A stretch of 64,000 bases of DNA, taken from the NCBI RefSeq assembly GCF_003721515.1, contig NZ_RJJD01000008.1:372001-436000 (forward strand), in the 5' to 3' direction. The notes under the pieces are model-generated. The model was not told the DNA's origin. It saw only the letters and a list, made by a program, of their open reading frames with translations, and searched no databases. Positions 1 through 64,000 of this stretch are shown here, piece by piece (position 1 is the stretch's first letter; each line of letters begins with the position of its first letter). The stretch comes from Rufibacter latericius (GTDB lineage Bacteria > Bacteroidota > Bacteroidia > Cytophagales > Hymenobacteraceae). A program made the position numbers and the translations under genes.

Positions 1-150
1 TGCCCTATTTTCTCAAAACCAGCCCCAAAACACCATTGCAGACTACCTATAACAAAAAAGCGGTATACATGGGTTAAAACTTAAAATAGAAGAAGTATTG
101 GACAAAAGGATTCAAAAATTCATTTAGTGGAACACTAGGATAGTAGTGCG

Positions 151-158
151 TACATTTG
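151..158 (+). promoter_or_regulatory. Candidate -7 box of the first gene
   Basis: The word TACATTTG matches the Bacteroidota primary-sigma -7 consensus TAnnTTTG and lies 32 bases before the start codon at 191. No clear -33 TTTG is visible at the usual distance, so the call rests on the -7 box and its position. Confidence 0.5.
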
Positions 159-190
159 CCGCAAAATCGCCCACTAAGAATTTAGATTAA

Positions 191-859
191 ATGAAGAAAT
201 TCTACTCACTCCTATTACTTCTTGCAGTAGCAAAAGCGTCCTTTGGCCAGGATAGCCCATTCACCCCAAAGACCTATTTCGGCATCAAGGGAGGCTTTAC
301 CAAGTTTTCGGTGTCTGGCACTGAAGTAGATCTACACAGAAGCGGTGGAGATGACTTTGTCCCGCATAAAGACTATACTTTAGGGGTGGTCCTTGGGACT
401 GACCTAAGCAAGGCCTTTCAATTGAAGTTTGAGGCGAATCGCATAGTAAAGGGAGCCGACCATGTGGGGAGTTCTTTCTATGAGAATAAGCCAAAGACAG
501 TGACCTACCTCCAAATACCTGCTCTGGTTGGCTACAAGCTACCCCTTGCCTCTAATGTAAGATTGATTGTGGAAGGAGGTTTGGCCTTAAACGCTGCGAT
601 AGTGCCCGTCAAATACAACCAAAACAACTACGAGCCAGGCACAATCATAGAAACTCCTGGGCTAATGGCCTCCCCTGTAGGAGGTGCCGAGCTAGGCTTT
701 TACTTCAATAACGCCTACTTATTTGTGAATTATCGCCGTGATATTGACAGTCAGAAGTATTTTCAGAGAAGGAATGGCACTTACTACCTTCAACATGCAG
801 GAGGTAACTCCTTGACTTTTGGCTTGATGTTCAGAACAAACAAAGGTTCTCTCAAATAA
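191..859 (+). CDS. Secreted outer-membrane beta-barrel protein, PorT-like
   Basis: A 222-residue protein with a Sec signal peptide (MKKFYSLLLLLAVAKASFGQ, cleavage after residue 20). The mature part opens with YFGIKGGFTKFSVSG, typical of small 8-stranded PorT/OmpW-type barrels of Bacteroidota. It continues as alternating amphipathic strands (VTYLQIPALVGYKLP, GGAELGFYFNNAYLFVNYRRD) and ends in a short strand LTFGLMFRTNKG. A barrel in the outer membrane is the likely location. No enzymatic motif is visible and its partner is unknown. It appears monocistronic, with a good -7 box 32 bases upstream. Confidence 0.75.
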   Translation: MKKFYSLLLLLAVAKASFGQDSPFTPKTYFGIKGGFTKFSVSGTEVDLHRSGGDDFVPHKDYTLGVVLGTDLSKAFQLKFEANRIVKGADHVGSSFYENKPKTVTYLQIPALVGYKLPLASNVRLIVEGGLALNAAIVPVKYNQNNYEPGTIIETPGLMASPVGGAELGFYFNNAYLFVNYRRDIDSQKYFQRRNGTYYLQHAGGNSLTFGLMFRTNKGSLK

Positions 860-1136
860 GGACAAGCTCAGTAGAAATCACTTATTATTCTATTATAGAA
901 TTAAAGGAGAGTTGCCGGCTTTCCTTTTTTATTTTCCACACCTTATATTGATTGCCAATTTTGTCTTGAATCTATTCCCAAAGGGATCAAACCTGAATCA
1001 AGCCCAAAAGCGAAGCGATTCATCTTTGACGGGCTCACTTTATTTATAAGATGAATATCATTCATGGGTTTTGACACGGTCCATCAGCGTCCGGTTGGCT
1101 TGTTTAGGCTGGTATTTACAAAAAACTCTGTCACTA

Positions 1137-1595
1137 ATGAAAAGACCATTTCCCTTATTACTGCTACTTTTACTAATATTCTCCAGCTGCGGTGACGATG
1201 AGGATGAAGTAACCTTGGCAGATGTAAAAGCCATGCTGCAGGGGGAATGGAGTATCACCGACGTAAAGACCGAAGAGTTTAACCATGACAAATTACTTTT
1301 GCACACCTCCTCCACCAATGCTCTCTTTGGCCATACTAGGTTATTATTCTCAGAGGATTCTCTCACTTTCAGTCTTTTCAATATGCCTGATGGCACCCCA
1401 TTCTTCGCAACAACTGAAGGATTACAACTAAGGGAGTCAGCAGATAAGAAGTATCTATACATCCGTGGAATGTGGTATGAGGTGCTTCGATTGGAGCGGA
1501 GCACCCTGGAGTTGGTTTTCAGATCCGAAGTGCAGCACCTTGGCAATAATAACCTACGGGAACAAACAACTACCTACAGGAAGTACTACCGATAA
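1137..1595 (+). CDS. Small predicted lipoprotein, unknown function
   Basis: A 152-residue protein starting at the ATG at 1137, chosen because MKRPFPLLLLLLLIFSSC is a perfect lipoprotein signal with lipobox Cys18. The frame is open further upstream to 1071, but that extension has no signal character. The mature protein starts with the acidic run GDDEDE and contains MLQGEWSITDVKTEEF, a lipocalin-like opening often seen in Bacteroidota lipoproteins (Lipocalin_4/DUF4923-like; inference from the GxW pattern). The next gene begins 16 bases after its stop, so the two are probably co-transcribed. Confidence 0.7.
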   Translation: MKRPFPLLLLLLLIFSSCGDDEDEVTLADVKAMLQGEWSITDVKTEEFNHDKLLLHTSSTNALFGHTRLLFSEDSLTFSLFNMPDGTPFFATTEGLQLRESADKKYLYIRGMWYEVLRLERSTLELVFRSEVQHLGNNNLREQTTTYRKYYR

Positions 1596-1611
1596 CTCCA
1601 TACAAAATTCA

Positions 1612-2106
1612 TTGAAAAGACTTCTCTCCTTCCTCTTCCTGCTCCTGCCTATCCTTGTGGCGGTGCAGACAGTGAAATTTAAACACACTGGAAAAGCGCC
1701 AAAAGCGTCAAGGGAGGATCTACAGGTATTAGCAGACGATTTTGTACAGAACTACTATAAAGCCCTTCAAGGACACCAGAAAAATACGTCTGAGGGGGAG
1801 GTGGTAGTCCGCAATGCAATCCAAAAAATCACCGTAGAAAGCAATGGAATGTTTAAGCCCGTGTTGTTTGAGTACGACTTGAAGATCAGCCTGCAGGAAG
1901 GAAGATATAGCGCGGAAGTGACCAATACCACCTTTACCATGGGCAACCAACCCATTCCTGGCGAAAGGTTTTTGGGTCCAACACCTCCAGATGACAAAAA
2001 GGATGATGTAGAGTTTCTAAGCACCATGTCTAGTTACCAGCAGCAGACACGGGCTTTCGTTGAATCGCTATTCAAGGAATTAGACAAGGTACTGAAATCA
2101 AAATAA
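1612..2106 (+). CDS. Secreted or anchored small protein, DUF4468-like middle
   Basis: About 164 residues if it starts at the TTG at 1612, giving (M)KRLLSFLFLLLPILVAV, a convincing signal or anchor. The same frame is open back to 1465, but that part overlaps the preceding gene in another frame and is unlikely to be translated. The segment KPVLFEYDLKISLQEGRYS resembles the strand-loop-strand of DUF4468 (TBP-like fold) proteins; this is only a resemblance. The C-terminus is helical and charged. Function unknown; probably co-expressed with the lipoprotein just upstream. Confidence 0.6.
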   Translation: MKRLLSFLFLLLPILVAVQTVKFKHTGKAPKASREDLQVLADDFVQNYYKALQGHQKNTSEGEVVVRNAIQKITVESNGMFKPVLFEYDLKISLQEGRYSAEVTNTTFTMGNQPIPGERFLGPTPPDDKKDDVEFLSTMSSYQQQTRAFVESLFKELDKVLKSK

Positions 2107-2272
2107 TCCATCATCGGTTCGGCCCCTCCACTTCCTTTATTTATCGGTTAACTTCAGGCGTACCTTTATCTTTTTTGATTCTGCATGCCGGCTAAAGATT
2201 TGTATATAGTCATTCGGTTTTGCAGGTTGTATTTCACAGGCCTATTTTGATTGCCAACCCTCGCTAACAAAA

Positions 2273-3106
2273 ATGAAGAAACTGCTTCTCTCCCTTCTTT
2301 TGATTCCACTGCTGTTCGGGTGCCAAGAGGACTCACCCGTGGACCCTGAAGGGCCCTGTCATATCAGTTCCATCTCTTACCCCAACTCTTCCGTGCCCCA
2401 TTCTTACGGTTACGCCTTCAATGAGCGGGAGCAGCTTGAAAGGATTAACGTCAACTCAGTAGACTCGTTGGGAAAGCCCTTTTCTTATGGAATCTCGCTG
2501 GCCTATGACAGCGAAGGCCGGTTGGCTAGGGAAGAGTCCAATGATGTCTCCTGGGAGAACACGTATGATGACAAAGGCTTTCTGGTTAGGCAAACCAAGA
2601 GCGTCAACACACCCTCAGGCAAGCAGACGTTTATCTACCTTCACAGCTATCATGTCCCTACCGGGAGACTCTTCCTCACCTCCATTCATACCGAAGACAT
2701 GTCCTATGCTCTGTCCATTTCAACCTATGACTACAGCCAGGACGGATTGTACCAGATCATAAAAACAACCTATGCTGAGGAGGGCGAGTTACCTGATCCA
2801 TCCAAGAAGTACGTAGATAGCGTCTATGTCACTTTTGACGGAAAGAAAAACCCTTTTCCAGCCTTACCCATCATGTCATTGGGTGGACACCCCGGGTACG
2901 TTGACCAACTCCCGCCCATTCTCTCCGCAGGGAACATCACCCGCTACAAAATAACCAGAAGGTTTGAGTTCGGATCCAGCTTTTCTGACTACTTCATCCG
3001 CTACAACTACAATGAAGAAGGGTACCCGATAGAATCCTCCATAGTCCTGCCGGGCGACTTCCTCCTCCCTGCCACAAAACGCATCTACTCCTATTCCTGT
3101 AAGTAA
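2273..3106 (+). CDS. Lipoprotein with YD-repeat-like strands
   Basis: A 277-residue protein with signal MKKLLLSLLLIPLLFGCQED (lipobox Cys17), so a predicted cell-surface or periplasmic lipoprotein. The body carries repeating units such as YAFNEREQLERI, LAYDSEGRLAREES, YDDKGFLVRQTK and YNEEGYPIESS. This is the Y-x-x-x-G-x-L/I pattern of RHS/YD-type beta repeats found in many Bacteroidota lipoproteins. No catalytic motif is seen. It seems monocistronic; substrate and partner are unknown. Confidence 0.7.
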   Translation: MKKLLLSLLLIPLLFGCQEDSPVDPEGPCHISSISYPNSSVPHSYGYAFNEREQLERINVNSVDSLGKPFSYGISLAYDSEGRLAREESNDVSWENTYDDKGFLVRQTKSVNTPSGKQTFIYLHSYHVPTGRLFLTSIHTEDMSYALSISTYDYSQDGLYQIIKTTYAEEGELPDPSKKYVDSVYVTFDGKKNPFPALPIMSLGGHPGYVDQLPPILSAGNITRYKITRRFEFGSSFSDYFIRYNYNEEGYPIESSIVLPGDFLLPATKRIYSYSCK

Positions 3107-3205
3107 CGTTGAAAAGGATTATAAGTAACTGGAAGAGTAGATGATAGTACCTTTTCCGCTTGGACCCATGCTGCCAACCCTAAAATTACCCATATACCAA
3201 AAGAA

Positions 3206-3239
3206 AAAGGCCTTGCAACTTTTCAGTTACAAGGCCTTT
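3206..3239 (-). terminator. Rho-independent terminator of tRNA-Leu
   Basis: Arms of 10 bp (3206-3215 and 3230-3239) are perfectly complementary, and the loop contains a second short AACT/AGTT stem. On the minus strand the hairpin is followed by a T-rich tract (TTTTTCTTTT is seen when arm and tail are read together). It sits 10 bases after the tRNA gene. Confidence 0.75.
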
Positions 3240-3248
3240 CTAGTGATG

Positions 3249-3330
3249 TGCGCAGGGGGAGATTCGAACTCCCACACCCGAAGGCGCTGCCGCCTGAAGA
3301 CAGTGCGTCTACCAATTTCGCCACCTGCGC
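3249..3330 (-). tRNA. tRNA-Leu, anticodon CAG
   Basis: Reading the minus strand from 3330, the acceptor stem GCGCAGG pairs with CCTGCGC and the D arm is GCGAAATTGGTAGACGC. The anticodon arm CTGTC-TTCAGGC-GGCAG carries anticodon CAG in its 7-base loop. It is a class II tRNA with a long variable arm, followed by the T arm GGGAG-TTCGAAT-CTCCC and discriminator A. CCA is not encoded. The cloverleaf is complete with no mismatch in the acceptor or T stems. Confidence 0.95.
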
Positions 3331-3449
3331 ATCAATGCCCCCTTCTTGCGATAGGGTGCACAAAAGTATTTACTTTTTCGGTAACTGCAATAGCCTTGCA
3401 GAAAATTTTTTGCCTGTGTTTTTTGGCCACTTTCCAAAACAAACCTGCT

Positions 3450-4169
3450 TTAGGAGACTACCTGCCCCTCTCCTTTCACCACGGGGTTCAGGTTCCGTTT
3501 AGAGAATTTCTCCATGCGGTTCAAGACAAAGAGGGCTAGGATTACCCAACCCAGCCCAGCCGCGAGTCCGGCTAACACGTCGGTGGCGTAGTGCACGTGC
3601 AGGTAGACCCTGCTAAACCCGATGAACAAAATCAGCAGTGACAGCAGGGTGATCAGGAGAAAGCGCCAGGGCGTTTCTTCTACGCTTTTCCAGACCAGGT
3701 AAATCAGCAGGCCATAAAAAGAAGCGCTGATCATGGCGTGGCCGCTAGGGAAACTGAGACCGTAGGAATCTACCAGGTGCGGCACTAAGGGCCTGGGCCG
3801 GTTGAACAGATACTTCAAAATCAAGTTCAAAGTGATACTACCCACGGCAATCACCGGCACTTTGAGCGAGTACCATTTGTGCTTTTTCACGAAAAGAAAA
3901 TACCCGATCAGCATCAGACCCGCCCCCGAGATGAAATTACGCGAGGCCAGGAACGTAATGCCTTTGATAAACTCCGTCAGGGTGGGATTGGCCCGTTCAT
4001 CGGCCCAGGCAAACGCCCGGCTGTCAAACTTGAGCTCACGGCCCGGCAGCACCTCCTTGGCCAGCCAGAAAAATAGCACCAGGCAAAGAATGAAGGCTGT
4101 CCACGTCACCACTAACTCCACCGTGAACAAAGCAGTAGAGGCTACGAATTTCCGAAATCTTTTTTTCAT
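3450..4169 (-). CDS. PAP2-family membrane phosphatase
   Basis: A 239-residue integral membrane protein with about six hydrophobic segments. The three PAP2 phosphatase motifs are intact: KYLFNRPRP (K119-x6-R126-P127), PSGH at 141-144 and SRVYLHVHYATD with His193 and Asp197. The family removes phosphate from lipid phosphates such as undecaprenyl pyrophosphate, phosphatidic acid or PGP; which one applies here cannot be told. The start MKKRFRKF at 4169 gives a normal positively charged N-terminus. It is transcribed toward the tRNA-Leu gene and looks monocistronic. Confidence 0.9.
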   Translation of the reverse strand: MKKRFRKFVASTALFTVELVVTWTAFILCLVLFFWLAKEVLPGRELKFDSRAFAWADERANPTLTEFIKGITFLASRNFISGAGLMLIGYFLFVKKHKWYSLKVPVIAVGSITLNLILKYLFNRPRPLVPHLVDSYGLSFPSGHAMISASFYGLLIYLVWKSVEETPWRFLLITLLSLLILFIGFSRVYLHVHYATDVLAGLAAGLGWVILALFVLNRMEKFSKRNLNPVVKGEGQVVS

Positions 4170-4336
4170 AGGGTCAAGATCAGGAGCCCCGTCGTTTTAG
4201 GCATATTCCTTGAAAAGGGCTCTTAAACTGAAAGATTCTTAAAGTACGTATCTGGCCCGGCTCGTGTTGGGAGTAGCCCGCCGGCAACCCATTTCCCTAA
4301 AAGCAGTATCATGCTCATAGGCCGAAAACAAACCGT

Positions 4337-4828
4337 ATGAAACCAGACGAACTGACCCAGCTCATCATGAAACTGAAAGACAAAGACCTGTCACTGGCTT
4401 TCGCCGAAAGCTGCACCGGCGGAAGCCTAGCCTCGGCGTTGAGTGAGGCCACCGGCACCACCGATGTCTTTCTGGGCAGCATGGTCACCTACAGCGCCGT
4501 CGCCAAAACCAAAGTACTGGGCGTAAAAACCGAGACCCTGAAACTCTACACCGCCGAGAGCCAGCAAGTCACAAACGAAATGGTACAGGGCCTCCACAAA
4601 CTCCTGAAAGCCGATGTCTGCGTGGCGGTAACCGGGCTTTTCGGGGCGGGTGGCTCAGAGAACGCGGAGAAACCCATCGGGACAACCTTTATCTCCATCC
4701 TGTTCAAAGACAAAGTGGAAGAATACCGCCAGGTCTTCAAAGGCGATGCCCAGAAAATGCGGGAACAGACCGAGGATTTCATCTTCAACAAACTCAGCGA
4801 AACCGTAGACCGCCACTTTCAGCACTAA
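4337..4828 (+). CDS. CinA C-terminal domain protein (PncC-type NMN amidohydrolase)
   Basis: A 163-residue stand-alone CinA C-terminal domain. The signature LAFAESCTGGSLASALSE lies near residues 18-35, followed by GSMVTYSAVAKTKVLGV and VAVTGLFGAGG, all hallmarks of PncC. The known family reaction is deamidation of nicotinamide mononucleotide to nicotinate mononucleotide in pyridine-nucleotide recycling. The N-terminal molybdopterin-binding-like half of full CinA is absent, which is normal for the PncC form. In place of the usual GIAGP stretch it has GLFGAGG, so activity should be treated as likely rather than certain. Confidence 0.85.
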   Translation: MKPDELTQLIMKLKDKDLSLAFAESCTGGSLASALSEATGTTDVFLGSMVTYSAVAKTKVLGVKTETLKLYTAESQQVTNEMVQGLHKLLKADVCVAVTGLFGAGGSENAEKPIGTTFISILFKDKVEEYRQVFKGDAQKMREQTEDFIFNKLSETVDRHFQH

Positions 4829-5043
4829 GCGCGAGTTTTGGATTCAAAGGCCCTGCCCTTCAAGGCTTATAACAATCGAAAACGTTTAGAGCCTGCTTTT
4901 GGGAAACCTGCCCTGAAACGACTTTCTGCCGCTTTCTTGTTTACTAGAGGGGACAAATGGCTTGGGGTTACCTTTTCCCAACAGCATGCGTTTTTGCCGT
5001 ACTTTCGCGAAAACAGCCTCTAACTAGAAAGACCAAATCGCGC

Positions 5044-5718
5044 ATGCCGTCCTCCACTGTCCCTGATTTCAACTCCATCGCGCCGGTGTATGACCTAATG
5101 GCGAAGCTGGTGTTTGGAAAGGCGCAGCAGCAGGCACAGGCGCATTTTCTTTCCCTCGTACCTGCCAATGCACGGGTTTTGATTTTAGGCGGCGGCAGCG
5201 GCTGGATTCTCCCCGAACTATTGCGCCAGAGCAATCCGGGGTACGTGCTGTACCTGGAACCCTCCCCAAAAATGGTGGGGAAAGCACAAGACAGGCTCGC
5301 CAAAGTAGCCACCGAAACAGAAGTGGAATTCAGGTTAGGGACCGAGAAAGACCTGTTGCCGCACGAAACGTTTCACGTGGTACTCACCCCTTTTGTGCTG
5401 GATTTATTTTCCCCTGATCAGGCCTTAGGCATGATGCAGCGGCTTTCCCAAGCCCTACTTCCCGGTGGCCTTTGGTTGCACACCGATTTTTGCACCCCTA
5501 AAACGCAGCCGCTTTGGCAGAAGCTGTTGCTGTGGGGCATGTACCGGTTTTTCAGGGTAGTCAGCCACATCTCCGCCCGCGGCCTACCTCCGTTTGAGGC
5601 CTTGTTTCAGGAAATCGGCTATAAAACGCGGCATGATGCTTTCTTTTACGCAGGCTTTATTCGGGCGCAGGTTTTGCAGAAATCGGGAATTCCGCCACAA
5701 GGAACTAATTGGGCGTGA
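5044..5718 (+). CDS. Class I SAM-dependent methyltransferase
   Basis: 224 residues from the ATG at 5044. The frame is open back to 4957, but only this start gives the usual VPDFNSIAPVYDLMAKLVFG opening seen before the Rossmann fold. Motif I is ARVLILGGGSGWILPEL with the glycine-rich SAM loop. An acidic residue at the end of beta2 (YLEPSPKMV) and the motif LPGGLWLHTDFC follow. The substrate is unknown; small-molecule or quinone-type methyltransferases share this layout. The next gene's extended frame overlaps its end by 10 bases, but the likely start of that gene is 53 bases downstream. Confidence 0.8.
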   Translation: MPSSTVPDFNSIAPVYDLMAKLVFGKAQQQAQAHFLSLVPANARVLILGGGSGWILPELLRQSNPGYVLYLEPSPKMVGKAQDRLAKVATETEVEFRLGTEKDLLPHETFHVVLTPFVLDLFSPDQALGMMQRLSQALLPGGLWLHTDFCTPKTQPLWQKLLLWGMYRFFRVVSHISARGLPPFEALFQEIGYKTRHDAFFYAGFIRAQVLQKSGIPPQGTNWA

Positions 5719-5771
5719 TAGGAAAGTTTTTGGCTTTCGTGTGTATCTTGGGGGTTGAAACCTCCCACTCC

Positions 5772-7607
5772 ATGAAGAAAACCCTCTTCACAGCTTTGGC
5801 CTTGGCGGCCTTGGCTTTTACGACTCCCGCTGTGGCGCAACAGAGCGTCAACTACCAGGTCTCTTTTGAAAATGCCGTCCACCACGAGGCCACCATCACT
5901 GCCACCTTCAAAGGCGTGACCTCCCCGGTGTTGGAAGTGCGAATGGCCCGTTCCTCCCCCGGCCGCTATGCCTTGCATGAGTTCGCCAAAAACGTGTACA
6001 ACGTGCAGGTAACCGATGGACAAGGCCGCACTCTGGCTGTGAATCGGCCTAATCTGCACCAATGGAATGCCTCGGGTCATGACGGAACCGTGACCGTGAA
6101 ATACACTTTGTTCGCCGATCACCCTGATGGCACCTACGCCGGGGTTAGCCCCAGTCACGCCCACCTGAACGCACCGGCCACCTTTATGTACGCCAATGGC
6201 CTGGAGAAAGCCCCCATACAAGTGAAATTCACGCCACCGGCTGGCCAAAACTGGACTGCCGCTACGCAATTAAAGCCCGAGACTGCGCCACTCACCTTCT
6301 CAGCCCCCGATTTCCAGTACCTCATGGACAGCCCCACTGAATTGGCCGATTTGAAATGGCGCGAGTGGACCATACAGGAAAAAGGACGCACCCAAAAGAT
6401 AAAGATAGGCCTGCACCACAAAGGCACCGAGCAGCAACTAGACGAGTATACCCAGAAAGCCAAACGCATTGTACAGGAAGCCCAAGCCGTGTTTGGCGAA
6501 CTTCCGGCCTTTGACTTCGGGGAATACACGTTTATCGCCTGCTACCTGCCCGGCACCCCTGGCGATGGCATGGAACACCGCAACTCCACGGTCATCACCA
6601 GCTCGCGCCCACTGGAAACCGGCATGAATCCCAACCTGAGCACGCTGTCACACGAGTTTTTCCACGCCTGGAACGTGGAGCGCATCCGCCCAAAGAGCCT
6701 GGAGCCCTTCAATTTCGCTGATGCCAACATGAGCGGTGAATTGTGGCTGGCCGAAGGGTTTACCAGTTATTATGGTTCTTTGCTGATGGAAAGAGCGGGG
6801 GTTACCTCCCAAGCCGATTACCTGCAGAATGCGGGTTATCCCATCCTGTCGGTAATGGTATCACCGGGCAAGGACTATTTCTCTCCGGTGGAAATGAGCC
6901 AGCAGGCGCCCTTCGTTGATGCCTCCCGGTCCGTGGACCCTACCAACCGTACCAACACCTATATCTCTTATTACACCTACGGAAACGCCATTGCCATCGG
7001 GCTGGACTTCACCCTGCGCACCAAGTTCAAGAACCTGACCTTGGATGACTACATGCGCCTGCTCTGGCAACGCCACGGCAAACCCGAGAAACCTTACACC
7101 CTTCCCGAACTGGAAAAAGCCCTGGCTGACCTGACCAAAGACGCCGCTTTCGCCCAGGATTTCTTTAAACGGCACATTCATGGAAAAGAAATGATCCCGT
7201 ATGAAGCCCTCGCCAAACAAATGGGATTGGCTTTGCAGCCTTCCAAAGATGCGGTTCTGGGTTGGGAAGGACTTAAGTTCCAGAACGACCAGGCCACCAT
7301 TGCCCAAGGCACTTTCTCCAACAGCCCGCTCTACAAAGTAGGCCTGGACCGTGACGATGTGCTTCTTACCCTAAACGGCCAAAAACTTTCCAGCCAGAAA
7401 ACGTTAGATAGCCTTTTAACCAATCACAAACCCGGCGATCAGGTGCAACTGGAGGTATTACAGCAGGGAACGAAGAAAACCGTACCGCTTACCCTTGCCC
7501 GAGACCCACAGGTAGAGTTAGTGCCGCTGGAGAAAACAGGCCAGTCAATCTCAAAAGACGCTAAAGCCCGCAGAGAAGCCTGGTTAAGCAAGCAAAGCAA
7601 AGGGTAA
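5772..7607 (+). CDS. M61-family glycyl aminopeptidase with PDZ domain
   Basis: A 611-residue secreted metallopeptidase starting at 5772, where MKKTLFTALALAALAFTTPAVAQ forms a clean signal peptide; the frame is open to 5709 without signal character. It has an N-terminal beta domain and a zinc site HEFFH at 294-298 inside the M61 signature HEFFHAWNVERIRP, with the third ligand Glu328 in LAEGF. A C-terminal PDZ domain occupies about 510-580 (LYKVGLDRDDVLLTLNGQKL). M61 enzymes remove N-terminal glycine or other small residues from peptides. Expected location is the periplasm. Confidence 0.9.
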   Translation: MKKTLFTALALAALAFTTPAVAQQSVNYQVSFENAVHHEATITATFKGVTSPVLEVRMARSSPGRYALHEFAKNVYNVQVTDGQGRTLAVNRPNLHQWNASGHDGTVTVKYTLFADHPDGTYAGVSPSHAHLNAPATFMYANGLEKAPIQVKFTPPAGQNWTAATQLKPETAPLTFSAPDFQYLMDSPTELADLKWREWTIQEKGRTQKIKIGLHHKGTEQQLDEYTQKAKRIVQEAQAVFGELPAFDFGEYTFIACYLPGTPGDGMEHRNSTVITSSRPLETGMNPNLSTLSHEFFHAWNVERIRPKSLEPFNFADANMSGELWLAEGFTSYYGSLLMERAGVTSQADYLQNAGYPILSVMVSPGKDYFSPVEMSQQAPFVDASRSVDPTNRTNTYISYYTYGNAIAIGLDFTLRTKFKNLTLDDYMRLLWQRHGKPEKPYTLPELEKALADLTKDAAFAQDFFKRHIHGKEMIPYEALAKQMGLALQPSKDAVLGWEGLKFQNDQATIAQGTFSNSPLYKVGLDRDDVLLTLNGQKLSSQKTLDSLLTNHKPGDQVQLEVLQQGTKKTVPLTLARDPQVELVPLEKTGQSISKDAKARREAWLSKQSKG

Positions 7608-8104
7608 AAGCAATGTACTTGTATTGTCAATCAATCCTTTAGTATTGCCATTCAACCTTTTATTCTTTTTGTCATCCTGAAAGGATCTTATGAGCGAACA
7701 AAAAAAGCCTGCAGTTACCGCAACTACCGTTCGCCCACAAGATCTTTCCAAGATGACAAATTAGGAGTAACAAGTAGGAAGATGGAGAGATAATCAGAGT
7801 AACAGAAGGGGAGTCAAGGTTGGACAAAACAGGGTTAACCAAGATGATAAAACTGGAATATGAGCAATTTTATGCGCAATTTGAAGGTAGCATCAATGCC
7901 AAAACGTTCATCTACCTGGCTCACCCTTACAAAAAGGATCAACCTGTTTTAAGAGTCCACCTATTTTAACCTCGGTTTTCAGAAAACAACGCCAAAACAG
8001 AAAGAAGTAAACTATTGACCGGGGTTCCTACGTTAATCAAAGCAAATACTGTTATCTTAGTAGTGCCTCTAAAAACCTTCAGCGGTACCCTTTCTATATA
8101 CAAG
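7608..8104. other. Intergenic region with MITE-like repeat and a 41-codon frame
   Basis: This gap contains a long imperfect inverted repeat (7669-7760), a small reading frame at 7844-7969 (ATG to TAA, 41 residues, starting MIKLEYEQFYAQFEG) and a copy of the dispersed ~38-bp palindrome (7964-8000). The small frame has no recognisable relative or clear ribosome binding site. It may be a remnant and is not called as a gene. Confidence 0.5.
7669..7760. repeat. MITE-like inverted repeat, copy 1
   Basis: Terminal arms of 32 bases (about 7668-7699 and 7729-7760) begin TTTGTCATC and end GATGACAAA. They match at 27 of 32 positions by hand comparison, and all five differences are transitions. The same arm sequence recurs at 39181-39271 and about 60984-61077. 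Confidence 0.7.
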
Positions 8105-8725
8105 ATGTCAAACAAACTTTTCATACAAACCTTCTTTCTCTTACTGGTGTGGACCGTAGCGGTACTCCCAGGACAGGCGCAGGACATTACCAATACTCCC
8201 TCCTCGGATTCCCTGAAAGCGGCGGCTCCCTTTGTGCCTCGGGTTAGCTACGGTTTGAACGCTGGGGCGGGGTTCAGCAATCTGGGATCAGTCTCTTACG
8301 TGGAGCCTCGGGTGCAGTACTCCGTGACGCCCCGGTTCAGCGTTTTCAGCAGCCTGACCATGTTGCAGACCTGGGGCGGACCTACGTTCAGAACTTCTAC
8401 CGGCGAAGGCACCTCTACCTTAATGACGGCTGCCCCTGATCGACAGTACTTGTTGCACGTGGGCGGTTCCTACGCCATGAGCGAAAAACTTTTACTAAGC
8501 GGTAGTGTCTGGAAAGACCTGAACCCATCGGTGAGCAACAGGATGAACTACAACCCGTTTACCTACGGGCGGCTTCCAAACCAAGGCTTCCAGTTTCAGG
8601 CCCAGTACCAGGTTGCTCCAAACTTCACCGTTTCCGGAGGGGTACGCTACAGCAACGGTGCTAACCAGAACTATGGCTATGGCGGGTACCCGGGCGCCGG
8701 TTTCGGCTCTCCGTGGGGTTATTAG
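8105..8725 (+). CDS. Secreted outer-membrane-type protein, unknown function
   Basis: 206 residues from the ATG at 8105, chosen because MSNKLFIQTFFLLLVWTVAVLPGQAQ is a signal peptide; an upstream in-frame extension to 8015 is not credible. The mature part has repeated beta-strand pairs (VEPRVQYSVTPRFSVFSSLTML, GGSYAMSEKLLLSGSVWKDL, FQAQYQVAPNFTVSGGVRYSNG) like a small outer-membrane barrel. It ends in a Gly/Tyr-rich tail (GYGGYPGAGFGSPWGY). No known family was recognised. A strong terminator follows. Confidence 0.65.
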   Translation: MSNKLFIQTFFLLLVWTVAVLPGQAQDITNTPSSDSLKAAAPFVPRVSYGLNAGAGFSNLGSVSYVEPRVQYSVTPRFSVFSSLTMLQTWGGPTFRTSTGEGTSTLMTAAPDRQYLLHVGGSYAMSEKLLLSGSVWKDLNPSVSNRMNYNPFTYGRLPNQGFQFQAQYQVAPNFTVSGGVRYSNGANQNYGYGGYPGAGFGSPWGY

Positions 8726-8747
8726 TTGGGAGGCTAATTCCTTCTCA

Positions 8748-8795
8748 AACACAAAGAAGCCTTTCTCACCTGGTTGGGGAAGGCTTCTTTGTGTT
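8748..8795. terminator. Strong hairpin terminator
   Basis: Arms 8748-8763 and 8780-8795 form a perfect 16-bp stem (AACACAAAGAAGCCTT and its complement) with a 16-base loop. It lies 22 bases after the stop of the secreted protein and before the symporter promoter. Confidence 0.7.
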
Positions 8796-8847
8796 CAATC
8801 AAAAAGTGTGGGTCGGTTCTTTCAACTACGCCCAATACTTTTTTAGT

Positions 8848-8855
8848 TATATTTG
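8848..8855 (+). promoter_or_regulatory. Candidate -7 box of the first symporter
   Basis: TATATTTG followed by C fits the Bacteroidota -7 consensus TAnnTTTG and lies 36 bases before the ATG at 8892. This supports that start over the longer frame beginning at 8853. Confidence 0.55.
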
Positions 8856-8891
8856 CCCTTACACCTAACTCAAAACCCTTCGCCATCACTC

Positions 8892-10364
8892 ATGTCGTCA
8901 ACGCTTATACTGGGTATCATCGCGGCTTATTTCTGTATTCTCATTTTCATCTCGTTTCTAACAAGTAAAAAAGGAGAATCTACGGATAGCTTCTTTTTGG
9001 CCAACAGGCAGTCGCCGTGGTACGTGGTGGCCTTCGGGATGATCGGGACATCCCTTTCCGGGGTAACGTTTATCTCGGTGCCGGGCATGGTGGAAAACGC
9101 GCAGTTCTCTTATCTGCAGCTGATTCTAGGCAACATGCTGGGCTACTTTGTGGTGGCTTTGGTGCTGATGCCGCTGTATTACCGCCTGAACCTGGTGTCT
9201 ATCTATACCTACCTGGAGCAGCGTTTCGGCTACTGGTCCTATAAAACAGGAGCCGGGTTCTTCTTGCTTTCCAGAACGTTAGGGGCTGCCCTGCGCCTGT
9301 ATCTGGTGACCGGGGTGCTGCAGTTAGCCGTGTTCGATAATTTGGGCGTGCCGTTTGAGGTTACTGTGATCATCACTATTGGGCTGATCTGGGTGTACAC
9401 CTTCCGGGGCGGTATGAAGACCATCATCTGGACCGATACTTTCCAGACTCTGGCCATGCTCATCTGCGTGGGCATTACCATCATCACCATCTCGCAGGAT
9501 CTGAACCTTTCCTTTGACGGCATGGTGAACACCATCAGTGAAAGTAAGTTCTCGCAGGTGTTCTTCTGGGACGTGAAAGATCCGCGCTATTTCTTCAAGC
9601 AGTTCTTCTCTGGTTTCTTTATTTCCATTGTGATGGTGGGGCTGGACCAGGACATGATGCAGAAGAACCTGAGCTGCAAAAACCTGAAGGAAGCGCAGAA
9701 AAACATGTTTTCCTTTACCGTGATCATCCTTTTTGTGAACATCCTGTTCCTGAGTCTGGGTGCCTTGTTGTACCTATATGGTGAAGCAAACGGCATTGGT
9801 CTTCCTGAGAAAGGCGATAACGTGTTCCCGTTCCTGGCGTTGAATTACTTCTCGGCGTTCATGGGTATTGTGTTCATTCTGGGCATCACGGCCATTACGT
9901 ACGCCTCGGCTGACTCAGCGTTAACGGCGCTCACCACCTCTTTCTGCGTGGATTTCCTGGACTTCAAAAACAAACCCGAGGAACAGCGTATCCGGCTGAA
10001 GAACTGGGTGCACCTGGGCTTTTCGGTGACCATGGCCATCGTGATTGTCATCTTTAAGATTGTGAACGACGAGAGCGTGGTGCAGGCCGTATTCAAGGTG
10101 GCCGGCTACACCTACGGACCATTGCTGGGGCTTTATTCCTTCGGGGTATTCACCAACCGTCCGGTGCGCGACAGCCTGGTTCCTTTGATCTGCGTGTTGG
10201 CGCCCATCCTTACCTACATTATCAGCCTTAATTCCGTGGATTGGTTCTGGGGCTATGAATTCGGGTTCGAGGTCCTCATTCTGAACGGTTTCCTGACGTT
10301 TATGGGACTTTATTCTGTGTCCAGAAAGAGAACTGAGTTTGTAGACGTAACCGAGAGCTATTAA
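8892..10364 (+). CDS. Sodium:solute symporter (SSS family), copy 1
   Basis: 490 residues and about 13 hydrophobic segments, starting MSSTLILGIIAAYFC at 8892, 36 bases after a good -7 box. Family features include FFLANRQSPWYVVAFGMIGTSLSG near the N-terminus, YTFRGGMKTIIWTDTFQTL, and ITAITYASADSALTALTTSFC in the sodium-site helix region. Members use sodium to import sugars, amino acids or other small solutes; the substrate here cannot be read from sequence. The next gene is a close paralogue with the same layout, so this is a tandem duplication. Confidence 0.88.
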   Translation: MSSTLILGIIAAYFCILIFISFLTSKKGESTDSFFLANRQSPWYVVAFGMIGTSLSGVTFISVPGMVENAQFSYLQLILGNMLGYFVVALVLMPLYYRLNLVSIYTYLEQRFGYWSYKTGAGFFLLSRTLGAALRLYLVTGVLQLAVFDNLGVPFEVTVIITIGLIWVYTFRGGMKTIIWTDTFQTLAMLICVGITIITISQDLNLSFDGMVNTISESKFSQVFFWDVKDPRYFFKQFFSGFFISIVMVGLDQDMMQKNLSCKNLKEAQKNMFSFTVIILFVNILFLSLGALLYLYGEANGIGLPEKGDNVFPFLALNYFSAFMGIVFILGITAITYASADSALTALTTSFCVDFLDFKNKPEEQRIRLKNWVHLGFSVTMAIVIVIFKIVNDESVVQAVFKVAGYTYGPLLGLYSFGVFTNRPVRDSLVPLICVLAPILTYIISLNSVDWFWGYEFGFEVLILNGFLTFMGLYSVSRKRTEFVDVTESY

Positions 10365-10387
10365 TAACAAAAAGCTATCCTTTTTAT

Positions 10388-10437
10388 CCCCTGCGCTTTC
10401 GGCCTGATTTTGTTAAATCAGGCCGAAAGCGCAGGGG
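10388..10437. terminator. 23-bp perfect hairpin between the two symporters
   Basis: Arms 10388-10410 and 10415-10437 are perfectly complementary (23 bp) with the 4-base loop TGTT. A T-rich TCTTTCGTTT follows. It starts 23 bases after the stop of the first symporter and would stop transcription between the duplicated genes. Confidence 0.8.
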
Positions 10438-10463
10438 TCTTTCGTTTAACCCGATTCTGGACA

Positions 10464-10502
10464 TCGGCCTTGAGGCTGTTTTTCCAAACCACCCTTAAAA
10501 CG
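10464..10502. repeat. Dispersed ~38-bp palindrome copy
   Basis: Contains the ordered words GAGGCTGTTTTTCC, AAACC and CTTAAAACG of the family described in the findings. It is noncoding. Confidence 0.5.
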
Positions 10503-10516
10503 AATTTGCTTCGATG

Positions 10517-10524
10517 TATTTTTG
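10517..10524 (+). promoter_or_regulatory. Candidate -7 box of the second symporter
   Basis: TATTTTTG followed by C fits TAnnTTTG and lies 53 bases before the GTG start at 10578. With the hairpin upstream it suggests the second copy has its own promoter. Confidence 0.5.
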
Positions 10525-10577
10525 CAACCTCGGTTTCATCGACTGAACACCGCTCATCTTACCTTTAATTCTTTCAA

Positions 10578-12026
10578 GTGTCTCCTCTTCTGATCCTCGG
10601 CATTATTGCCGCATACTTCTGTCTTCTTTTAGCGGTTTCCTTTGCCACCAGCAAGAAAGGGGAATCTACGGCCAGTTTCTTTTTGGCTAACCGGGCTTCT
10701 CCCTGGTACGTGGTGGCGTTTGGCATGATCGGGACCACGCTCTCGGGTATTACGTTCGTGTCTATTCCGGGCATGGTGGAGAAGTCTGGGTTCACGTACC
10801 TGCAGATGGTGCTGGGTTACGCGCTGGGGTACCTGGTCATCGGGTTGGTTTTGCTGCCGCTGTATTATCGCCTGAATTTGGTTTCTATCTACACCTACCT
10901 GGAGCAGCGGCTGGGCTTTTGGTCCTATAAAACAGGCAGTGCCTTCTTTTTACTTTCCCGCACGCTTAGCGCGGCTTTACGGCTTTACCTGGTGGCCGGC
11001 GTGTTGCAGTTGGCGGTTTTCGGGCCGTTAGGTGTTCCGTTTGCGGGAACCGTGGGTATCACCATCGGGCTCATTTGGGTATACACGTTCAGGGGCGGCA
11101 TGAAAACCATCATCTGGACCGATACCCTGCAGACCTTAGCCATGCTTTTGTGTCTGGGCATCTGCATCTGGGTGGTGTCTCAGGAACTGGCCCTTTCCTT
11201 CTCCGGTATGGTGGACACCATTGCCCAGAGCCGCTATGCCCAAGTCTGGGAATGGGACGCCAAAGCCCCTAATTTTCTGTTGAAGCAGCTTTTGGCCGGG
11301 GCGTTCATCACCATCGCCATGACAGGGCTGGACCAGGACATGATGCAGAAAAACCTGAGCTGCCGTAACCTGCCCGAGGCCCAGAAAAACATGTTCTGGT
11401 TTACGGTCATCCTTATAGTGGTGAATCTGCTGTTCCTTTGCCTGGGGGCTTTGCTGTACCTGTACGCCAGCGAAAAGGGGATTCTACTGCCCACTAAAGG
11501 AGACGATGTTTTCCCGGAACTAGCGCTGCATCACTTCCCGGCGATAGCCGGTGTGGCGTTCCTGTTAGGTATCACCGCCATTACCTACGCCTCGGCAGAC
11601 TCGGCGCTTACGGCCCTTACTACCGCCTTCTGTGTAGACTTCCTTGATTTCAAAAATAAGCCCGAAACCCAACGTATCCGGTACCGCAACTGGGTGCACC
11701 TGGGTTTCTCGGTGTTGCTCATGGTGGTGATTCTGCTCTTCAGGCTCTACAACGACGAAAGCATCATTGCCACGCTCTTCACCTTGGTGGGGTATACCTA
11801 CGGACCATTGCTGGGCATGTACAGCTTCGGTCTGCTGACCAAACGGACCGTGCGTGACCGGGTAGTTCCCTTTTTGGGAGTGCTGTCGCCGGTGCTCACC
11901 TACATCCTCAGCACTAACTCGCAGGAGTGGTTCTGGGGCTACCAGTTTGGGTTTGAGGTACTGCTCCTGAATGGCCTGCTCATGTTCCTGGGTTTATGGT
12001 TGGCCTCCAACAGAAAAACCCTTTAA
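10578..12026 (+). CDS. Sodium:solute symporter (SSS family), copy 2
   Basis: 482 residues from a GTG start at 10578 (VSPLLILGIIAAYFCLLLAVSFATSKKGES). The N-terminus aligns residue for residue with copy 1, which supports the GTG. It shares the same landmark stretches (YTFRGGMKTIIWTD, LDQDMMQKNLSC, AITYASADSALTAL). Divergence is spread along the whole length, so the duplication is not recent. Substrate unknown; different promoters and loops could give the two copies different specificity or expression. Confidence 0.88.
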   Translation: MSPLLILGIIAAYFCLLLAVSFATSKKGESTASFFLANRASPWYVVAFGMIGTTLSGITFVSIPGMVEKSGFTYLQMVLGYALGYLVIGLVLLPLYYRLNLVSIYTYLEQRLGFWSYKTGSAFFLLSRTLSAALRLYLVAGVLQLAVFGPLGVPFAGTVGITIGLIWVYTFRGGMKTIIWTDTLQTLAMLLCLGICIWVVSQELALSFSGMVDTIAQSRYAQVWEWDAKAPNFLLKQLLAGAFITIAMTGLDQDMMQKNLSCRNLPEAQKNMFWFTVILIVVNLLFLCLGALLYLYASEKGILLPTKGDDVFPELALHHFPAIAGVAFLLGITAITYASADSALTALTTAFCVDFLDFKNKPETQRIRYRNWVHLGFSVLLMVVILLFRLYNDESIIATLFTLVGYTYGPLLGMYSFGLLTKRTVRDRVVPFLGVLSPVLTYILSTNSQEWFWGYQFGFEVLLLNGLLMFLGLWLASNRKTL

Positions 12027-12076
12027 ACGGCCCTTCGTTCGCCTTATTATTGCCTGCGGATGTCCGGCTTATTCTC

Positions 12077-12084
12077 TACCTTTG
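12077..12084 (+). promoter_or_regulatory. Candidate -7 box of the ABC exporter
   Basis: TACCTTTG followed by C matches the Bacteroidota -7 consensus exactly. It would give a 5' leader of about 140 bases before the ATG at 12231. Confidence 0.55.
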
Positions 12085-12230
12085 CGGGTTGCTTTCTCTG
12101 ATTAAGCGGATTTGTTCCTGTTTTCGGCCTACTTTTTTAAAACGAAGTATAATACGGAAATACTTAGTCTGGAAAGCGTTCCTGATGTTACCCAACGGTG
12201 GCAAATTTTTACTAAACCAGTAATTACTAC

Positions 12231-14051
12231 ATGGCAAAACGAGGATTCGGGCCGGGAGCGGCAGCCGAACTTGAAACAGAAGGCAAAGCCAAACTGAACA
12301 AAGAGAGCTTACGGCGCGGCCTTCAAATATTCAGATTTCTTCTTCCTTATAAAACCAAGTTCTACATAGGCTTGGGGTTCCTGCTGTTCTCCAGCCTTAC
12401 CTTCATGGCTTTTCCGGCCGTAACCGGCATGCTGCTTGATGCGGCCGTAGGCAAACCGAACGCTTTTTTCCAGGACATAGATTACATTGCGCTGCTGTTG
12501 TTTGGCGTGATTGCCCTGCAGGGAATTTTCTCTTTCTTCCGGGTTTATTTCTTTGCTCAGGTCAGCGAGAATGCCATCGCAGACATCCGGCAAAGTCTCT
12601 ACACCCAGTTCATGGGCCTGCCCCTCACCTTCTTTGAGCAACGCCGCGTGGGCGAGATCACCAGCCGCATCACCTCAGACGTGAGTTATATCCAAGATGG
12701 GTTCTCCATCACCTTGGCCGAGCTTTTCCGGCAGGTGACCACGTTGCTGGTGGGGATTGGGTTCATCATGTTCATTTCGGTGAAATTGTCGTTGTTTATG
12801 CTGGCCACGTTTCCGGTGCTGGTCATTTTGGCTATGGTTTTCGGAAAACGGCTTAAAAAACTGTCGCGCAAAACCCAGGATGAGTTGGCCATCACCAACG
12901 TGATTGTGGAGGAGACATTGCAGGCCATACAAGTGGTGAAAGCCTTCACAAACGAGCTCTTTGAGATCAACCGCTACAAACAGGCCCTAGGAAGATCAGT
13001 AAAAACGGCTATTACTACCTCCTTTTACCGGGGCGCTTTTATCTCCTTTATCATCATCGGGCTTTTTGGCGGGATCATTCTGGTGATCTGGTACGGGGCT
13101 ACGCTGGTGCAACGCGGCGAACTTTCCTTCGGTGAACTGACCTCCTTTATTCTGTACACTACCTTCATTGGGGCCTCGGTGGCAGGTTTGGGTGATCTAT
13201 ACGCTAAAATTCAGGTTTCTATTGGTGCCTCAGACCGTATTCTGGAGATCCTGGACCAACCGGTAGAACAAACCGATCTTGGAAACCCGACTGCTCCGGC
13301 CGTTCGGTTCAAAGGAAATGTGCGGTATGACCATGTAGGCTTCTCCTACCCTACGCGCCCTGACCTTCCGGTATTGCAGAACATCCATTTCAACATCAAA
13401 GCCGGTGAGAAGATTGCGTTGGTAGGCCCCAGCGGCGCCGGGAAATCTACGATTGCTCAGTTGCTCATGAAGTTCTACAGGATAGAGCAAGGCAGCATTT
13501 ACGTGGATGACCAGAACATCAACCAATTCCACCTGCATGATCTGCGCGGAAACCTGGGTATTGTTCCCCAAGAAGTTTTGCTTTTTGGTGGCACCATCCG
13601 CGAAAACATCGCCTACGGCAAGCCAGACGCCACCGATGAGGAAGTACACATAGCAGCCCAGAAAGCCAACGCCCTCCAGTTCATCCAATCTTTTCCTGAG
13701 GCGTTTAGCACCGTCGTGGGTGAGCGTGGTATCAAATTATCTGGTGGGCAACGCCAGCGGATCGCTATTGCCCGCGCCATCCTGAAAGACCCCGCCATCC
13801 TTATTCTGGATGAAGCCACCAGCTCTCTCGATTCTGAATCTGAGATGCTGGTGCAGGAAGCCATGGATGAGCTCATGAAGAACCGCACCACCATCATCAT
13901 TGCCCACCGCCTGGCTACTATCAGAAAAGTAGACAAGATTTTGGTTATTGACCAAGGCCAGATTGTGGAGCAGGGCTCACATGACGAACTCGCCAATAAC
14001 CCGGAGGGTATCTACGCCAATCTGCTGAAGCTTCAGTTTGATGTGCATTAA
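12231..14051 (+). CDS. ABC exporter, fused permease and ATPase (MsbA/MDR type)
   Basis: A 606-residue half-transporter. The six-helix type I exporter domain spans about 35-330 (FLLPYKTKFYIGLGFLL to the helix ending near ELTSFILYTTFIGASVAGL). The nucleotide-binding domain follows: Walker A GPSGAGKST near 399, Q-loop VPQEVLLFGG, signature LSGGQRQR near 502, Walker B ILILDEATSSLD near 522 and switch His in IIIAHRLATI. It probably works as a homodimer in the inner membrane exporting a lipid or hydrophobic compound. It looks monocistronic and is followed by a very strong hairpin. Confidence 0.88.
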   Translation: MAKRGFGPGAAAELETEGKAKLNKESLRRGLQIFRFLLPYKTKFYIGLGFLLFSSLTFMAFPAVTGMLLDAAVGKPNAFFQDIDYIALLLFGVIALQGIFSFFRVYFFAQVSENAIADIRQSLYTQFMGLPLTFFEQRRVGEITSRITSDVSYIQDGFSITLAELFRQVTTLLVGIGFIMFISVKLSLFMLATFPVLVILAMVFGKRLKKLSRKTQDELAITNVIVEETLQAIQVVKAFTNELFEINRYKQALGRSVKTAITTSFYRGAFISFIIIGLFGGIILVIWYGATLVQRGELSFGELTSFILYTTFIGASVAGLGDLYAKIQVSIGASDRILEILDQPVEQTDLGNPTAPAVRFKGNVRYDHVGFSYPTRPDLPVLQNIHFNIKAGEKIALVGPSGAGKSTIAQLLMKFYRIEQGSIYVDDQNINQFHLHDLRGNLGIVPQEVLLFGGTIRENIAYGKPDATDEEVHIAAQKANALQFIQSFPEAFSTVVGERGIKLSGGQRQRIAIARAILKDPAILILDEATSSLDSESEMLVQEAMDELMKNRTTIIIAHRLATIRKVDKILVIDQGQIVEQGSHDELANNPEGIYANLLKLQFDVH

Positions 14052-14095
14052 GAAGGCAGCTTTCTAAAAGCCAGAGCTGATTAGCTTTCCTTATT

Positions 14096-14153
14096 AAAAA
14101 TAGAATGCCTGCCCAGTCTGTGAAGATACAGACTGGGCAGGCATTCTATTTTT
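14096..14153. terminator. 26-bp perfect bidirectional terminator
   Basis: Arms 14096-14121 and 14128-14153 are a perfect 26-bp inverted repeat with a 6-base loop (GAAGAT). It has A5 at the left end and T5 at the right end, so it can act in both directions. It starts 45 bases after the ABC exporter stop. Confidence 0.8.
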
Positions 14154-14520
14154 ACCCTCTCCTTGTCCTTACTCGACCAACCGATTACTTCAGGTCTTAA
14201 ATACCAGGTTTAAGGCTTCCACAAAATACCCATACTACAATCTTCTGTAGTACTTTTTCACCTCCTGGGTAAGTAGTCAGTTTTCCCCCGACTACAGGTT
14301 GTGAATGCTGCGGGTGCTTAATCCATTAAAGGTTTAAAGGCCTTCTAGCACCATTTTACGAGTTGCTCTTAATGATGTACAAGGCTTACCCAAATCAATG
14401 TTTAGGGCTTGTTTTTGGAAAAAGCCTACTAAAACAAGAAACCGATTCCTTAACAAAACTTCTTTGACTAAAGAGGAAAGGCAGCAGGACCTCGTGTACA
14501 ACCTTCGGGACGGAGCAAAA
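14154..14520. other. Noncoding gap between converging transcription units
   Basis: No credible gene was seen. One copy of the dispersed palindrome lies at 14400-14438 (TTTAGGGCTTGTTTTTGG then AAAAAGCCTACTAAAAC). Confidence 0.5.
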
Positions 14521-14552
14521 AAAAGCTCTGGCAGTTATCTGCCAGAGCTTTT
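14521..14552 (-). terminator. Terminator of the minus-strand susC/susD pair
   Basis: Arms 14521-14534 and 14539-14552 form a perfect 14-bp stem with a 4-base loop. On the minus strand it is followed by a T run, and it lies 31 bases after the SusD stop. Confidence 0.85.
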
Positions 14553-14582
14553 AAAATTCAGGCTTGACGCCTAAAATCTTAC

Positions 14583-16010
14583 TTAGTTTTTATCCCAGAA
14601 GATTCTTGAAGTAACGGTATTACCACCAATGGCAGCAGAGGCTGCATTAGCGTTATCTCCGTTACTGTTGAATTCAGTTGTTGGGTACGTTAACCGAAGT
14701 GGAATTTCACTGATAGCAGTCGCTGGTTTCACCAGGCTTGGTGCATCTAGTCTTCTCCACTCTTTCCAAGCCTCTACAGGATTGTTGTAAAGAGCTAACC
14801 ATTTCTGAACTCCAATCTTTTGTTTGAAGTCACCGGCAGCGGTTGCATAGGCAACACCTGGTTGCGCAATATACGCTGAAGCTTCTGCTTCAGTTCCTCC
14901 CCACTCGGTGATGGAGGCTGTAATACCTGCATTATAGTGTGCCTCAGCAGTTCCACCTACGGCAAATCCTCTCTCAACTGCTTCCGCTAATAAGAATTCA
15001 ACTTCTGCATATGACAAAAGCATACCTGGGTTAGTTGGGCTTTCAAGGATAGCACCTGGCGCCGAGTTAGTAGCAGCCGAGTTCAACGTTCCTTGGGTTC
15101 CACCTTTGAAAGTCCCATTTTCCAATGGTTTGAAGTACTCATTGATTCTTGGATCACTAAGTGCATTCATTCTATCAATGATGGTATTGCCACCCACGAA
15201 ATCTACACGACCGCTCAAAATCAAGTCTGAGTGAACAGGGTTGTTGTTAGGCGTAGCAGATAAATAGGTAATGTCTGCGCTTTGAGCATTTGACTTAATC
15301 ACGTTAGCGGCAGCAGCTTCTACCATAGCTTTCGCTTTGGCAGGATCTACATCGGCTAGGGTCATGCCTAGTCTCAGTTTCAAAGAATTAGCAAAGGCTA
15401 CCCAGTTAGGAACATTGCCATTGTAGATCAAATCTGCGGTTCCTAAACCATTGGCATTAGCGTCAAACATGCCAATGGCTTTGTCTAAACGCACCACTAG
15501 ATCAGCGTAGATAGCAGCATCATCATCATACTTAGGAAGCACCTTAGTAATATCCAGGGCCTCTGAGTAAGGAACATCACCAAACGTGTTCACCAACACA
15601 GACCAGGCATACACTTCCAATACCTCAATAGAAGCTAATTGATTCGCTTTTACCTTAGGATCCAGTAGGTTGTTAGCCGTGATGATAGTCTTGGCTTCTT
15701 TCAGGTCACGTAACACGTCACGGTAGAAAGGATCCCAGAAGTTTCTATCAATTTGTCTGGTGGCAATCACAAACTGACTTTCGTCTGGGTAGGTGGTTGC
15801 TGCCCAATACTGTGCGTAAAACCGGAAAGGGTTGTTATTCACACTTGAGCTGGTAATGATGTTAGATAAGCTACGCTCTGCACTGGTCACCAGGGTTGCA
15901 CCTGGTACCTCAGTAGCGGCTTTGGTATTTATATTATAATCATCTAAGCTATCTACGCACGAGCTTGTGAATAGCAAAGCTGGAATGCAGAAATATAGTA
16001 TTCTTTTCAT
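14583..16010 (-). CDS. SusD/RagB-type nutrient-binding lipoprotein (pair 1)
   Basis: A 475-residue surface lipoprotein with signal MKRILYFCIPALLFTSSC (lipobox Cys18). It is of the SusD-like_2 type: TYPDESQF and VLEVYAWSVLVNTFGDVPYSEALD in the TPR-like helical part, and LLSYAEVEFLLAEAVERGF toward the C-terminus. It forms the lid of a SusC barrel and captures the oligomer to be imported. It lies 10 bases downstream of SusC pair 1 in the same operon. It is clearly paralogous to the SusD at 23145, whose landmark stretches match in order. Confidence 0.9.
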   Translation of the reverse strand: MKRILYFCIPALLFTSSCVDSLDDYNINTKAATEVPGATLVTSAERSLSNIITSSSVNNNPFRFYAQYWAATTYPDESQFVIATRQIDRNFWDPFYRDVLRDLKEAKTIITANNLLDPKVKANQLASIEVLEVYAWSVLVNTFGDVPYSEALDITKVLPKYDDDAAIYADLVVRLDKAIGMFDANANGLGTADLIYNGNVPNWVAFANSLKLRLGMTLADVDPAKAKAMVEAAAANVIKSNAQSADITYLSATPNNNPVHSDLILSGRVDFVGGNTIIDRMNALSDPRINEYFKPLENGTFKGGTQGTLNSAATNSAPGAILESPTNPGMLLSYAEVEFLLAEAVERGFAVGGTAEAHYNAGITASITEWGGTEAEASAYIAQPGVAYATAAGDFKQKIGVQKWLALYNNPVEAWKEWRRLDAPSLVKPATAISEIPLRLTYPTTEFNSNGDNANAASAAIGGNTVTSRIFWDKN

Positions 16011-16020
16011 TTGCTCTTAA

Positions 16021-19000
16021 TTAAAATTTGAATCTAACGTTAAATCCAAGGTTACGGGTAGTTGGATAAGAACCTGAAATATATCCTTGACCTAAGTTAC
16101 CAGAGCTCAAACCATCTTCTGGATCTGCGTATGGAAGGTTCTTGTGGATGATCCACAGGTTTCTACCCACCAGAGAAACATCAATAGATGAGAATGGTTT
16201 CAATCTGGCCATCAAACCGGCTGGTAAAGTATAACCTAAAGAAACCTCTCTCAACTTCACGAAGCTAGCATCATAGATATGGTATTCCTGTGGCATGTAG
16301 TAGCCTAAAGTACCTTCTCCGTTCTCAATGCGAGTAGTGTTAGGAGTACCGTCTTCGTTCACACCTGGTAAGATAAGTCCACCACCTTCAGTGACTGGTG
16401 AGCGGGATGGGTTACCAAGGTCGTTCAACTGAGTGGTTTCCTCATACAGACCGGTTCCATAACCATAGTAGTTATCCAAAGAGAACACATCTCCGCCTTG
16501 GCGAACATCTACCAGGAAGTATAAAGAAACACCTTTGTAGTTCAGGGTGTTAGAAACACCACCTCTCCAGTTGGCATTAGGATCACCGATCTCGGTGTTA
16601 GGAACGATTTTGTAATGCCCGTTTTCATCCACTACTTTCTGACCGTCTTTGTACTCAAACCCACCACCGCGCAGCATACCGAATGGACGGCCTACTGTTG
16701 CGTTGGAAGACATACCTCCCTGGTAAGTAGCCAAAGAGATGTTCTGAACACCTTCATATAATGAAAGAACTTTGTTTCTGTTTCTAGACCAGTTCACATT
16801 CATGGTCCAGGAGAAATCATCGTTTTTAACTGGGGTAACAAAGGCAGAAACCTCAATCCCTTTGTTTTCAACCTCTCCTGAGTTCACGAAAGTAGAGTTG
16901 TAACCCGTGGCAGTTGAAACACTTACCGGTAAGATCTGGTCAACAGTGTTGGTTTTGTAAACCGACATGTCAAATCCTACTTTTCCTTGAAGGAAGGCCA
17001 TCTCTAAACCAGCTTCCACACTTTTGGTTCTTTCTGGTTTCAGGTTTTGGTTGTTTTTGGTTCCAACTACAGAGAACAAAGGAATAGATCCCCAGCCGGT
17101 TGGCTTGTCATACACATCATAGATAGACAAGGCCGGAGCATCGTTACCTACTTCTGCATAGTTCAAACGCACTTTACCATAGCTCAGCCAAGGCAATGTT
17201 TCTTTCAGAGTCTCGGAGAAAACGTAGCTGGTCGCTATGGATGGGTAGTAGAATACATTGTTGCCTGTCAACAAGGTAGTAGACTTATCTCTTCTACCAG
17301 TCAGGTCTAAGAAAACGGTCTCTTTGTAACCAACGGTTGCACTTGCAAATACACCATCTACCCCTACTCTTACTTCACTTTCAGTTGGAGCAGTGATTGG
17401 GCTCACTGAGTTAGAAAGAGAATACAATCTTGGTACTACCAAGCCACCATTGGTTTGTGCGAAGATGGAGCTTTCATAGTTTCTGCGCATGTTTGCACCA
17501 ACCAAACCAGATAAGCTTACATCACCACCTGCTACCATTTTGTTGAAGTTAGCGATCAGGTCATAGTTAAACTCTCTTGAAGTTCTGTTGAAACGAGCGT
17601 AGTATGGCGTCCCAGTGCTACCAACCGCATTTCTTTCTTCCTGCATCTCATCATAAGAATCCAAAGTGATTCTACCCATCAGGTTAAACCAGTCGGCAAA
17701 CTTGTAAGTGGCAGACACGTTACCGAAATAACGGTAGCGCTCATCGTTCTCGAAGTTTTCATAACGCACCCAGTAAGGGTTGTCTGAATAGATTGGATTC
17801 AGGTTGGTAGCACTACGTGGGTTCCAGGTAATGTTTTGTTTGTTGCGGAAATAAGCGTCTTTCTGCTCTTTCAGGTCAACGTTGGTTTGCCACCACTGTC
17901 TGAACTGCTGCATTGGGTTGAATGAGCTATAACCAGTTCCGTAACGACCTAAGCCATTTACTTTGGTAAAGTTCACAGAAGCATTCGTAGTCAACTTTGG
18001 CGACACATTATAGGTAGCCGCGAAATTGATCATGTTCTTAGTCAGGTTACTGTTTGGCAGAATACCTTTGTCCTCGTTCCGGGTGAAACCCAGTTTGAAG
18101 CTTCCATTATCGTTTCCACCATCTAAAGTGATGCTATTGTTGATTGAAACAGCCTCTTCAAAGAAGTAGTTTGGATCATTTTTAGCACCAATCCAGGGAG
18201 TTGCCTGGCGGTACTGAGGAGACGTTGGGTCTAAAGAGTTCCACTGGTAAACCATCAAACTTGGATCAAACGGCGCACCATAAGACGCATCTTCAGTGAA
18301 AGGAACTACTAAGTCCATCACACCATCGCCGTTCATGTCACGCTGGTTGAAGTAAGCATCTTCATCCGGGCCGTAGAAAGGACCGTAACCAGCACCATAT
18401 TGTTTCTGGTATTTAGGAGCGGTGCTCTTGTCAACAAAGCCTACTGTCATACCATTGTTCATGGTAATACCCAGGCCTCTTCTACCTTTTTTGGTAGTGA
18501 TCATGATCACACCGTTGGCAGCACGGGATCCATAAAGAGCAGTTGCGGCAGCGCCTTTCAGCACACTCATAGACTCAATGTCATCAGGGTTGATGTCAGC
18601 GGCAGCGTTACCGTAGTCATAACCACCACGACCAGTTCTTTGGTTTGCAGAGTTGGTGTTGGCGTTGCTGATTGGAACACCGTCAACCACAAACAACGCC
18701 TGGTTGTTACCGGTAATTGACTTGGTACCACGCATTACCACGTTGGTAGAACCACCCATGGTGTTGTTTTGCGTAATGTTCAAACCAGCTACTTTACCAG
18801 CTAATGAGTTCACTGCGTTGGGGTTACGAGCAACCGTCAAAGCCTCTCCCTGTACCTGCTGCGCAGCATACGGAAGCGAGTTCTTAGTTCTCTCGGCACC
18901 CAAAGCAGTTACCACCACTTCTTTTAGTTGTTCTGCATCGGTAGACAATCTAACGTTCACATTTGATTGCGTTCCAATGGCAACTTCCTGGTTGGTGTAC

Positions 19001-19233
19001 CCGATAAACGTAAAAACAAGCGAACCACCACTAGCAGGTACGCTAATAGTGTAACTTCCATTGACATCTGTTGGTACAGCCGTGGTGCTTCCTTTCAATT
19101 GGACGGTCACCCCAGGCATTCCTTCGCCTGTGGCTGCATCAGTCACTCTTCCTGTAATAGTCCTATTCTGCGCCGCGGCTTCTTGCAATACCACGGAGAA
19201 CAGAAAGAGAACCAAAAGTAAGATTTTCTTCAT
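16021..19233 (-). CDS. SusC/RagA TonB-dependent transporter (pair 1)
   Basis: 1070 residues with signal peptide MKKILLLVLFLFSVVLQEAAAQ and an N-terminal CarboxypepD_reg-like domain about 23-110 (ITGRVTDAATGEGMPGVTVQLKG). The plug runs about 115-245 with LFVVDGVPISN, PDDIESMSVLKGAAA and ANGVIMITTKKG, followed by a 22-strand barrel ending in Phe (NVRFKF). It imports an oligomer bound by its SusD, powered by TonB. From the plug onward it is very like the SusC at 19919. Its N-terminal domain is instead closest to that of the SusC at 25178, suggesting mosaic evolution. Confidence 0.92.
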   Translation of the reverse strand: MKKILLLVLFLFSVVLQEAAAQNRTITGRVTDAATGEGMPGVTVQLKGSTTAVPTDVNGSYTISVPASGGSLVFTFIGYTNQEVAIGTQSNVNVRLSTDAEQLKEVVVTALGAERTKNSLPYAAQQVQGEALTVARNPNAVNSLAGKVAGLNITQNNTMGGSTNVVMRGTKSITGNNQALFVVDGVPISNANTNSANQRTGRGGYDYGNAAADINPDDIESMSVLKGAAATALYGSRAANGVIMITTKKGRRGLGITMNNGMTVGFVDKSTAPKYQKQYGAGYGPFYGPDEDAYFNQRDMNGDGVMDLVVPFTEDASYGAPFDPSLMVYQWNSLDPTSPQYRQATPWIGAKNDPNYFFEEAVSINNSITLDGGNDNGSFKLGFTRNEDKGILPNSNLTKNMINFAATYNVSPKLTTNASVNFTKVNGLGRYGTGYSSFNPMQQFRQWWQTNVDLKEQKDAYFRNKQNITWNPRSATNLNPIYSDNPYWVRYENFENDERYRYFGNVSATYKFADWFNLMGRITLDSYDEMQEERNAVGSTGTPYYARFNRTSREFNYDLIANFNKMVAGGDVSLSGLVGANMRRNYESSIFAQTNGGLVVPRLYSLSNSVSPITAPTESEVRVGVDGVFASATVGYKETVFLDLTGRRDKSTTLLTGNNVFYYPSIATSYVFSETLKETLPWLSYGKVRLNYAEVGNDAPALSIYDVYDKPTGWGSIPLFSVVGTKNNQNLKPERTKSVEAGLEMAFLQGKVGFDMSVYKTNTVDQILPVSVSTATGYNSTFVNSGEVENKGIEVSAFVTPVKNDDFSWTMNVNWSRNRNKVLSLYEGVQNISLATYQGGMSSNATVGRPFGMLRGGGFEYKDGQKVVDENGHYKIVPNTEIGDPNANWRGGVSNTLNYKGVSLYFLVDVRQGGDVFSLDNYYGYGTGLYEETTQLNDLGNPSRSPVTEGGGLILPGVNEDGTPNTTRIENGEGTLGYYMPQEYHIYDASFVKLREVSLGYTLPAGLMARLKPFSSIDVSLVGRNLWIIHKNLPYADPEDGLSSGNLGQGYISGSYPTTRNLGFNVRFKF

Positions 19234-19815
19234 GTTAGGTTGTTGTTAGGTTAAAAATGGATTTTCGATCCCTAATATTACATGATTACTTTAACAGAAA
19301 CAAGATTTCTGCTACATGTATTAAAAAAGAACATCAATTCTGGATTACCCCCTCAAGGTGGCGCTATCAAGCTGATTAACAAACTTTACTAATTAACTTG
19401 ATTAAGCTCATTTCAGCGAAAAAAAAGGGATTTGGGCTATACGGATTTATGATAAAAAGGTTGACTGAGAAAATAAATAATTTTAACAACCCTTTTTCAC
19501 CCTTAATAGAATCATAAAATTTCAACAACTAAGCTTGGCATATTTAAAATACTAACCCCTCATTAGGCAATTCCAAACCCCTACAATTATGTTTTATTTG
19601 GTACTTATTCAATATTAGACCGTTTTGTATATATTTTTAGAATTTTTTTTACAAACGTTGGTTTGCTTTTTTATATTAAAAATTCGTATAATTATGTAAT
19701 AGAATAATTCCTCCCTACCAAACAATTCCCGACACCTATGAAGAATATCAAATTCTAACCTGTTGCTTTTGCCTGAGCTTCAGAAAGAAGCCATAGAACT
19801 ACCTACTCAATCAAG
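19234..19815. other. AT-rich divergent regulatory region
   Basis: About 580 bases, visibly AT-rich and gene-free, separate the divergent SusC genes. They must carry promoters for both. A small palindrome CAGAAA-CAAGA-TTTCTG lies at about 19296-19312 near the minus-strand gene. No exact TAnnTTTG box was found on either strand. Confidence 0.5.
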
Positions 19816-19853
19816 AGGAAGGACTTGCCTATGCAACCCTTCCTTTTGGTTTT
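19816..19853 (+). promoter_or_regulatory. Terminator-like hairpin in the susC pair 2 leader
   Basis: AGGAAGG (19816-19822) pairs with CCTTCCT (19838-19844), with an inner TTGC/GCAA stem and loop CTAT. It is followed by TTTGGTTTT. It lies 66 bases before the start codon, directly upstream of a leader stretch (19865-19918) that is conserved before the SusC at 31105. It may be the end of an upstream transcript or a premature terminator controlling susC. Confidence 0.45.
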
Positions 19854-19918
19854 ACTTCAAAATCTGTCCCTTCACTTAATTAACATACCCCAAATGTTTA
19901 CCAAAACCACTTTTATCC

Positions 19919-22900
19919 ATGAAAAAAGGTTTACTTCTCACCATGGTGGTCCTTACCTGCTTTATGAGTCAGGTGTGGGCCCAAGCCGTGACCGTTTCAG
20001 GTACGGTGACTTCCGCAGATGATGGAACCCCTCTTCCCGGAGTATCTGTCGTAGTAAAAGGGACACAAATTGGAACATCTACCAGTATAGAGGGAACTTA
20101 CTCTATTTCGGTACCTACCCCAACTGCTACCCTTGTCTTTAGTTTTATTGGGTATAATGCTATTGAGCGGGCTTTGACTGGAGCCACAACGATCAATGTA
20201 GCATTGGTCCCCGACGCCACTCAACTAAGCGAAGTTGTGGTGACCGCATTAGGCATTGAAAGAAGCCGCAACTCCCTCCCCTTCGCCGCTACGCAGTTGG
20301 AAGGCTCCACTGTAACTGCGGCCCGAAACCCTAACATGGTGAACTCTCTATCCGGGAAAGTGGCGGGTCTTACCGTTACCCAGACCAACACCTTGGGCGG
20401 CTCTGCCAACGTGGTCATCAGGGGTACCAAATCCCTCACCGGCAATAACCAGGCGTTGTTTGTAGTAGACGGGGTACCCATCAGCAACGATGTCGCCAAT
20501 ACCCTTGACCAGAGCACCGGCCGGGGCGGTTTTGACTACGGTAACCCTGCCGCCGACATCAACCCAGATGACATTGAGTCCATGAGCGTGCTGAAAGGCG
20601 CCGCCGCCACTGCCCTTTACGGTTCACGGGCCGCTAATGGGGTAATCCTTATCACCACTAAAAAAGGGAAACGCGGTCTTGGAGTAACCCTCAACAATGG
20701 CATCACCATTGGCACCATTGACAAATCAACTTTTGCTAAATATCAGAAAGAATACGGGGCTGGTTATGCCGCGGCATGGCTAAGATCTGATGTAAACGGA
20801 GACGGCACTCTGGATAATGTGGTACGCATGGGAGACGATGCCTCCTACGGCTTCCCTTTTGACCCTAACTTGTTGGTGTACCAATGGGATGCCTTTGACC
20901 CAGCCTCTCCCAACTACAGAAAACCCCGCCCATGGGTAGCTGGCGAACACGGTCCTGAGTATTTCTTTGAAACCGCGGTCTCTTACAACAACAGTATCAC
21001 CATTGACGGGGGAAATGAAAAAGCCAACTTCAAACTGGGATACAACCGCAATGAAGACAAAGGTATTTTGCCTAACAGCAAGATCACCAAAAACATGGTC
21101 AACTTGGCGGGCTCTTTGAACCTGACAGACAAGCTAACCACAAGCGCCGGGGTCAACTTCACCCAACAGGAAGGTTTGGGCCGGTACGGCTCGGGGTATA
21201 ACTCCATCAACCCCATGCTGGGTTTCCGGCAATGGTTCCAGACCAACGTTGACCTGAAAGAGCAGGAAGAAGCCTATTTCCGAAACCGCCAAACATTACC
21301 TGGAACTGGCGGAGCCCCAGTAATCTCACTGCCGCCTACCATGACAACGTGTATTGGAACCGCTATGAAAACTTTGAGAGCGATGAACGCTATCGCACGT
21401 TCGGTAATGTAGCCTCTAATTACAAGTTCACCGACTGGCTGAACCTCACCGCCCGTATCTCCCTGGACACCTATGATGAACTACAGGAAGAACGATACGC
21501 CGTAGGGAGTACCACCAACGACCAGGACCCCAATTATACCCGGTTTAACAGAACGTTCAGGGAGTTCAACTTTGACTTGTTCGCCAACTTTGACCGCAAC
21601 TTCACTGAAGATTTCAACATCAGGGGTTTGGTGGGTTTGAACTTGAGAAGGTCCAGACTGAACTCCATCCGCGCATCTACCAGTGGGGGCTTAGTGGTGC
21701 CCAGGCTGTATGCCTTGTCCAACTCTTTGAACCTGCTTTCTCCTCCCCTGGAAAGTGAGCAAAGACGCGCGGTGGATGGCATTTTCGCCAACGCCACCTT
21801 AGGCTACCGGGAAATGTTGTTCCTGGATTTATCTGCCAGAAGAGACCAGTCCTCCACCCTCCCAAGAGGCAATAATTCCTACTTCTATCCATCCGTGGCG
21901 TTGAGTTTTGTCTTCTCTGAAGTTCTCAAACAAGACTGGCTCTCTTATGCTAAGTTACGGGGTAACTATGCCGAGGTAGGCAACGATGCACCCTTCGCGG
22001 CCACTGACCGCTACTACAACAAACAGGATGAGGAGATAGATGAGCCTATTGGTAGTTTCGGGGGTATTCCTTTATACTCAGTCCCCAACACCCGTTATAA
22101 CCCAGGGCTGAAACCAGAAAGAACCAAAAGCTCAGAAATTGGGCTGGAAACGGCCTTCTTAGATAACCGCTTGGGCTTTGAGGTAACGGTGTACAAGTCT
22201 AATACCATCAACCAGATTCTGCCGGTTTCTGTGACTGCGTCCACGGGATATTCATTTAAATATGTGAACGCCGGGGAAGTGGAGAACCGCGGTATTGAGA
22301 CGGCCCTCCGGTTCCAACCAATCAGGAACGATAACTTCACCTGGAACCTGAACCTGAACTGGACCCACAACCGAAACGAAGTGGTAGCGCTGGCCGAAGG
22401 CGAAAACATGATCCTGGCAAACTACCAAAGCGGTGTTACCTCCAATGCCGCCGTAGGGCGCCCCTTTGGGATTCTACGTGCCCAGGGCTTTGTTCTCCAT
22501 GAAAACGGCGGCAGAATGGTAGACGAAGACGGTTTCTATATGCTGTCAGATCCTACCAAAGAGATCGCCAACCCTAACCCAGACTGGCTGGGAGGTATCT
22601 CCAACACCTTCACTTTCAAAGGGATTTCCTTGTACTTCCTAATAGACATCCGCAAAGGGGGCGAACTGTTCAGCCTGGATAACTACTACGGATTCGGGAC
22701 TGGTCTCTACCCAGAGACAGCCGGGCTGAATGACTTGGGCAACCCTTCGCGGCTTCCAATCCTTGAGGGCGGTGGCATCATTTTACCTGGTGTGAAGGAA
22801 GACGGCTCACCCAATGACACTAGGATAGAAAACACTGAAGGGGTGCTGGGGTACTATATGCCTAATGAATACCATGTGTACGGAGCCGGATTTGTGAAAT

Positions 22901-23133
22901 TGCGGGAAGCCTCTTTGACCTACACGCTGCCCCAACGGCTCATCTCCAGGCTGAAAGTCTTCAAAGGCATTGATGTGTCTGTGGTAGGACGTAATCTCTG
23001 GATCATAGACAAAGATTTGCCTTACTCAGATCCGGAAGCTGGGTTTGGGGCCGGTAACTTAGGTCAGGGTTACCTGAGCGGTGCCTACCCTACTGCCCGT
23101 AACGTGGGCTTCAACTTAAGATTCCAATTCTAA
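19919..23133 (+). pseudogene. SusC/RagA transporter with 1-base frameshift (pair 2)
   Basis: The open frame runs from 19919 and breaks at about 21291; the rest continues in another frame to 23133. At 21291-21293 the run CCAAACATTACC lacks one A: adding it restores RQNITWNWRSPSNL, matching the paralogue at 16021 (KQNITWNPRSATNL). The repaired protein would be 1071 residues, against 1070 for the paralogue. It would comprise signal peptide, CarboxypepD_reg-like domain, plug (LFVVDGVPISN) and barrel ending in Phe. Everything else is intact, so this is a very recent mutation, a sequencing error or a phase-variable site. The downstream susD overlaps its stop by one base. Confidence 0.85.
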
Positions 23134-23144
23134 TGAAGAAGACG

Positions 23145-24584
23145 ATGAAAAAGATATTTCTATACACCATAGCGTCTCTGTTCCTGGCCACCTCTTGCGT
23201 AAATGACCTGGACGACGATTACAACTTGGATCCCAAACGGGGCACAGACGTGCCGCCCACTACCCTGGTGAGCAACGCGCAGTTTAACCTAACCAACGTC
23301 ATCACCACCCCAGACTATAATACCAACGTGTTCCGGTATTATGTGCAGCATTGGGCCGCCGCCCAGTACCCAGATGAGAGCCAGTACAACATCAACACCC
23401 GCGAGATCAACCGGTTCTTCTGGACCATTCTCTACCGCGATGTCCTTTCAGACTTACGGGAAGCCAAAAACCTTATCTCGGCCAATGACTTGCTGGCCCC
23501 GGACCTGAAAGCCAGCCAATTGGCTTGCATTGAAGTGTTGGAGGTGTACGCCTGGTCCGTTCTGGTGAACACCTACGGTGACATCCCTTATTCCCAGGCT
23601 CTAGACATCAACAATGTGCAACCAGTTTATGATGATGATGTCGAGATTTACGATGATCTCTTCACCCGGTTAGATGCCGCTATCAACAGCCTTTCACAGA
23701 ACCAGGACAATAACGGATTGGGCAACGCTGACTTGTTCTACGGAGGAGACCTGGAGATGTGGCTCAAATTCGCGAACTCACTCAAATTGAGAATGGGCAT
23801 CACCATTGCCGATGTGAACGAAACCAAAGCCAGGACCGTAGTGGAAGCGGCAGCACCCAATGTGTTCACTTCCAGTGACGAGGATGCCCGCTTGGTTTAC
23901 ACGCCAAATGTCCCAACCGCTAACCCAGTCTATGATGAGTTACGCCAACGGGACGACAACGTGGCCGCCGACACCTTCATTGACGTCCTCGTTGACTTGG
24001 AAGACCCTCGGCTGGACGAATTTTTCAGACCGGCCCCAGAAGGGGAAAATGAGGGCAAGTACGTGGGCGGTGTTTACGGAGACCTGAACAACTACGTAGA
24101 TGTTGCGCAGCCTAGTGACCTTGTGAGGGAGCCAGATGCGCCAGGCATTCTTTTGTCTTACACTGAGGTGGAGTTCCTGTTGGCCGAGGCTGCCCTGCGC
24201 GGCTTCAATGTACCCGGCACCGCTGAGCAGCACTACACTGCTGCCATCACTTCCTCTATTGTGAATGACTGGGGCGGCACCCAGGCCGAGGCTACTGCGT
24301 ACCTGCAACAACCCGAGGTAATGCTAAACACCAGCAACTGGAAACAAAGCATTGGCATGCAGAAATGGATTGCCTTGTACAACCAACCCGTAGAAGGCTG
24401 GAAAGAATGGCGACGCCTGGATTATCCGCAATTGGAGGCTCCAGAGTTAGCTCAGTCAGAGATTCCGCTCCGCTTCCCTTATCCGGCTACCGAGCAGAAC
24501 CTGAACAACGCCAACTACGCGGCAGCCGCTGCGGCCATTGGCGGTGATGTGGTCACCACTAAGGTTTTCTGGGATGTTCAATAA
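23145..24584 (+). CDS. SusD/RagB-type nutrient-binding lipoprotein (pair 2)
   Basis: 479 residues from 23145, giving MKKIFLYTIASLFLATSC (lipobox Cys18). An ATG at 23133 overlaps the susC stop by one base and would add MKKT; either may be used. Landmarks match pair 1 in order: YPDESQYNINTREINRFFW, VLEVYAWSVLVNTYGDIPYSQALD, LLSYTEVEFLLAEAALRGF, PVEGWKEWRRLD. It would work with the frameshifted SusC. If that SusC is dead this gene is functionally orphaned, but its own frame shows no decay. Confidence 0.88.
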   Translation: MKKIFLYTIASLFLATSCVNDLDDDYNLDPKRGTDVPPTTLVSNAQFNLTNVITTPDYNTNVFRYYVQHWAAAQYPDESQYNINTREINRFFWTILYRDVLSDLREAKNLISANDLLAPDLKASQLACIEVLEVYAWSVLVNTYGDIPYSQALDINNVQPVYDDDVEIYDDLFTRLDAAINSLSQNQDNNGLGNADLFYGGDLEMWLKFANSLKLRMGITIADVNETKARTVVEAAAPNVFTSSDEDARLVYTPNVPTANPVYDELRQRDDNVAADTFIDVLVDLEDPRLDEFFRPAPEGENEGKYVGGVYGDLNNYVDVAQPSDLVREPDAPGILLSYTEVEFLLAEAALRGFNVPGTAEQHYTAAITSSIVNDWGGTQAEATAYLQQPEVMLNTSNWKQSIGMQKWIALYNQPVEGWKEWRRLDYPQLEAPELAQSEIPLRFPYPATEQNLNNANYAAAAAAIGGDVVTTKVFWDVQ

Positions 24585-24614
24585 CCTCTAAACACCCAGC
24601 ATACAATTCTCCTT

Positions 24615-24662
24615 AAGCACCAGGGCTCCGTCTGTCTTTTATAGGCGGGGCTCTGGTGTTTA
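24615..24662 (+). terminator. Terminator after susC/susD pair 2
   Basis: AAGCACCAGGGCTCCGTCT pairs with AGGCGGGGCTCTGGTGTTT through G-U wobbles, with a loop around TGTCTTTTAT, starting 30 bases after the SusD stop. Confidence 0.65.
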
Positions 24663-25177
24663 AATGGATAATGCAATAAGACTTAAAAGAAACGCTTAAG
24701 ATTTACAGGTACCTACCTATTGGGCTCGGAATTGATCTACTCAAATGCTAGGAGCGGTTTTAAAGCCGTTTTCAGGAAAACACCCCTCAAACACCGCTCT
24801 TTTAGAAAGACTCTCCTCAGTTCTACAGACTTTCTCTTCTGAAGCAACCCTGAGGGGGGAAGTTGTGACACAATATCAAAACCTACGGCCCTTACTTAAA
24901 CAGAATAAATATATCTGCTATTATCCTAATAAACGTTTGTAAATCATTCAGTTAAAAGCAACCCAACTCCCATTAGCAACGTCTTAGGGCATATTAACCA
25001 TTTCAGTTAAGTTATAAATTAATAAATATTATCTTTTTAGAACTCTTATTAAAAAAATAAAGGAATTAGGTCCATAAACTCTTATCTACCTAAGTCTACC
25101 ATAAAAACAAAATCTAAATTTTTATTAACTTAATACCTTTCAATGTGTTCTTACTACACCTTCTAACAAAAATCAAC
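24663..25177. other. Noncoding gap before susC pair 3
   Basis: No gene was seen. A dispersed palindrome copy lies at 24756-24795 (GGTTTTAAAGCCGTTTTC then AAAACACCCCTCAAAC). The 250 bases before the start codon are very AT-rich and probably hold the promoter, but no exact -7 consensus was found. Confidence 0.5.
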
Positions 25178-28177
25178 ATGAAGAAAACCTTACTACTGAG
25201 CCTTTTCTTGATGTCTATGCTTCTGACCGAAGCGGTGGCGCAAACAAGGATGATCACAGGAAGAGTGACGGATGCAACCACAGGCGAAGGCATGCCCGGT
25301 GTGACCGTCCAACTCAAAGGAACCAGCACTGCTGCGCCTACTGATTTAGATGGAACTTACTCCATCTCTGTGCCAGCAACTGGAGGAACCCTTGTATTCT
25401 CTTTTATTGGATATGGTAACAGAGAAATTGCTATAGGAAGCCAATCAACGATAGATGCCCGCTTAACCTCAGACGCACGTGCCCTTACAGAGGTAGTGGT
25501 AACCGGGTATGGTACGCAAACCAGGCTGGAGCAAACTGGAGCAGTGTCACAGGTAGGGGGCGCTGAAATTGAGAACATCCCCATGTCTTCTGTAGACAAG
25601 GCTCTGCAAGGGCGTGTACCTGGCTTACAGTCAATAGGGGCTTCCGGCCAACCCGGGTCGGCCCAACAGATCCGTATACGGGGGGTGGGTTCCATTACAA
25701 GTTCCTCTGCCCCGCTGTTTGTGATTGACGGGGTGCCTATCAACTCCGGTGATTTATCTCGGAACACCACTACAGCTAACGCTTTAGCGGGGATTAACCC
25801 AAATGACATTGAAAGTATCAACGTCCTGAAAGATGCTTCAGCGGCCTCTATTTACGGTTCAAGGGCAGCTAATGGGGTAATTGTGATTACCACAAAGAGT
25901 GGCAAGGCCGGGAAAACCAGCGTACGCTTTGATGCAGAGTATGGCACGGCCAAACGGGCCTACTACAATGAAAACACCCGCATGCTTACCACCGCCGAAA
26001 ACTTCGAACTATTTGGCGAAGCGTTGAAAAATGATGGTTACTGGGATTTTTATGAACTAGATGAAACCACCATCGGGCCGTTCATAGAAGAAAATTTCGG
26101 TCTGGACCCTAACGTGAACACAGATTGGGAAGACCAAGTAAACCGCACCGGCAGAAGCCAGCAATACAATCTTGCAGTATCCGGCGGAAATGAAAAAACC
26201 ACCTTCAATATATCAGGGGGTTATTTCAATCAGGAGGGCACCACCCTCAACTCTGAATTTGAAAGGTACTCCGGCGGATTTAACATCAGACACAGTCTCA
26301 ATGACAAATTGGCTTTTGGCACTAATCTGCTGCTTTCAAATTCCACCCAAACAGGTCCATTAAACAGTGGTTTCTTTGCCAATCCGGTATTAGCAGGTTT
26401 ATTTTTAATGCCTTCTCTTGACCTTGATGCCGAACCACAAGGCCCTTTCAACCCGTTGCGGTTAGCAGAGCTGGATAAAAATAAAAGCAATATCCTGAAA
26501 GCAGTAGGGAGCTTCAACGCAGAATATAAAATCCTGCCAGGTCTCTCCATCACCTCTAAATACGGCATTGACTTTAATAACCTGGAGGAAGACAGCTACA
26601 ATAACCCATTCTACGGCGATGCAGAATCTGTTGGCGGAAGCGCTACTAGGTATTACACCCGATATTTCAACTGGGTTTGGACTAACTTACTTAACTACAC
26701 CTTAGACTTCAACCAGGACAATACCTGGGTAGTCAATTTGAAAGGAGGCTATGAGGCGCAAAAATCTAATTTTTACTCCTCCAACGTATACGCAGAAAAC
26801 ATGCCGCTGAACATTGATTTCACGGTACCAACCAATGCGGCCACTCCTATTACCGCCGGCGGTGCTAATGAAGACTACTCTTTTGCTTCTCTCCTTTCTC
26901 TGGGTGACATTTCCTACAAAGGCAAATACGTACTGTCTGGCTCCTTCAGGAGGGATGGTTCTTCCAGATTCGGGTCTGAAAACCGGTATGGTAACTTTTG
27001 GTCAGTAGGCGCAAGCTGGAACGTTGATCAAGAAGAATTCATGCAAAACTATGACTGGATTAACCAATTAAAACTGAGAACCTCTTACGGGGTGAATGGG
27101 AACGCCGGTATCGGGAACTATGACTGGAGAAGAGTTTACTCTTATGCCAGCACCTATGAAGGCTCTGTAGCGGCCACTCCCTCCTCTTTAGGGAATGCGG
27201 ACCTCACCTGGGAGAAAAACAAACCCTTTGACGTTGGGGTAGATGCCATTTTCTTTGGCAACCGCTTGAGCGTTACAGCAGACTATTACACCAGAACCAC
27301 TTCTGACCTGTTATTGAACAGGCCGCTTTCATTAACAACCGGTTGGCCCAGCAGGCTGGAGAACATTGGCGCTATGAAAAACAGCGGCTTTGAGCTTGCA
27401 GTAACCGGTACCCCGGTGCAGGTAGGTGACTTCAAATGGGATCTGAGCTTTAACATCTCCAGAAACAAAAACGAGATCACTGAGCTGGCGGTAGACAAAC
27501 AACAGACGGGTGGGTTTATCAGGCAGGTGGGCAAGGACATTTACCAGTTCTATATGCCCCTTTGGGCTGGAGTTGACCCTGAGGATGGCATGCCCACGTG
27601 GTACATAGATGAAACACGGTCCGAGACCACCAAAACCTATTCTGAGGCACAATATTCCCTTACCGGAAAGTCTGCTTTACCCAAGGCATTCGGTAGCGTA
27701 GGAACCACCTTCACCTATAAAGGCATTACCCTTGATGGATTGTTATACTACAGCTATGGTAATTACATCCAGGACCCTTACTACCAATACCTGAACAGCG
27801 GTGGCTGGTACCTGAGCGGCTTCAACCAAAGGGCAACCCAACTTGACAGGTGGCAACAGGAAGGCGACCAAGCCTCCGTGTCTAAGCTTTCCTATGACAA
27901 CGATTATGGCTTCCGCTACTTCTCAGACAATGAACTGAATAAAGGTGATTTCATTCGTTTAAGAGATGTCACCTTAAGCTATAACATTCCAAGCAGCCTC
28001 ATTAGTGGGTTAAAGATGACCAACCTGAGGGTTTATGCCAGAGGAACAAACCTGTGGACCTGGGTGGCAGATGAGAACCTGCCCTATGATCCAGAATCTG
28101 GTGGAGTTACCGGAACAACGAACTTTGAAATCAATGTCCCTAAAACTATCACCTTTGGCATAAACGTTGGCTTCTAA
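25178..28177 (+). CDS. SusC/RagA TonB-dependent transporter (pair 3)
   Basis: 999 residues from the ATG at 25178 (MKKTLLLSLFLMSMLLTEAVAQ, a signal peptide; the frame extends to 25145 without signal character). It has a CarboxypepD_reg-like domain (ITGRVTDATTGEGMPGVTVQLKG), a plug with LFVIDGVPINSG, NPNDIESINVLKDASAASIYG and ANGVIVITTKSG, and a barrel ending TITFGINVGF. It belongs to a different barrel lineage from pairs 1 and 2, although its first 90 residues are close to pair 1. It imports an unknown oligomer together with the SusD 21 bases downstream. Confidence 0.92.
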   Translation: MKKTLLLSLFLMSMLLTEAVAQTRMITGRVTDATTGEGMPGVTVQLKGTSTAAPTDLDGTYSISVPATGGTLVFSFIGYGNREIAIGSQSTIDARLTSDARALTEVVVTGYGTQTRLEQTGAVSQVGGAEIENIPMSSVDKALQGRVPGLQSIGASGQPGSAQQIRIRGVGSITSSSAPLFVIDGVPINSGDLSRNTTTANALAGINPNDIESINVLKDASAASIYGSRAANGVIVITTKSGKAGKTSVRFDAEYGTAKRAYYNENTRMLTTAENFELFGEALKNDGYWDFYELDETTIGPFIEENFGLDPNVNTDWEDQVNRTGRSQQYNLAVSGGNEKTTFNISGGYFNQEGTTLNSEFERYSGGFNIRHSLNDKLAFGTNLLLSNSTQTGPLNSGFFANPVLAGLFLMPSLDLDAEPQGPFNPLRLAELDKNKSNILKAVGSFNAEYKILPGLSITSKYGIDFNNLEEDSYNNPFYGDAESVGGSATRYYTRYFNWVWTNLLNYTLDFNQDNTWVVNLKGGYEAQKSNFYSSNVYAENMPLNIDFTVPTNAATPITAGGANEDYSFASLLSLGDISYKGKYVLSGSFRRDGSSRFGSENRYGNFWSVGASWNVDQEEFMQNYDWINQLKLRTSYGVNGNAGIGNYDWRRVYSYASTYEGSVAATPSSLGNADLTWEKNKPFDVGVDAIFFGNRLSVTADYYTRTTSDLLLNRPLSLTTGWPSRLENIGAMKNSGFELAVTGTPVQVGDFKWDLSFNISRNKNEITELAVDKQQTGGFIRQVGKDIYQFYMPLWAGVDPEDGMPTWYIDETRSETTKTYSEAQYSLTGKSALPKAFGSVGTTFTYKGITLDGLLYYSYGNYIQDPYYQYLNSGGWYLSGFNQRATQLDRWQQEGDQASVSKLSYDNDYGFRYFSDNELNKGDFIRLRDVTLSYNIPSSLISGLKMTNLRVYARGTNLWTWVADENLPYDPESGGVTGTTNFEINVPKTITFGINVGF

Positions 28178-28198
28178 TCTTAAACACAAAGACTTCTA

Positions 28199-29614
28199 AT
28201 GAAAAATAAATATAAAATTCTGCTGTTAGCCGCTCTGATCTCAGCGGGTACGCTAAGTTCCTGCGGTGATGAGTTCCTGGACGAATCTCCTTCCACCGGC
28301 ATAGATGCCGATGTGGCTCTCCGGACCGACAATGATGTACTGAGTGCCTTAAGAGGCGCCTACGGGGGCCTTGCCTCTACCGACTTGTATAGTTTAAATC
28401 TTCCTGTTTTAGGCGATATGCTGGCCGACAACCTGTATGTAGCCACATCCAATTCTGGTTATTTCAATTCCTTGTCCAGCTACAATTTCCTGAACAACGG
28501 CGAGGAGGTGACAGAAATCTGGTCTGGGGCCTATGATGTCATCAACCGTACCAACGCCATCATAGATTCAAACCCTACGGTCACAGACCAGGAGGCGGTA
28601 GATCAATACAAAGGCGAGGCCCATGCCCTAAGAGCCTTGATGTACTTTGAACTGGTGCGGCATTATGCCAGACCCTACAATGAAACCGCCGATGCCTCCC
28701 ATTTAGGGGTGCCCTTGGTTCTTAAAGCATTCGAGTTCAACGGCCAGCCTAAACGGAATACCGTGGCAGAGGTATATGCCCAGATTCTGTCAGATTTAGA
28801 GCTGGCCTATACCCTGATGACACTGGATGAAGGTCCCGTACGCATGTCTAAATATGCTGCCCGCGCTCTGGAAGCAGAGGTTAACCTCTACAAAGGAGAC
28901 AATGCCCTAGCCTTACAGCAGGCCGAGGAGGTGATCAATGACAGCGGCGTGGAATTGCTGCCCTATGATGCTGTTCTGGATTATTGGGCTGAAACCGATG
29001 CCACCAAGTTGCAGGGCCTGGAATCCTTGTTTGAGGTATCGGCTACCCAGACAGAGAATAACGGAGTAGACGAATATGCCTATTATTTCAACCAGGGTGG
29101 TTATGGTCAAAACCTAGCTACTCCTAGCCTGTTTGCCCAGTATTCACCAGATGACGTAAGACGCCAACTGATTACCGTAGGCAGAAGAGGAGCGGGTGAC
29201 AATCCAGCTTACATTGTTACCAAGTACAAAGCTATCTCAGGTGATGCAGAAGATAAAGTGGTCATTCGGATGTCTGAAGTCTACCTGATAGCCGCAGAAG
29301 CCGCGTACCGTACGGGGAATGAGGAACTGGCATTAACCTACCTGAACACCTTGGTAGATGAGCGGGAGCCAGATAAAGTATACGCCTCTTCAGGAAACCA
29401 ACTTCTGGAGGATATCATTACCGAACGCAGAAAAGAGCTGGCTTTTGAGGGAGACAGGTTAGCGACCCTTAACAGGTTGAAGCTGGACATCACAGAAAGA
29501 AGAAAAGCTCCCACAACTGTCCCTTACTCAGACTACAAAAGGATTTTACCTATCCCGCGTACTGAAATTACTGCCAACCCCAATATTGATCAAAACCCGC
29601 AGTGGGGTGGGTAG
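28199..29614 (+). CDS. SusD/RagB-type nutrient-binding lipoprotein (pair 3)
   Basis: A 471-residue lipoprotein with signal ending LSSC (Cys22) in MKNKYKILLLAALISAGTLSSC. It opens with DEFLDESPSTGIDADVALRT, the classic RagB/SusD start. TPR-like helices (GEAHALRALMYFELVRHYARPY) follow, and the C-terminal region has VVIRMSEVYLIAAEAAYRTG, ITERRKELAFEGDRLATLNRLK and YKRILPIPRTEITANPNIDQNPQW. This last motif is the canonical SusD ending. It is the capture lid of the SusC just upstream, in the same operon, and is followed by a terminator. Confidence 0.92.
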   Translation: MKNKYKILLLAALISAGTLSSCGDEFLDESPSTGIDADVALRTDNDVLSALRGAYGGLASTDLYSLNLPVLGDMLADNLYVATSNSGYFNSLSSYNFLNNGEEVTEIWSGAYDVINRTNAIIDSNPTVTDQEAVDQYKGEAHALRALMYFELVRHYARPYNETADASHLGVPLVLKAFEFNGQPKRNTVAEVYAQILSDLELAYTLMTLDEGPVRMSKYAARALEAEVNLYKGDNALALQQAEEVINDSGVELLPYDAVLDYWAETDATKLQGLESLFEVSATQTENNGVDEYAYYFNQGGYGQNLATPSLFAQYSPDDVRRQLITVGRRGAGDNPAYIVTKYKAISGDAEDKVVIRMSEVYLIAAEAAYRTGNEELALTYLNTLVDEREPDKVYASSGNQLLEDIITERRKELAFEGDRLATLNRLKLDITERRKAPTTVPYSDYKRILPIPRTEITANPNIDQNPQWGG

Positions 29615-29667
29615 ATCGTTTTGAAGCCGTTTTTTGAAAAACACCTTCAAAACACCCGGCTAAGATC

Positions 29668-29699
29668 AATAAGCCCTCGGTTATCTCTGAGGGCTTATT
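29668..29699 (+). terminator. Terminator after susC/susD pair 3
   Basis: Arms 29668-29678 and 29689-29699 form a perfect 11-bp stem (AATAAGCCCTC and its complement) followed by TTTCTTTT. A dispersed palindrome copy lies just before it at 29618-29657. Confidence 0.8.
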
Positions 29700-29797
29700 T
29701 TCTTTTCAGGAAGCCTCGGAGCCCCTTTACTTTCCTCGGTCATTTAAGGAAACACGGTTGAAAGACGTTTTAAGTTCATATTCTTTAACCACCCTAC

Positions 29798-30463
29798 ATG
29801 AACCCTAACCGAATCATACTTTTAGTTTTGCTCCTCTTAGCTTTGGCCAACCAGAAAACCACCGCTCAGGTATATTTGGAGGAGGTGAACGGAAGACCTA
29901 TCCGGATAAACCAATATGTCAATGTGGAGGGATCGCCTTACCTGCTTGATAACTGGAGCAAAGGCACCATGACCCTAACCGATGGGTCTAAGTACAAAGA
30001 CATTGAACTGAAATACGACATGGTGGAAGGTATTCTGCTTGTGAAGAACAAGCATGGAGTTGTGTTAGAACCTTTGTTGCCAGCCTCTGAATTCAGCCTG
30101 GAGGACCCTTTTGCCAAAAGGGTGTTTATCAACGGTTCTACCCTTGAGAAAGACCTGAGTAAAAACCCCTATCTTGAGGTTCTGTCTACCGGAAAAGTAG
30201 ACCTCCTGAAACGGAACTACAAAGTGATCAGGGAAGAGAAAGCCTACAATTCGGCCTCCATCACAAAGAGATTTGTGGAGCTTTCAACCTATTTTATCAA
30301 AAAAGGCGATAAACTGATTAAGGTCAAAAACGATGCTAAATCAGTCCTTGCCGTTCTAGGAACAAACCAAGACGTCTTAAAAGAATATATCTCGGCTAAC
30401 AAACTAAACCTGAAAGAAGACGAAGACCTGGTGAAGCTCTTTGCCTTTTACAGCACACTCTAA
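29798..30463 (+). CDS. Secreted protein, unknown function
   Basis: 221 residues with signal peptide MNPNRIILLVLLLLALANQKTTAQ. The mature part has strand-rich motifs VYLEEVNGRPIRINQYVNVEGSPYLLDNWSKGTMTLTDGSKYKDIELKYDMVEGILLVKNKHG. It ends in a lysine-rich helical region with KGDKLIKVKNDAKSVLAVLGTNQDVLKEYIS. No family was recognised with confidence. It lies alone between two SusC/SusD units, has its own terminator, and nothing ties it to uptake except position. Confidence 0.65.
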   Translation: MNPNRIILLVLLLLALANQKTTAQVYLEEVNGRPIRINQYVNVEGSPYLLDNWSKGTMTLTDGSKYKDIELKYDMVEGILLVKNKHGVVLEPLLPASEFSLEDPFAKRVFINGSTLEKDLSKNPYLEVLSTGKVDLLKRNYKVIREEKAYNSASITKRFVELSTYFIKKGDKLIKVKNDAKSVLAVLGTNQDVLKEYISANKLNLKEDEDLVKLFAFYSTL

Positions 30464-30592
30464 ATTGGCCAAAGAAAACCAAAAATCTGTATCCGAATAG
30501 ACTTGAAAGCAAAGGCATATAGATTGCCAATCCTCCCGTTTCATCTAGGAAAAAGCGGCAAAATTTAGCCTTAAGTTCAAACCTTATCCCAA

Positions 30593-30635
30593 CAGATGCG
30601 AGTTGCTTCAGCTGAAACAACCCGCATCTGTTTTT
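30593..30635 (+). terminator. Terminator downstream of the secreted protein
   Basis: CAGATGCG (30593-30600) pairs with CGCATCTG (30623-30630), with further GTTG/CAAC pairing inside, followed by TTTTT. Confidence 0.7.
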
Positions 30636-31019
30636 AGATACCTGGTGTAACGAAGCCTTTTAAGGAAAATCCTAAATTGACGACCAAGCGTTTACTTGTT
30701 TCCCGAACAGCCAAGCCTGTCTTCCTTGAAGCTTTTTGGGTTTTCGAGCCTTTTTCTAAAAACTACCAAAAAAAAGGTTGCCCTTCCTCTTTAGGTCTTG
30801 GGAATATAAAAGTATTGCTCCACACTTTGGCTAGAGCTTTCCCCTAGATTCTTCTGATTTTTAGTGATCTTTCAGCAGAGGTAAACAACAGGTCTTCAAT
30901 CATCTATCTAAATTTTTTAAGCCGTGCAACCTTCTGCATAGCAACAGAATCTAAGTATAAATATTTACTTTTTATTTAGTATATTGAAAATAAAGTATTC
31001 AGAAAATACTTTATTCAGA
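30636..31019. other. Noncoding gap before susC pair 4
   Basis: No gene was seen. A weak copy of the dispersed palindrome is at about 30739-30776. From about 30950 the sequence is very AT-rich, as expected for a promoter region. Confidence 0.4.
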
Positions 31020-31104
31020 AGCTACAACCTCTTGGTAGCTGTTTTCAACTTGTCCCTTCAACCAATTAACATATCCATAATGCTTACCAAACCTACTAAC
31101 ACCC
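31020..31104 (+). promoter_or_regulatory. Hairpin and conserved leader of susC pair 4
   Basis: AGCTAC (31020-31025) pairs with GTAGCT (31035-31040) and is followed by GTTTT. The stretch 31051-31104 is then nearly the same, position for position, as 19865-19918 before the SusC of pair 2: both begin TGTCCCTTCA, contain AATTAACATA and end with a CCATGAAAAAA start region. Confidence 0.5.
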
Positions 31105-34095
31105 ATGAAAAAAAGCGTACTATTCACCCTCATGGCCCTTACCTGCCTGATAGGTCAGGTGTGGGGCCAGGATCTGGCCGTGACCGGCACCGTTATCTCT
31201 GCTGAAGAACGCACTCCGCTCCCCGGGGTTAGTGTCGTTCAGAAAGGAACCTCCAATGGTTCCAGTACCGATGCATCGGGCCGATTTTCTATCAGCGTAC
31301 CCGGGAACGCCACCTTGGTTTTCTCCTTTATCGGGATGGAGACCCAGGAAATTGCCGTGGGAAACCGAACCACCATCAACGTCAACCTGCGGATAGGCAA
31401 CTCACAGCAGTTGGAAGAGATTGTAGTGACCGGCTTGGCCAGTAGTATTAAGCGCTCCAACCTGGCCAATGCCGTGGCCACGGTTTCGGCGGAGGAACTG
31501 GTGGGCAGAACCCGGCCCCAAACCGTGGATGCCGCCTTACAGGGCAAAGTGGCCGGTGCCGTCATCTCCCAGAACACCGGAGCACCGGGCGGGGGTATCT
31601 CTATGCAGCTACGGGGGGTTTCCACGTTAACGGGCGCCTCGCAACCCCTCATCATCATTGATGGGGTGTATGCCAACAACGAACAATTAGGAAACGGCGC
31701 CGGCTCCCCAAGCTTTACGGGCGCCTCGGCCACCACCCACCGCACCACCCAGGACCAAACGGTGAACCGTTTGTCAGACATCAGCCCCGCCGATATTGAA
31801 AACATTGAGATTCTGAAGGGCTCCAGCGCCGCCGCCATTTACGGGGCCCGGGCCAATGCGGGGGTAGTCATCATCACCACTAAACGCGGGAAAGCGGGCA
31901 GAACCAACGTAAGTCTGGGGCAGGATGTAGGGTTTGTCACCGCTTCCCATTTACCAGGCTCCTCCAATTGGGATGAGGCGCGGCTCCAGGCTATCTATGG
32001 CAGCAACCCTGCGCGTCTGGCCGAAGAAACCGCTTTGTGGCGGGCTGCCAATGCCTCGGGCAACATCTATGATTACGAAGAAGAGATCTTCGGGAACACG
32101 GGCACCGTCTACAACACCAGGCTCAGCGTGTCGGGCGGAAACGAAAAAACGAAGTTCTACGTGGCCGCTTCCAGAAACGATGAATCAGGCATCGTCAAGA
32201 AAACCGGCTTTGAGCGGAATTCCATCAGGGCCAACATTGACCACCAGATTTCCAAGATGTTTGACCTGAGCTTGAGTTCCAACTACATCAGGTCCAGCAA
32301 CCAGCGCGGATTCACCGGAAACGACAACAACGGGGTGGCATTAACCTATAACCTCGCCTATACGCCCAACTACCATGAACTCCACCCCAACGAGCAAGGC
32401 ATTTTCCCCGATGCCCGCAATACCGGTGACAACCCTTTGGCCATTGTAGAACGCGCGGTAAACGATGAGAGCACAAACCGTTTCATCCAGGCCGGTACCT
32501 TTGACATCAACCTCATCTCAGAGGAAAACAGCCAACTGCGGTTCTCCGTCTCCGGAGGAATTGACTATGCCAACACAGAGTCACAGTTGTACCTGCCCGT
32601 AGACTTACAGTCGCAGCGCGATTTAGCCAATCCCGGCGCTATCCGCAACTCACGGTCCAGGGTGTTCAACACCAACCTGCAGGCGGCTTTAGTTTACAAT
32701 TACAACCTGCTGGACAACCGGTTCCACATGACTACCCAGGTAGGAACCAGCCGCCTCACCAACGAAACCGACCTGAGCCATGAACAAGGCCTGGGCCTGA
32801 TTGCAGAGCAACGCAACCCCAACAACTCCCAGGTACCGTCACGCTACCAGCGCCTGACCTCTTTTCAGGATGTGGGGATTTTTGGGCAGCAGGAAGTCAA
32901 CTTCGAGGACAAAATCATTGGTACGCTGGGCATCCGGTTTGATAAATCAAGCCTGCTGGGCGACCATGAGAAATTCTACACCTTCCCTAAAGCATCTTTG
33001 GCGGTAAACGTGGCCAAGTTCGGTTTTTGGTCTATCCCCCAGATAAACCAGGTAAAACTGCGGGCGGCCTACGGCGAAACCGGCGGGATGCCCGTTTACG
33101 GGGCCACTTTCGTCTCCTTTGATCCGCAAATTATTGGGGGTATGATCGGAATTGTACCTACCCTTTTCATCGGGAACGAAGAGATTGAACCAGAGCGGGC
33201 TCAGGAACTGGAATTAGGGATTGATTTGGGCTTCCTGGATAATAAGCTCACCTTAGAGGCCACTTATTACAACAAAGAAGTAAAAGACCTGATCGGGATT
33301 TTCCAGATACCCAACAGCACCGGTATTACCCAGATTGAAGCCTACCCGCTGGGAGATCTACGCAACAAAGGCATTGAACTGAGCCTGGGCTACTCTCCCG
33401 TTCAGACCCAGAATTTCTCCTGGAACGGTACTGTCCTGTACTGGCAAAACCGTACCGAGGTCACCAAGATCAACGTGCCGGTTCAGGAGTTCAGGACGGG
33501 ATTTGGAGCATCATATGGCACTAACTTCTTTATGCTGGGCGAATCCCCTACCCGGTGGTACGGCAACCCGACCGTGCCGGGGCACCCTACCGGCTACACC
33601 CGGTACGAAGAAGCCCAGCCAGACTTCCAGATGAGCTTCGCCAACACGCTCAGCTTCCTGAGGAACTTTGACTTCTCTTTTCTGCTCCACTGGAAAAAAG
33701 GCGGCTACATCAGTAACCTGAACATGGTATTACGGGACGAAGGCGGCACCACCCACGACTGGGCTGAGGATGACAACGGCGATGGCGTAGTCAACGGTGA
33801 AGAAAGACTGGGGGCATCGGCCCGTTACCGCATTCAGGACGGAACCTACCTGCGCCTGCGCGAACTGGCTCTTTACTATAACCTGCCCAGAACCCTGAAG
33901 CAGACCTTGTTCAGAGGCTACGTGCAGAACGCTAAGATTGGGGTTTCGGCCAATAACCTGTTCACCGTCACCGATTATGAAGGGTTTGACCCTGAGGTTT
34001 CCAACTTCGGGAACACACCGCTTGGCTCTCAGGTAGACGTAGGCTCTTTCCCTAACACCAAAAGAGTGTTTTTCCATTTAGCCTTCGATTTCTAA
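31105..34095 (+). CDS. SusC/RagA TonB-dependent transporter (pair 4)
   Basis: 996 residues with signal peptide MKKSVLFTLMALTCLIGQVWGQ and a CarboxypepD_reg-like domain (VTGTVISAEERTPLPGVSVVQKG). The plug has PLIIIDGVYANN, SPADIENIEILKGSSAAAIYG and NAGVVIITTKRG, with a barrel ending RVFFHLAFDF. The signal peptide and first domain resemble those of pair 2, but the plug and barrel belong to another lineage. An extracellular DDNGDGVVNGEE stretch looks like a calcium-binding loop. Function is TonB-powered import of an unknown oligomer with the SusD downstream (22-base gap). Confidence 0.92.
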   Translation: MKKSVLFTLMALTCLIGQVWGQDLAVTGTVISAEERTPLPGVSVVQKGTSNGSSTDASGRFSISVPGNATLVFSFIGMETQEIAVGNRTTINVNLRIGNSQQLEEIVVTGLASSIKRSNLANAVATVSAEELVGRTRPQTVDAALQGKVAGAVISQNTGAPGGGISMQLRGVSTLTGASQPLIIIDGVYANNEQLGNGAGSPSFTGASATTHRTTQDQTVNRLSDISPADIENIEILKGSSAAAIYGARANAGVVIITTKRGKAGRTNVSLGQDVGFVTASHLPGSSNWDEARLQAIYGSNPARLAEETALWRAANASGNIYDYEEEIFGNTGTVYNTRLSVSGGNEKTKFYVAASRNDESGIVKKTGFERNSIRANIDHQISKMFDLSLSSNYIRSSNQRGFTGNDNNGVALTYNLAYTPNYHELHPNEQGIFPDARNTGDNPLAIVERAVNDESTNRFIQAGTFDINLISEENSQLRFSVSGGIDYANTESQLYLPVDLQSQRDLANPGAIRNSRSRVFNTNLQAALVYNYNLLDNRFHMTTQVGTSRLTNETDLSHEQGLGLIAEQRNPNNSQVPSRYQRLTSFQDVGIFGQQEVNFEDKIIGTLGIRFDKSSLLGDHEKFYTFPKASLAVNVAKFGFWSIPQINQVKLRAAYGETGGMPVYGATFVSFDPQIIGGMIGIVPTLFIGNEEIEPERAQELELGIDLGFLDNKLTLEATYYNKEVKDLIGIFQIPNSTGITQIEAYPLGDLRNKGIELSLGYSPVQTQNFSWNGTVLYWQNRTEVTKINVPVQEFRTGFGASYGTNFFMLGESPTRWYGNPTVPGHPTGYTRYEEAQPDFQMSFANTLSFLRNFDFSFLLHWKKGGYISNLNMVLRDEGGTTHDWAEDDNGDGVVNGEERLGASARYRIQDGTYLRLRELALYYNLPRTLKQTLFRGYVQNAKIGVSANNLFTVTDYEGFDPEVSNFGNTPLGSQVDVGSFPNTKRVFFHLAFDF

Positions 34096-34117
34096 AAACC
34101 CCTCAAAAAACCAGACC

Positions 34118-35491
34118 ATGAAACTCAGAAAACTATCCATTTATACGGCATGTGCGCTCCTGCTCAGCGGCACCGCGTGCAGCTACTTTGAAGTAGAAGA
34201 TTCCCAGGACCCCAACCGTGCCGCTATTGAATCTATCGCGAATCCTTCCAGGTCTCAGATTGGGCAATTAGTGGTGGGAGTGGTAGCCCAGATGCGCAAC
34301 AGCTACGGCAGCAACGCCCCCTATAACCGGGTAACTGGCGTATTAGGCCGCGAAATCTACGTTCTGGCTACAAACGAAAGCAAGTGGTACAATGATTTAC
34401 TGGGAGCCCGCCCCTTGGATGACATTTCCTTTTACAGCGTTGGGGCTTACAACCAGATCTCCCTGGCCCGGCGTGCAGCCCAGAACCTGCAGGAAGCAAG
34501 CCAACGAAGCACCTTCCTCTCTGAAGAGGAGAAAAAAGGCGTCAGCGGATTTGCCAATACCGTTCAGGCTTGGTCCATGCTGCACCTGTTAAATTTGATG
34601 GGCGAGAACGGCATCCGGATTGAGTACGGAGACCCCAATGATCCGCGCAATCCGGGTCCGGGTCCGTTTGTGAACTATGATGCGGCCCTCACGGAAATCA
34701 GGCGACTGCTGGATGTAGCTGGTACCGAGTTAGCCGGAGCGGGAGACGAACTGGCTTTCGCCCTGCCCGGTGGGTTCGCCGGATTTGATGACCCTGAATC
34801 TTTACGGGAGTTCAACCGGGCCTTAACCGCTCGGGTGGCCGTGTATCAGGAGGACTGGACCGGAGCTTTAGCGGCCCTGGATGAATCATTCCTGAACCTA
34901 AGCGCGGCTACTCCCGCTGATCTAATGGTGGGGCCCAAACACACCTTTGGAGCCGCGCCCGATGTGTTCAATTTCTACTTCCAGAACCCAAACGCCAACT
35001 CCCCTACCCTCGCCTTCGTGCACCCAAGTTTCCTGGCCAACGCCGAACCCGGTGACCGCCGCGTAGCGGAGAAAACCGAGCCCCGCACTTCTCCCAGAAC
35101 GTTGGGCGATTTAACCGGCACCCATGATCCCACGCTGTACACCACCAATACCACGCCCATCTCCATCATCAGAAACGAGGAGTTACTCTTGATCTATGCC
35201 GAGGCCAAGATCCAGTTGGGCCAGTACGAAGATGCCATATCGGCGCTGAACACCATCCGGACCGTGGCTGGCGGCCTTACACCCTATGCCGGATCCAGAA
35301 CCGACAAGGAGGCCCTAATCAGTGAAATGCTAAAACAACGCCAATATTCCCTCTGGTACGAAGGTCACCGTTGGATAGACATGAGAAGGTACAACCGCCT
35401 GAACCAACTCCCGCTGGACAGAACCGGTGACCAGGTCTGGGACCGCCTCCGCGTTCCGTTCAACGAAACCGCCTGGGGCGGCACTTTGTAG
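34118..35491 (+). CDS. SusD/RagB-type nutrient-binding lipoprotein (pair 4)
   Basis: 457 residues, signal MKLRKLSIYTACALLLSGTAC (lipobox Cys21), mature start SYFEVEDSQDPN. The helical region includes GFANTVQAWSMLHLLNLMGENGIRIEYGDP. The C-terminal part has ISIIRNEELLLIYAEAKIQLGQYEDAISALNTIRTVAGGL and LISEMLKQRQYSLWYEGHRWIDMRRYNRLNQLP, typical of SusD. It is the capture lid of the SusC upstream in a two-gene operon closed by a terminator. Confidence 0.9.
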   Translation: MKLRKLSIYTACALLLSGTACSYFEVEDSQDPNRAAIESIANPSRSQIGQLVVGVVAQMRNSYGSNAPYNRVTGVLGREIYVLATNESKWYNDLLGARPLDDISFYSVGAYNQISLARRAAQNLQEASQRSTFLSEEEKKGVSGFANTVQAWSMLHLLNLMGENGIRIEYGDPNDPRNPGPGPFVNYDAALTEIRRLLDVAGTELAGAGDELAFALPGGFAGFDDPESLREFNRALTARVAVYQEDWTGALAALDESFLNLSAATPADLMVGPKHTFGAAPDVFNFYFQNPNANSPTLAFVHPSFLANAEPGDRRVAEKTEPRTSPRTLGDLTGTHDPTLYTTNTTPISIIRNEELLLIYAEAKIQLGQYEDAISALNTIRTVAGGLTPYAGSRTDKEALISEMLKQRQYSLWYEGHRWIDMRRYNRLNQLPLDRTGDQVWDRLRVPFNETAWGGTL

Positions 35492-35512
35492 ATTCCTCCA
35501 GCTATTCTAATC

Positions 35513-35550
35513 AAAGAAAAGGGCGCCTGTAGGGTGCCCTTTTCTTTTTA
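35513..35550 (+). terminator. Terminator after susC/susD pair 4
   Basis: AAAGAAAAGGGCGCC pairs with GGTGCCCTTTTCTTT (one G-U pair) around a short loop, followed by TTTTA. It begins 22 bases after the SusD stop. Confidence 0.8.
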
Positions 35551-35833
35551 TCCTTGAGGCCTTGAATTGTCCCGTAACATCCTGGCTTAAAATTACCTAC
35601 TCCTGTTTTAGGGCCACTTTTAACAAAACGCCTCTTAAACCATAATGAATGCTTAATTTAGAAGCTGCTTCCTCCACAAGGAAGGCAAAGCATTTCCAGC
35701 CTGATTTTACAGAAACCCCTTAAAAACAGCGCCTCTACATCTTTCGTTTTCGGCAAACCAGCCCCAAAACCATTTATTTCTCGGTAGCAACTCTGCCCAC
35801 CTACAGTATTTTCGATAAATTTTGAACCTATTC
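35551..35833. other. Noncoding gap with three dispersed palindrome copies
   Basis: Copies or partial copies lie at 35603-35640, 35692-35730 and 35745-35772, the densest cluster in the window. No gene was seen. Confidence 0.5.
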
Positions 35834-35866
35834 TTTGGTATTTTCATTTTTTATGTAAAATCTTTG
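35834..35866 (+). promoter_or_regulatory. Candidate promoter of the arginine cluster
   Basis: A -33-like TTTG (35834-35837) is separated by 21 bases from AATCTTTG (35859-35866), one mismatch from the -7 consensus TAnnTTTG. Transcription would start near 35873, giving a leader of about 285 bases before the acetyltransferase gene. Confidence 0.5.
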
Positions 35867-35913
35867 CAAGTGCTTTCAAGTAGAGGCCGCATTCTTTATA
35901 CTATCTTAGGTCA

Positions 35914-36045
35914 ATGAATAAAAAGTCGATTTTATCAGTTGTTGTGGCAACGGTAAAACGCTCCATCCTCCGGAGTGCGCTTTTTTCTGTTCTTCCCAGA
36001 ACAGTTTTTTGTGAACCCCTTTACCTTACCCGATCCAGGCGCTAG
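35914..36045 (+). promoter_or_regulatory. Arginine leader: small Arg-rich frame with two hairpin/T-run structures
   Basis: ATG at 35914 to TAG at 36045 encodes 43 residues, starting MNKKSILSVVVATVKR and ending TRSRR. There are six Arg codons, at residues 16, 20, 29, 40, 42 and 43. Hairpin A (CGC-TCC, 35959-35964, with GGA-GT-GCG, 35972-35979) is followed by T6. Hairpin B (CTGTTCT 35987-35993, loop TCCC, AGAACAG 35998-36004) is perfect and also followed by T6. The position is directly upstream of arginine genes. This could be a translated attenuator or the 3' end of a small RNA; no family is known to me. Confidence 0.5.
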
Positions 36046-36156
36046 GCCACCGGCTCAGGTTGTGATCTACAACTAAACCGGATGCATCCCTGTATACCAC
36101 CTTTTGGGTTGGTAGCAGACCCCTATTTCTTCCTTAATTTTTTAAAAGCCATAGCG

Positions 36157-36765
36157 ATGCGTACTTACGCTTCGGCTGTAGAGTTGCAGCCTATTGCACC
36201 CGTTTCCATGGAAACCTCTCACAATGCTTTCACTGTAGTGGTTGCTACAGAAGAGCACACCCCCTTTGCGCAGCAGATTTGCGATGAAATGGAGTCCTCG
36301 GCGAAAGCACGCGGCACCGGCATCGCGAAGCGTTCCCCAGACTATGTGGCCCAGAAGATGCGGGAAGGCAAAGCCGTGATCGCGTTTGACGAAGAAGGCA
36401 ACTGGGCTGGGTTCTGCTACATTGAAACCTGGGGTCACGGCGAGTACGTGGCCAACTCAGGTTTGATTGTATCGCCGCATCTGCGCAAAAGCGGTCTGGC
36501 CAAACGCATAAAAGAAAAGGTGTTTGCCTTGTCACGCACCAAGTACCCGCATGCCAAAATTTTCGGGCTTACCACAGCCTTGGCGGTGATGAAGATAAAC
36601 TCAGATCTGGGGTACCGTCCGGTGACCTACTCTGAACTCACCAACGACGAGGAGTTCTGGAAAGGTTGCCGCAGCTGCGTGAACTTTGATATTCTCACGG
36701 CCAAAAACCGCAGCAATTGCCTGTGTACGGCCATGCTGTACGTTCCGCCAAAGGCAGAAGAATGA
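36157..36765 (+). CDS. GNAT N-acyltransferase, candidate N-acylglutamate synthase
   Basis: 202 residues from the ATG at 36157; the frame is open to 36082 without support. The GNAT fold is seen in AVIAFDEEGNWAGFCYIETWG, then GLIVSPHLRKSGLAKRIKEKVFALS with the acetyl-CoA P-loop R-x-x-G-x-A. The C-terminus has an unusual Cys cluster (GCRSCVNFDILTAKNRSNCLC). As first gene of the arginine cluster, and with no classical argA or argJ in the window, it is the best candidate for acylating glutamate. This is inference from context; the acyl donor (acetyl or succinyl) is unknown. Confidence 0.7.
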   Translation: MRTYASAVELQPIAPVSMETSHNAFTVVVATEEHTPFAQQICDEMESSAKARGTGIAKRSPDYVAQKMREGKAVIAFDEEGNWAGFCYIETWGHGEYVANSGLIVSPHLRKSGLAKRIKEKVFALSRTKYPHAKIFGLTTALAVMKINSDLGYRPVTYSELTNDEEFWKGCRSCVNFDILTAKNRSNCLCTAMLYVPPKAEE

Positions 36766-36837
36766 GTGATTGAATGGTTGAATGATTGAGAGAATAAAAG
36801 TTTACATTCTCTCAATCATTCAACCATTCAATCACTC
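36764..36837. repeat. 32-bp perfect inverted repeat after the acetyltransferase
   Basis: Arms 36764-36795 and 36806-36837 are perfectly complementary with a 10-base loop. The left arm includes part of the stop codon of the upstream gene. The arms are built from repeated TGAAT/ATTCA-like words that continue to about 36879. The hairpin lacks a clean T tract after it. Confidence 0.85.
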
Positions 36838-36882
36838 CATAGACAATCACTCAATCATTCATTCTTTCAATCATTCATTAAA

Positions 36883-38079
36883 ATGAAAAAAGTAGTTCTC
36901 GCGTTCAGCGGCGGCTTAGACACATCTTTCTGTGTGAAGTACCTGCTGGAACAAGGTTATGAAATCTATTCGGCCATCGTGAACACCGGCGGCTTCTCTG
37001 AGGAGGAACTGGCTGAAATCGCCCGAAGGGCCGAGAATTTGGGTGTGACCCACCACGTAACCTTAGACGAAACCGATAACTACTACCAGTCTTGCCTGAA
37101 GTACCTCATCTTCGGGAATGTCCTGAAAAACAACACCTATCCGCTGTCAGTGAGCGCCGAGCGGATCTCGCAGGCGGTGGCCATTGCCAAATATGCCCAA
37201 CAGATTGGGGCCGAATCGGTAGCGCACGGTAGCACCGGCGCAGGCAACGACCAGGTTCGGTTCGACATGGTGTTCAATATTCTGGTGCCGAACGTGCAGG
37301 TGATTACACCTATCCGCGATTTAAAATTGTCGCGTGAGGAAGAAATTGCCTATCTGAAAGAGCGTGGCGTGGAGATGGACTTCCAAAAGGCGCAGTACTC
37401 TATTAACAAAGGCATCTGGGGAACATCGGTGGGTGGTAAAGAGACCCTGACCTCGCATCAGGCCCTGCCAGAATCTGCCTACCCAACTCAGCTTTCTAAA
37501 GAAACGCCAGAGCGTATCACGCTGCATTTCAAAAATGGGGAGCCTGTTGGATTGAACGACGAAATGTTTGACAACCCAGTGCATGTCATCCAGAAGCTGC
37601 AGGAAATTGCCGGAGGCTTCGCGATTGGTAGAGACATTCACGTGGGTGATACTATTATAGGCATCAAAGGCCGTGTGGGTTTTGAGGCGGCGGCGCCGAT
37701 GGTCATCATCAAAGCGCATCATGCCCTGGAGAAACACACGCTCACCAAATGGCAGCTGTACTGGAAAGACAGTTTGGCTACCTGGTACGGCAACTGGATG
37801 CACGAAGGTCAGTTCCTAGATCCCACCATGCGCAACATCGAGACCTTCCTGACCGATACGCAGAAGACCGTCACCGGAAAAGTGCATGTGTTGCTGGCCC
37901 CATACCGCTTCCAGGTAGAAGGTATTGAGTCTGAGCATGACCTCATGTCTTCTAAATTCGGTTCTTACGGCGAAATGAACAACGCCTGGACCGGCGAAGA
38001 CGTGAAAGGTTTCTCTAAAATATTTGGAAACCAGACCATGATGTACCGTTTAATCAACGGCGAGGACGATGCAAAATAG
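36883..38079 (+). CDS. argG: Argininosuccinate synthase
   Basis: 398 residues. The ATP pyrophosphatase loop VLAFSGGLDTSFCVKYL is at about 5-21. AHGSTGAGNDQVRFDM and the citrulline/aspartate region VSAERISQAVAIAKYAQQIGAESVAHG are family hallmarks. It condenses citrulline with aspartate using ATP, the penultimate step of arginine synthesis, in the cytoplasm. Its last 11 bases overlap the start of argC, so the two are translationally coupled. Confidence 0.96.
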   Translation: MKKVVLAFSGGLDTSFCVKYLLEQGYEIYSAIVNTGGFSEEELAEIARRAENLGVTHHVTLDETDNYYQSCLKYLIFGNVLKNNTYPLSVSAERISQAVAIAKYAQQIGAESVAHGSTGAGNDQVRFDMVFNILVPNVQVITPIRDLKLSREEEIAYLKERGVEMDFQKAQYSINKGIWGTSVGGKETLTSHQALPESAYPTQLSKETPERITLHFKNGEPVGLNDEMFDNPVHVIQKLQEIAGGFAIGRDIHVGDTIIGIKGRVGFEAAAPMVIIKAHHALEKHTLTKWQLYWKDSLATWYGNWMHEGQFLDPTMRNIETFLTDTQKTVTGKVHVLLAPYRFQVEGIESEHDLMSSKFGSYGEMNNAWTGEDVKGFSKIFGNQTMMYRLINGEDDAK

Positions 38080-39058
38080 CCTGATAAAAGTTGGTATAGT
38101 AGGCGGAGCGGGCTACACCGGTGGTGAACTGCTGCGTCTGCTGGTGCACCGCCCACACGTAGAAATCAGCTTCGTACACAGCAACAGCCAGGCTGGCAAA
38201 CCTGTGACAGACACGCACACAGATTTAATTGGCGACACGGATCTGGTCTTCACCAACGAACTGGGCACCGAGGTTGACGTGCTGTTCCTCTGCGTAGGCC
38301 ACGGCGATGCGAAGAAATTCTTAGACGCCAATCCTATTCCAGATGAGGTAAAAATCATTGACCTAAGCCAGGACTTCCGGTTAACTGAGAAATCTGCTTT
38401 TGGCAATCGGCAATTTGTTTACGGCCTGCCCGAGCTGAACCGTGCCCAAATCAAAACAGCGGCTAACGTGGCCAACCCAGGCTGCTTCGCTACCGCGATT
38501 CAGCTGGCCTTGCTCCCACTTGCGCAGAATGGTTCTTTACCTCAAGAAGTGCACGTAAGCGGCATCACCGGCTCTACCGGCGCGGGCCAGAAACTAGCCG
38601 AGACCTCTCACTTCAGCTGGCGCAACAATAACATCTCCAGCTACAAAGTGTTCGGGCACCAGCATTTGCATGAGATTACGGAGAGCCTGCAATCACTGCA
38701 AACAAATGCGCAACCTGCAATAAGGTTTGTGCCTTACCGCGGTAACTTCAGCCGAGGCATCATGTGCACTACCTACCTGCGTTCAGACTTGAGCTTGGAG
38801 GAAGCGCAGCAACTATACAGGCAGTTCTATGAAAGCCATCCGTACACACTGATCACTGATAAAAACCCCGACCTGAAACAGGTGGTGAACACCAACAAGT
38901 GCTTACTCTATCTAGAGAAGCACGAGGACCAGTTGGTTATCACCAGCATGATTGACAACCTGCTGAAAGGTGCCTCGGGACAAGCCGTGCAGAACATGAA
39001 CCTGATGTTCGGGCGGGACGAAAGGGCTGGCTTGCAGCTGAAAGCCATTGGGTTTTAG
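38069..39058 (+). CDS. argC: N-acetyl-gamma-glutamyl-phosphate reductase
   Basis: 329 residues with the NADP-binding loop VGIVGGAGYTGGELLRLL at 8-25 and the catalytic cysteine Cys139 in VANPGCFATAIQLALLPL. HVSGITGSTGAGQKLAETSHFSWRNNNISSYKVFGHQHLHEI is the family core. It reduces N-acyl-glutamyl phosphate to the semialdehyde. It overlaps argG by 11 bases. The 375-base repeat-filled gap to argD is the largest inside the cluster. Confidence 0.95.
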   Translation: MQNSLIKVGIVGGAGYTGGELLRLLVHRPHVEISFVHSNSQAGKPVTDTHTDLIGDTDLVFTNELGTEVDVLFLCVGHGDAKKFLDANPIPDEVKIIDLSQDFRLTEKSAFGNRQFVYGLPELNRAQIKTAANVANPGCFATAIQLALLPLAQNGSLPQEVHVSGITGSTGAGQKLAETSHFSWRNNNISSYKVFGHQHLHEITESLQSLQTNAQPAIRFVPYRGNFSRGIMCTTYLRSDLSLEEAQQLYRQFYESHPYTLITDKNPDLKQVVNTNKCLLYLEKHEDQLVITSMIDNLLKGASGQAVQNMNLMFGRDERAGLQLKAIGF

Positions 39059-39062
39059 TTTT

Positions 39063-39105
39063 CATTTTAGGCCTGTTTTGAGAAAACAGACTGATAACTT
39101 AAACA
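39063..39105. repeat. Dispersed ~38-bp palindrome copy
   Basis: One of the clearest copies: CATTTTAGGCCTGTTTTG then AGAAAACAGACTGATAAC. It begins about 4 bases after the argC stop. Confidence 0.6.
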
Positions 39106-39120
39106 GCTACTAAGGTTCCA

Positions 39121-39325
39121 CTGGCGCGAGCGTCCCTCTTGTGTCCGCACACATTGCTGAGAATGTTGATTCTCCCACTCTTGTCATCCTGAAAGGACCT
39201 TGTAGGCAAACTAGAAAAGCAGCAGAGAAAAGCCGTTAATGTTCGCTCACAAGGTCCTTTCAGGATGACAAAAAGAATGATCTAAAATGCGTGCGGACAC
39301 GGACAGCAAGCTCACGCTAGCGAAT
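39121..39325. repeat. Composite MITE-like inverted repeat, copy 2
   Basis: The inner arms 39181-39203 and 39249-39271 are a perfect 23-bp inverted repeat starting TTGTCATCCTGAAAGG. The outer arms GTGTCCGCAC (39141-39150) and GTGCGGACAC (39291-39300) are also perfect. GCGAGCG-like words lie further out on both sides. The nested unit lies between argC and argD without interrupting a gene. Confidence 0.75.
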
Positions 39326-39433
39326 GCGGCAAATAAAATCAGAAACCAGAAATAGCCGCTTTCAGGCTCTTTTCTGAGAAATAGACATAAAACAGAAATC
39401 GTGTTACGTGTGTCGTGATACGTGCTACCGACT

Positions 39434-40570
39434 ATGAATCTCTTCGACGTTTATCCTCTCTTTGATATAACACCCGTACGCGCCCTCGGCTCCACGCTTT
39501 GGGACGAAAACGGTACTGAGTACCTGGATTTGTACGGCGGTCATGCCGTGATTTCCATCGGCCACAGCCACCCGCATTATGTGAAGCGCTTAACCGAGCA
39601 GCTGAATAACATGGGTTTTTACTCCAATTCGGTGAACATTCCGCAGCAGCAGGAACTGGCAGATAAGTTGGGGAAACTCAGCGGCTATGATGATTACCAG
39701 TTCTTCCTGGTGAATTCTGGGGCCGAGGCCAACGAGAATGCGCTCAAACTGGCGTCCTTCCATACAGGCCGCAAAAAAGTCATCTCGTTCCGTAAATCTT
39801 TCCACGGACGTACATCTGCGGCTGTTGCGGCTACCGATGACCCAAGCATTGTAGCCCCGGTGAACGTGACGGATAACATCCTGTTCTTGCCGTTCAATGA
39901 TTCGGCGGCCGTAGAAGAAGCGCTGTCTACGAATGAAGTAGCAGCTATCATCATTGAAGGCATTCAGGGTGTAGGCGGCGTGGTGATTCCGGATGCGCCC
40001 TTTTTGCAGGATTTGGAAAAACTAGCCAAAAAACACGGAGCGCTACTTATTTTGGACGAGGTGCAGTCGGGCTACGGGCGTTCTGGTAAGTTCTTCGCGC
40101 ACCAGCACGCAGGCATTCGCCCAGACCTGATTACGGTTGCGAAAGGGATGGGCAACGGTTTCCCGGTAGCGGGCGTTCTGATTTCGCCGGAGATTCCGGC
40201 CAAGCACGGCATGCTGGGTACCACCTTCGGAGGGAATTACCTAGCCTGCGCTGCTGCCTTAGCGGTTTTGGAAGTGATTGAGCAGGAGAACCTGATAGAG
40301 AACGCTACTCAAATGGGCAAGTACCTCATGGAGAAAGCCAAAGCCTTGCCGGGCGTACGTGAAGTGCGTGGCCAAGGCTTGATGGTGGGCATCGAGCTGG
40401 AAAGCCCTTGCGCTCCCCTCCGCAAAGCCCTGCTGGATGAATATGGTATCTTCACCGGCTCGGCCTCCAACAAAAATACCATCCGTATACTGCCAGCCTT
40501 GAACGTAACTCAGGCGGAGTTAGATAGATTTTTAGAGGCGTTCGCTGTGCTCGTATCACGTAGCAAGTAG
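39434..40570 (+). CDS. argD: N-acylornithine aminotransferase
   Basis: 378 residues from the ATG at 39434, preferred to a GTG 12 bases upstream. This class III PLP aminotransferase has GGHAVISIGHSHPHYV, NSGAEANENALKLAS, SFHGRT, LDEVQSGYGR at 207-216 and PLP lysine Lys237 in LITVAKGMGNGFPVAG. It converts N-acylglutamate semialdehyde to N-acylornithine with glutamate as amino donor. The last codons (VSRSK and stop) fall in a TATCACGTAGC repeat word that has an inverted relative just before the gene. Confidence 0.93.
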   Translation: MNLFDVYPLFDITPVRALGSTLWDENGTEYLDLYGGHAVISIGHSHPHYVKRLTEQLNNMGFYSNSVNIPQQQELADKLGKLSGYDDYQFFLVNSGAEANENALKLASFHTGRKKVISFRKSFHGRTSAAVAATDDPSIVAPVNVTDNILFLPFNDSAAVEEALSTNEVAAIIIEGIQGVGGVVIPDAPFLQDLEKLAKKHGALLILDEVQSGYGRSGKFFAHQHAGIRPDLITVAKGMGNGFPVAGVLISPEIPAKHGMLGTTFGGNYLACAAALAVLEVIEQENLIENATQMGKYLMEKAKALPGVREVRGQGLMVGIELESPCAPLRKALLDEYGIFTGSASNKNTIRILPALNVTQAELDRFLEAFAVLVSRSK

Positions 40571-40645
40571 TCCTTATCACGATTTTATATTTATGTCAAA
40601 CCGGTATCGCGCTACCTGATACGCGATACTTGATACCATAGAAAG

Positions 40646-41599
40646 ATGAAGCAATTCACTTCCGTTCACGACGTAGAAGACATTGAGGCGCTGGTGCGCG
40701 AAGCACTGGTGTTAAAACAGCATCCGTACGCACATGAAAGCCTGGGCAAACACAAAACGTTGGGTCTAATTTTCCTGAATCCTAGCTTACGCACCCGCCT
40801 CAGCACGCAGAAAGCCGCACAGAGTTTGGGCATGAACGTAATGGTGATGAACATGGGTCAGGAAGGCTGGGCGCTGGAAACACAGGACGGTGCCATCATG
40901 AACGGCACCACCGTGGAGCATATCAAAGACGCCGCCGCAGTCATGGGCGAGTACTGCGATATCCTGGGTATGCGCTCTTTCCCGAAGCTGCAGAACGTGG
41001 AGGATGATTACTCAGAAGAAATCCTGCAGAAGTTCATCCAGTATGCCAATGTGCCATTTGTAAGCTTGGAATCAGCTACCCGTCACCCGCTGCAAAGCTT
41101 GGCAGATTTAATCACCATCACTGAGCATGCACCAAAAGGCCGCCGGCCAAAAGTGGTATTAACCTGGGCACCACACGTGAAAGCGTTGCCGCAGGCCGTT
41201 CCTAACTCCTTCGCCGAATGGATGTGCGCTGCTGATGTGGATTTCGTCATCACGCACCCCGAAGGCTACGAACTGGACCCACAATTCACCAACGGCGCCA
41301 CCATCACCTACAACCAGCAGGAGGCTCTGAATGGTGCAGATTTCATCTACGTGAAGAACTGGTCCACTTACCAGCCTTACGGACAGGTGCTCACCCAAGA
41401 TGCTAGCTGGATGCTCACCAATCAGCACCTCGCCAACACAAACAACGCCAAAGTCATGCACTGCCTCCCTGTGCGCCGCAATGTGGAACTCAGTGATGAG
41501 ATTCTGGACGGCCCGAACTCGCTGGTAGTACAAACCGCTGCCAACCGTGAATTTGCCGCCCAAGCAGTGTTAAGATTGTTGTTGGAAGGATTAAAGTAA
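40646..41599 (+). CDS. argF': N-acetyl/succinyl-ornithine carbamoyltransferase
   Basis: 317 residues. The carbamoyl-phosphate loop is the Bacteroidota-type FLNPSLRTRLSTQ instead of STRTR. ESATRHPLQSLADL, VLTWAPHVKALPQAVPNSFAEW and MHCLPVRRN follow. This family carbamoylates N-acylornithine rather than free ornithine, and the product is deacylated later by ArgE. The residue that separates acetyl from succinyl specificity (Pro90 in Bacteroides fragilis, Glu92 in Xanthomonas, from memory) is Val90 here (NGTTVEH), so the acyl group is open. Confidence 0.92.
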   Translation: MKQFTSVHDVEDIEALVREALVLKQHPYAHESLGKHKTLGLIFLNPSLRTRLSTQKAAQSLGMNVMVMNMGQEGWALETQDGAIMNGTTVEHIKDAAAVMGEYCDILGMRSFPKLQNVEDDYSEEILQKFIQYANVPFVSLESATRHPLQSLADLITITEHAPKGRRPKVVLTWAPHVKALPQAVPNSFAEWMCAADVDFVITHPEGYELDPQFTNGATITYNQQEALNGADFIYVKNWSTYQPYGQVLTQDASWMLTNQHLANTNNAKVMHCLPVRRNVELSDEILDGPNSLVVQTAANREFAAQAVLRLLLEGLK

Positions 41600-41668
41600 G
41601 GAAAGCCGCTGGCATAAGTGGCAAATTCGCACCAGCAAAAAAGTCCAGAATTTAATGTCTATTGCCTA

Positions 41669-42466
41669 GTGTCTACTAAAATCAACGTCATCAAAATTGG
41701 GGGAAATGTGCTGGATAATCCGGCACAGCTTGACCAGTTTCTCACCGATTTTGCCTTCATCCAAGGTCCGAAAGTTCTGGTACACGGTGGCGGGAAAATT
41801 GCCTCGGATCTGAGTAAGCAACTGGGCATTGAACCTAACATGGTGAACGGCCGCCGCATCACCGATGATGATACCTTGCGCGTAGTGACCATGGTCTATG
41901 GCGGATTGCTGAACAAGAACCTAGTAGCGCAACTGCAAGCCCGAGGCTGCAATTCCCTCGGCTTGACTGGTGCCGATGCCAACGTCATTCCGGCCCACAA
42001 GCGCCCGGTGAAAGACATTGATTACGGCTTGGTAGGCGATGTGGAAAGTCCAGAGCAGGTGAATGTAAGGTTTTTGGCTTCCTTGGCGGAACAGGGCCTA
42101 ACTCCGGTTTTTGCGGCATTAACACATGACGGTCAGGGCAGCCTGCTCAACACCAACGCCGACACGATCGCCTCTACCCTAGCGGTAGCGCTGAGCCGAG
42201 AGTTTGAGGTGAACCTGGTGTACTGCTTCGAGAAGAAAGGCGTGCTGCTGGATGTGGAAGATGAGACCAGCGTAATTCACCATCTTCAGCCAGACAACTA
42301 TGCAGAGTTGAAAGCCCAAGGTTCCATCTTTGCGGGGATGCTTCCTAAGTTGGATAATGCGTTTGCTGCGCTACAAGCTGGCGTGAACGCGGTGATCATT
42401 GGTCATGCAGGCGAAATACAAACCATAGCTGCAGGTGAAAAGGCTGGGACGAGGATAACGCTGTAA
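41669..42466 (+). CDS. argB: Acetylglutamate kinase
   Basis: 265 residues from a GTG at 41669 (VSTKINVIKIGGNVLDN). The frame is open to 41618, but this start puts the kinase glycine motif at the usual place. It has VLVHGGGKIASDLSKQLG, VNGRRITDDDTLRVV, LTGADANVIPAHKR, and SLLNTNADTIASTLAVALS for substrate binding. It phosphorylates N-acylglutamate with ATP. No N-terminal helix of the arginine-inhibited hexameric type is present, so feedback control by arginine at this enzyme is doubtful (inference). Confidence 0.93.
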   Translation: MSTKINVIKIGGNVLDNPAQLDQFLTDFAFIQGPKVLVHGGGKIASDLSKQLGIEPNMVNGRRITDDDTLRVVTMVYGGLLNKNLVAQLQARGCNSLGLTGADANVIPAHKRPVKDIDYGLVGDVESPEQVNVRFLASLAEQGLTPVFAALTHDGQGSLLNTNADTIASTLAVALSREFEVNLVYCFEKKGVLLDVEDETSVIHHLQPDNYAELKAQGSIFAGMLPKLDNAFAALQAGVNAVIIGHAGEIQTIAAGEKAGTRITL

Positions 42467-42708
42467 GTCGGCGCTGTTTTCGTTTCTTGGCTACTTTGCC
42501 GAAAAGAGGCTAAAAACATTTCCTAACCAGAGGATACAGGCTGTGCCTTTTCATTCACAATACTTCCAGATTTGATTGGCCGCCCTGTACGTTTTTAGTT
42601 AGATTTTTAGAAAACAAGCCCAAAGCAGTTGGAGGAGTCTCTGATTTACCTTTCTTGCAAAAGTAGTCTCAACATCAGGCCGGTGCACCGGCTGCAACCT
42701 TAAGAGCC

Positions 42709-43530
42709 ATGAATGAACAGTATAAGAAAATAGCCATTCTGGGCGGCGGAAACATGGGCATCGCGCTGGCCAAAGGTATGGTCGCCTCCGGGAAATACCG
42801 CGCTGAGGACATTACCCTCACCCGTCGTAACACCAGACTATTGGAGCCGATGGTGGAGCAGGGCTACCGCGCCTCCAGCAACAACGCACTGGCCGTCTCC
42901 GAGGCTGACATAGTAGTCTTGAGTATCTTGCCACAGCAACTGGACAGCGTTTTGGACAACATCTCCGAAAGCATCGACCCAAGCCGACACCTGTTCATCT
43001 CCATCGTGACCGGCGTGGCCGTGACCGATATCATCACCCGCTTGGGCAAAGTGGTGGAAGTGGTGCGCGCCATGCCCAACACCGCCATCGCCATTCGGGA
43101 GTCGATGACGTGTATTACCAGCAAGAATGCCTCGCCTGAGAACATCAAACTGGTGAAAGAGATCTTCTCCGCCGTAGGCGAAACGGTTGAGATTGAGGAA
43201 GAATTAATGTCCTCGGCTACGGCGCTGGTGGCCTGCGGAATTGCCTTCTTTCTGCGCTCTATTCGCGCTGCAGCCCAAGGTGGTACCGAGATCGGATTCC
43301 ACGCGGGTGATGCGCTGCGCATGGCCGCCCAAACCGCCAAAGGCGCGGCTTCCCTCCTGCTGCACTTCGGAAGCCACCCAGAGAACGAGATTGACAAAGT
43401 GACTTCGCCCAAAGGTTGTACTATCGCAGGCCTCAACGAGATGGAACACAACGGCTTCAGCTCCGCGATGATCAAAGGCATCAAGACCTCGGCCAATAAG
43501 GCGGAGAAATTGTATACAGACGAAAAGTAG
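42709..43530 (+). CDS. proC: Pyrroline-5-carboxylate reductase
   Basis: 273 residues. The NAD(P) loop IAILGGGNMGIALAKGMV is near the start, with VVEVVRAMPNTAIAIRESM and the C-terminal signature KVTSPKGCTIAGLNEMEHNGFSSAMIKGI. It makes proline from pyrroline-5-carboxylate and so links proline to the glutamate semialdehyde pool. Its presence inside the arginine cluster is common in Cytophagales. It is separated from argB by 242 bases containing two dispersed palindrome copies. Confidence 0.94.
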   Translation: MNEQYKKIAILGGGNMGIALAKGMVASGKYRAEDITLTRRNTRLLEPMVEQGYRASSNNALAVSEADIVVLSILPQQLDSVLDNISESIDPSRHLFISIVTGVAVTDIITRLGKVVEVVRAMPNTAIAIRESMTCITSKNASPENIKLVKEIFSAVGETVEIEEELMSSATALVACGIAFFLRSIRAAAQGGTEIGFHAGDALRMAAQTAKGAASLLLHFGSHPENEIDKVTSPKGCTIAGLNEMEHNGFSSAMIKGIKTSANKAEKLYTDEK

Positions 43531-43562
43531 AGACAAGGCATGCCTTGTCTCTCACCTCTTGC

Positions 43563-43640
43563 TGGTTTTGCCTACTTCTCAGAAAAGGGACTGAAAACAG
43601 AAATCAGCAGATGTAAACATATCCTTACCCCCTCAAAGGG
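43563..43640. repeat. Dispersed palindrome copy and C5/G5 mini-palindrome
   Basis: The palindrome copy is at 43563-43600 (GGTTTTGCCTACTTCTC then AGAAAAGGGACTGAAAAC). It is followed near 43629 by CCCCCTCAAAGGGGG, a mini-hairpin that recurs in altered form near 58130 and 58330. Confidence 0.5.
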
Positions 43641-43667
43641 GGACTCTCGAATAGCGTACTTTTTTAA

Positions 43668-44732
43668 ATGAACAACACCTTATACCAAGACGCTTTAACC
43701 CTGCTTCAGCAGTTGATTTCCATCCAATCCTTCAGCCGCGAAGAGGCAGGAACGGCGGAGGCGATTGCGCAGTTTTTGCAGACCAGAGGCGTGGAGATTC
43801 ACCGCAAGGAGAACAACGTCTGGGCGTTTAACAAGCAATACAACCCAGCTTTGCCTACGGTGTTGCTGAACTCGCACCATGACACCGTGAAGCCGCACCC
43901 GAGCTGGACCTTTGACCCGTTTACGCCTACGGTCCAAGATGGTAAACTCATAGGTTTGGGCAGTAATGATGCAGGTGGTTGTCTGGTGTCGCTCATCGCT
44001 ACGTTCCTGCACTTTTATGAGCGGCAGGATTTGACCTATAATTTGGTGCTGGCCGCTACCGCCGAGGAAGAAATCTCCGGTAGAAACGGCATTGAGCTTG
44101 TGTACCCAGAACTGGGCACAGTGGAATTTGCCATTATAGGCGAGCCCACCCAGATGCACTTGGCTGTGGCCGAGAAAGGCTTAATGGTACTGGACTGCGT
44201 CGCGCACGGACAAGGCGGCCACGCTGCCCGCGAAGAAGGCGTGAACGCTATCTACGAGGCACTGCCAGATATGGAATGGTTCCGCTCGTTCCGTTTCCCA
44301 AAGGAGTCCAGCTTCTTAGGTCCGGTGAAGATGAGCGTAACCATCATTCAGGCTGGTACGCAGCACAACGTAGTGCCGGACCAATGCACGTTCACGGTAG
44401 ATGTGCGCATAACCGATGCCTATCAGCCCGAGGAAGTGTTAAGCATCATTCGGGAGCACGTAAAAAGTGAGGTGACGCCTAGGTCTACCCGTTTGCGGCC
44501 CTCGTCTATTGACCAGAACCATCCTATTGTGCAATCGGGGATAAAGCTGAGCAGGAACCTGTACGGCTCCCCTACCACCTCAGACCAAGCGCTGCTGAAT
44601 ATTCCCTCGGTGAAGGTTGGTCCTGGCGACTCGGCGCGGTCGCACACCGCCAATGAATTCATTTACCTATCAGAACTGGAAGAAGGCATCGCCCTTTACA
44701 TACAATTATTGACACCCGTTATTACCGTTTAG
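43668..44732 (+). CDS. argE: N-acetylornithine/citrulline deacetylase, M20 family
   Basis: 354 residues of the M20 metallopeptidase family. Metal ligands and catalytic residues are seen in LLNSHHDTVKPH (His70, Asp72), GLGSNDAGG (Asp101), TAEEEISGRNG (Glu133/134) and IGEPTQ. AEKGLMVLDCVAHGQGGHAAR opens the dimerisation domain. In an ArgF' pathway the substrate is N-acylcitrulline, giving free citrulline for ArgG. Only one base separates its stop from the argH start, so they are coupled. Confidence 0.92.
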   Translation: MNNTLYQDALTLLQQLISIQSFSREEAGTAEAIAQFLQTRGVEIHRKENNVWAFNKQYNPALPTVLLNSHHDTVKPHPSWTFDPFTPTVQDGKLIGLGSNDAGGCLVSLIATFLHFYERQDLTYNLVLAATAEEEISGRNGIELVYPELGTVEFAIIGEPTQMHLAVAEKGLMVLDCVAHGQGGHAAREEGVNAIYEALPDMEWFRSFRFPKESSFLGPVKMSVTIIQAGTQHNVVPDQCTFTVDVRITDAYQPEEVLSIIREHVKSEVTPRSTRLRPSSIDQNHPIVQSGIKLSRNLYGSPTTSDQALLNIPSVKVGPGDSARSHTANEFIYLSELEEGIALYIQLLTPVITV

Positions 44733-44733
44733 C

Positions 44734-46065
44734 ATGAAACTCTGGCAGAAAGAAACATCCGTGGCTCAGAACGTTGAGAAATTCACCGTGGGCAAAGACG
44801 CCGAAATGGACTTACAATTGGCTCCTTTTGATGTGTTGGGCTCCCTGGCGCACACGCGCATGCTGGAGAGCATCGGGCTAATGGAACCGGAGGACTTAGC
44901 CGCCGTGCAGCGTGAGCTGAAGGAGATTTACCGAAGCATTGAACGCGGTGTCTTTGAGATTGAGCCCGGTGTGGAAGATGTACATTCGCAGGTGGAGCTG
45001 TTGCTCACACGCCGTTTGGGTGAGGCTGGTAAGAAAATCCACAGTGGCCGTTCGCGTAACGACCAAGTACTGGTGGACCTGAAACTGTTCATCCGCCATG
45101 AAATCCGACAGACGGTTGAGGCCGTGCACACGCTGTTCAACACCTTGCAGGAACTCAGTGAGAAGAACAAACACATCCTGCTGCCCGGGTATACCCACTT
45201 GCAAGTGGCTATGCCTTCTTCGTTCGGGTTGTGGTTTGGCGCGTACGCAGAGAGTTTGGTGGATGACCTTCAGCTTCTGCAGGCGGCCTACAAAATCAGC
45301 AACAAGAATCCGTTGGGCTCGGCAGCTGGGTACGGAAGTTCTTTCCCGCTTAACCGTCAAATGACAACTGATTTACTTGGTTTCGAGGCGCTGAACTATA
45401 ATGTGGTGTACGCCCAGATGGGGCGCGGCAAAACCGAGCGCAGCGTGAGCATGGGCCTGGCTTCTATTGCCAGTACCATCAGCCGCATGGCCATGGACGT
45501 GTGCCTGTATATGAGCCAGAACTTCGCCTTCGTGACGCTGCCAGATGAACTGACCACCGGTTCCAGCATCATGCCGCACAAGAAGAACCCCGATGTGTTT
45601 GAGATCATGCGTGGCAAGTGCAACCGCCTGCAAGCCCTCCCTACCGAGATTCAGATGCTCCTCGGCAACCTGCCCTCCGGCTACCACCGCGAACTGCAAT
45701 TGCTCAAAGAAAGCTTCTTCCCGGCTTTCACAGAGATTAGGAACTGTTTGGAGATGATGACCTTCATGCTGCCGCACCTGAAACTGAACGAGGATATACT
45801 AAAAGACGAGAAGTACCAGTACCTCTTCAGCGTAGAGGTGGTAAACAACCAGGTTCTGAGTGGCGTGCCGTTCCGGGATGCGTACAAGAACGTGGGAATA
45901 GCCATTGAAAAAGGTGAGTTCACCCGTCCCGAAACGTTGCACCACACGCATGAGGGCAGCATTGGCAACCTGTGTACCGAGCAGATCAAAGGCATAATGG
46001 AAGAGGTACTGAGCGGTTTTCAGTTTGAGAAAGTAGACAAAGCTATTGCGGAGTTGCTAGCTTAG
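44734..46065 (+). CDS. argH: Argininosuccinate lyase
   Basis: 443 residues of the fumarase/aspartase superfamily. It has DVHSQVELLLTRRLGEAGKKIHSGRSRNDQVLVDLKLF, LPGYTHLQVAMPSSFGLWF, and the mobile-loop signature TTGSSIMPHKKNPD at about 275-288 with the catalytic serine. It splits argininosuccinate to arginine and fumarate, the last step. It is the last gene of the cluster and is followed by a dispersed palindrome copy and a strong terminator. Confidence 0.96.
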   Translation: MKLWQKETSVAQNVEKFTVGKDAEMDLQLAPFDVLGSLAHTRMLESIGLMEPEDLAAVQRELKEIYRSIERGVFEIEPGVEDVHSQVELLLTRRLGEAGKKIHSGRSRNDQVLVDLKLFIRHEIRQTVEAVHTLFNTLQELSEKNKHILLPGYTHLQVAMPSSFGLWFGAYAESLVDDLQLLQAAYKISNKNPLGSAAGYGSSFPLNRQMTTDLLGFEALNYNVVYAQMGRGKTERSVSMGLASIASTISRMAMDVCLYMSQNFAFVTLPDELTTGSSIMPHKKNPDVFEIMRGKCNRLQALPTEIQMLLGNLPSGYHRELQLLKESFFPAFTEIRNCLEMMTFMLPHLKLNEDILKDEKYQYLFSVEVVNNQVLSGVPFRDAYKNVGIAIEKGEFTRPETLHHTHEGSIGNLCTEQIKGIMEEVLSGFQFEKVDKAIAELLA

Positions 46066-46107
46066 ACGTTTTCAGGGCGTTTTTGTAAAAACAGCAGGAA
46101 AACGTAG

Positions 46108-46148
46108 AAGGCCTCACAGGTTTTGAAAACTTGTGAGGCCTTTTCTTT
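46108..46148. terminator. Terminator after argH
   Basis: AAGGCCTCACAGGTTTT (46108-46124) pairs with AAAACTTGTGAGGCCTT (46126-46142) with one G-U pair. TTTTCTTT follows. A dispersed palindrome copy (46068-46104) precedes it and another (46189-46226) follows, with an 8-bp GGCGTAAC/GTTACGCC hairpin between. Confidence 0.8.
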
Positions 46149-46231
46149 CATCGCCGGTATGGCGTAACGGTGTTACGCCGGTACATTATTTTCAGCCTGA
46201 TTTCTACAAAACAGCCTTGAAACAGCCTGCT

Positions 46232-48010
46232 TTATTTCACGCTAATTTCCAGGGACTGCAGCATAAATCCGCCTTGTTCGGCGATTACTCTAAAGACGTT
46301 CTTGCCGGGTTTTAGGGGGATGTTTTTCAGGGTAACGGTCTTCCATTTTTTGGGGCTACCGGTATTAGGCACGCCCATTCCGGCTTTCACCACGTCTCCG
46401 TTTACGGTGAGAGTGAGTTTACTTGTGTTGGTATCAGAGCCGACCAACAGCTTAAGCATGCCCGTAGTCGCTTTGTTTTCCTCGAAGGCGGTGGTGTATT
46501 GGAGCCACTCGCCGGTTTCTATGTGATTCACGAAAAACTTCTTAGAAACGCTGTCTTGGGCAATGTCTACGCCGTCGTTGCGGAAGGTGGTGCCGCGGTT
46601 CCAGGGGGTGCGGGGGCCGCCGGTGGAGATGTAGTAGTTGGCGGTGTCTTTGTCTAGGTACGCGAAGCCGTTTCGGCCGAGGTCATAGTTCACAGCGGGG
46701 ATGGTCAGTTTCTTGACGAAACTGTAGTTCCCGAACGGAACCGTTTCGGTTGATTTGACCTGGCGGAACATGGCGTCCACCACATCAGGATGGTAGAGAT
46801 TGTTCTCCAGTTTCAGGTTCTCGGTGAGTTCCATTAGGGAGACGTAAGCTTCATCGGCAGATGGTTTGGGGCCTTTGCCTTGCCAGTAGGTCAGCAGTTT
46901 CTGGTAACCGGGCGTCATGGGCACTTCCAATGGGTTGTTGAAGCCCAGTTTCTTGAGCGGCCACCAGGCCCACCCAATGCCCTGCCCTTCCACAAGCTCA
47001 ATAGCTTGCCGGAACCACACGTTGGAGTTCTCACCGGTTTCGCCCAGCCAGATGGGCACATTGTGCTGTTCGCGCAAGTCCAGCCATCCTTTGATGGCGT
47101 TCAGGTCGTTGTAGTTCCAGTATTTATGAAAGCTGAGGGCCATGTTCTTGTCCCAGACGGGCAGCACGCCGTTGTAGTTGTTGCCCCAGCAGTTGCCTTC
47201 AATGAAAATCAAGTGCCGTTGGTCTACCTCGCGAATGGCCTTGGTGATGTCCATCATCAGTTGGCGCAACGGAGCGTTGTCTTTTTCGGCGCAGCCGTTT
47301 TTGTCTTCTTTGCTCTGAAAACCCCAATTAGGCTCGTTGATGATGTCGTAGGCACCTATCCAGGGCTCGTCTTTGTAGCGTTCGGCGAGTTTGCGCCACA
47401 GCGCGATGGTCTTCTGCTTGTTCGCTTCGCTGTCCCACAAAGAGGGTTTGGCAGGGTCGCGGTCCGAGATGTTGGTGTCGTTGCCTTGTCCGCCGGGGGC
47501 GGCGTGCAGGTCCAGGATGAGGTACATGCGGTTGGCTTTGCACCATTGCAGGAGGCTATCGGTCATCTGAAAACCTTTCTCCAGCCACGTGTTCTGGCCC
47601 GCCACCGGCTCCTGCTCCACGGGTAAGGTGTACAGGTTGTAATGCATGGGCAAACGCACCGAGTTGAAGCCCCAGGTAGCCATGGAATCTATATCGATCT
47701 TGCGGGTATGGTTCTGAAGCCAGGCGTTGTAGAACTCCTGCGTACGCTCCGGACCGATCAGTTCTTCCATCTTGGCTTTGATGCGGTGCTGCTGGCCGGC
47801 AAACTCGGCGGTTCTGAGCATGTATCCTTCCTGCAGCATCCAGCCGCCCAGGCCCATGCCGCGCAGCAGAACTGGCTGGTTCTGGGCGTTAACAATCTGT
47901 TTTCCTTCGGCCCGGAGAAAACCTTGGGCGTGTACCTTCCCAAGGAAGAAAAACGAGAGGCAGAATAAGGCAGAAAGAAGCTTAGGCAAAGACAAAGAAG
48001 GCTGACGCAT
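46232..48010 (-). CDS. Secreted GH5 glycoside hydrolase with C-terminal CBM6
   Basis: 592 residues, signal peptide ending GKVHAQ near residue 29. The GH5 barrel covers about 32-390: GFNSVRLPMHY, LDLHAAPGGQ, acid/base Glu226 in DIINEPNW and nucleophile Glu324 in WLGETGENSN. The C-terminal part from about 450 (AVNYDLGRNGFAYLDKD, TGEWLQYTTAF, LTVNGDVVKAG, VFRVIAEQGGFMLQSLEISV) is a CBM6-type carbohydrate-binding domain. The GH5 family cleaves beta-linked glucans or mannans; the exact substrate is open. A symporter gene lies 139 bases upstream on the same strand and could import the product (inference). Confidence 0.9.
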   Translation of the reverse strand: MRQPSLSLPKLLSALFCLSFFFLGKVHAQGFLRAEGKQIVNAQNQPVLLRGMGLGGWMLQEGYMLRTAEFAGQQHRIKAKMEELIGPERTQEFYNAWLQNHTRKIDIDSMATWGFNSVRLPMHYNLYTLPVEQEPVAGQNTWLEKGFQMTDSLLQWCKANRMYLILDLHAAPGGQGNDTNISDRDPAKPSLWDSEANKQKTIALWRKLAERYKDEPWIGAYDIINEPNWGFQSKEDKNGCAEKDNAPLRQLMMDITKAIREVDQRHLIFIEGNCWGNNYNGVLPVWDKNMALSFHKYWNYNDLNAIKGWLDLREQHNVPIWLGETGENSNVWFRQAIELVEGQGIGWAWWPLKKLGFNNPLEVPMTPGYQKLLTYWQGKGPKPSADEAYVSLMELTENLKLENNLYHPDVVDAMFRQVKSTETVPFGNYSFVKKLTIPAVNYDLGRNGFAYLDKDTANYYISTGGPRTPWNRGTTFRNDGVDIAQDSVSKKFFVNHIETGEWLQYTTAFEENKATTGMLKLLVGSDTNTSKLTLTVNGDVVKAGMGVPNTGSPKKWKTVTLKNIPLKPGKNVFRVIAEQGGFMLQSLEISVK

Positions 48011-48119
48011 AGCGGTTCAATTGAATAAGCTGGTTCGATAAATAGCCTACCAATATATTAATCTTTTACCTTTTAGCACCCTTACCGAAACCGATTGGCA
48101 ACCTAAGAGCAAAGCCTTC

Positions 48120-48153
48120 TTGTTTTAGGCCGGTTTTGGGCAAAACAGGTCAG
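48120..48153. repeat. Dispersed ~38-bp palindrome copy
   Basis: TTGTTTTAGGCCGGTTTTGG then GCAAAACAGGTCAGG. It runs over the last codon and stop of the symporter gene that ends at 48150. Confidence 0.6.
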
Positions 48154-49556
48154 GAATGCACGGGCTTTTCTTCGGCGGTTTGGGCAGATTCTCTGTAGAA
48201 CACCCATCCTACCAGGTAGCCTGCCAAGCTGCCTGCCAAGCCGTACCACATAGGTTCTATCTGGGTGCCTGAGATGCGGCAGAAGAACCAGGAACCCATG
48301 CCCACCACCATAGACAAAATAGCTGCCGCCGCCGATGTTTTTTTCAGGTAAATACCGGCCACCAAGGGTACCAGCAGACTCACCAAACTCAGCGCCGATG
48401 ACTCGCTCACCAGCTCATGGATGTTGTTGCGGGACAAAGCAAACCCTAAGGAAATCACCGAAACGATGAGCACGCTTCCACGGGATAGCCCCAGCAGTTT
48501 TTTATCCGTGATGTTTTTGAAAAACGGGCGTAGCAGGTTCTCACTTAAGATGGAGGCTGGGGCCAAAATTGCACCACTTGCGGTACTGATGATAGCAGAG
48601 ATGAGAGCGCCGAAAAACAGTACTTTGATAACCATAGGACTGGAACCCAAAATGAGGCTAGGCACCAGCATCTGCGCATCTTTGGCGGCTAATTCAGGAT
48701 GGAGCACTTTTGCGTAAATGGCCAGAATCAGGGGCAGCAAAGCAATGGTGACATACAGAAAGGCCGCCAGCAAAGAGGCGCTTACCGCCACCTTCTCTGA
48801 TTTAGATGACATCACGCGCTGGAACACATCCTGCTGCGGAATAGATCCCAAACCGATGGTTATCCAAAGGGCGAGGTAATTGAGCCAACCGGTTAACGAA
48901 GTGCCTGTTTTAGGGGTGATTCGGTAAAAATCGGGCGGAAGTGTGGCGGTTACCTCTGAGAAAGGTTTCTCGCGCATCACCCACCAGGTGACGATCAGCA
49001 GGCCCAGAATAATCATGATGGTTTGCAGGTAATCGGTGATGCTCACACTCCACATTCCCCCGAAATACGTGTACAGCACCACCAGAAAGCTCCCGACCAA
49101 GATGCCCTGCACCAGCGTGGTGCCCAGCAGCAGGTTGAAAGAGATTCCCAGGGCCACCATCTGGGCCGCCACCCACCCGAAGTAGGAAATCACGAGGCAG
49201 AACGAGGCGATGACTTCGGTGGTGCGGCCAAACTTGACACGGTAAAAATCGCCGAAGGTGAGCAGGTTCATGCGGTACAGCTTCCGGGCGAAGAACAGGC
49301 CCACCAGCACCAGGCACAGGGCCGCGCCCAACGGATCTTCCACCATACCTATTAAACCGTCTTTGGCCACTTCTGCGGAGGCTCCCAGAATAGTCTCTGA
49401 CCCAAACCAGGTGGCAAACACCACAGCCGTGGCCATGGGCAAAGGCAAGGCCCGACCAGCCAATAGGAAGTCTGCCGTGTTGTGTACGCGGCGGGCGGCC
49501 CAAAGCCCCAAGGCTACGTTGAGCACCAAATACAGAAGAACGAAGAAGACCAGCAT
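48150..49556 (-). CDS. Sodium:solute symporter (SSS family), third type
   Basis: 468 residues from the ATG at 49556 (MLVFFVLLYLVLNVALGLWAARR). An in-frame extension to 49604 runs through a dispersed repeat copy and is rejected. It has about 13 membrane segments, with FLLAGRALPLPMATAVVFATWFGSETILGASAEV and TYFGGMWSVSITDYLQTIMI. ALISAIISTASGAILAPASILSEN lies in the sodium-site region. It is not a close relative of the tandem pair at 8892-12026. Substrate unknown; a link to the GH5 gene downstream is only positional. Confidence 0.85.
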   Translation of the reverse strand: MLVFFVLLYLVLNVALGLWAARRVHNTADFLLAGRALPLPMATAVVFATWFGSETILGASAEVAKDGLIGMVEDPLGAALCLVLVGLFFARKLYRMNLLTFGDFYRVKFGRTTEVIASFCLVISYFGWVAAQMVALGISFNLLLGTTLVQGILVGSFLVVLYTYFGGMWSVSITDYLQTIMIILGLLIVTWWVMREKPFSEVTATLPPDFYRITPKTGTSLTGWLNYLALWITIGLGSIPQQDVFQRVMSSKSEKVAVSASLLAAFLYVTIALLPLILAIYAKVLHPELAAKDAQMLVPSLILGSSPMVIKVLFFGALISAIISTASGAILAPASILSENLLRPFFKNITDKKLLGLSRGSVLIVSVISLGFALSRNNIHELVSESSALSLVSLLVPLVAGIYLKKTSAAAAILSMVVGMGSWFFCRISGTQIEPMWYGLAGSLAGYLVGWVFYRESAQTAEEKPVHS

Positions 49557-49788
49557 GAAAAACAGATATCGGTTTGGAGCCTGATTTCTGAAAAACTGCC
49601 CCAAACTCCCAGCAAGTTAGTAGATTCCCATGCTTTTTAGATTGTGCAAAAATTAATAGTTTAGAAGGGTACAGATGCCTTTAATTAATTCTATTTTTAG
49701 GCTTCGTTGCCAAGTTTGCCTTATAGCATCAACCGCTGAACAAACACCCAATCAGGCTATCTTCTTATTCTTTCAAGCTCTTTTTTAT

Positions 49789-51547
49789 ATGAGTAAAATT
49801 CTACCCACTAGTACAACTTGGCCTTTCCTGCTGCTACTATTGCTCCTATTTTCTTCCATTTCTGAGGCTACGCACTTACGGGCAGGGCAGATCTATGCCT
49901 CAAGCGATACCACGTCTAATCCAATACCCGGACGGTTCTTCTTTACGTTAGTGACTTTCAGTGTGGCCCCTCCGCCCTTTGAAGATCTGGAGGCTACGCT
50001 GTACTTCGGGGACTGCACCAGACAGCAGGTGGCCCGCGAATCCAGGACTTTACTGGCGAATAACCAGAACAACAGTTTCGTGAACGTTTACCGGTTTGAG
50101 CATATTTATGCCCAGCCAGGCACCCATACCGTCACGTTTGTGGGCGAGAACCGCAACGGCGGCGTGGTGAACATTTCCTCCTCTGTGCAACAGACGTTCT
50201 TGCTCCAGGCCTCCATCACCGTTGATCCGCTGTTGGGCGTGAACCGATCTCCTATCCTCCAATACACTCCGGTGGATGTGGCAGCCAGAAACCAGATTTT
50301 CGTGCACAACCCGGCCGCCTATGACCCCGATGGCGATAGCCTATCCTTTAAAATGCTGGCTCCCCGTATCTCAGATGGCGTGGACGCCTGCGGTAATCCG
50401 GTGGGCAGAAACGCCCCTGGCTACCGAAGTTTAGAATCCTTTTTGGGAAGACTTGAAAACAGGGTTCCAGAGGGATTTTCCCTGAACCAGACCACCGGGC
50501 AATTGACGTGGAACACCCCTGGGGTGCTGGGGGAGTTCAACCTTGCCATTGAGGTAGAGGAATGGCGCGCTGGTCGTCTGATTGGCAAAGTGACCCGAGA
50601 CATGCAGGTCTTTGTACGGGAAGACTCTAACCAACCACCGGTGCTCTCCACCTTGCAGGGCATATGTGTGGTAGCTGGCACTTCCATCCAGGAAACAATC
50701 CATGCAGTTGATGAAAATCAGGTCCCCCATTGCCCTGTTAGCCCAGGGAATGATGCTTTCCTCTGCTTCGCCAGAGGCCAGGTTTGTTTCTGCAGATGGT
50801 GGTTCGGGGGTTTTCACGTGGGTACCTGGCCTTTCAGATATCCGGTCACAACCTTACCAGGTTCTTTTCAGGGCAGAAGACCAGGTGCCTTCGGGTAATC
50901 TAAAACTAGTGGATCTCCAGCCCTGGAATATCACGGTGTTGGGGCCCGCGCCCGTCCTTTCTGCGGCGGTACGCGAGACGGATTCCAGCATCAGGGTTAC
51001 CTGGGAGAACTACGCTATTCCTAATGCCCGCCGCCTCTACCTTTACCGGAAAGTAAATCCATCTTCCTTTACGCCAAGCGCCTGCGACAAAGGAATTGCG
51101 GCCTCGGCAGGATACACGTTGGTGGGCTACGTGTCAGCGGGTACTACTTCTTTCGTGGACAACAACAACGGGCAGGGACTTGACCTGACCCAGACCTACA
51201 GTTACCGTCTCTACGCCGATTCCAATGCCCCTAAAGGAGGCACCAGCGTCGCTTCCAATGAAATCACCACCGGCCGACTGACCGGAGTTTCAGACGAAAT
51301 CAGGCAGCAGATAAGCTTCTATCCTAATCCCACGGCTGGTGTACTGACTGTAAATGCGCCGGCGGCAGTGAAGGTAAAAGCCGCCCAAGTTTTCAGCCCG
51401 GTTGGAAAATCCATGGCTTCCCTCATTCCTCAGAAATCAGCCGGGGGGTGGAGTTTTGATGTCCGCCATTTACCAGATGGGCTCTTTCTCCTACGTCTGC
51501 AGACCGACCACGGAACGCTGACTTACAAACTGGTCATTAAACGATAA
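49789..51547 (+). pseudogene. T9SS-secreted surface protein with 1-base frameshift
   Basis: It starts at 49789 (MSKILPTSTTWPFLLLLLLLFSSISEA, a signal peptide), followed by THLRAGQIYASSD as in the neighbour at 51836. Cadherin-like sequence with YDPDGDSLSF follows. The frame breaks at the five-C run 50724-50728; removing one C joins HAVDENQVP to IALLAQGMM and gives 585 residues. Downstream there is a fibronectin-III-like part (RVTWENYAIPNARRLYLYRK). The C-terminal type IX sorting domain has YPNPTAGVLTVNAP and GLFLLRLQTDHGTLTYKLVIKR. All other signals are intact, so the break is recent, an error or a switch. Confidence 0.8.
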
Positions 51548-51557
51548 ATCAGCTACC

Positions 51558-51597
51558 TGTTTCAGGGCCGTTTTCTGAGAAATAGCCCTGAAGCAGG
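51558..51597. repeat. Dispersed ~38-bp palindrome copy
   Basis: CTGTTTCAGGGCCGTTTTC then TGAGAAATAGCCCTGAAGCAGG, starting 11 bases after the stop. The outer CTG-TTTCAGGGC and GCCCTGAA-CAG pair well, making it one of the most regular copies. Confidence 0.6.
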
Positions 51598-51835
51598 AAT
51601 TACTTCCCCGGTTTGTTTTATCAGTTCCGGTCGAAAATCACACATCAGCAAAGGGTCCTGCCTCGCTTGTTTCTGCTGCCAGATCATTCAATTTTGCAGG
51701 ATGTGCCTATGCAAGGTTCACGCACAAGGTTGCCCTTGCAATCTCAACATACTATAGCTATATTTAGCTGAAACAGAACCTATTAACCAACATCGTATAT
51801 AAGATAATATTCACCAAACGGATTTTCCCTTCACT

Positions 51836-52954
51836 ATGAAACCTCCCCTACCATTAAAAAAGGCAAAGACCTTAGTTCTGCCATTCTTCTTGCTTTTTCT
51901 TATTTCCTTCTCGGTTCAGGCCACTCATTTACGCGGTGGTGAGTTATATTACAAAAGCGACACCACCGCTGCCCGTAATCCTTTGAAGTTTTTTATCACG
52001 TTAGTGACGTACAGTGTGGCCCCACCACCCTTTGAAGATCTGGAGGCAACCCTGTACTTCGGAGACTGTACCAGTCAGACGGTGGCCCGCGAATCAAGAA
52101 CGTTACTAGGAGATTCACCACTTGGCACCTTTGTCAACACTTACCAGTTTGAGCATACCTTTGCCGGGCCCGGCACTTATAAAATCACGTATGCTGGCTC
52201 TAGCCGAAATGCGGGTACTGTCAACATCTCCAATTCGGTTCAACAAAGGTTCTTTTTGCAGAGCACGTTGGTGGCAGATCCTTTGCTGGGGATTAACCGC
52301 TCCCCGGTGCTGAGAACGCTGCCCGTAGATATAGCCCTCCGAAACCAATTCTTCACCCACAACCCTTCTGCCTTTGATGCTGACGGCGATAGCCTCTCCT
52401 ACAAATTGGTAACACCCCTAACAAGTAACGGCGAAAACGCCTGTGGCACACCATTGGGCCAGGAAATACCCAGTCACCGAGGATTGGAGAATTTTCTTGG
52501 CGTACCAGACGCCAGAAGTCCGGCTGGCTTCACCCTGGACCGGAAAACCGGCCAACTGACCTGGAATACCCCGGGAGTTCTGGGGGAATACATTGTTGCC
52601 ATGGTGGTAGAGGAATGGCGCGGAGGCAGGCTAATTGGGCAGGTAATGCGAGACAGGCAACTGCTGGTGCGGGAAACCCCAATAGTAACCGGTGTTTCAG
52701 AAGAATGGCAAGAGCAGATCTCCACCTTCCCTAATCCGGCCTCGTCTACGTTGACCTTGAAAGTACCCGCCCATTTACAACTGCGCGAAACCCAGGTATA
52801 CAATTCCGTGGGAACGGCGTTCACACTGCCTGTCTGGGTAAAAACAAAAGACGAATGGGTCTTCAATGTAGAGGGCTTACCCGAGGGGCTTTATCTTCTG
52901 CACCTCAGAACCGCACAAGGAAAGATGACAAAAAAACTGATGGTGAAGCGGTAA
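51836..52954 (+). CDS. T9SS-secreted surface protein, short paralogue
   Basis: 372 residues, signal peptide ending SFSVQA near residue 29 and mature start THLRGGELYYKSDTT. It matches the preceding gene nearly throughout (TLVTYSVAPPPFEDLEATLYFGDCT, FDADGDSLSYKL, GQLTWNTPGVLGE, VEEWRGGRLIG) but lacks the fibronectin-like section. It joins directly to a C-terminal sorting domain (FPNPASSTLTLKVPAH, EGLYLLHLRTAQGKMTKKLMVKR). The type IX machinery recognises this domain for export and surface attachment. Function at the surface is unknown; adhesion or motility-associated roles are typical for the family. Confidence 0.82.
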   Translation: MKPPLPLKKAKTLVLPFFLLFLISFSVQATHLRGGELYYKSDTTAARNPLKFFITLVTYSVAPPPFEDLEATLYFGDCTSQTVARESRTLLGDSPLGTFVNTYQFEHTFAGPGTYKITYAGSSRNAGTVNISNSVQQRFFLQSTLVADPLLGINRSPVLRTLPVDIALRNQFFTHNPSAFDADGDSLSYKLVTPLTSNGENACGTPLGQEIPSHRGLENFLGVPDARSPAGFTLDRKTGQLTWNTPGVLGEYIVAMVVEEWRGGRLIGQVMRDRQLLVRETPIVTGVSEEWQEQISTFPNPASSTLTLKVPAHLQLRETQVYNSVGTAFTLPVWVKTKDEWVFNVEGLPEGLYLLHLRTAQGKMTKKLMVKR

Positions 52955-53105
52955 GCGTTTCTACCCTGATTTCCAGAAGTTAGCCCCAAAACCCAAGCAG
53001 GTGCCCAATTTCAAGGCTACCTTAGTAAACATGGGTCTGCTAAACCATCCAAGGATTTCGGATAACTCGGAAGGCCTTGGATGGTGAAAGGAGCGCTATA
53101 ACACA

Positions 53106-53149
53106 AAATCGAAACGAGAAGGTAGCTGCTACTTTCTCGTTTCGGTTTT
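53106..53149. terminator. Bidirectional terminator
   Basis: CGAAACGAGAAGGTAGC (53110-53126) pairs with GCTACTTTCTCGTTTCG (53128-53144) with one G-U pair, flanked by AAAAT and GTTTT. It lies between converging genes. A further 10-bp hairpin CCATCCAAGG/CCTTGGATGG spans 53045-53084. Confidence 0.75.
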
Positions 53150-53175
53150 AAAGGCATTTCTTTAAACAGGACGCT

Positions 53176-53925
53176 TCAGGATTGGTCCTTCTCCCTGATC
53201 AGTTTGAAAAAACCCTCGCGGTAAGTTTCACCAATGGGAACTGATTTCTCCTTCATGTAAATGGTATGGCCGTCTACCATGGTCACTTTGTCAATGGAGA
53301 TGATATAGGATTTGTGCACGCGGTAAAAGGGTGGTTGCGGCAGTTGTTCCTCCAGGTCTCGGAGGGTTTGGTAGGTGACCACGCGCTGCTGCGGCAGATA
53401 CAAAGACACGTAATTCTTGAGGCCCTCAATGAACAGGATATCGGCGTAGTTGATGCGCAGGAACTTGTTTTTGCTCTCGCCTTTCACAAACATGTACTCC
53501 GGATGCGCCGAAACGGGAGAAACTATCGGAACAAGTGATGTCGAAACCTGAGTTGGGGCCGTTGTCACTGGCTGTAAGATGGCCTGCGCTTTCTGAACGG
53601 CTTTTAGAAAACGGTCAAACGCGATGGGCTTCAGCAAGTAATCTATCACATCATGCTCGTAGCCGTCCAGGGCATATTCTGGGTAAGCGGTGGTCAGGAT
53701 GACTTTACATTTGTTTCCGGCAAGTTTCAGGAACTGAAGTCCCGTGAGTTCCGGCATCTGGATGTCCAGAAACACCAGATCGGCGCGGCTTTCGCTTACC
53801 CAACCCAAGGCCTCAATGGGGCTGGTGGTGCTGCCCACAAACTCCAGAAACGGGATTTTCTGGATGTAGGCTTTTAACAGGTTAGACGCGTACGCCTCGT
53901 CATCCACACAAATGCACCGGATCAT
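53176..53925 (-). CDS. LytTR-family response regulator
   Basis: 249 residues. The receiver domain spans 1-120 with acidic pair Asp8/Asp9, phosphorylated Asp54 in LVFLDIQMPELTG and Lys99 in DYLLKPIAF. A linker rich in Thr, Pro and Val follows. The C-terminal LytTR DNA-binding domain is at about 148-245 (DILFIEGLKNYVSLYLPQQRVVTYQTLRDLEEQLP, FYRVHKSYIISIDKV). It is the partner of the histidine kinase encoded 158 bases upstream on the same strand. Targets are unknown; the divergent receptor gene at 55313 is the nearest candidate. Confidence 0.92.
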   Translation of the reverse strand: MIRCICVDDEAYASNLLKAYIQKIPFLEFVGSTTSPIEALGWVSESRADLVFLDIQMPELTGLQFLKLAGNKCKVILTTAYPEYALDGYEHDVIDYLLKPIAFDRFLKAVQKAQAILQPVTTAPTQVSTSLVPIVSPVSAHPEYMFVKGESKNKFLRINYADILFIEGLKNYVSLYLPQQRVVTYQTLRDLEEQLPQPPFYRVHKSYIISIDKVTMVDGHTIYMKEKSVPIGETYREGFFKLIREKDQS

Positions 53926-54083
53926 TTTCTATTAGGAATTAAGAATCTGGAATTAAGATAAGCGTTGAAAAGGAGAAAAAGAAAATGAAAATTTACCTGA
54001 AGAAGTCTTCCACCTCCTTCTTTTCAGCTTAGTCCAGGGCACCCGTTTACGATACGTTTTTCTAAAAATAAGCCTGAAATAGG

Positions 54084-55103
54084 TTATAAGTTCTGCAACT
54101 TAAGCCGGGTCTCGTGCACCAACCCATTGGTGTTCACGGCAAGGTGGTGCTGGTTGGGGTAAAGCAGTTCCAGCCTCCGTTTGATGTTCGCCAACCCGAT
54201 GCCCGTGCTGTGGTCTTTCTGCTGCCGGTTGATGCGGTTTCGCACTTCAAAAAGCAGGTCTTTCCCATTTACCTCAAGCTGAATCTGAACAGGGTTGGCT
54301 GGGTCATTTACTACTCCGTGCTTGAAGGCATTCTCCACAAACGGAATCAGTACCAGCGAAGCTACCCGTTGCCCGTTTAGGTTGCCCATCACGGTAAAAT
54401 CAACGAAGAACTTGTCTTCGAACCGGAACCGGAAAATATCGATGAAACTGCGCAGGTAGTCTACTTCCTTCTGGAGTTCCACCTTCCCATCGGGGCTTTC
54501 ATGGAGCATGTAGCGCATCATATCTGAGAGCTTCAGAACGGCTTCGGCTATAGATTCTGAAACTGGGTAAGCCAGCGCATAGATGTAGTTAAGCGTGTTG
54601 TAAAGGAAATGCGGATTCACCTGTGATTTCAGGAAGGCCAGCTCGGCCTGCGTCTTTTCGGCACGTAAGGTTTTGTACTCCTTTTCTTTCTTAAAGGCGT
54701 CCTGCACGTTCCAGACCACAGCACTGATGGCCATCATAGGAAAGGCCCTTAAGAGGTTATTTGTGAAGTAGTAAGAAAAGGGCGTATCCTCAGAATAATT
54801 ACGGAAGCCGAACAGGAACGGGTACATCATTTCCTCCAGAAAGTAGCGGGTAAACGTGAACAGAAACAGCGCAAGGGCCAAACAAAGCACTAACTGAACC
54901 ACCTTTTCCCGTTTCAGAAACCGCGGATATACAAATAGATAACAAAAGTAAAATGTAACGGCCAAGCTGATAAAATAGGAGATGTAGAGCAACGGCATCC
55001 ATGTGAAAGGCCTGTCCGGCAAGAGGTAGTTCTCCAAAATGCTGTACCCCATGTACAAGCCCCACGCAGCCAGATGGTAAAGAAAGATTCTGCTTTTCTT
55101 CAT
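54084..55103 (-). CDS. LytS-type sensor histidine kinase
   Basis: 339 residues from the ATG at 55103; a TTG six bases upstream is the alternative. There are four hydrophobic segments in residues 5-135, then a short coiled coil. The His_kinase motif LAFLKSQVNPHFLYNTLNYIYAL carries phospho-acceptor His165. The ATPase domain has FVENAFKHG (N box) and STGIGLANIKRRLELLYP (G box). No large periplasmic sensor domain is present, so the signal is probably sensed in the membrane. It pairs with the LytTR regulator downstream. Confidence 0.92.
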   Translation of the reverse strand: MKKSRIFLYHLAAWGLYMGYSILENYLLPDRPFTWMPLLYISYFISLAVTFYFCYLFVYPRFLKREKVVQLVLCLALALFLFTFTRYFLEEMMYPFLFGFRNYSEDTPFSYYFTNNLLRAFPMMAISAVVWNVQDAFKKEKEYKTLRAEKTQAELAFLKSQVNPHFLYNTLNYIYALAYPVSESIAEAVLKLSDMMRYMLHESPDGKVELQKEVDYLRSFIDIFRFRFEDKFFVDFTVMGNLNGQRVASLVLIPFVENAFKHGVVNDPANPVQIQLEVNGKDLLFEVRNRINRQQKDHSTGIGLANIKRRLELLYPNQHHLAVNTNGLVHETRLKLQNL

Positions 55104-55174
55104 ACCCAAAGTTAAAGGGCGCAGGTGCCATTACCGCATTTTTTATCCCAATCCCCACTTTCCTGATGTCAACC

Positions 55175-55213
55175 TCATTTTTAGGTCTCTTTTCCTGAAA
55201 ACAAGCAAAAAAC
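55175..55213. repeat. Dispersed ~38-bp palindrome copy
   Basis: CATTTTTAGGTCTCTTTTCC then TGAAAACAAGCAAAAAACC, located in the divergent promoter region between the kinase and the receptor. Confidence 0.5.
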
Positions 55214-55312
55214 CGACGTTGGGATAATGGTTCGCTGGATTGGGATTATTTAATTTTTACATCAGGCAACCTCCCGCACCTTTGGTTCATCATTAAACCA
55301 GAACAGACCCGT

Positions 55313-57742
55313 ATGAACCAAACCCCTACTTTCCGCCAATTCCCCTTTCTGGTTTTCCTGAGCCTTATTTTCTCTTTCTCCGCCCTGGCTCAAAGCGGCA
55401 CCTCGGTAAAAGGAACCGTACTAGATGGGAAAAAACAACCCCTCGCGTATGCCACCATCATGCTTTTGGGGTTGCCAGATTCTACCCTAGTCAACTCCCA
55501 GATGACAGACGAAGCAGGCGTGTATGTTTTTGAGAAAGTGGCCTCCGGCCGATACGTCATCAAAGCCAGTCGCATTGACCATCACCAGGTGCTAAGTCCG
55601 GTCTTTGAAGTAGGCACGCAGCCGGTTCAGGTGCCGTTTCTGCAAACCACCCTCAAAACAACTGTCCTCAACGAAGTGGTGGTGCAGGGCCAGCGCCCTC
55701 TTCTGGAGCAGCAAGCCGATAGGCTGATCATGAACGTAGAGAAACTCAACACGGCCGGGGAGAACTCGCTGGAGGTGTTGAAGAACGCGCCGGGCGTGCG
55801 GCTAGACAAAGACGATAATATCATCTTCAGGGGCAGCGGCAGCGTGAACGTGATGATCAACGGCAAGATGACCTACATGTCTGGTTCTGAACTGAGCATG
55901 TACCTGAAATCTTTACCGGCCTCGGCTGTGAGCAAAGTAGAACTGATCGCGAACCCGCCGGCGTCTTTTGATGCGGCTGGTACGGCGGGTATCATCAACA
56001 TTGTGCTCAAGCGCGAGCTCACCAAAGGCATGAACGGCACCCTGATCGTGGGTACCGGTTACGGCACGTATGAAAAGGCCGGGGTAAGCACCAACCTGAA
56101 CTATAACCTAGGCAAGGTCAGCTTTTACACGCGCCTCCATATAAGCCACTCCAACTCCTACAACAAACTCACCATGGAGCGTACCATCAGAGACAGCCTG
56201 TATCGGTCGGTGAACTACTGGCACCCCATCACCAAGACCGTGAATGTAGTGGCGGGCGCCGATTATTTCATCAATAAACAGCACACCGTGGGCATCATGC
56301 TGAAAGGCTATTCCTCGCCGCAGGATGTTTTGACTACCAGCAATTCGGTGAACTATGACATACCCGGCAGAGCCATCGGCAGCGTGCAGATGAGCAATCC
56401 GCGCGATGTGGTTTCCAACAACTACAGCCTCAACCTGAACTACAAATTCGACATAGACACCACGGGCCGTTCGCTCACCTTTGACGCCGACTTCGTGCGC
56501 TACCAAAACGGCGCCGATGAGTCTTTCACGAACCAATACTTCGCCGCAGCCATACGGAACGGCCGCGAGTTCGAGAACCTGCGCAGTTTCTCAGATGCCG
56601 CGGTCCAGATCTACGCCCTCAAAGCCGATTACGTGCATCCTCTGCCTCACAACTGGAAAGCCGAAACCGGTTGGAAAAGCAGTTGGGTACGCAATGACTC
56701 AGATATCAAATTTGAGACGCTGCAGGAAAACACCTGGCTAACCGATGACCGCCGCACAAATCAGTTTCTGTATGACGAGAACATCAATGCCGGCTATATC
56801 AGCCTGAGCAAGAAAGTAAGTAAGGCATTAAGCCTGAAGGCCGGTCTGCGGGCCGAGCAAACCATTTCCAGAGGGAACTCCCGTACAACCCAGAACGTGG
56901 TAGATCGCAACTATTGGGAGTTGTTCCCCAGCGTGTTTGCCAGCTACAACCCCAGTGAAGACCACCAGTTCTCTACCTCCTACAGCCGCCGCATCAGTAG
57001 GCCCAATTACCGGAGCTTGAATCCGTTCACCTTCTTTTCTGACCCATATATGGGCATCAAAGGAAACCCGTTTCTGCAGCCGTCTTTCTCCAACTCGCTG
57101 GTGGCCAGTTATACCTTCAAGAACTTCCAGTTGCTGAGCATCAGTTACCTGCAGCAGAATGATTTTGTGATGGAAGTGGTGAGCCAGAACGATGCCACCA
57201 AAGAAAGCATCAGCACGCCCCAGAACCTGAGCCGCGCCCGCACGTTGGGCATCAGCAGCGGCGGCACCTTACCTATGCGCAAATGGTGGAGCGCCAACCT
57301 GCAACTGCAAGGCAACCTGAACAAAGTAAGCACCCCGGTGCAAGGCGAGCAATACAACCAGGAACAGTTCTCCTGGGACTTCAGCACGGATAACAACTTC
57401 ACGTTGCCTAAGAACTTCAGCGTGCAATATTCGGCTTACTACAGCTCGCCCTCGGTGTCTGGCCTCTTCAGGAACAAAGCCTCTTACCTTATGAGCATAG
57501 GCGCAAAGAAAACCTTTATGGACGGCCGCGCGACAGTAAGCGTAAAACTGAACGACATCTTTGACACCTCCCGTTTCAGAGCCAATCTGAACTACAGCAA
57601 CGTGAACATGTACTGGGAAAATGAGTGGGAAAGCCGCCGCCTGAACCTCACGTTTGACTTCAAATTCGGCAACAGCAAAATCAAAGCCGCCCGCAGCCGG
57701 AAAACCGGCACCTCTGACGAAGAGAACCGGGTGAGCAGGTAA
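55313..57742 (+). CDS. TonB-dependent-type outer-membrane receptor (OMP_b-brl_3)
   Basis: 809 residues, signal peptide to about residue 26 (FSALAQ). A carboxypeptidase-regulatory-like domain covers about 28-110 (SVKGTVLDGKKQPLAYATIMLLGLPDS). The plug covers about 120-230 (NAPGVRLDKDDNIIFRGSGSVNVMINGKMTYMSG, AAGTAGIINIVLKRE). The barrel is of the Outer membrane protein beta-barrel family and contains YSRRISRPNYRSLNPFTFFSDPYMGIKGNPFLQPSFS, a strong family signature. There is no SusD partner. It is divergent from the LytTR two-component pair and probably regulated by it (inference). Substrate unknown. Confidence 0.9.
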   Translation: MNQTPTFRQFPFLVFLSLIFSFSALAQSGTSVKGTVLDGKKQPLAYATIMLLGLPDSTLVNSQMTDEAGVYVFEKVASGRYVIKASRIDHHQVLSPVFEVGTQPVQVPFLQTTLKTTVLNEVVVQGQRPLLEQQADRLIMNVEKLNTAGENSLEVLKNAPGVRLDKDDNIIFRGSGSVNVMINGKMTYMSGSELSMYLKSLPASAVSKVELIANPPASFDAAGTAGIINIVLKRELTKGMNGTLIVGTGYGTYEKAGVSTNLNYNLGKVSFYTRLHISHSNSYNKLTMERTIRDSLYRSVNYWHPITKTVNVVAGADYFINKQHTVGIMLKGYSSPQDVLTTSNSVNYDIPGRAIGSVQMSNPRDVVSNNYSLNLNYKFDIDTTGRSLTFDADFVRYQNGADESFTNQYFAAAIRNGREFENLRSFSDAAVQIYALKADYVHPLPHNWKAETGWKSSWVRNDSDIKFETLQENTWLTDDRRTNQFLYDENINAGYISLSKKVSKALSLKAGLRAEQTISRGNSRTTQNVVDRNYWELFPSVFASYNPSEDHQFSTSYSRRISRPNYRSLNPFTFFSDPYMGIKGNPFLQPSFSNSLVASYTFKNFQLLSISYLQQNDFVMEVVSQNDATKESISTPQNLSRARTLGISSGGTLPMRKWWSANLQLQGNLNKVSTPVQGEQYNQEQFSWDFSTDNNFTLPKNFSVQYSAYYSSPSVSGLFRNKASYLMSIGAKKTFMDGRATVSVKLNDIFDTSRFRANLNYSNVNMYWENEWESRRLNLTFDFKFGNSKIKAARSRKTGTSDEENRVSR

Positions 57743-58536
57743 TTCCCATTCAAACCCCGTCCGCAAGGACGATGCAGGCTTGCAGCGGTTCCAAAGTAAG
57801 ACAGGTACCTGCGGCGGGCCGGGGCGAAGGCCTACAGTGAGGCCGAGACCAGGCCGCCGCACGCAGGGACAATTCCAATGGCAGTGGCCTACGTGAGCGA
57901 TGGAACATAGGACGGCAGCGGGGTGGTACCAATCTGAAGCCTCACTGTCCGAGCGTCAGCGAGTTTGAGGCTTCTTGATTCTTTTGGTTACTTTTCTCAT
58001 CAAGGAGAAAAGTGACAAACGCGGGCAGGCCGCATCTGCAGCCCTGGAGTTAGTAGGTAGGAAGTGGGAGTACCTGCTCTTTAAAAAAGGATCAGCAAGA
58101 AGACCGACAGGTGTAAACACCCCTCTTTATCTCCCTCAAGGGGAGAATCCCGGCTAGGTTTAAATTGAATGAAGAAGCAGTGAATTACCGGCTATGCAGA
58201 GTAAAATTCGAGTTTGAGGCTGGTGCCTCACTAAAGTTGCAAACTTCAGACCATGGTAGGTCCAAGTCACAGACTTGAACCGGAGATAAAAAAGAGAAAA
58301 GAATCAGCAGAAGAAGGCATCCCCTTTCCCCATTTCAAAGGGGGACTTTGCGCTTAGAAAAGGTAGTTGATGGAAAACCAACATCGGCTTGCAAATCCTT
58401 TATCAACCAGAAACTGGACAAAGCGTTTCTCTCCTATTTTCTCAGAAACACCCTGAAATCACCGCCACACCCGGCCTCCGGGTAAAAATAACCGGAACAG
58501 CCGCCTTTTGTCCTATCCTTGCCATTCCAATGCACG
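57743..58536. other. Repeat-dense intergenic region
   Basis: It starts with a GC-rich section (about 57760-57930), unusual for the window. A hairpin GAAGCCTCA (57936-57944) / TGAGGCTTC (57966-57974) follows. Next is the 12-bp stem GTTACTTTTCTC (57987-57998) / GAGAAAAGTGAC (58005-58016). Small palindromes lie at 58234-58246 and 58263-58277, with C/G-run mini-hairpins near 58130 and 58330 and a dispersed palindrome copy at 58431-58465. Short open frames here look spurious. It may be an array of decayed repeat elements. Confidence 0.6.
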
Positions 58537-58544
58537 TACCTTTG
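58537..58544 (+). promoter_or_regulatory. Candidate -7 box of the DUF983 gene
   Basis: TACCTTTG matches the Bacteroidota -7 consensus exactly, 23 bases before the ATG at 58568. Confidence 0.6.
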
Positions 58545-58567
58545 TAAAGAGAAAAGAATAGAAAGCT

Positions 58568-58972
58568 ATGTTAGGAAAAGGCTCTAAGTTATACAGCATC
58601 GCCAAATTGAAATGCCCGCGTTGCCACGAGGGAGATCTGTTTGAGAATAATAGCCTCATGGGTTACCGCAAAATGAGCAAGATGCTGGACCACTGCCCGG
58701 TCTGCAACCAGATCTATGAACCGGAACCCGGCTATTACTACGGCGCCATGTTCGTGAGTTATGGCCTCACCGCCGGACCAACCCTGGCCATTGTGGGTCT
58801 CATGATGCTGTTCTCTGAGGAAATCACCCTTTGGATGTTCATGGCCGCCCTCCTTCTTTCTCTGGTCCTGTTTATGCCCGCGCTTTTCAAACTCTCCCGC
58901 GCCATCTGGATCAACATCTTCATCAGCTACAACCCCGAGGCGGCCACCAATCCGCAAGCAAGAGGACACTAG
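58568..58972 (+). CDS. DUF983 small membrane protein with zinc ribbon
   Basis: 134 residues. Two CxxC knuckles, Cys16/Cys19 (KCPRCHEGDLFE) and Cys43/Cys46 (HCPVCNQIYEPEPGYYYGAMFVSYG), form a probable zinc ribbon, followed by two membrane helices at about 62-84 and 88-112. This is the exact layout of DUF983. The family has no established function, though members often sit near respiratory genes. It is monocistronic with a good -7 box. Confidence 0.88.
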   Translation: MLGKGSKLYSIAKLKCPRCHEGDLFENNSLMGYRKMSKMLDHCPVCNQIYEPEPGYYYGAMFVSYGLTAGPTLAIVGLMMLFSEEITLWMFMAALLLSLVLFMPALFKLSRAIWINIFISYNPEAATNPQARGH

Positions 58973-59289
58973 AATTGGAGTTGTTTCTGCCCTGTTTTCC
59001 GCAATTTGATGCGCCACCATTGGTCATTTCGGAAACACCTTTGATTGTAGCCAACTGGTTTCTCCTTCATTCCCTGTCATTGAATTATGCAACGGTGCGC
59101 TGGCCCTAGGCATTAAAGACGATTCCTTTTTCAGCGATTTTTCAAAAAACAGGTTGAAATCACGCCTGAACAGGTTCGGCCGAAAGGGTAGCAACGGACT
59201 TCTACGACCCGAAAGCGTATTTCTTCCACAACCATTTTCCAGGAGCAAAAGTTAAAGAGCTGTTAATCACTTCGGTTTACTTTGATCTT
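58973..59289. other. Noncoding gap before the sugar dehydrogenase
   Basis: A dispersed palindrome copy lies at about 59127-59168 (TTTTTCAGCGATTTTTC then AAAAAACAGGTTGAAATCACG) and a partial one near 58981. A -7-like TTACTTTG at 59277-59284 lies only 5 bases before the start codon at 59290; if it is used, the transcript would be leaderless or nearly so. No gene was seen. Confidence 0.4.
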
Positions 59290-60891
59290 ATGCTACGTTC
59301 CTTTCTGTTGCTCTCTCTTCTTCTACTGATTTCTGGTGCCGATAATCTCTCCTGGGCCCAAGACCTTACCGGCCCCAATGGCGAGACCTTTTCGGTGCGG
59401 GTGGTGAAAGACAAACTCAGCGATCCCTGGGAAGTAGCCTACGGACCCGATAACCACCTCTGGATCACAGAGGCCAAAGGCTATAAAGTAAGTCGGCTCA
59501 ATCCTTCTACCGGGGCACAAACCGTTTTGCTGGACCTCACCCCAGAACGTAAATTCCCGCGCTATGACAAGGTTTCCGATTCTATAGACGGCGGCAAACC
59601 GTGGCCGCAGGGCGGACTGATGGGCATGGCGCTGCACCCGCAGCTTTTATCGGGGAAGCCGTATGTGTACCTGGCGTATGCGTATGATTTTGCCGGATCA
59701 AGGAAAACGGACGAGGGCTGCGATCCTAATTTCGGGGGATGCCACTACACCATGCGGCTGGTGCGGTATGACTACGAACCCAAAGCGCAGAAACTTTCCA
59801 ACCCTATGATCCTCTGCGACAGCATTCCCGGCAGCAACGACCACAACTCAGGCCGGCTCCTGATTGCGCCGGTCAACGGAAAAGACTTCCTGTTTTACAC
59901 CGTGGGCGATATGGGTGCCGGGCAGTTCAAGAACGTGGGCCGGCCGAACCACGCCCAAGTCACTGGCAGCTACGAAGGCAAAGTCCTCCGCTTCAACATG
60001 GAGCCTGATACTGATAAAAACCAGTACGACCGCTGGATTCCGAACGACAACCCTTTTACCAGTGCGCAGCGCCAGAATGCAGTTTGGAGCTTGGGTCACC
60101 GAAACGCCCAGGGTTTAGCCTATGCGTTGGTGGGCGGCACGGGAAGAATCTACGCGAGCGAACACGGGCCTTTCTCAGACGATGAGATCAACGTGATTGA
60201 ACGAGGTAAGAACTTCGGGCACCCACTCATCATCGGGTACAATGACAACAACTACAACGGACTTGCTGCGGGCGTCAGTAACCATACTCAGCTTCCCGGC
60301 GAGTGGCACACCACCTACCCTACCATCAAAAGTGAGAAGGAAAACGCCGCAGCCATTGGGGCTCAGACCTATCGTGACCCCATCTACAGCTTCAATCCCA
60401 ACTCTAACGCGTTCCTGACAAAGACCCTGACGCAGGCGAGAAGCGGTGGCGAAAACAACACCCCGGAATGGCCATCCGAGGCCCCCAGCAGCATTGCCGT
60501 ATATACCGCCTCGGGCATACCGGGATGGCAAAACTCACTGCTTGTGCCCACGCTCAAAACCGGTAAACTCCTCAGGCTGCCCCTTAACGCCTCAGGCACC
60601 GGAGTCACTGGCGATACGCTCACATATTTCAGATCTAAAATCCGGTACCGTGACCTAGCCATCTCGCCAGATGGCAAAAAGCTGTACTTGGCCGTAGACA
60701 GTTCCTCAGTGACCTCCGGCCCCTCGGGCGAAGACCCCAAAGGCAGCCACTACCGCGGTTCCGTCCTGGAATTCACCTACGTGAAAGGCGGAACTGCCAG
60801 AAAAAGTGCTTCGGGTGGTGCATCCGGTAAGAAGCAACGAGGCGGCTCCAAAGCAGTCTCACCAGCAGCCAGACAAAGTAGAAAAGAGTAG
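59290..60891 (+). CDS. PQQ-dependent sugar dehydrogenase (GSDH family)
   Basis: 533 residues, signal peptide to about residue 24 (NLSWAQ). The six-bladed propeller shows LSDPWEVAYGPDNHLWITEAKGYKVSRLNPSTG, GLMGMALHPQLLSGKPYVYLAYAYDF, DHNSGRLLIAPVNGKDFLFYTVGDMGAGQ and SLGHRNAQGLAYALVGGTGRIYASEHGPFSDDEIN. These are all typical of the soluble glucose/sorbosone dehydrogenase family. It would oxidise aldoses in the periplasm with PQQ. The C-terminus ends in a basic Gly/Ser/Lys-rich tail of about 40 residues that is not part of the enzyme fold. No PQQ synthesis genes are in the window. Confidence 0.85.
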   Translation: MLRSFLLLSLLLLISGADNLSWAQDLTGPNGETFSVRVVKDKLSDPWEVAYGPDNHLWITEAKGYKVSRLNPSTGAQTVLLDLTPERKFPRYDKVSDSIDGGKPWPQGGLMGMALHPQLLSGKPYVYLAYAYDFAGSRKTDEGCDPNFGGCHYTMRLVRYDYEPKAQKLSNPMILCDSIPGSNDHNSGRLLIAPVNGKDFLFYTVGDMGAGQFKNVGRPNHAQVTGSYEGKVLRFNMEPDTDKNQYDRWIPNDNPFTSAQRQNAVWSLGHRNAQGLAYALVGGTGRIYASEHGPFSDDEINVIERGKNFGHPLIIGYNDNNYNGLAAGVSNHTQLPGEWHTTYPTIKSEKENAAAIGAQTYRDPIYSFNPNSNAFLTKTLTQARSGGENNTPEWPSEAPSSIAVYTASGIPGWQNSLLVPTLKTGKLLRLPLNASGTGVTGDTLTYFRSKIRYRDLAISPDGKKLYLAVDSSSVTSGPSGEDPKGSHYRGSVLEFTYVKGGTARKSASGGASGKKQRGGSKAVSPAARQSRKE

Positions 60892-60898
60892 GATTTGG

Positions 60899-60940
60899 TT
60901 CTGCTTCGGGGCTGTTTTCTCTAAAACAATCCCACAACAG
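60899..60940. repeat. Dispersed ~38-bp palindrome copy
   Basis: TCTGCTTCGGGGCTGTTTTC then TCTAAAACAATCCCACAACAG, just after the dehydrogenase stop. Confidence 0.5.
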
Positions 60941-60983
60941 ATGGAGGAAAACAGACCGCCATTTAGCTAAGCACTTTCTTTCC

Positions 60984-61077
60984 TTTTTGTCATCCAGAAA
61001 GGATCTTGTGAGCCAACGCGAAGAACGCTTACGCGGAGCCTGGCTAGTATGCCCACAAAATCTTTCCGGCTTGGGAT
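60984..61077. repeat. MITE-like inverted repeat, copy 3
   Basis: The left arm TTTTTGTCATCCAGAAAGGATC extends to TTGTGAGC. The right arm begins GCCCACAAAATCTTTCCGG. The arms match the other two copies but have diverged, and this copy's right end (TTGGGATAAA) has lost the GATGACAAA ending. Confidence 0.6.
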
Positions 61078-61093
61078 AAAGGAGAACTTTGAT

Positions 61094-61417
61094 TTATTTG
61101 ACCTTGAATTTCTGCTTGCCGGTGAGCAACTGAAAGAACAGCACGAAGTCTGAAGCTAGGCTGTAGAGAGGGTATTTGAACGTGGCCGGCTTATTTTTCT
61201 CAAAAAAGAAATGTCCCACCCAGGCAAAGCCATACCCAATCACCGGCAGCCACCAAAGCCAGCCATAGCGGCCTAATACAAACGCGATTATCATGAGCAA
61301 CAGCAGCAACCCAGTCCCTACAAAGTGCAGCACCCGGCTGGTGGTGTTCTGATGCTCCAAGAGGTAGAACGGGTAAAACTCCTTGAAGGAAGTGATGCGG
61401 GGTGAAGGATTAACCAT
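61094..61417 (-). CDS. DUF962/Mpo1-like membrane protein
   Basis: 107 residues. FKEFYPFYLLEHQNTTSRVLHFVGT carries the conserved His of the family's first helix. Two central hydrophobic segments and GYGFAWVGHFFFEKNKPATFKYPLYSLASDFVLFFQLL follow. This is the Mpo1/DUF962 layout; yeast Mpo1 is an iron-dependent dioxygenase acting on 2-hydroxy fatty acids. Whether this short bacterial form has that activity is unknown. Transcribed alone. Confidence 0.85.
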   Translation of the reverse strand: MVNPSPRITSFKEFYPFYLLEHQNTTSRVLHFVGTGLLLLLMIIAFVLGRYGWLWWLPVIGYGFAWVGHFFFEKNKPATFKYPLYSLASDFVLFFQLLTGKQKFKVK

Positions 61418-61484
61418 GGCAGTGAAAGTACTTTCACTACTTTATACGAATTCAGCCTCTTATCATCAGTCCACACCGAAGAAA

Positions 61485-61530
61485 AACCTGGGGTGCAAGC
61501 ATTCATTTAGACTCACTTACTCCCCAGGTT
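61485..61530 (-). terminator. Terminator of the orphan gene
   Basis: AACCTGGGG (61485-61493) and CCCCAGGTT (61522-61530) are perfect complements. On the minus strand the hairpin is followed by TTTTTC, and it lies 34 bases after the stop at 61564. Confidence 0.7.
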
Positions 61531-61563
61531 CTTTAACTCTTGTAATTCGTTCTGAAGTCAGAT

Positions 61564-62151
61564 TTATCCTTCGGATCTCAGGATAAAATCATAACCATGT
61601 ATTGAGTAATAGAGCGGTATGTCTGCCCATTCCAGATTTTGGTCTTTCGCCTTTAGGTGGGCTGTCCGCATGAGTTCCATAAATCTTGCAATGACTATTT
61701 GCTCACACCAGTCTCGGGCATTTTCGGCCTCTGCAGAATCAGAATCTTCATTCTCAAAGGCTTCCTGAAGTTGCTCATACCCTTTTAGGATGAACTCCCC
61801 AGAAGTCATTGTTTCTTCGCTTGCCTCACTTAGCCACTCCATGTCCTCAAGGTCCCATCCTCCGTCTTCAATGAATGCGAACCCATCTATATACCAGTAG
61901 TCTGTATTGATATCGAATTCATTCATTTCAAAGTACATGGCTTTGACTGCAATCTCCTTTGAAACATTGGCATAGAATTCATCCATCCAGACCGTCAAAG
62001 CACCAGATTGGTGAACAAGGGATTGTCCAAGAACTGCATGAAAGTCAGTGAAAGTTATTTTTTGAAGGGCTGTTTCCGCTAACTCAATTGCATTTGAATA
62101 AGCGTGAACCTCAAGGAAAGGGTTTATTTGTTCAGCAAAATCAAAGTTCAT
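61564..62151 (-). CDS. Acidic cytoplasmic protein, unknown function
   Basis: 195 residues, no signal peptide and no membrane segment. It is strongly acidic (DGGWDLEDMEWLSEASEE, ENEDSDSAEAENARDW) and rich in aromatic residues (FDINTDYWYIDGFAFIEDGG, DIPLYYSIHGYDFILRSEG). It is probably a folded helical protein. The base composition looks more AT-rich than its neighbours. No family was recognised. Small acidic proteins like this are common among immunity proteins and their orphan relatives, but no toxin gene is nearby. Confidence 0.65.
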   Translation of the reverse strand: MNFDFAEQINPFLEVHAYSNAIELAETALQKITFTDFHAVLGQSLVHQSGALTVWMDEFYANVSKEIAVKAMYFEMNEFDINTDYWYIDGFAFIEDGGWDLEDMEWLSEASEETMTSGEFILKGYEQLQEAFENEDSDSAEAENARDWCEQIVIARFMELMRTAHLKAKDQNLEWADIPLYYSIHGYDFILRSEG

Positions 62152-62160
62152 ATACCATCA

Positions 62161-62202
62161 TTTTTCTCTGACTGAACCTACTAAAGTTCAGTCAGAGAAA
62201 AA
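62161..62202. repeat. 17-bp perfect inverted repeat
   Basis: TTTTTCTCTGACTGAAC (62161-62177) and GTTCAGTCAGAGAAAAA (62186-62202) with an 8-base loop. It lies between the polX stop and the orphan gene start. A runs, not T runs, follow the stem in either direction, so it is not a classical terminator. Confidence 0.75.
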
Positions 62203-62223
62203 AGCTTTCGTTATAAACGGCCA

Positions 62224-63933
62224 TCAAATCCCTTTTGCCCGCTTGCGGTCTTCGAAATAGGCCGCTACTTCATCCCGGGTTTTCGCGTTGAACGTCATCT
62301 CCGCCGTTAGTCCGCCTTTGCGGCCTACGAGCACGCCGTACCGCATGTCTTCGTAGCCGCGCATGCTGTGGGCGTCTGGGTTGATGCTGAGCATTACGTT
62401 CTGGCTGAGGGCGTATTCAACCCAGCGCCAATCCAGGTCCAGGCGTCTTGGGTTGGCGTTGATTTCAATGATCACCCCGTGCTCAGCGCAGGCGTCAATC
62501 ACGGCTTTGTGGTCAATGGGATAGCCTTCGCGACGAAGGAGCAAACGGCCGGTGGGGTGACCCAACATGGTGGTGTACGGGTTCGCGATGGCGGTGAGCA
62601 GGCGGTCAGTGGCTTTCACGAGGTCCATTTTCAGGTTGCTGTGGATGGAGGCCACGATGAAGTCAAAAGAAGCCAGTACGTCGTTGTCATAGTCCAGGGC
62701 ACCATCGGTCAGGATATCAGACTCAATGCCTTTGAAGATGCGGAAGGGTCCCAGTTGCTGGTTCAGGCGGTCTATTTCTTTGTGCTGCTCTTTGATTCTA
62801 AATTCATTCAGGCCGTTGGCATAGTACGCCGATTTGGAGTGGTCGCAGATGCCCAGGTATTGGTAGCCCAGTTGCTGGCAGTGCACCGCCATTTGTTCCA
62901 GGGTATGCGCGCCGTCTGAGTAGGTGCTGTGGTTGTGCACGGTGCCTTTCAGGTCTTGGCCGGTGAGCAGGGTGGGCAGCTTGTTTTCTTTGGCCAGTTC
63001 CAGCATCTTAAGGCTTTCGCGCAGCTCGGGGGCAATGTAGGGCAGGTTCACCCGCCGGAAGATCTCCTCTTCAGAAGCAGCGGGCTCGCCGTAGGCCTCA
63101 GCCATGAGCGTGTCCCCGTTGTCGTTCAGGGGTTGGGTCAACCAGGACGGGTGCGCGGAGTACAACAGCACCTGGTTGGCGAAGCGGCGCTCCGGCACTA
63201 AGCGCACCTCCAGTTTCAGATCAGAAGTGTCTACCTGGGCGCGCCACACAAACGGTCCGGATACGGATTCCTGGGGCATGACGCCTGGCAACTCCGTCAG
63301 GAGATCCGGCCATTTGGAATCATCGTGCAGGCTTACCAGGAACTGCAGGGTTTCCACGGTTTCCATGTTGCGGCGCAGGTCGCCTACTACTTCGGCCGAG
63401 GCTGTTTCAGGCCTGTTTTTCAGGAAAGAGAGCAAATCCAGGGCCAGGACCTCGGCCTCGGCCCAAAGCAGTTTGCCTTTGTTGGACTCTGTGTATTGCA
63501 GCCCCTGCAGAATGGTTTCCTGGGTTTTCGCCCCGAAGCCCTTCAGCTTAGAAACCTCGTTTTTCTCGCAGGCCTCCCGCAGCGCCTCAATGGTGTCCAC
63601 GCCCAAGTCTTTCCAGATGGTTTTGATCTTCTTTGGTCCGATGCCCTTGATGTTGAGCATCTGCACCACCCCTTCTGGCGTTGTTTCCAGCAGCCGTTTC
63701 AGGTCAGCGTGGCTGCCCGTCTGAATGGCTTCCATGATCTTGCCGGCCATGCCTTTGCCAATGCCATCTAACTTTTCCAACTGGGCCTGGCTCATCTGGT
63801 GGATGGGCGATTCTATTCGCTCCATCACCATCACGGCACTGGTATAGGATCTTATTTTAAACGGGTTCTCGTCGTGCAGCTCCATCAAAGAAGCCGTGAG
63901 CCGGAACATACGGATGAGTTCTTTATTCTCCAC
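62224..63933 (-). CDS. polX: PolX-type protein: degenerate polymerase X plus PHP phosphoesterase
   Basis: 569 residues from a GTG at 63933 (VENKELIRMFRLTASLMELHDENPFKIRSY), the normal PolX N-terminus. Helix-hairpin-helix motifs (LDGIGKGMAGKI, IKGIGPKKIKTIW, LKGFGAKTQETIL) are followed by the nucleotidyltransferase region. There the expected GS...RR..ET..DLD pattern reads VVGDLRRNMETVETLQFLV: the catalytic Asp pair is replaced by Thr and Gln, and GS is GD. The PHP domain (from about 330) looks intact: HNHSTYSDG, GIESDIL, VASIHS and NPDAHS. Likely a nuclease or phosphoesterase in DNA repair without polymerase activity (inference). Confidence 0.88.
   Translation of the reverse strand: MENKELIRMFRLTASLMELHDENPFKIRSYTSAVMVMERIESPIHQMSQAQLEKLDGIGKGMAGKIMEAIQTGSHADLKRLLETTPEGVVQMLNIKGIGPKKIKTIWKDLGVDTIEALREACEKNEVSKLKGFGAKTQETILQGLQYTESNKGKLLWAEAEVLALDLLSFLKNRPETASAEVVGDLRRNMETVETLQFLVSLHDDSKWPDLLTELPGVMPQESVSGPFVWRAQVDTSDLKLEVRLVPERRFANQVLLYSAHPSWLTQPLNDNGDTLMAEAYGEPAASEEEIFRRVNLPYIAPELRESLKMLELAKENKLPTLLTGQDLKGTVHNHSTYSDGAHTLEQMAVHCQQLGYQYLGICDHSKSAYYANGLNEFRIKEQHKEIDRLNQQLGPFRIFKGIESDILTDGALDYDNDVLASFDFIVASIHSNLKMDLVKATDRLLTAIANPYTTMLGHPTGRLLLRREGYPIDHKAVIDACAEHGVIIEINANPRRLDLDWRWVEYALSQNVMLSINPDAHSMRGYEDMRYGVLVGRKGGLTAEMTFNAKTRDEVAAYFEDRKRAKGI
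63401..63437. repeat. Dispersed palindrome copy inside polX
   Basis: GGCTGTTTCAGGCCTGTTTTTC then AGGAAAGAG. The left half matches the family closely. It encodes FLKNRPETASA on the minus strand without breaking the frame. Confidence 0.45.
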
Positions 63934-63958
63934 GGTGCGGTTGTGAAAGGGGTTCTGA

Positions 63959-63966
63959 CAAAGATA
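63959..63966 (-). promoter_or_regulatory. Candidate -7 box of polX
   Basis: On the minus strand TATCTTTG matches TAnnTTTG and lies 25 bases before the GTG start at 63933, which supports that start. Confidence 0.55.
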
Positions 63967-64000
63967 GGAACATACTGCGTATGTTAGTCCTGAGTTCTGA

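Follow-up and report, generated by a model that had tools for sequence, protein, structure and literature searches.

In attenuators of the trp/his type a short ORF that contains codons for the cognate amino acid precedes the operon, and in ligand-sensing arrest peptides such as TnaC and SpeFL the ribosome is stopped at the stop codon. The Bacteroid-trp motif RF01692 is presumably linked to trp genes, as we take from its name. An excerpt of its description counts the motif among the likely cis-regulatory RNAs of Bacteroidetes (PMC2864571). For the leader orf34 of Salmonella speF, the excerpted account states that leader translation blocks Rho-dependent termination and that a hairpin downstream of the stop can form when the ribosome pauses at Arg codons (PMC6386406). 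The leader rbfL of S. aureus senses arginine limitation by pausing (PMC13009471, excerpt). For Flavobacterium psychrophilum, hints that leader-peptide attenuation acts upstream of amino-acid operons are reported (PMC9723704, excerpt), and for Bacteroides thetaiotaomicron, small ORFs that resemble leaders within long 5' regions (PMC7366714, excerpt). Leader-peptide control itself is thus a known kind of regulation. In open-licence PMC papers no account was found of the arginine leader described here, nor of a terminator inside a leader ORF upstream of the control codons.

The locus lies in the window, i.e., the whole stretch of 64,000 nucleotides of Rufibacter latericius that was analysed. We take it for a regulatory leader of the arginine operon, which the ribosome probably reads in two stages (probability about 0.8). 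The comparison with relatives shows a coding-like frame with terminal Arg codons, a covarying RNA, a hairpin 3' of the frame, a cognate operon and a genus in which no ArgR was found. The features are collected in Table 1.

Table 1. Position and basis of the features of the arginine leader and its operon (coordinates of the window).
Feature	Position	Strand	Basis
Bacteroidota-type promoter boxes (putative): TTTG 35834-35837, TAAAATCTTTGC 35856-35867	35834-35867	+	largely conserved in Rufibacter alignment
Leader ORF, 43 codons, ends LTRSRR-stop	35914-36045	+	indel-free in 16/16 Rufibacter; relatives with similar ORFs
Three-way junction P1-P3	35920-35986	+	fold; covariation in 18 Pontibacter (mainly P3) and 27 model matches
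P1	35920-35928 with 35978-35986	+	closing stem of three-way junction
P2	35930-35942 with 35947-35958	+	three-way junction
P3	35959-35964 with 35972-35977	+	three-way junction
P4 hairpin and six T, terminator-like, within ORF	35987-36010	+	two-sided changes in 6/7 P4 pairs (27 model matches) and 4/7 (18 Pontibacter)
Control codons CGA (Arg40), AGG (Arg42, penultimate), CGC (Arg43), stop TAG	36031-36045	+	Arg at all three in 16/16 Rufibacter
Hairpin hA just 3' of stop (CCGG + GGTTGT / ACAACT + CCGG)	36050-36081	+	covariation
Hairpin hB, then C/T-rich stretch to 36141	36090-36118	+	weaker than hA
GNAT-family protein, first gene of cluster	36157-36765	+	translation; weak Pfam GNAT matches, best just under cut-off
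argG, argC, argD, N-acetylornithine-type carbamoyltransferase, argB, proC, ArgE/DapE-type deacylase, argH	36883-46065	+	NCBIfam

The leader frame and its surroundings in Rufibacter

The sequence-only reading had pointed to a frame of 43 codons with six Arg codons and the C-terminal end TRSRR, lying directly before the first gene of an arginine cluster. The translation, MNKKSILSVVVATVKRSILRSALFSVLPRTVFCEPLYLTRSRR, agrees with this exactly, and the frame is followed by the GNAT gene and then by the arginine biosynthesis genes. A promoter-like pair had been claimed as well. Here the Bacteroidota-type boxes are conserved, although less well in some Rufibacter. A sigma-70-type scan of 34500-37500 gave two pairs only, both on the minus strand. 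The boxes are putative and are assigned by their likeness to the Bacteroidota promoter motif.

Upstream of the leader, at 31105-35547, lies a pair of genes for an outer-membrane-receptor-like and a lipoprotein-like protein (SusC/SusD-like by eye), closed by a terminator-like hairpin of 16 pairs (35513-35547). Between the stop of the GNAT gene and argG a perfect 32-bp inverted repeat of TGATTGAA-like units is found at 36764-36837 (to 36884), and similar repeats precede argG in several other Rufibacter.

The leader was recovered from all 16 Rufibacter genomes searched, giving 15 distinct leaders once identical ones were dropped. In each of the 16 the ORF is intact and without indels, and each ends with R-S/P-R-R-stop. 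Arg40 is encoded by CGA, CGG or AGG, Arg42 always by AGG and Arg43 by CGC or CGT, so that all changes within these three codons, seen at 40 and 43, are synonymous. The most variable codons of the leader (11, 18 and 19) sit in RNA loops, whereas codons 22-26 and 29, which belong to P1, P4 and the neighbouring stretch, are invariant. Both the frame and the RNA therefore look constrained.

Arginine-ending leaders and ArgR in relatives

With a profile of the Rufibacter leader, matches were obtained in Pontibacter and some Chitinophagales-like genomes, again ahead of the GNAT gene. Upstream frames were read in 66 fetched relatives and 60 further family loci. The sequences of these leaders diverge and their ends are alike (VVRYRR/VVRYRP, PFWVRR, TPRI, IPRV, LPRA, PVRA, LLRRP). 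Of 152 distinct GNAT-upstream regions examined, 145 hold an ATG-started ORF of 28-95 codons, and in 141 of the 145 the longest such ORF has Arg as penultimate residue, a count that was not selected by Arg. In the controls, which were run on a partly redundant set of 166 regions, penultimate Arg was seen in 12/110 antisense and 9/60 shuffled cases; the frame of L077 reaches further upstream and was missed in the redundant-set count. In three of the four exceptions a second ORF fits, and four loci without a 28-95 codon ATG ORF (L063, L100, L152, L153) yet have a fitting GTG or TTG frame. L093 (ending RPRRGC), L111, L183 and L186 do not fit, with no such ORF in the latter three.

Hairpins, T runs and Arg positions were counted in a set of 150 leaders chosen by Arg at -2, so that Arg at this position proves nothing in those counts. 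The Pedobacter-like leaders, also filtered for Arg there, use six different Arg codons at -2. At unfiltered positions Arg is found at -4 in 15/15 Rufibacter and 41/45 Pontibacter, at -3 in 18/18 Hymenobacter-like, at -8 in 31/32 Pedobacter-like/other and at -9 to -7 in 9/9 Mucilaginibacter-like leaders.

For the phylum, 296 genomes were sampled, in which GNAT was detected in 124 (E up to 1e-30), and 60 upstream regions were fetched. A strict rule was applied: an ORF of 14-95 codons that starts with ATG, GTG or TTG, has Arg as penultimate residue and contains three or more Arg among its final twelve codons. It holds for 31 of the 60 regions, against 4/60 in antisense and a mean of 3.3 in shuffled regions (maximum 6; 20 shuffles). 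Arg at -2 alone is seen in 38, compared to 15 in antisense and 13.3 in shuffled sequence. The rule failed in 29/60 regions, and about 3 of the 31 passes are expected by chance. Putative Arg leaders precede the GNAT gene in about half, not all, of the phylum-sample regions. At four loci (L230, L231, L238, L240) a tandem pair of Arg-ending leader ORFs precedes the GNAT gene, perhaps as a double control. An in-frame tandem repeat (GRPAPVANDFY-like) has lengthened the leader of L079 (882-1121), which now counts 79 codons and keeps the VRR-stop end.

A search with PF01316 (ArgR) gave no match in any of the 16 Rufibacter genomes, while the same search does find ArgR in Bacteroides ihuae as control; the RNA-binding domain of Rho is present in 16/16. 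In the 296 genomes of the phylum sample ArgR occurs in 110 and GNAT in the 124 mentioned above, with an overlap of 4, two of them (G479, G501) resting on weak or repeated matches. Since both distributions follow phylogeny, the complementarity does not stand for many independent events. It supports the leader as arginine control and is no proof of it. Two genomes, G670 (C6:164506-165534) and G678 (C1:650695-651769), carry argR directly upstream of GNAT, where relatives have the leader; at the G678 locus (L245) no Arg leader was seen.

RNA structure inside and behind the leader frame

Two successive hairpins inside the frame, each followed by six T, had been noticed in the letters. Both T runs (35981-35986 and 36005-36010) are present, and so is the second stem (35987-36004), a perfect 7 bp with a 4-base loop and the T run next to it. 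For the first hairpin the six T are there, but they do not directly follow the stem (35959-35977), from which CGC separates them. Nor is this T run a hairpin tail: relatives show it as the 3' arm of P1, paired with the A run directly after the AUG. Judged by the alignments, both hairpins are parts of one conserved predicted structure, a three-way junction and the terminator-like P4.

In the single sequence the hairpins do not stand out clearly from chance: 3 kb hold 6 terminator-like sites, where shuffles give 3.6 (sd 1.7), and the folding z values are -1.3 and -1.6. The leader RNA is raised above chance by its conservation in 16/16 Rufibacter, by the hairpin and T run within the ORF and by covariation. 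Counted from the ORF start, a hairpin with T run lies at +85 to +94 in 15/15 distinct Rufibacter, 39/45 Pontibacter and 10/17 Chitinophagales-like leaders. The unusual position inside the frame, remarked upon by the sequence-only reading, is hence conserved in Rufibacter, Pontibacter and most Chitinophagales-like leaders. The scan found no such element in 18 Hymenobacter-like and 32 Pedobacter-like leaders, and it is rare elsewhere (1/9 Mucilaginibacter-like, 1/7 Adhaeribacter). The module therefore is not required for the Arg part in general.

An alignment of relatives had been proposed as a check for Arg codons and covarying stems, and both were found conserved. In 18 Pontibacter leaders 92.7% of the P1-P4 cells are paired, and 29 two-sided cells, all within P3 and P4, compare with 10.7 in shuffles. 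A covariance model was built from these 18 of the 45 Pontibacter leaders (alignment A2). On its 27 matches 113 two-sided cells in all four helices compare with 36.5 in shuffles, in an alignment that is fitted to the model and includes one chance hit (L020, reverse strand, E 0.46). Among 36 chosen loci the model matched 10/10 Rufibacter and, with falling scores, most Chitinophagales-like ones; nine of the more distant matches have E 0.01 to 0.44. It gave no match in the Pedobacter-, Mucilaginibacter-, Hymenobacter- and Adhaeribacter-like loci tried and missed L051, L066, L075, L078, L081, L090, L114, L147, L152 and L168. The R. latericius genome contains a single match at E up to 10. In the order, stricter filters gave matches in 9/291 genomes, all Rufibacter or Pontibacter with one copy each and always beside the GNAT place. 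Indels in the loops of Pontibacter leaders are multiples of three. A mutual-information ranking of the 45 Pontibacter leaders was mixed with phylogenetic noise, and no independent support was drawn from it. L061 was dropped from alignment A1, which was unused thereafter, and L156 from A4. No Rfam covariance model reached its gathering score in the leader; relaxing the limit to E 10 added just two eukaryotic families, both far below their own thresholds.

Between the leader stop and the GNAT gene, the helices of hA are 96.7% paired in 15 Rufibacter, with some two-sided changes. For hB 74.5% of the cells are paired and two-sided changes occur in 5/10 pairs. Together the two hairpins contain 17 two-sided cells against 6.0 in shuffles, and an equivalent covarying hairpin after the stop in 43 Pontibacter has 27 against 8.3. 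A hairpin followed by T4 was scanned for 3' of the ORF and found in 0/15 Rufibacter, 1/32 Pedobacter-like, 11/45 Pontibacter, 5/18 Hymenobacter-like and 3/17 Chitinophagales-like leaders. None of the 21 phylum-sample loci scanned has a terminator between leader and gene. A textbook terminator after the ORF was rejected as a general feature, as it is not conserved in the family scans. In five of the 11 Pontibacter leaders with such a hairpin, out of 45 (L034, L037, L044, L046, L158), the terminator-like hairpin with T4 spans the leader stop codon and could be blocked by a ribosome on the Arg codons, so that an intrinsic attenuator is possible in that subset.

A small hairpin whose loop contains the stop codon was also considered as a universal feature and rejected as a general rule on the family counts. 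With a score of 9 or more it occurs in 45/45 Pontibacter, 15/15 Rufibacter, 13/31 of the phylum sample, 4/17 Chitinophagales-like and 0/18 Hymenobacter-like leaders. In Rufibacter it has 3 bp and is not above shuffles, and in Pontibacter the three tested pairs are invariant. In six loci (L221, L225, L230, L231, L238, L240) the stop codon lies in a hairpin loop of the GCCC-GTAA-GGGC type, followed by a conserved AGGTGAGTCC-like loop. The consensus fold 3' of the ORF of 25 Pedobacter-like sequences gave no clear switch. A candidate alternative pairing GGTAAA/TTTACC (35952, 36020) was not kept in Pontibacter, as judged by eye.

Proposed mechanism and comparison with known systems

For the first stage, the 97 nt that open the leader gene fold into the three-way junction, whose closing stem is formed with the codons next to the AUG, and into the terminator-like hairpin with its T run behind it. 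When the leader is not translated, this conserved structure would form and transcription would stop within the gene. When it is translated, the ribosome trailing RNA polymerase would melt junction and hairpin. In the second stage, scarcity of charged Arg-tRNA would halt the ribosome at the conserved terminal Arg codons beside the stop. The halted ribosome would alter the 110 nt before the first gene, where hA and probably the access of Rho would be affected, and the operon would be expressed. With plentiful arginine the ribosome would finish and depart, and expression would drop. We infer that arginine is sensed by slow decoding of Arg codons, with induction on shortage, termination within the ORF and Rho at the output step. 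The fixed place of a control codon beside the stop fits such a position-sensing scheme. In Rufibacter, Rho or a change of structure is favoured over intrinsic attenuation, because no 3' terminator is conserved and Rho is present; this would be as in the Salmonella speF leader.

An arginine leader-peptide regulator, as suggested by the sequence-only reading, is strongly supported by the Arg codons with their synonymous changes, the cognate operon and the similar leaders in the phylum. The almost fixed penultimate Arg and its nearness to the stop would also be expected from an arrest peptide that binds arginine or a relative and halts the ribosome at the stop, without slow Arg decoding. Pro near the end is common, and non-Arg residues are conserved within families, e.g., TPRI in the Pedobacter-like leaders. 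However, apart from the Arg at -2 there is little likeness between the peptides of different families, the final residue is variable (R, P, I, V, A, others), and extra Arg codons stand at differing places, as codon reading predicts. Codon sensing is therefore preferred, because the families differ in almost all but the Arg codons, and we consider an arrest peptide unlikely. The covarying junction with a hairpin and T run directly 3' of it, and its single copy at the GNAT locus in R. latericius and in the nine order genomes, would suit a riboswitch, in which P1-P3 form an aptamer (e.g., for arginine), P4 is the expression platform and the frame is secondary. Such a switch is quite improbable, as the reading frame is maintained through loop indels, the Arg codons persist where the model finds no junction, and the 3' arm of P1 and the 5' arm of P4 are both C/U-rich and cannot pair together.

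The alternative offered by the sequence-only reading, a stand-alone small RNA of ~135 nt with its 3' end at the second T run, draws on the terminator-like P4 with its T run and on the promoter-like boxes upstream. It is highly improbable, because the conserved ORF, its Arg end and hA extend past the T run, because ORF and Arg end are kept even in leaders that lack the hairpins, and because the model matches in the nine order genomes all lie beside GNAT places. An ordinary 5' region in which ORF and hairpins arose by chance would agree with the unremarkable statistics of the single sequence, but conservation, covariation and the antisense and shuffle controls contradict this reading and leave it next to no probability.

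For the ribosome-read arginine leader a wider statement is more tentative, and we rate it somewhat short of even odds. Such leaders would be a Bacteroidota-wide stand-in for ArgR, with the penultimate residue nearly always Arg and a switch consisting of a ribosome parked on the last sense codons, not of a terminator/antiterminator swap. In Rufibacter, Pontibacter and Chitinophagales-like genomes an intrinsic terminator nested in the leader gene upstream of the control codons would be added as a separate translation gate. The leader is a concrete candidate for an arginine regulator in lineages of a large phylum in which no ArgR was found. A terminator-like hairpin within the gene, together with a control codon fixed beside the stop, is not predicted by the standard attenuation model and bears on the tightness of transcription-translation coupling in Bacteroidota.

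Compared with known systems, RF01692 is a different family; no Rfam model reaches threshold here. The excerpted accounts of F. psychrophilum and B. thetaiotaomicron name no arginine leader (PMC9723704, PMC7366714). Like rbfL (MVLKYRKR), the leader peptide has Arg codons near its end; unlike here, rbfL as excerpted is translational, overlaps the ribosome-binding site, targets a biofilm regulator and lowers expression upon limitation (PMC13009471). With trp/his-type attenuators it shares a short ORF with cognate codons upstream of the cognate operon (PMC4833913, excerpt): frame, stop and Arg codons are conserved and arginine genes lie downstream. In that type an intrinsic terminator with a competing antiterminator follows the ORF. 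Here no intrinsic terminator is conserved 3' of it, and the terminator-like hairpin that is conserved sits within the ORF and precedes the control codons.

The leader also resembles the orf34 type. Arg codons without a 3' intrinsic terminator are found in Rufibacter (16/16 and 0/15, respectively), and hA, just 3' of the stop, shows covariation in both Rufibacter and Pontibacter. Unlike in that type, a 3' terminator is present in some of the Pontibacter and Hymenobacter-like leaders. As far as the excerpt of the speF account goes, orf34 likewise is a leader ORF with Arg codons, one of them beside the stop, and is followed by a hairpin, which there depends on ribosome position. Downstream transcription requires leader translation, low arginine favours expression in that model, and no Rho-independent terminator was found there (PMC6386406). 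The two differ in that orf34 controls ornithine decarboxylase, that its acting Arg pair lies in the conserved domain of the ORF and that its gate is Rho (PMC6386406). Here the Arg codons stand at the ORF end, and in Rufibacter, Pontibacter and most Chitinophagales-like leaders the candidate gate is a hairpin with T run inside the ORF.
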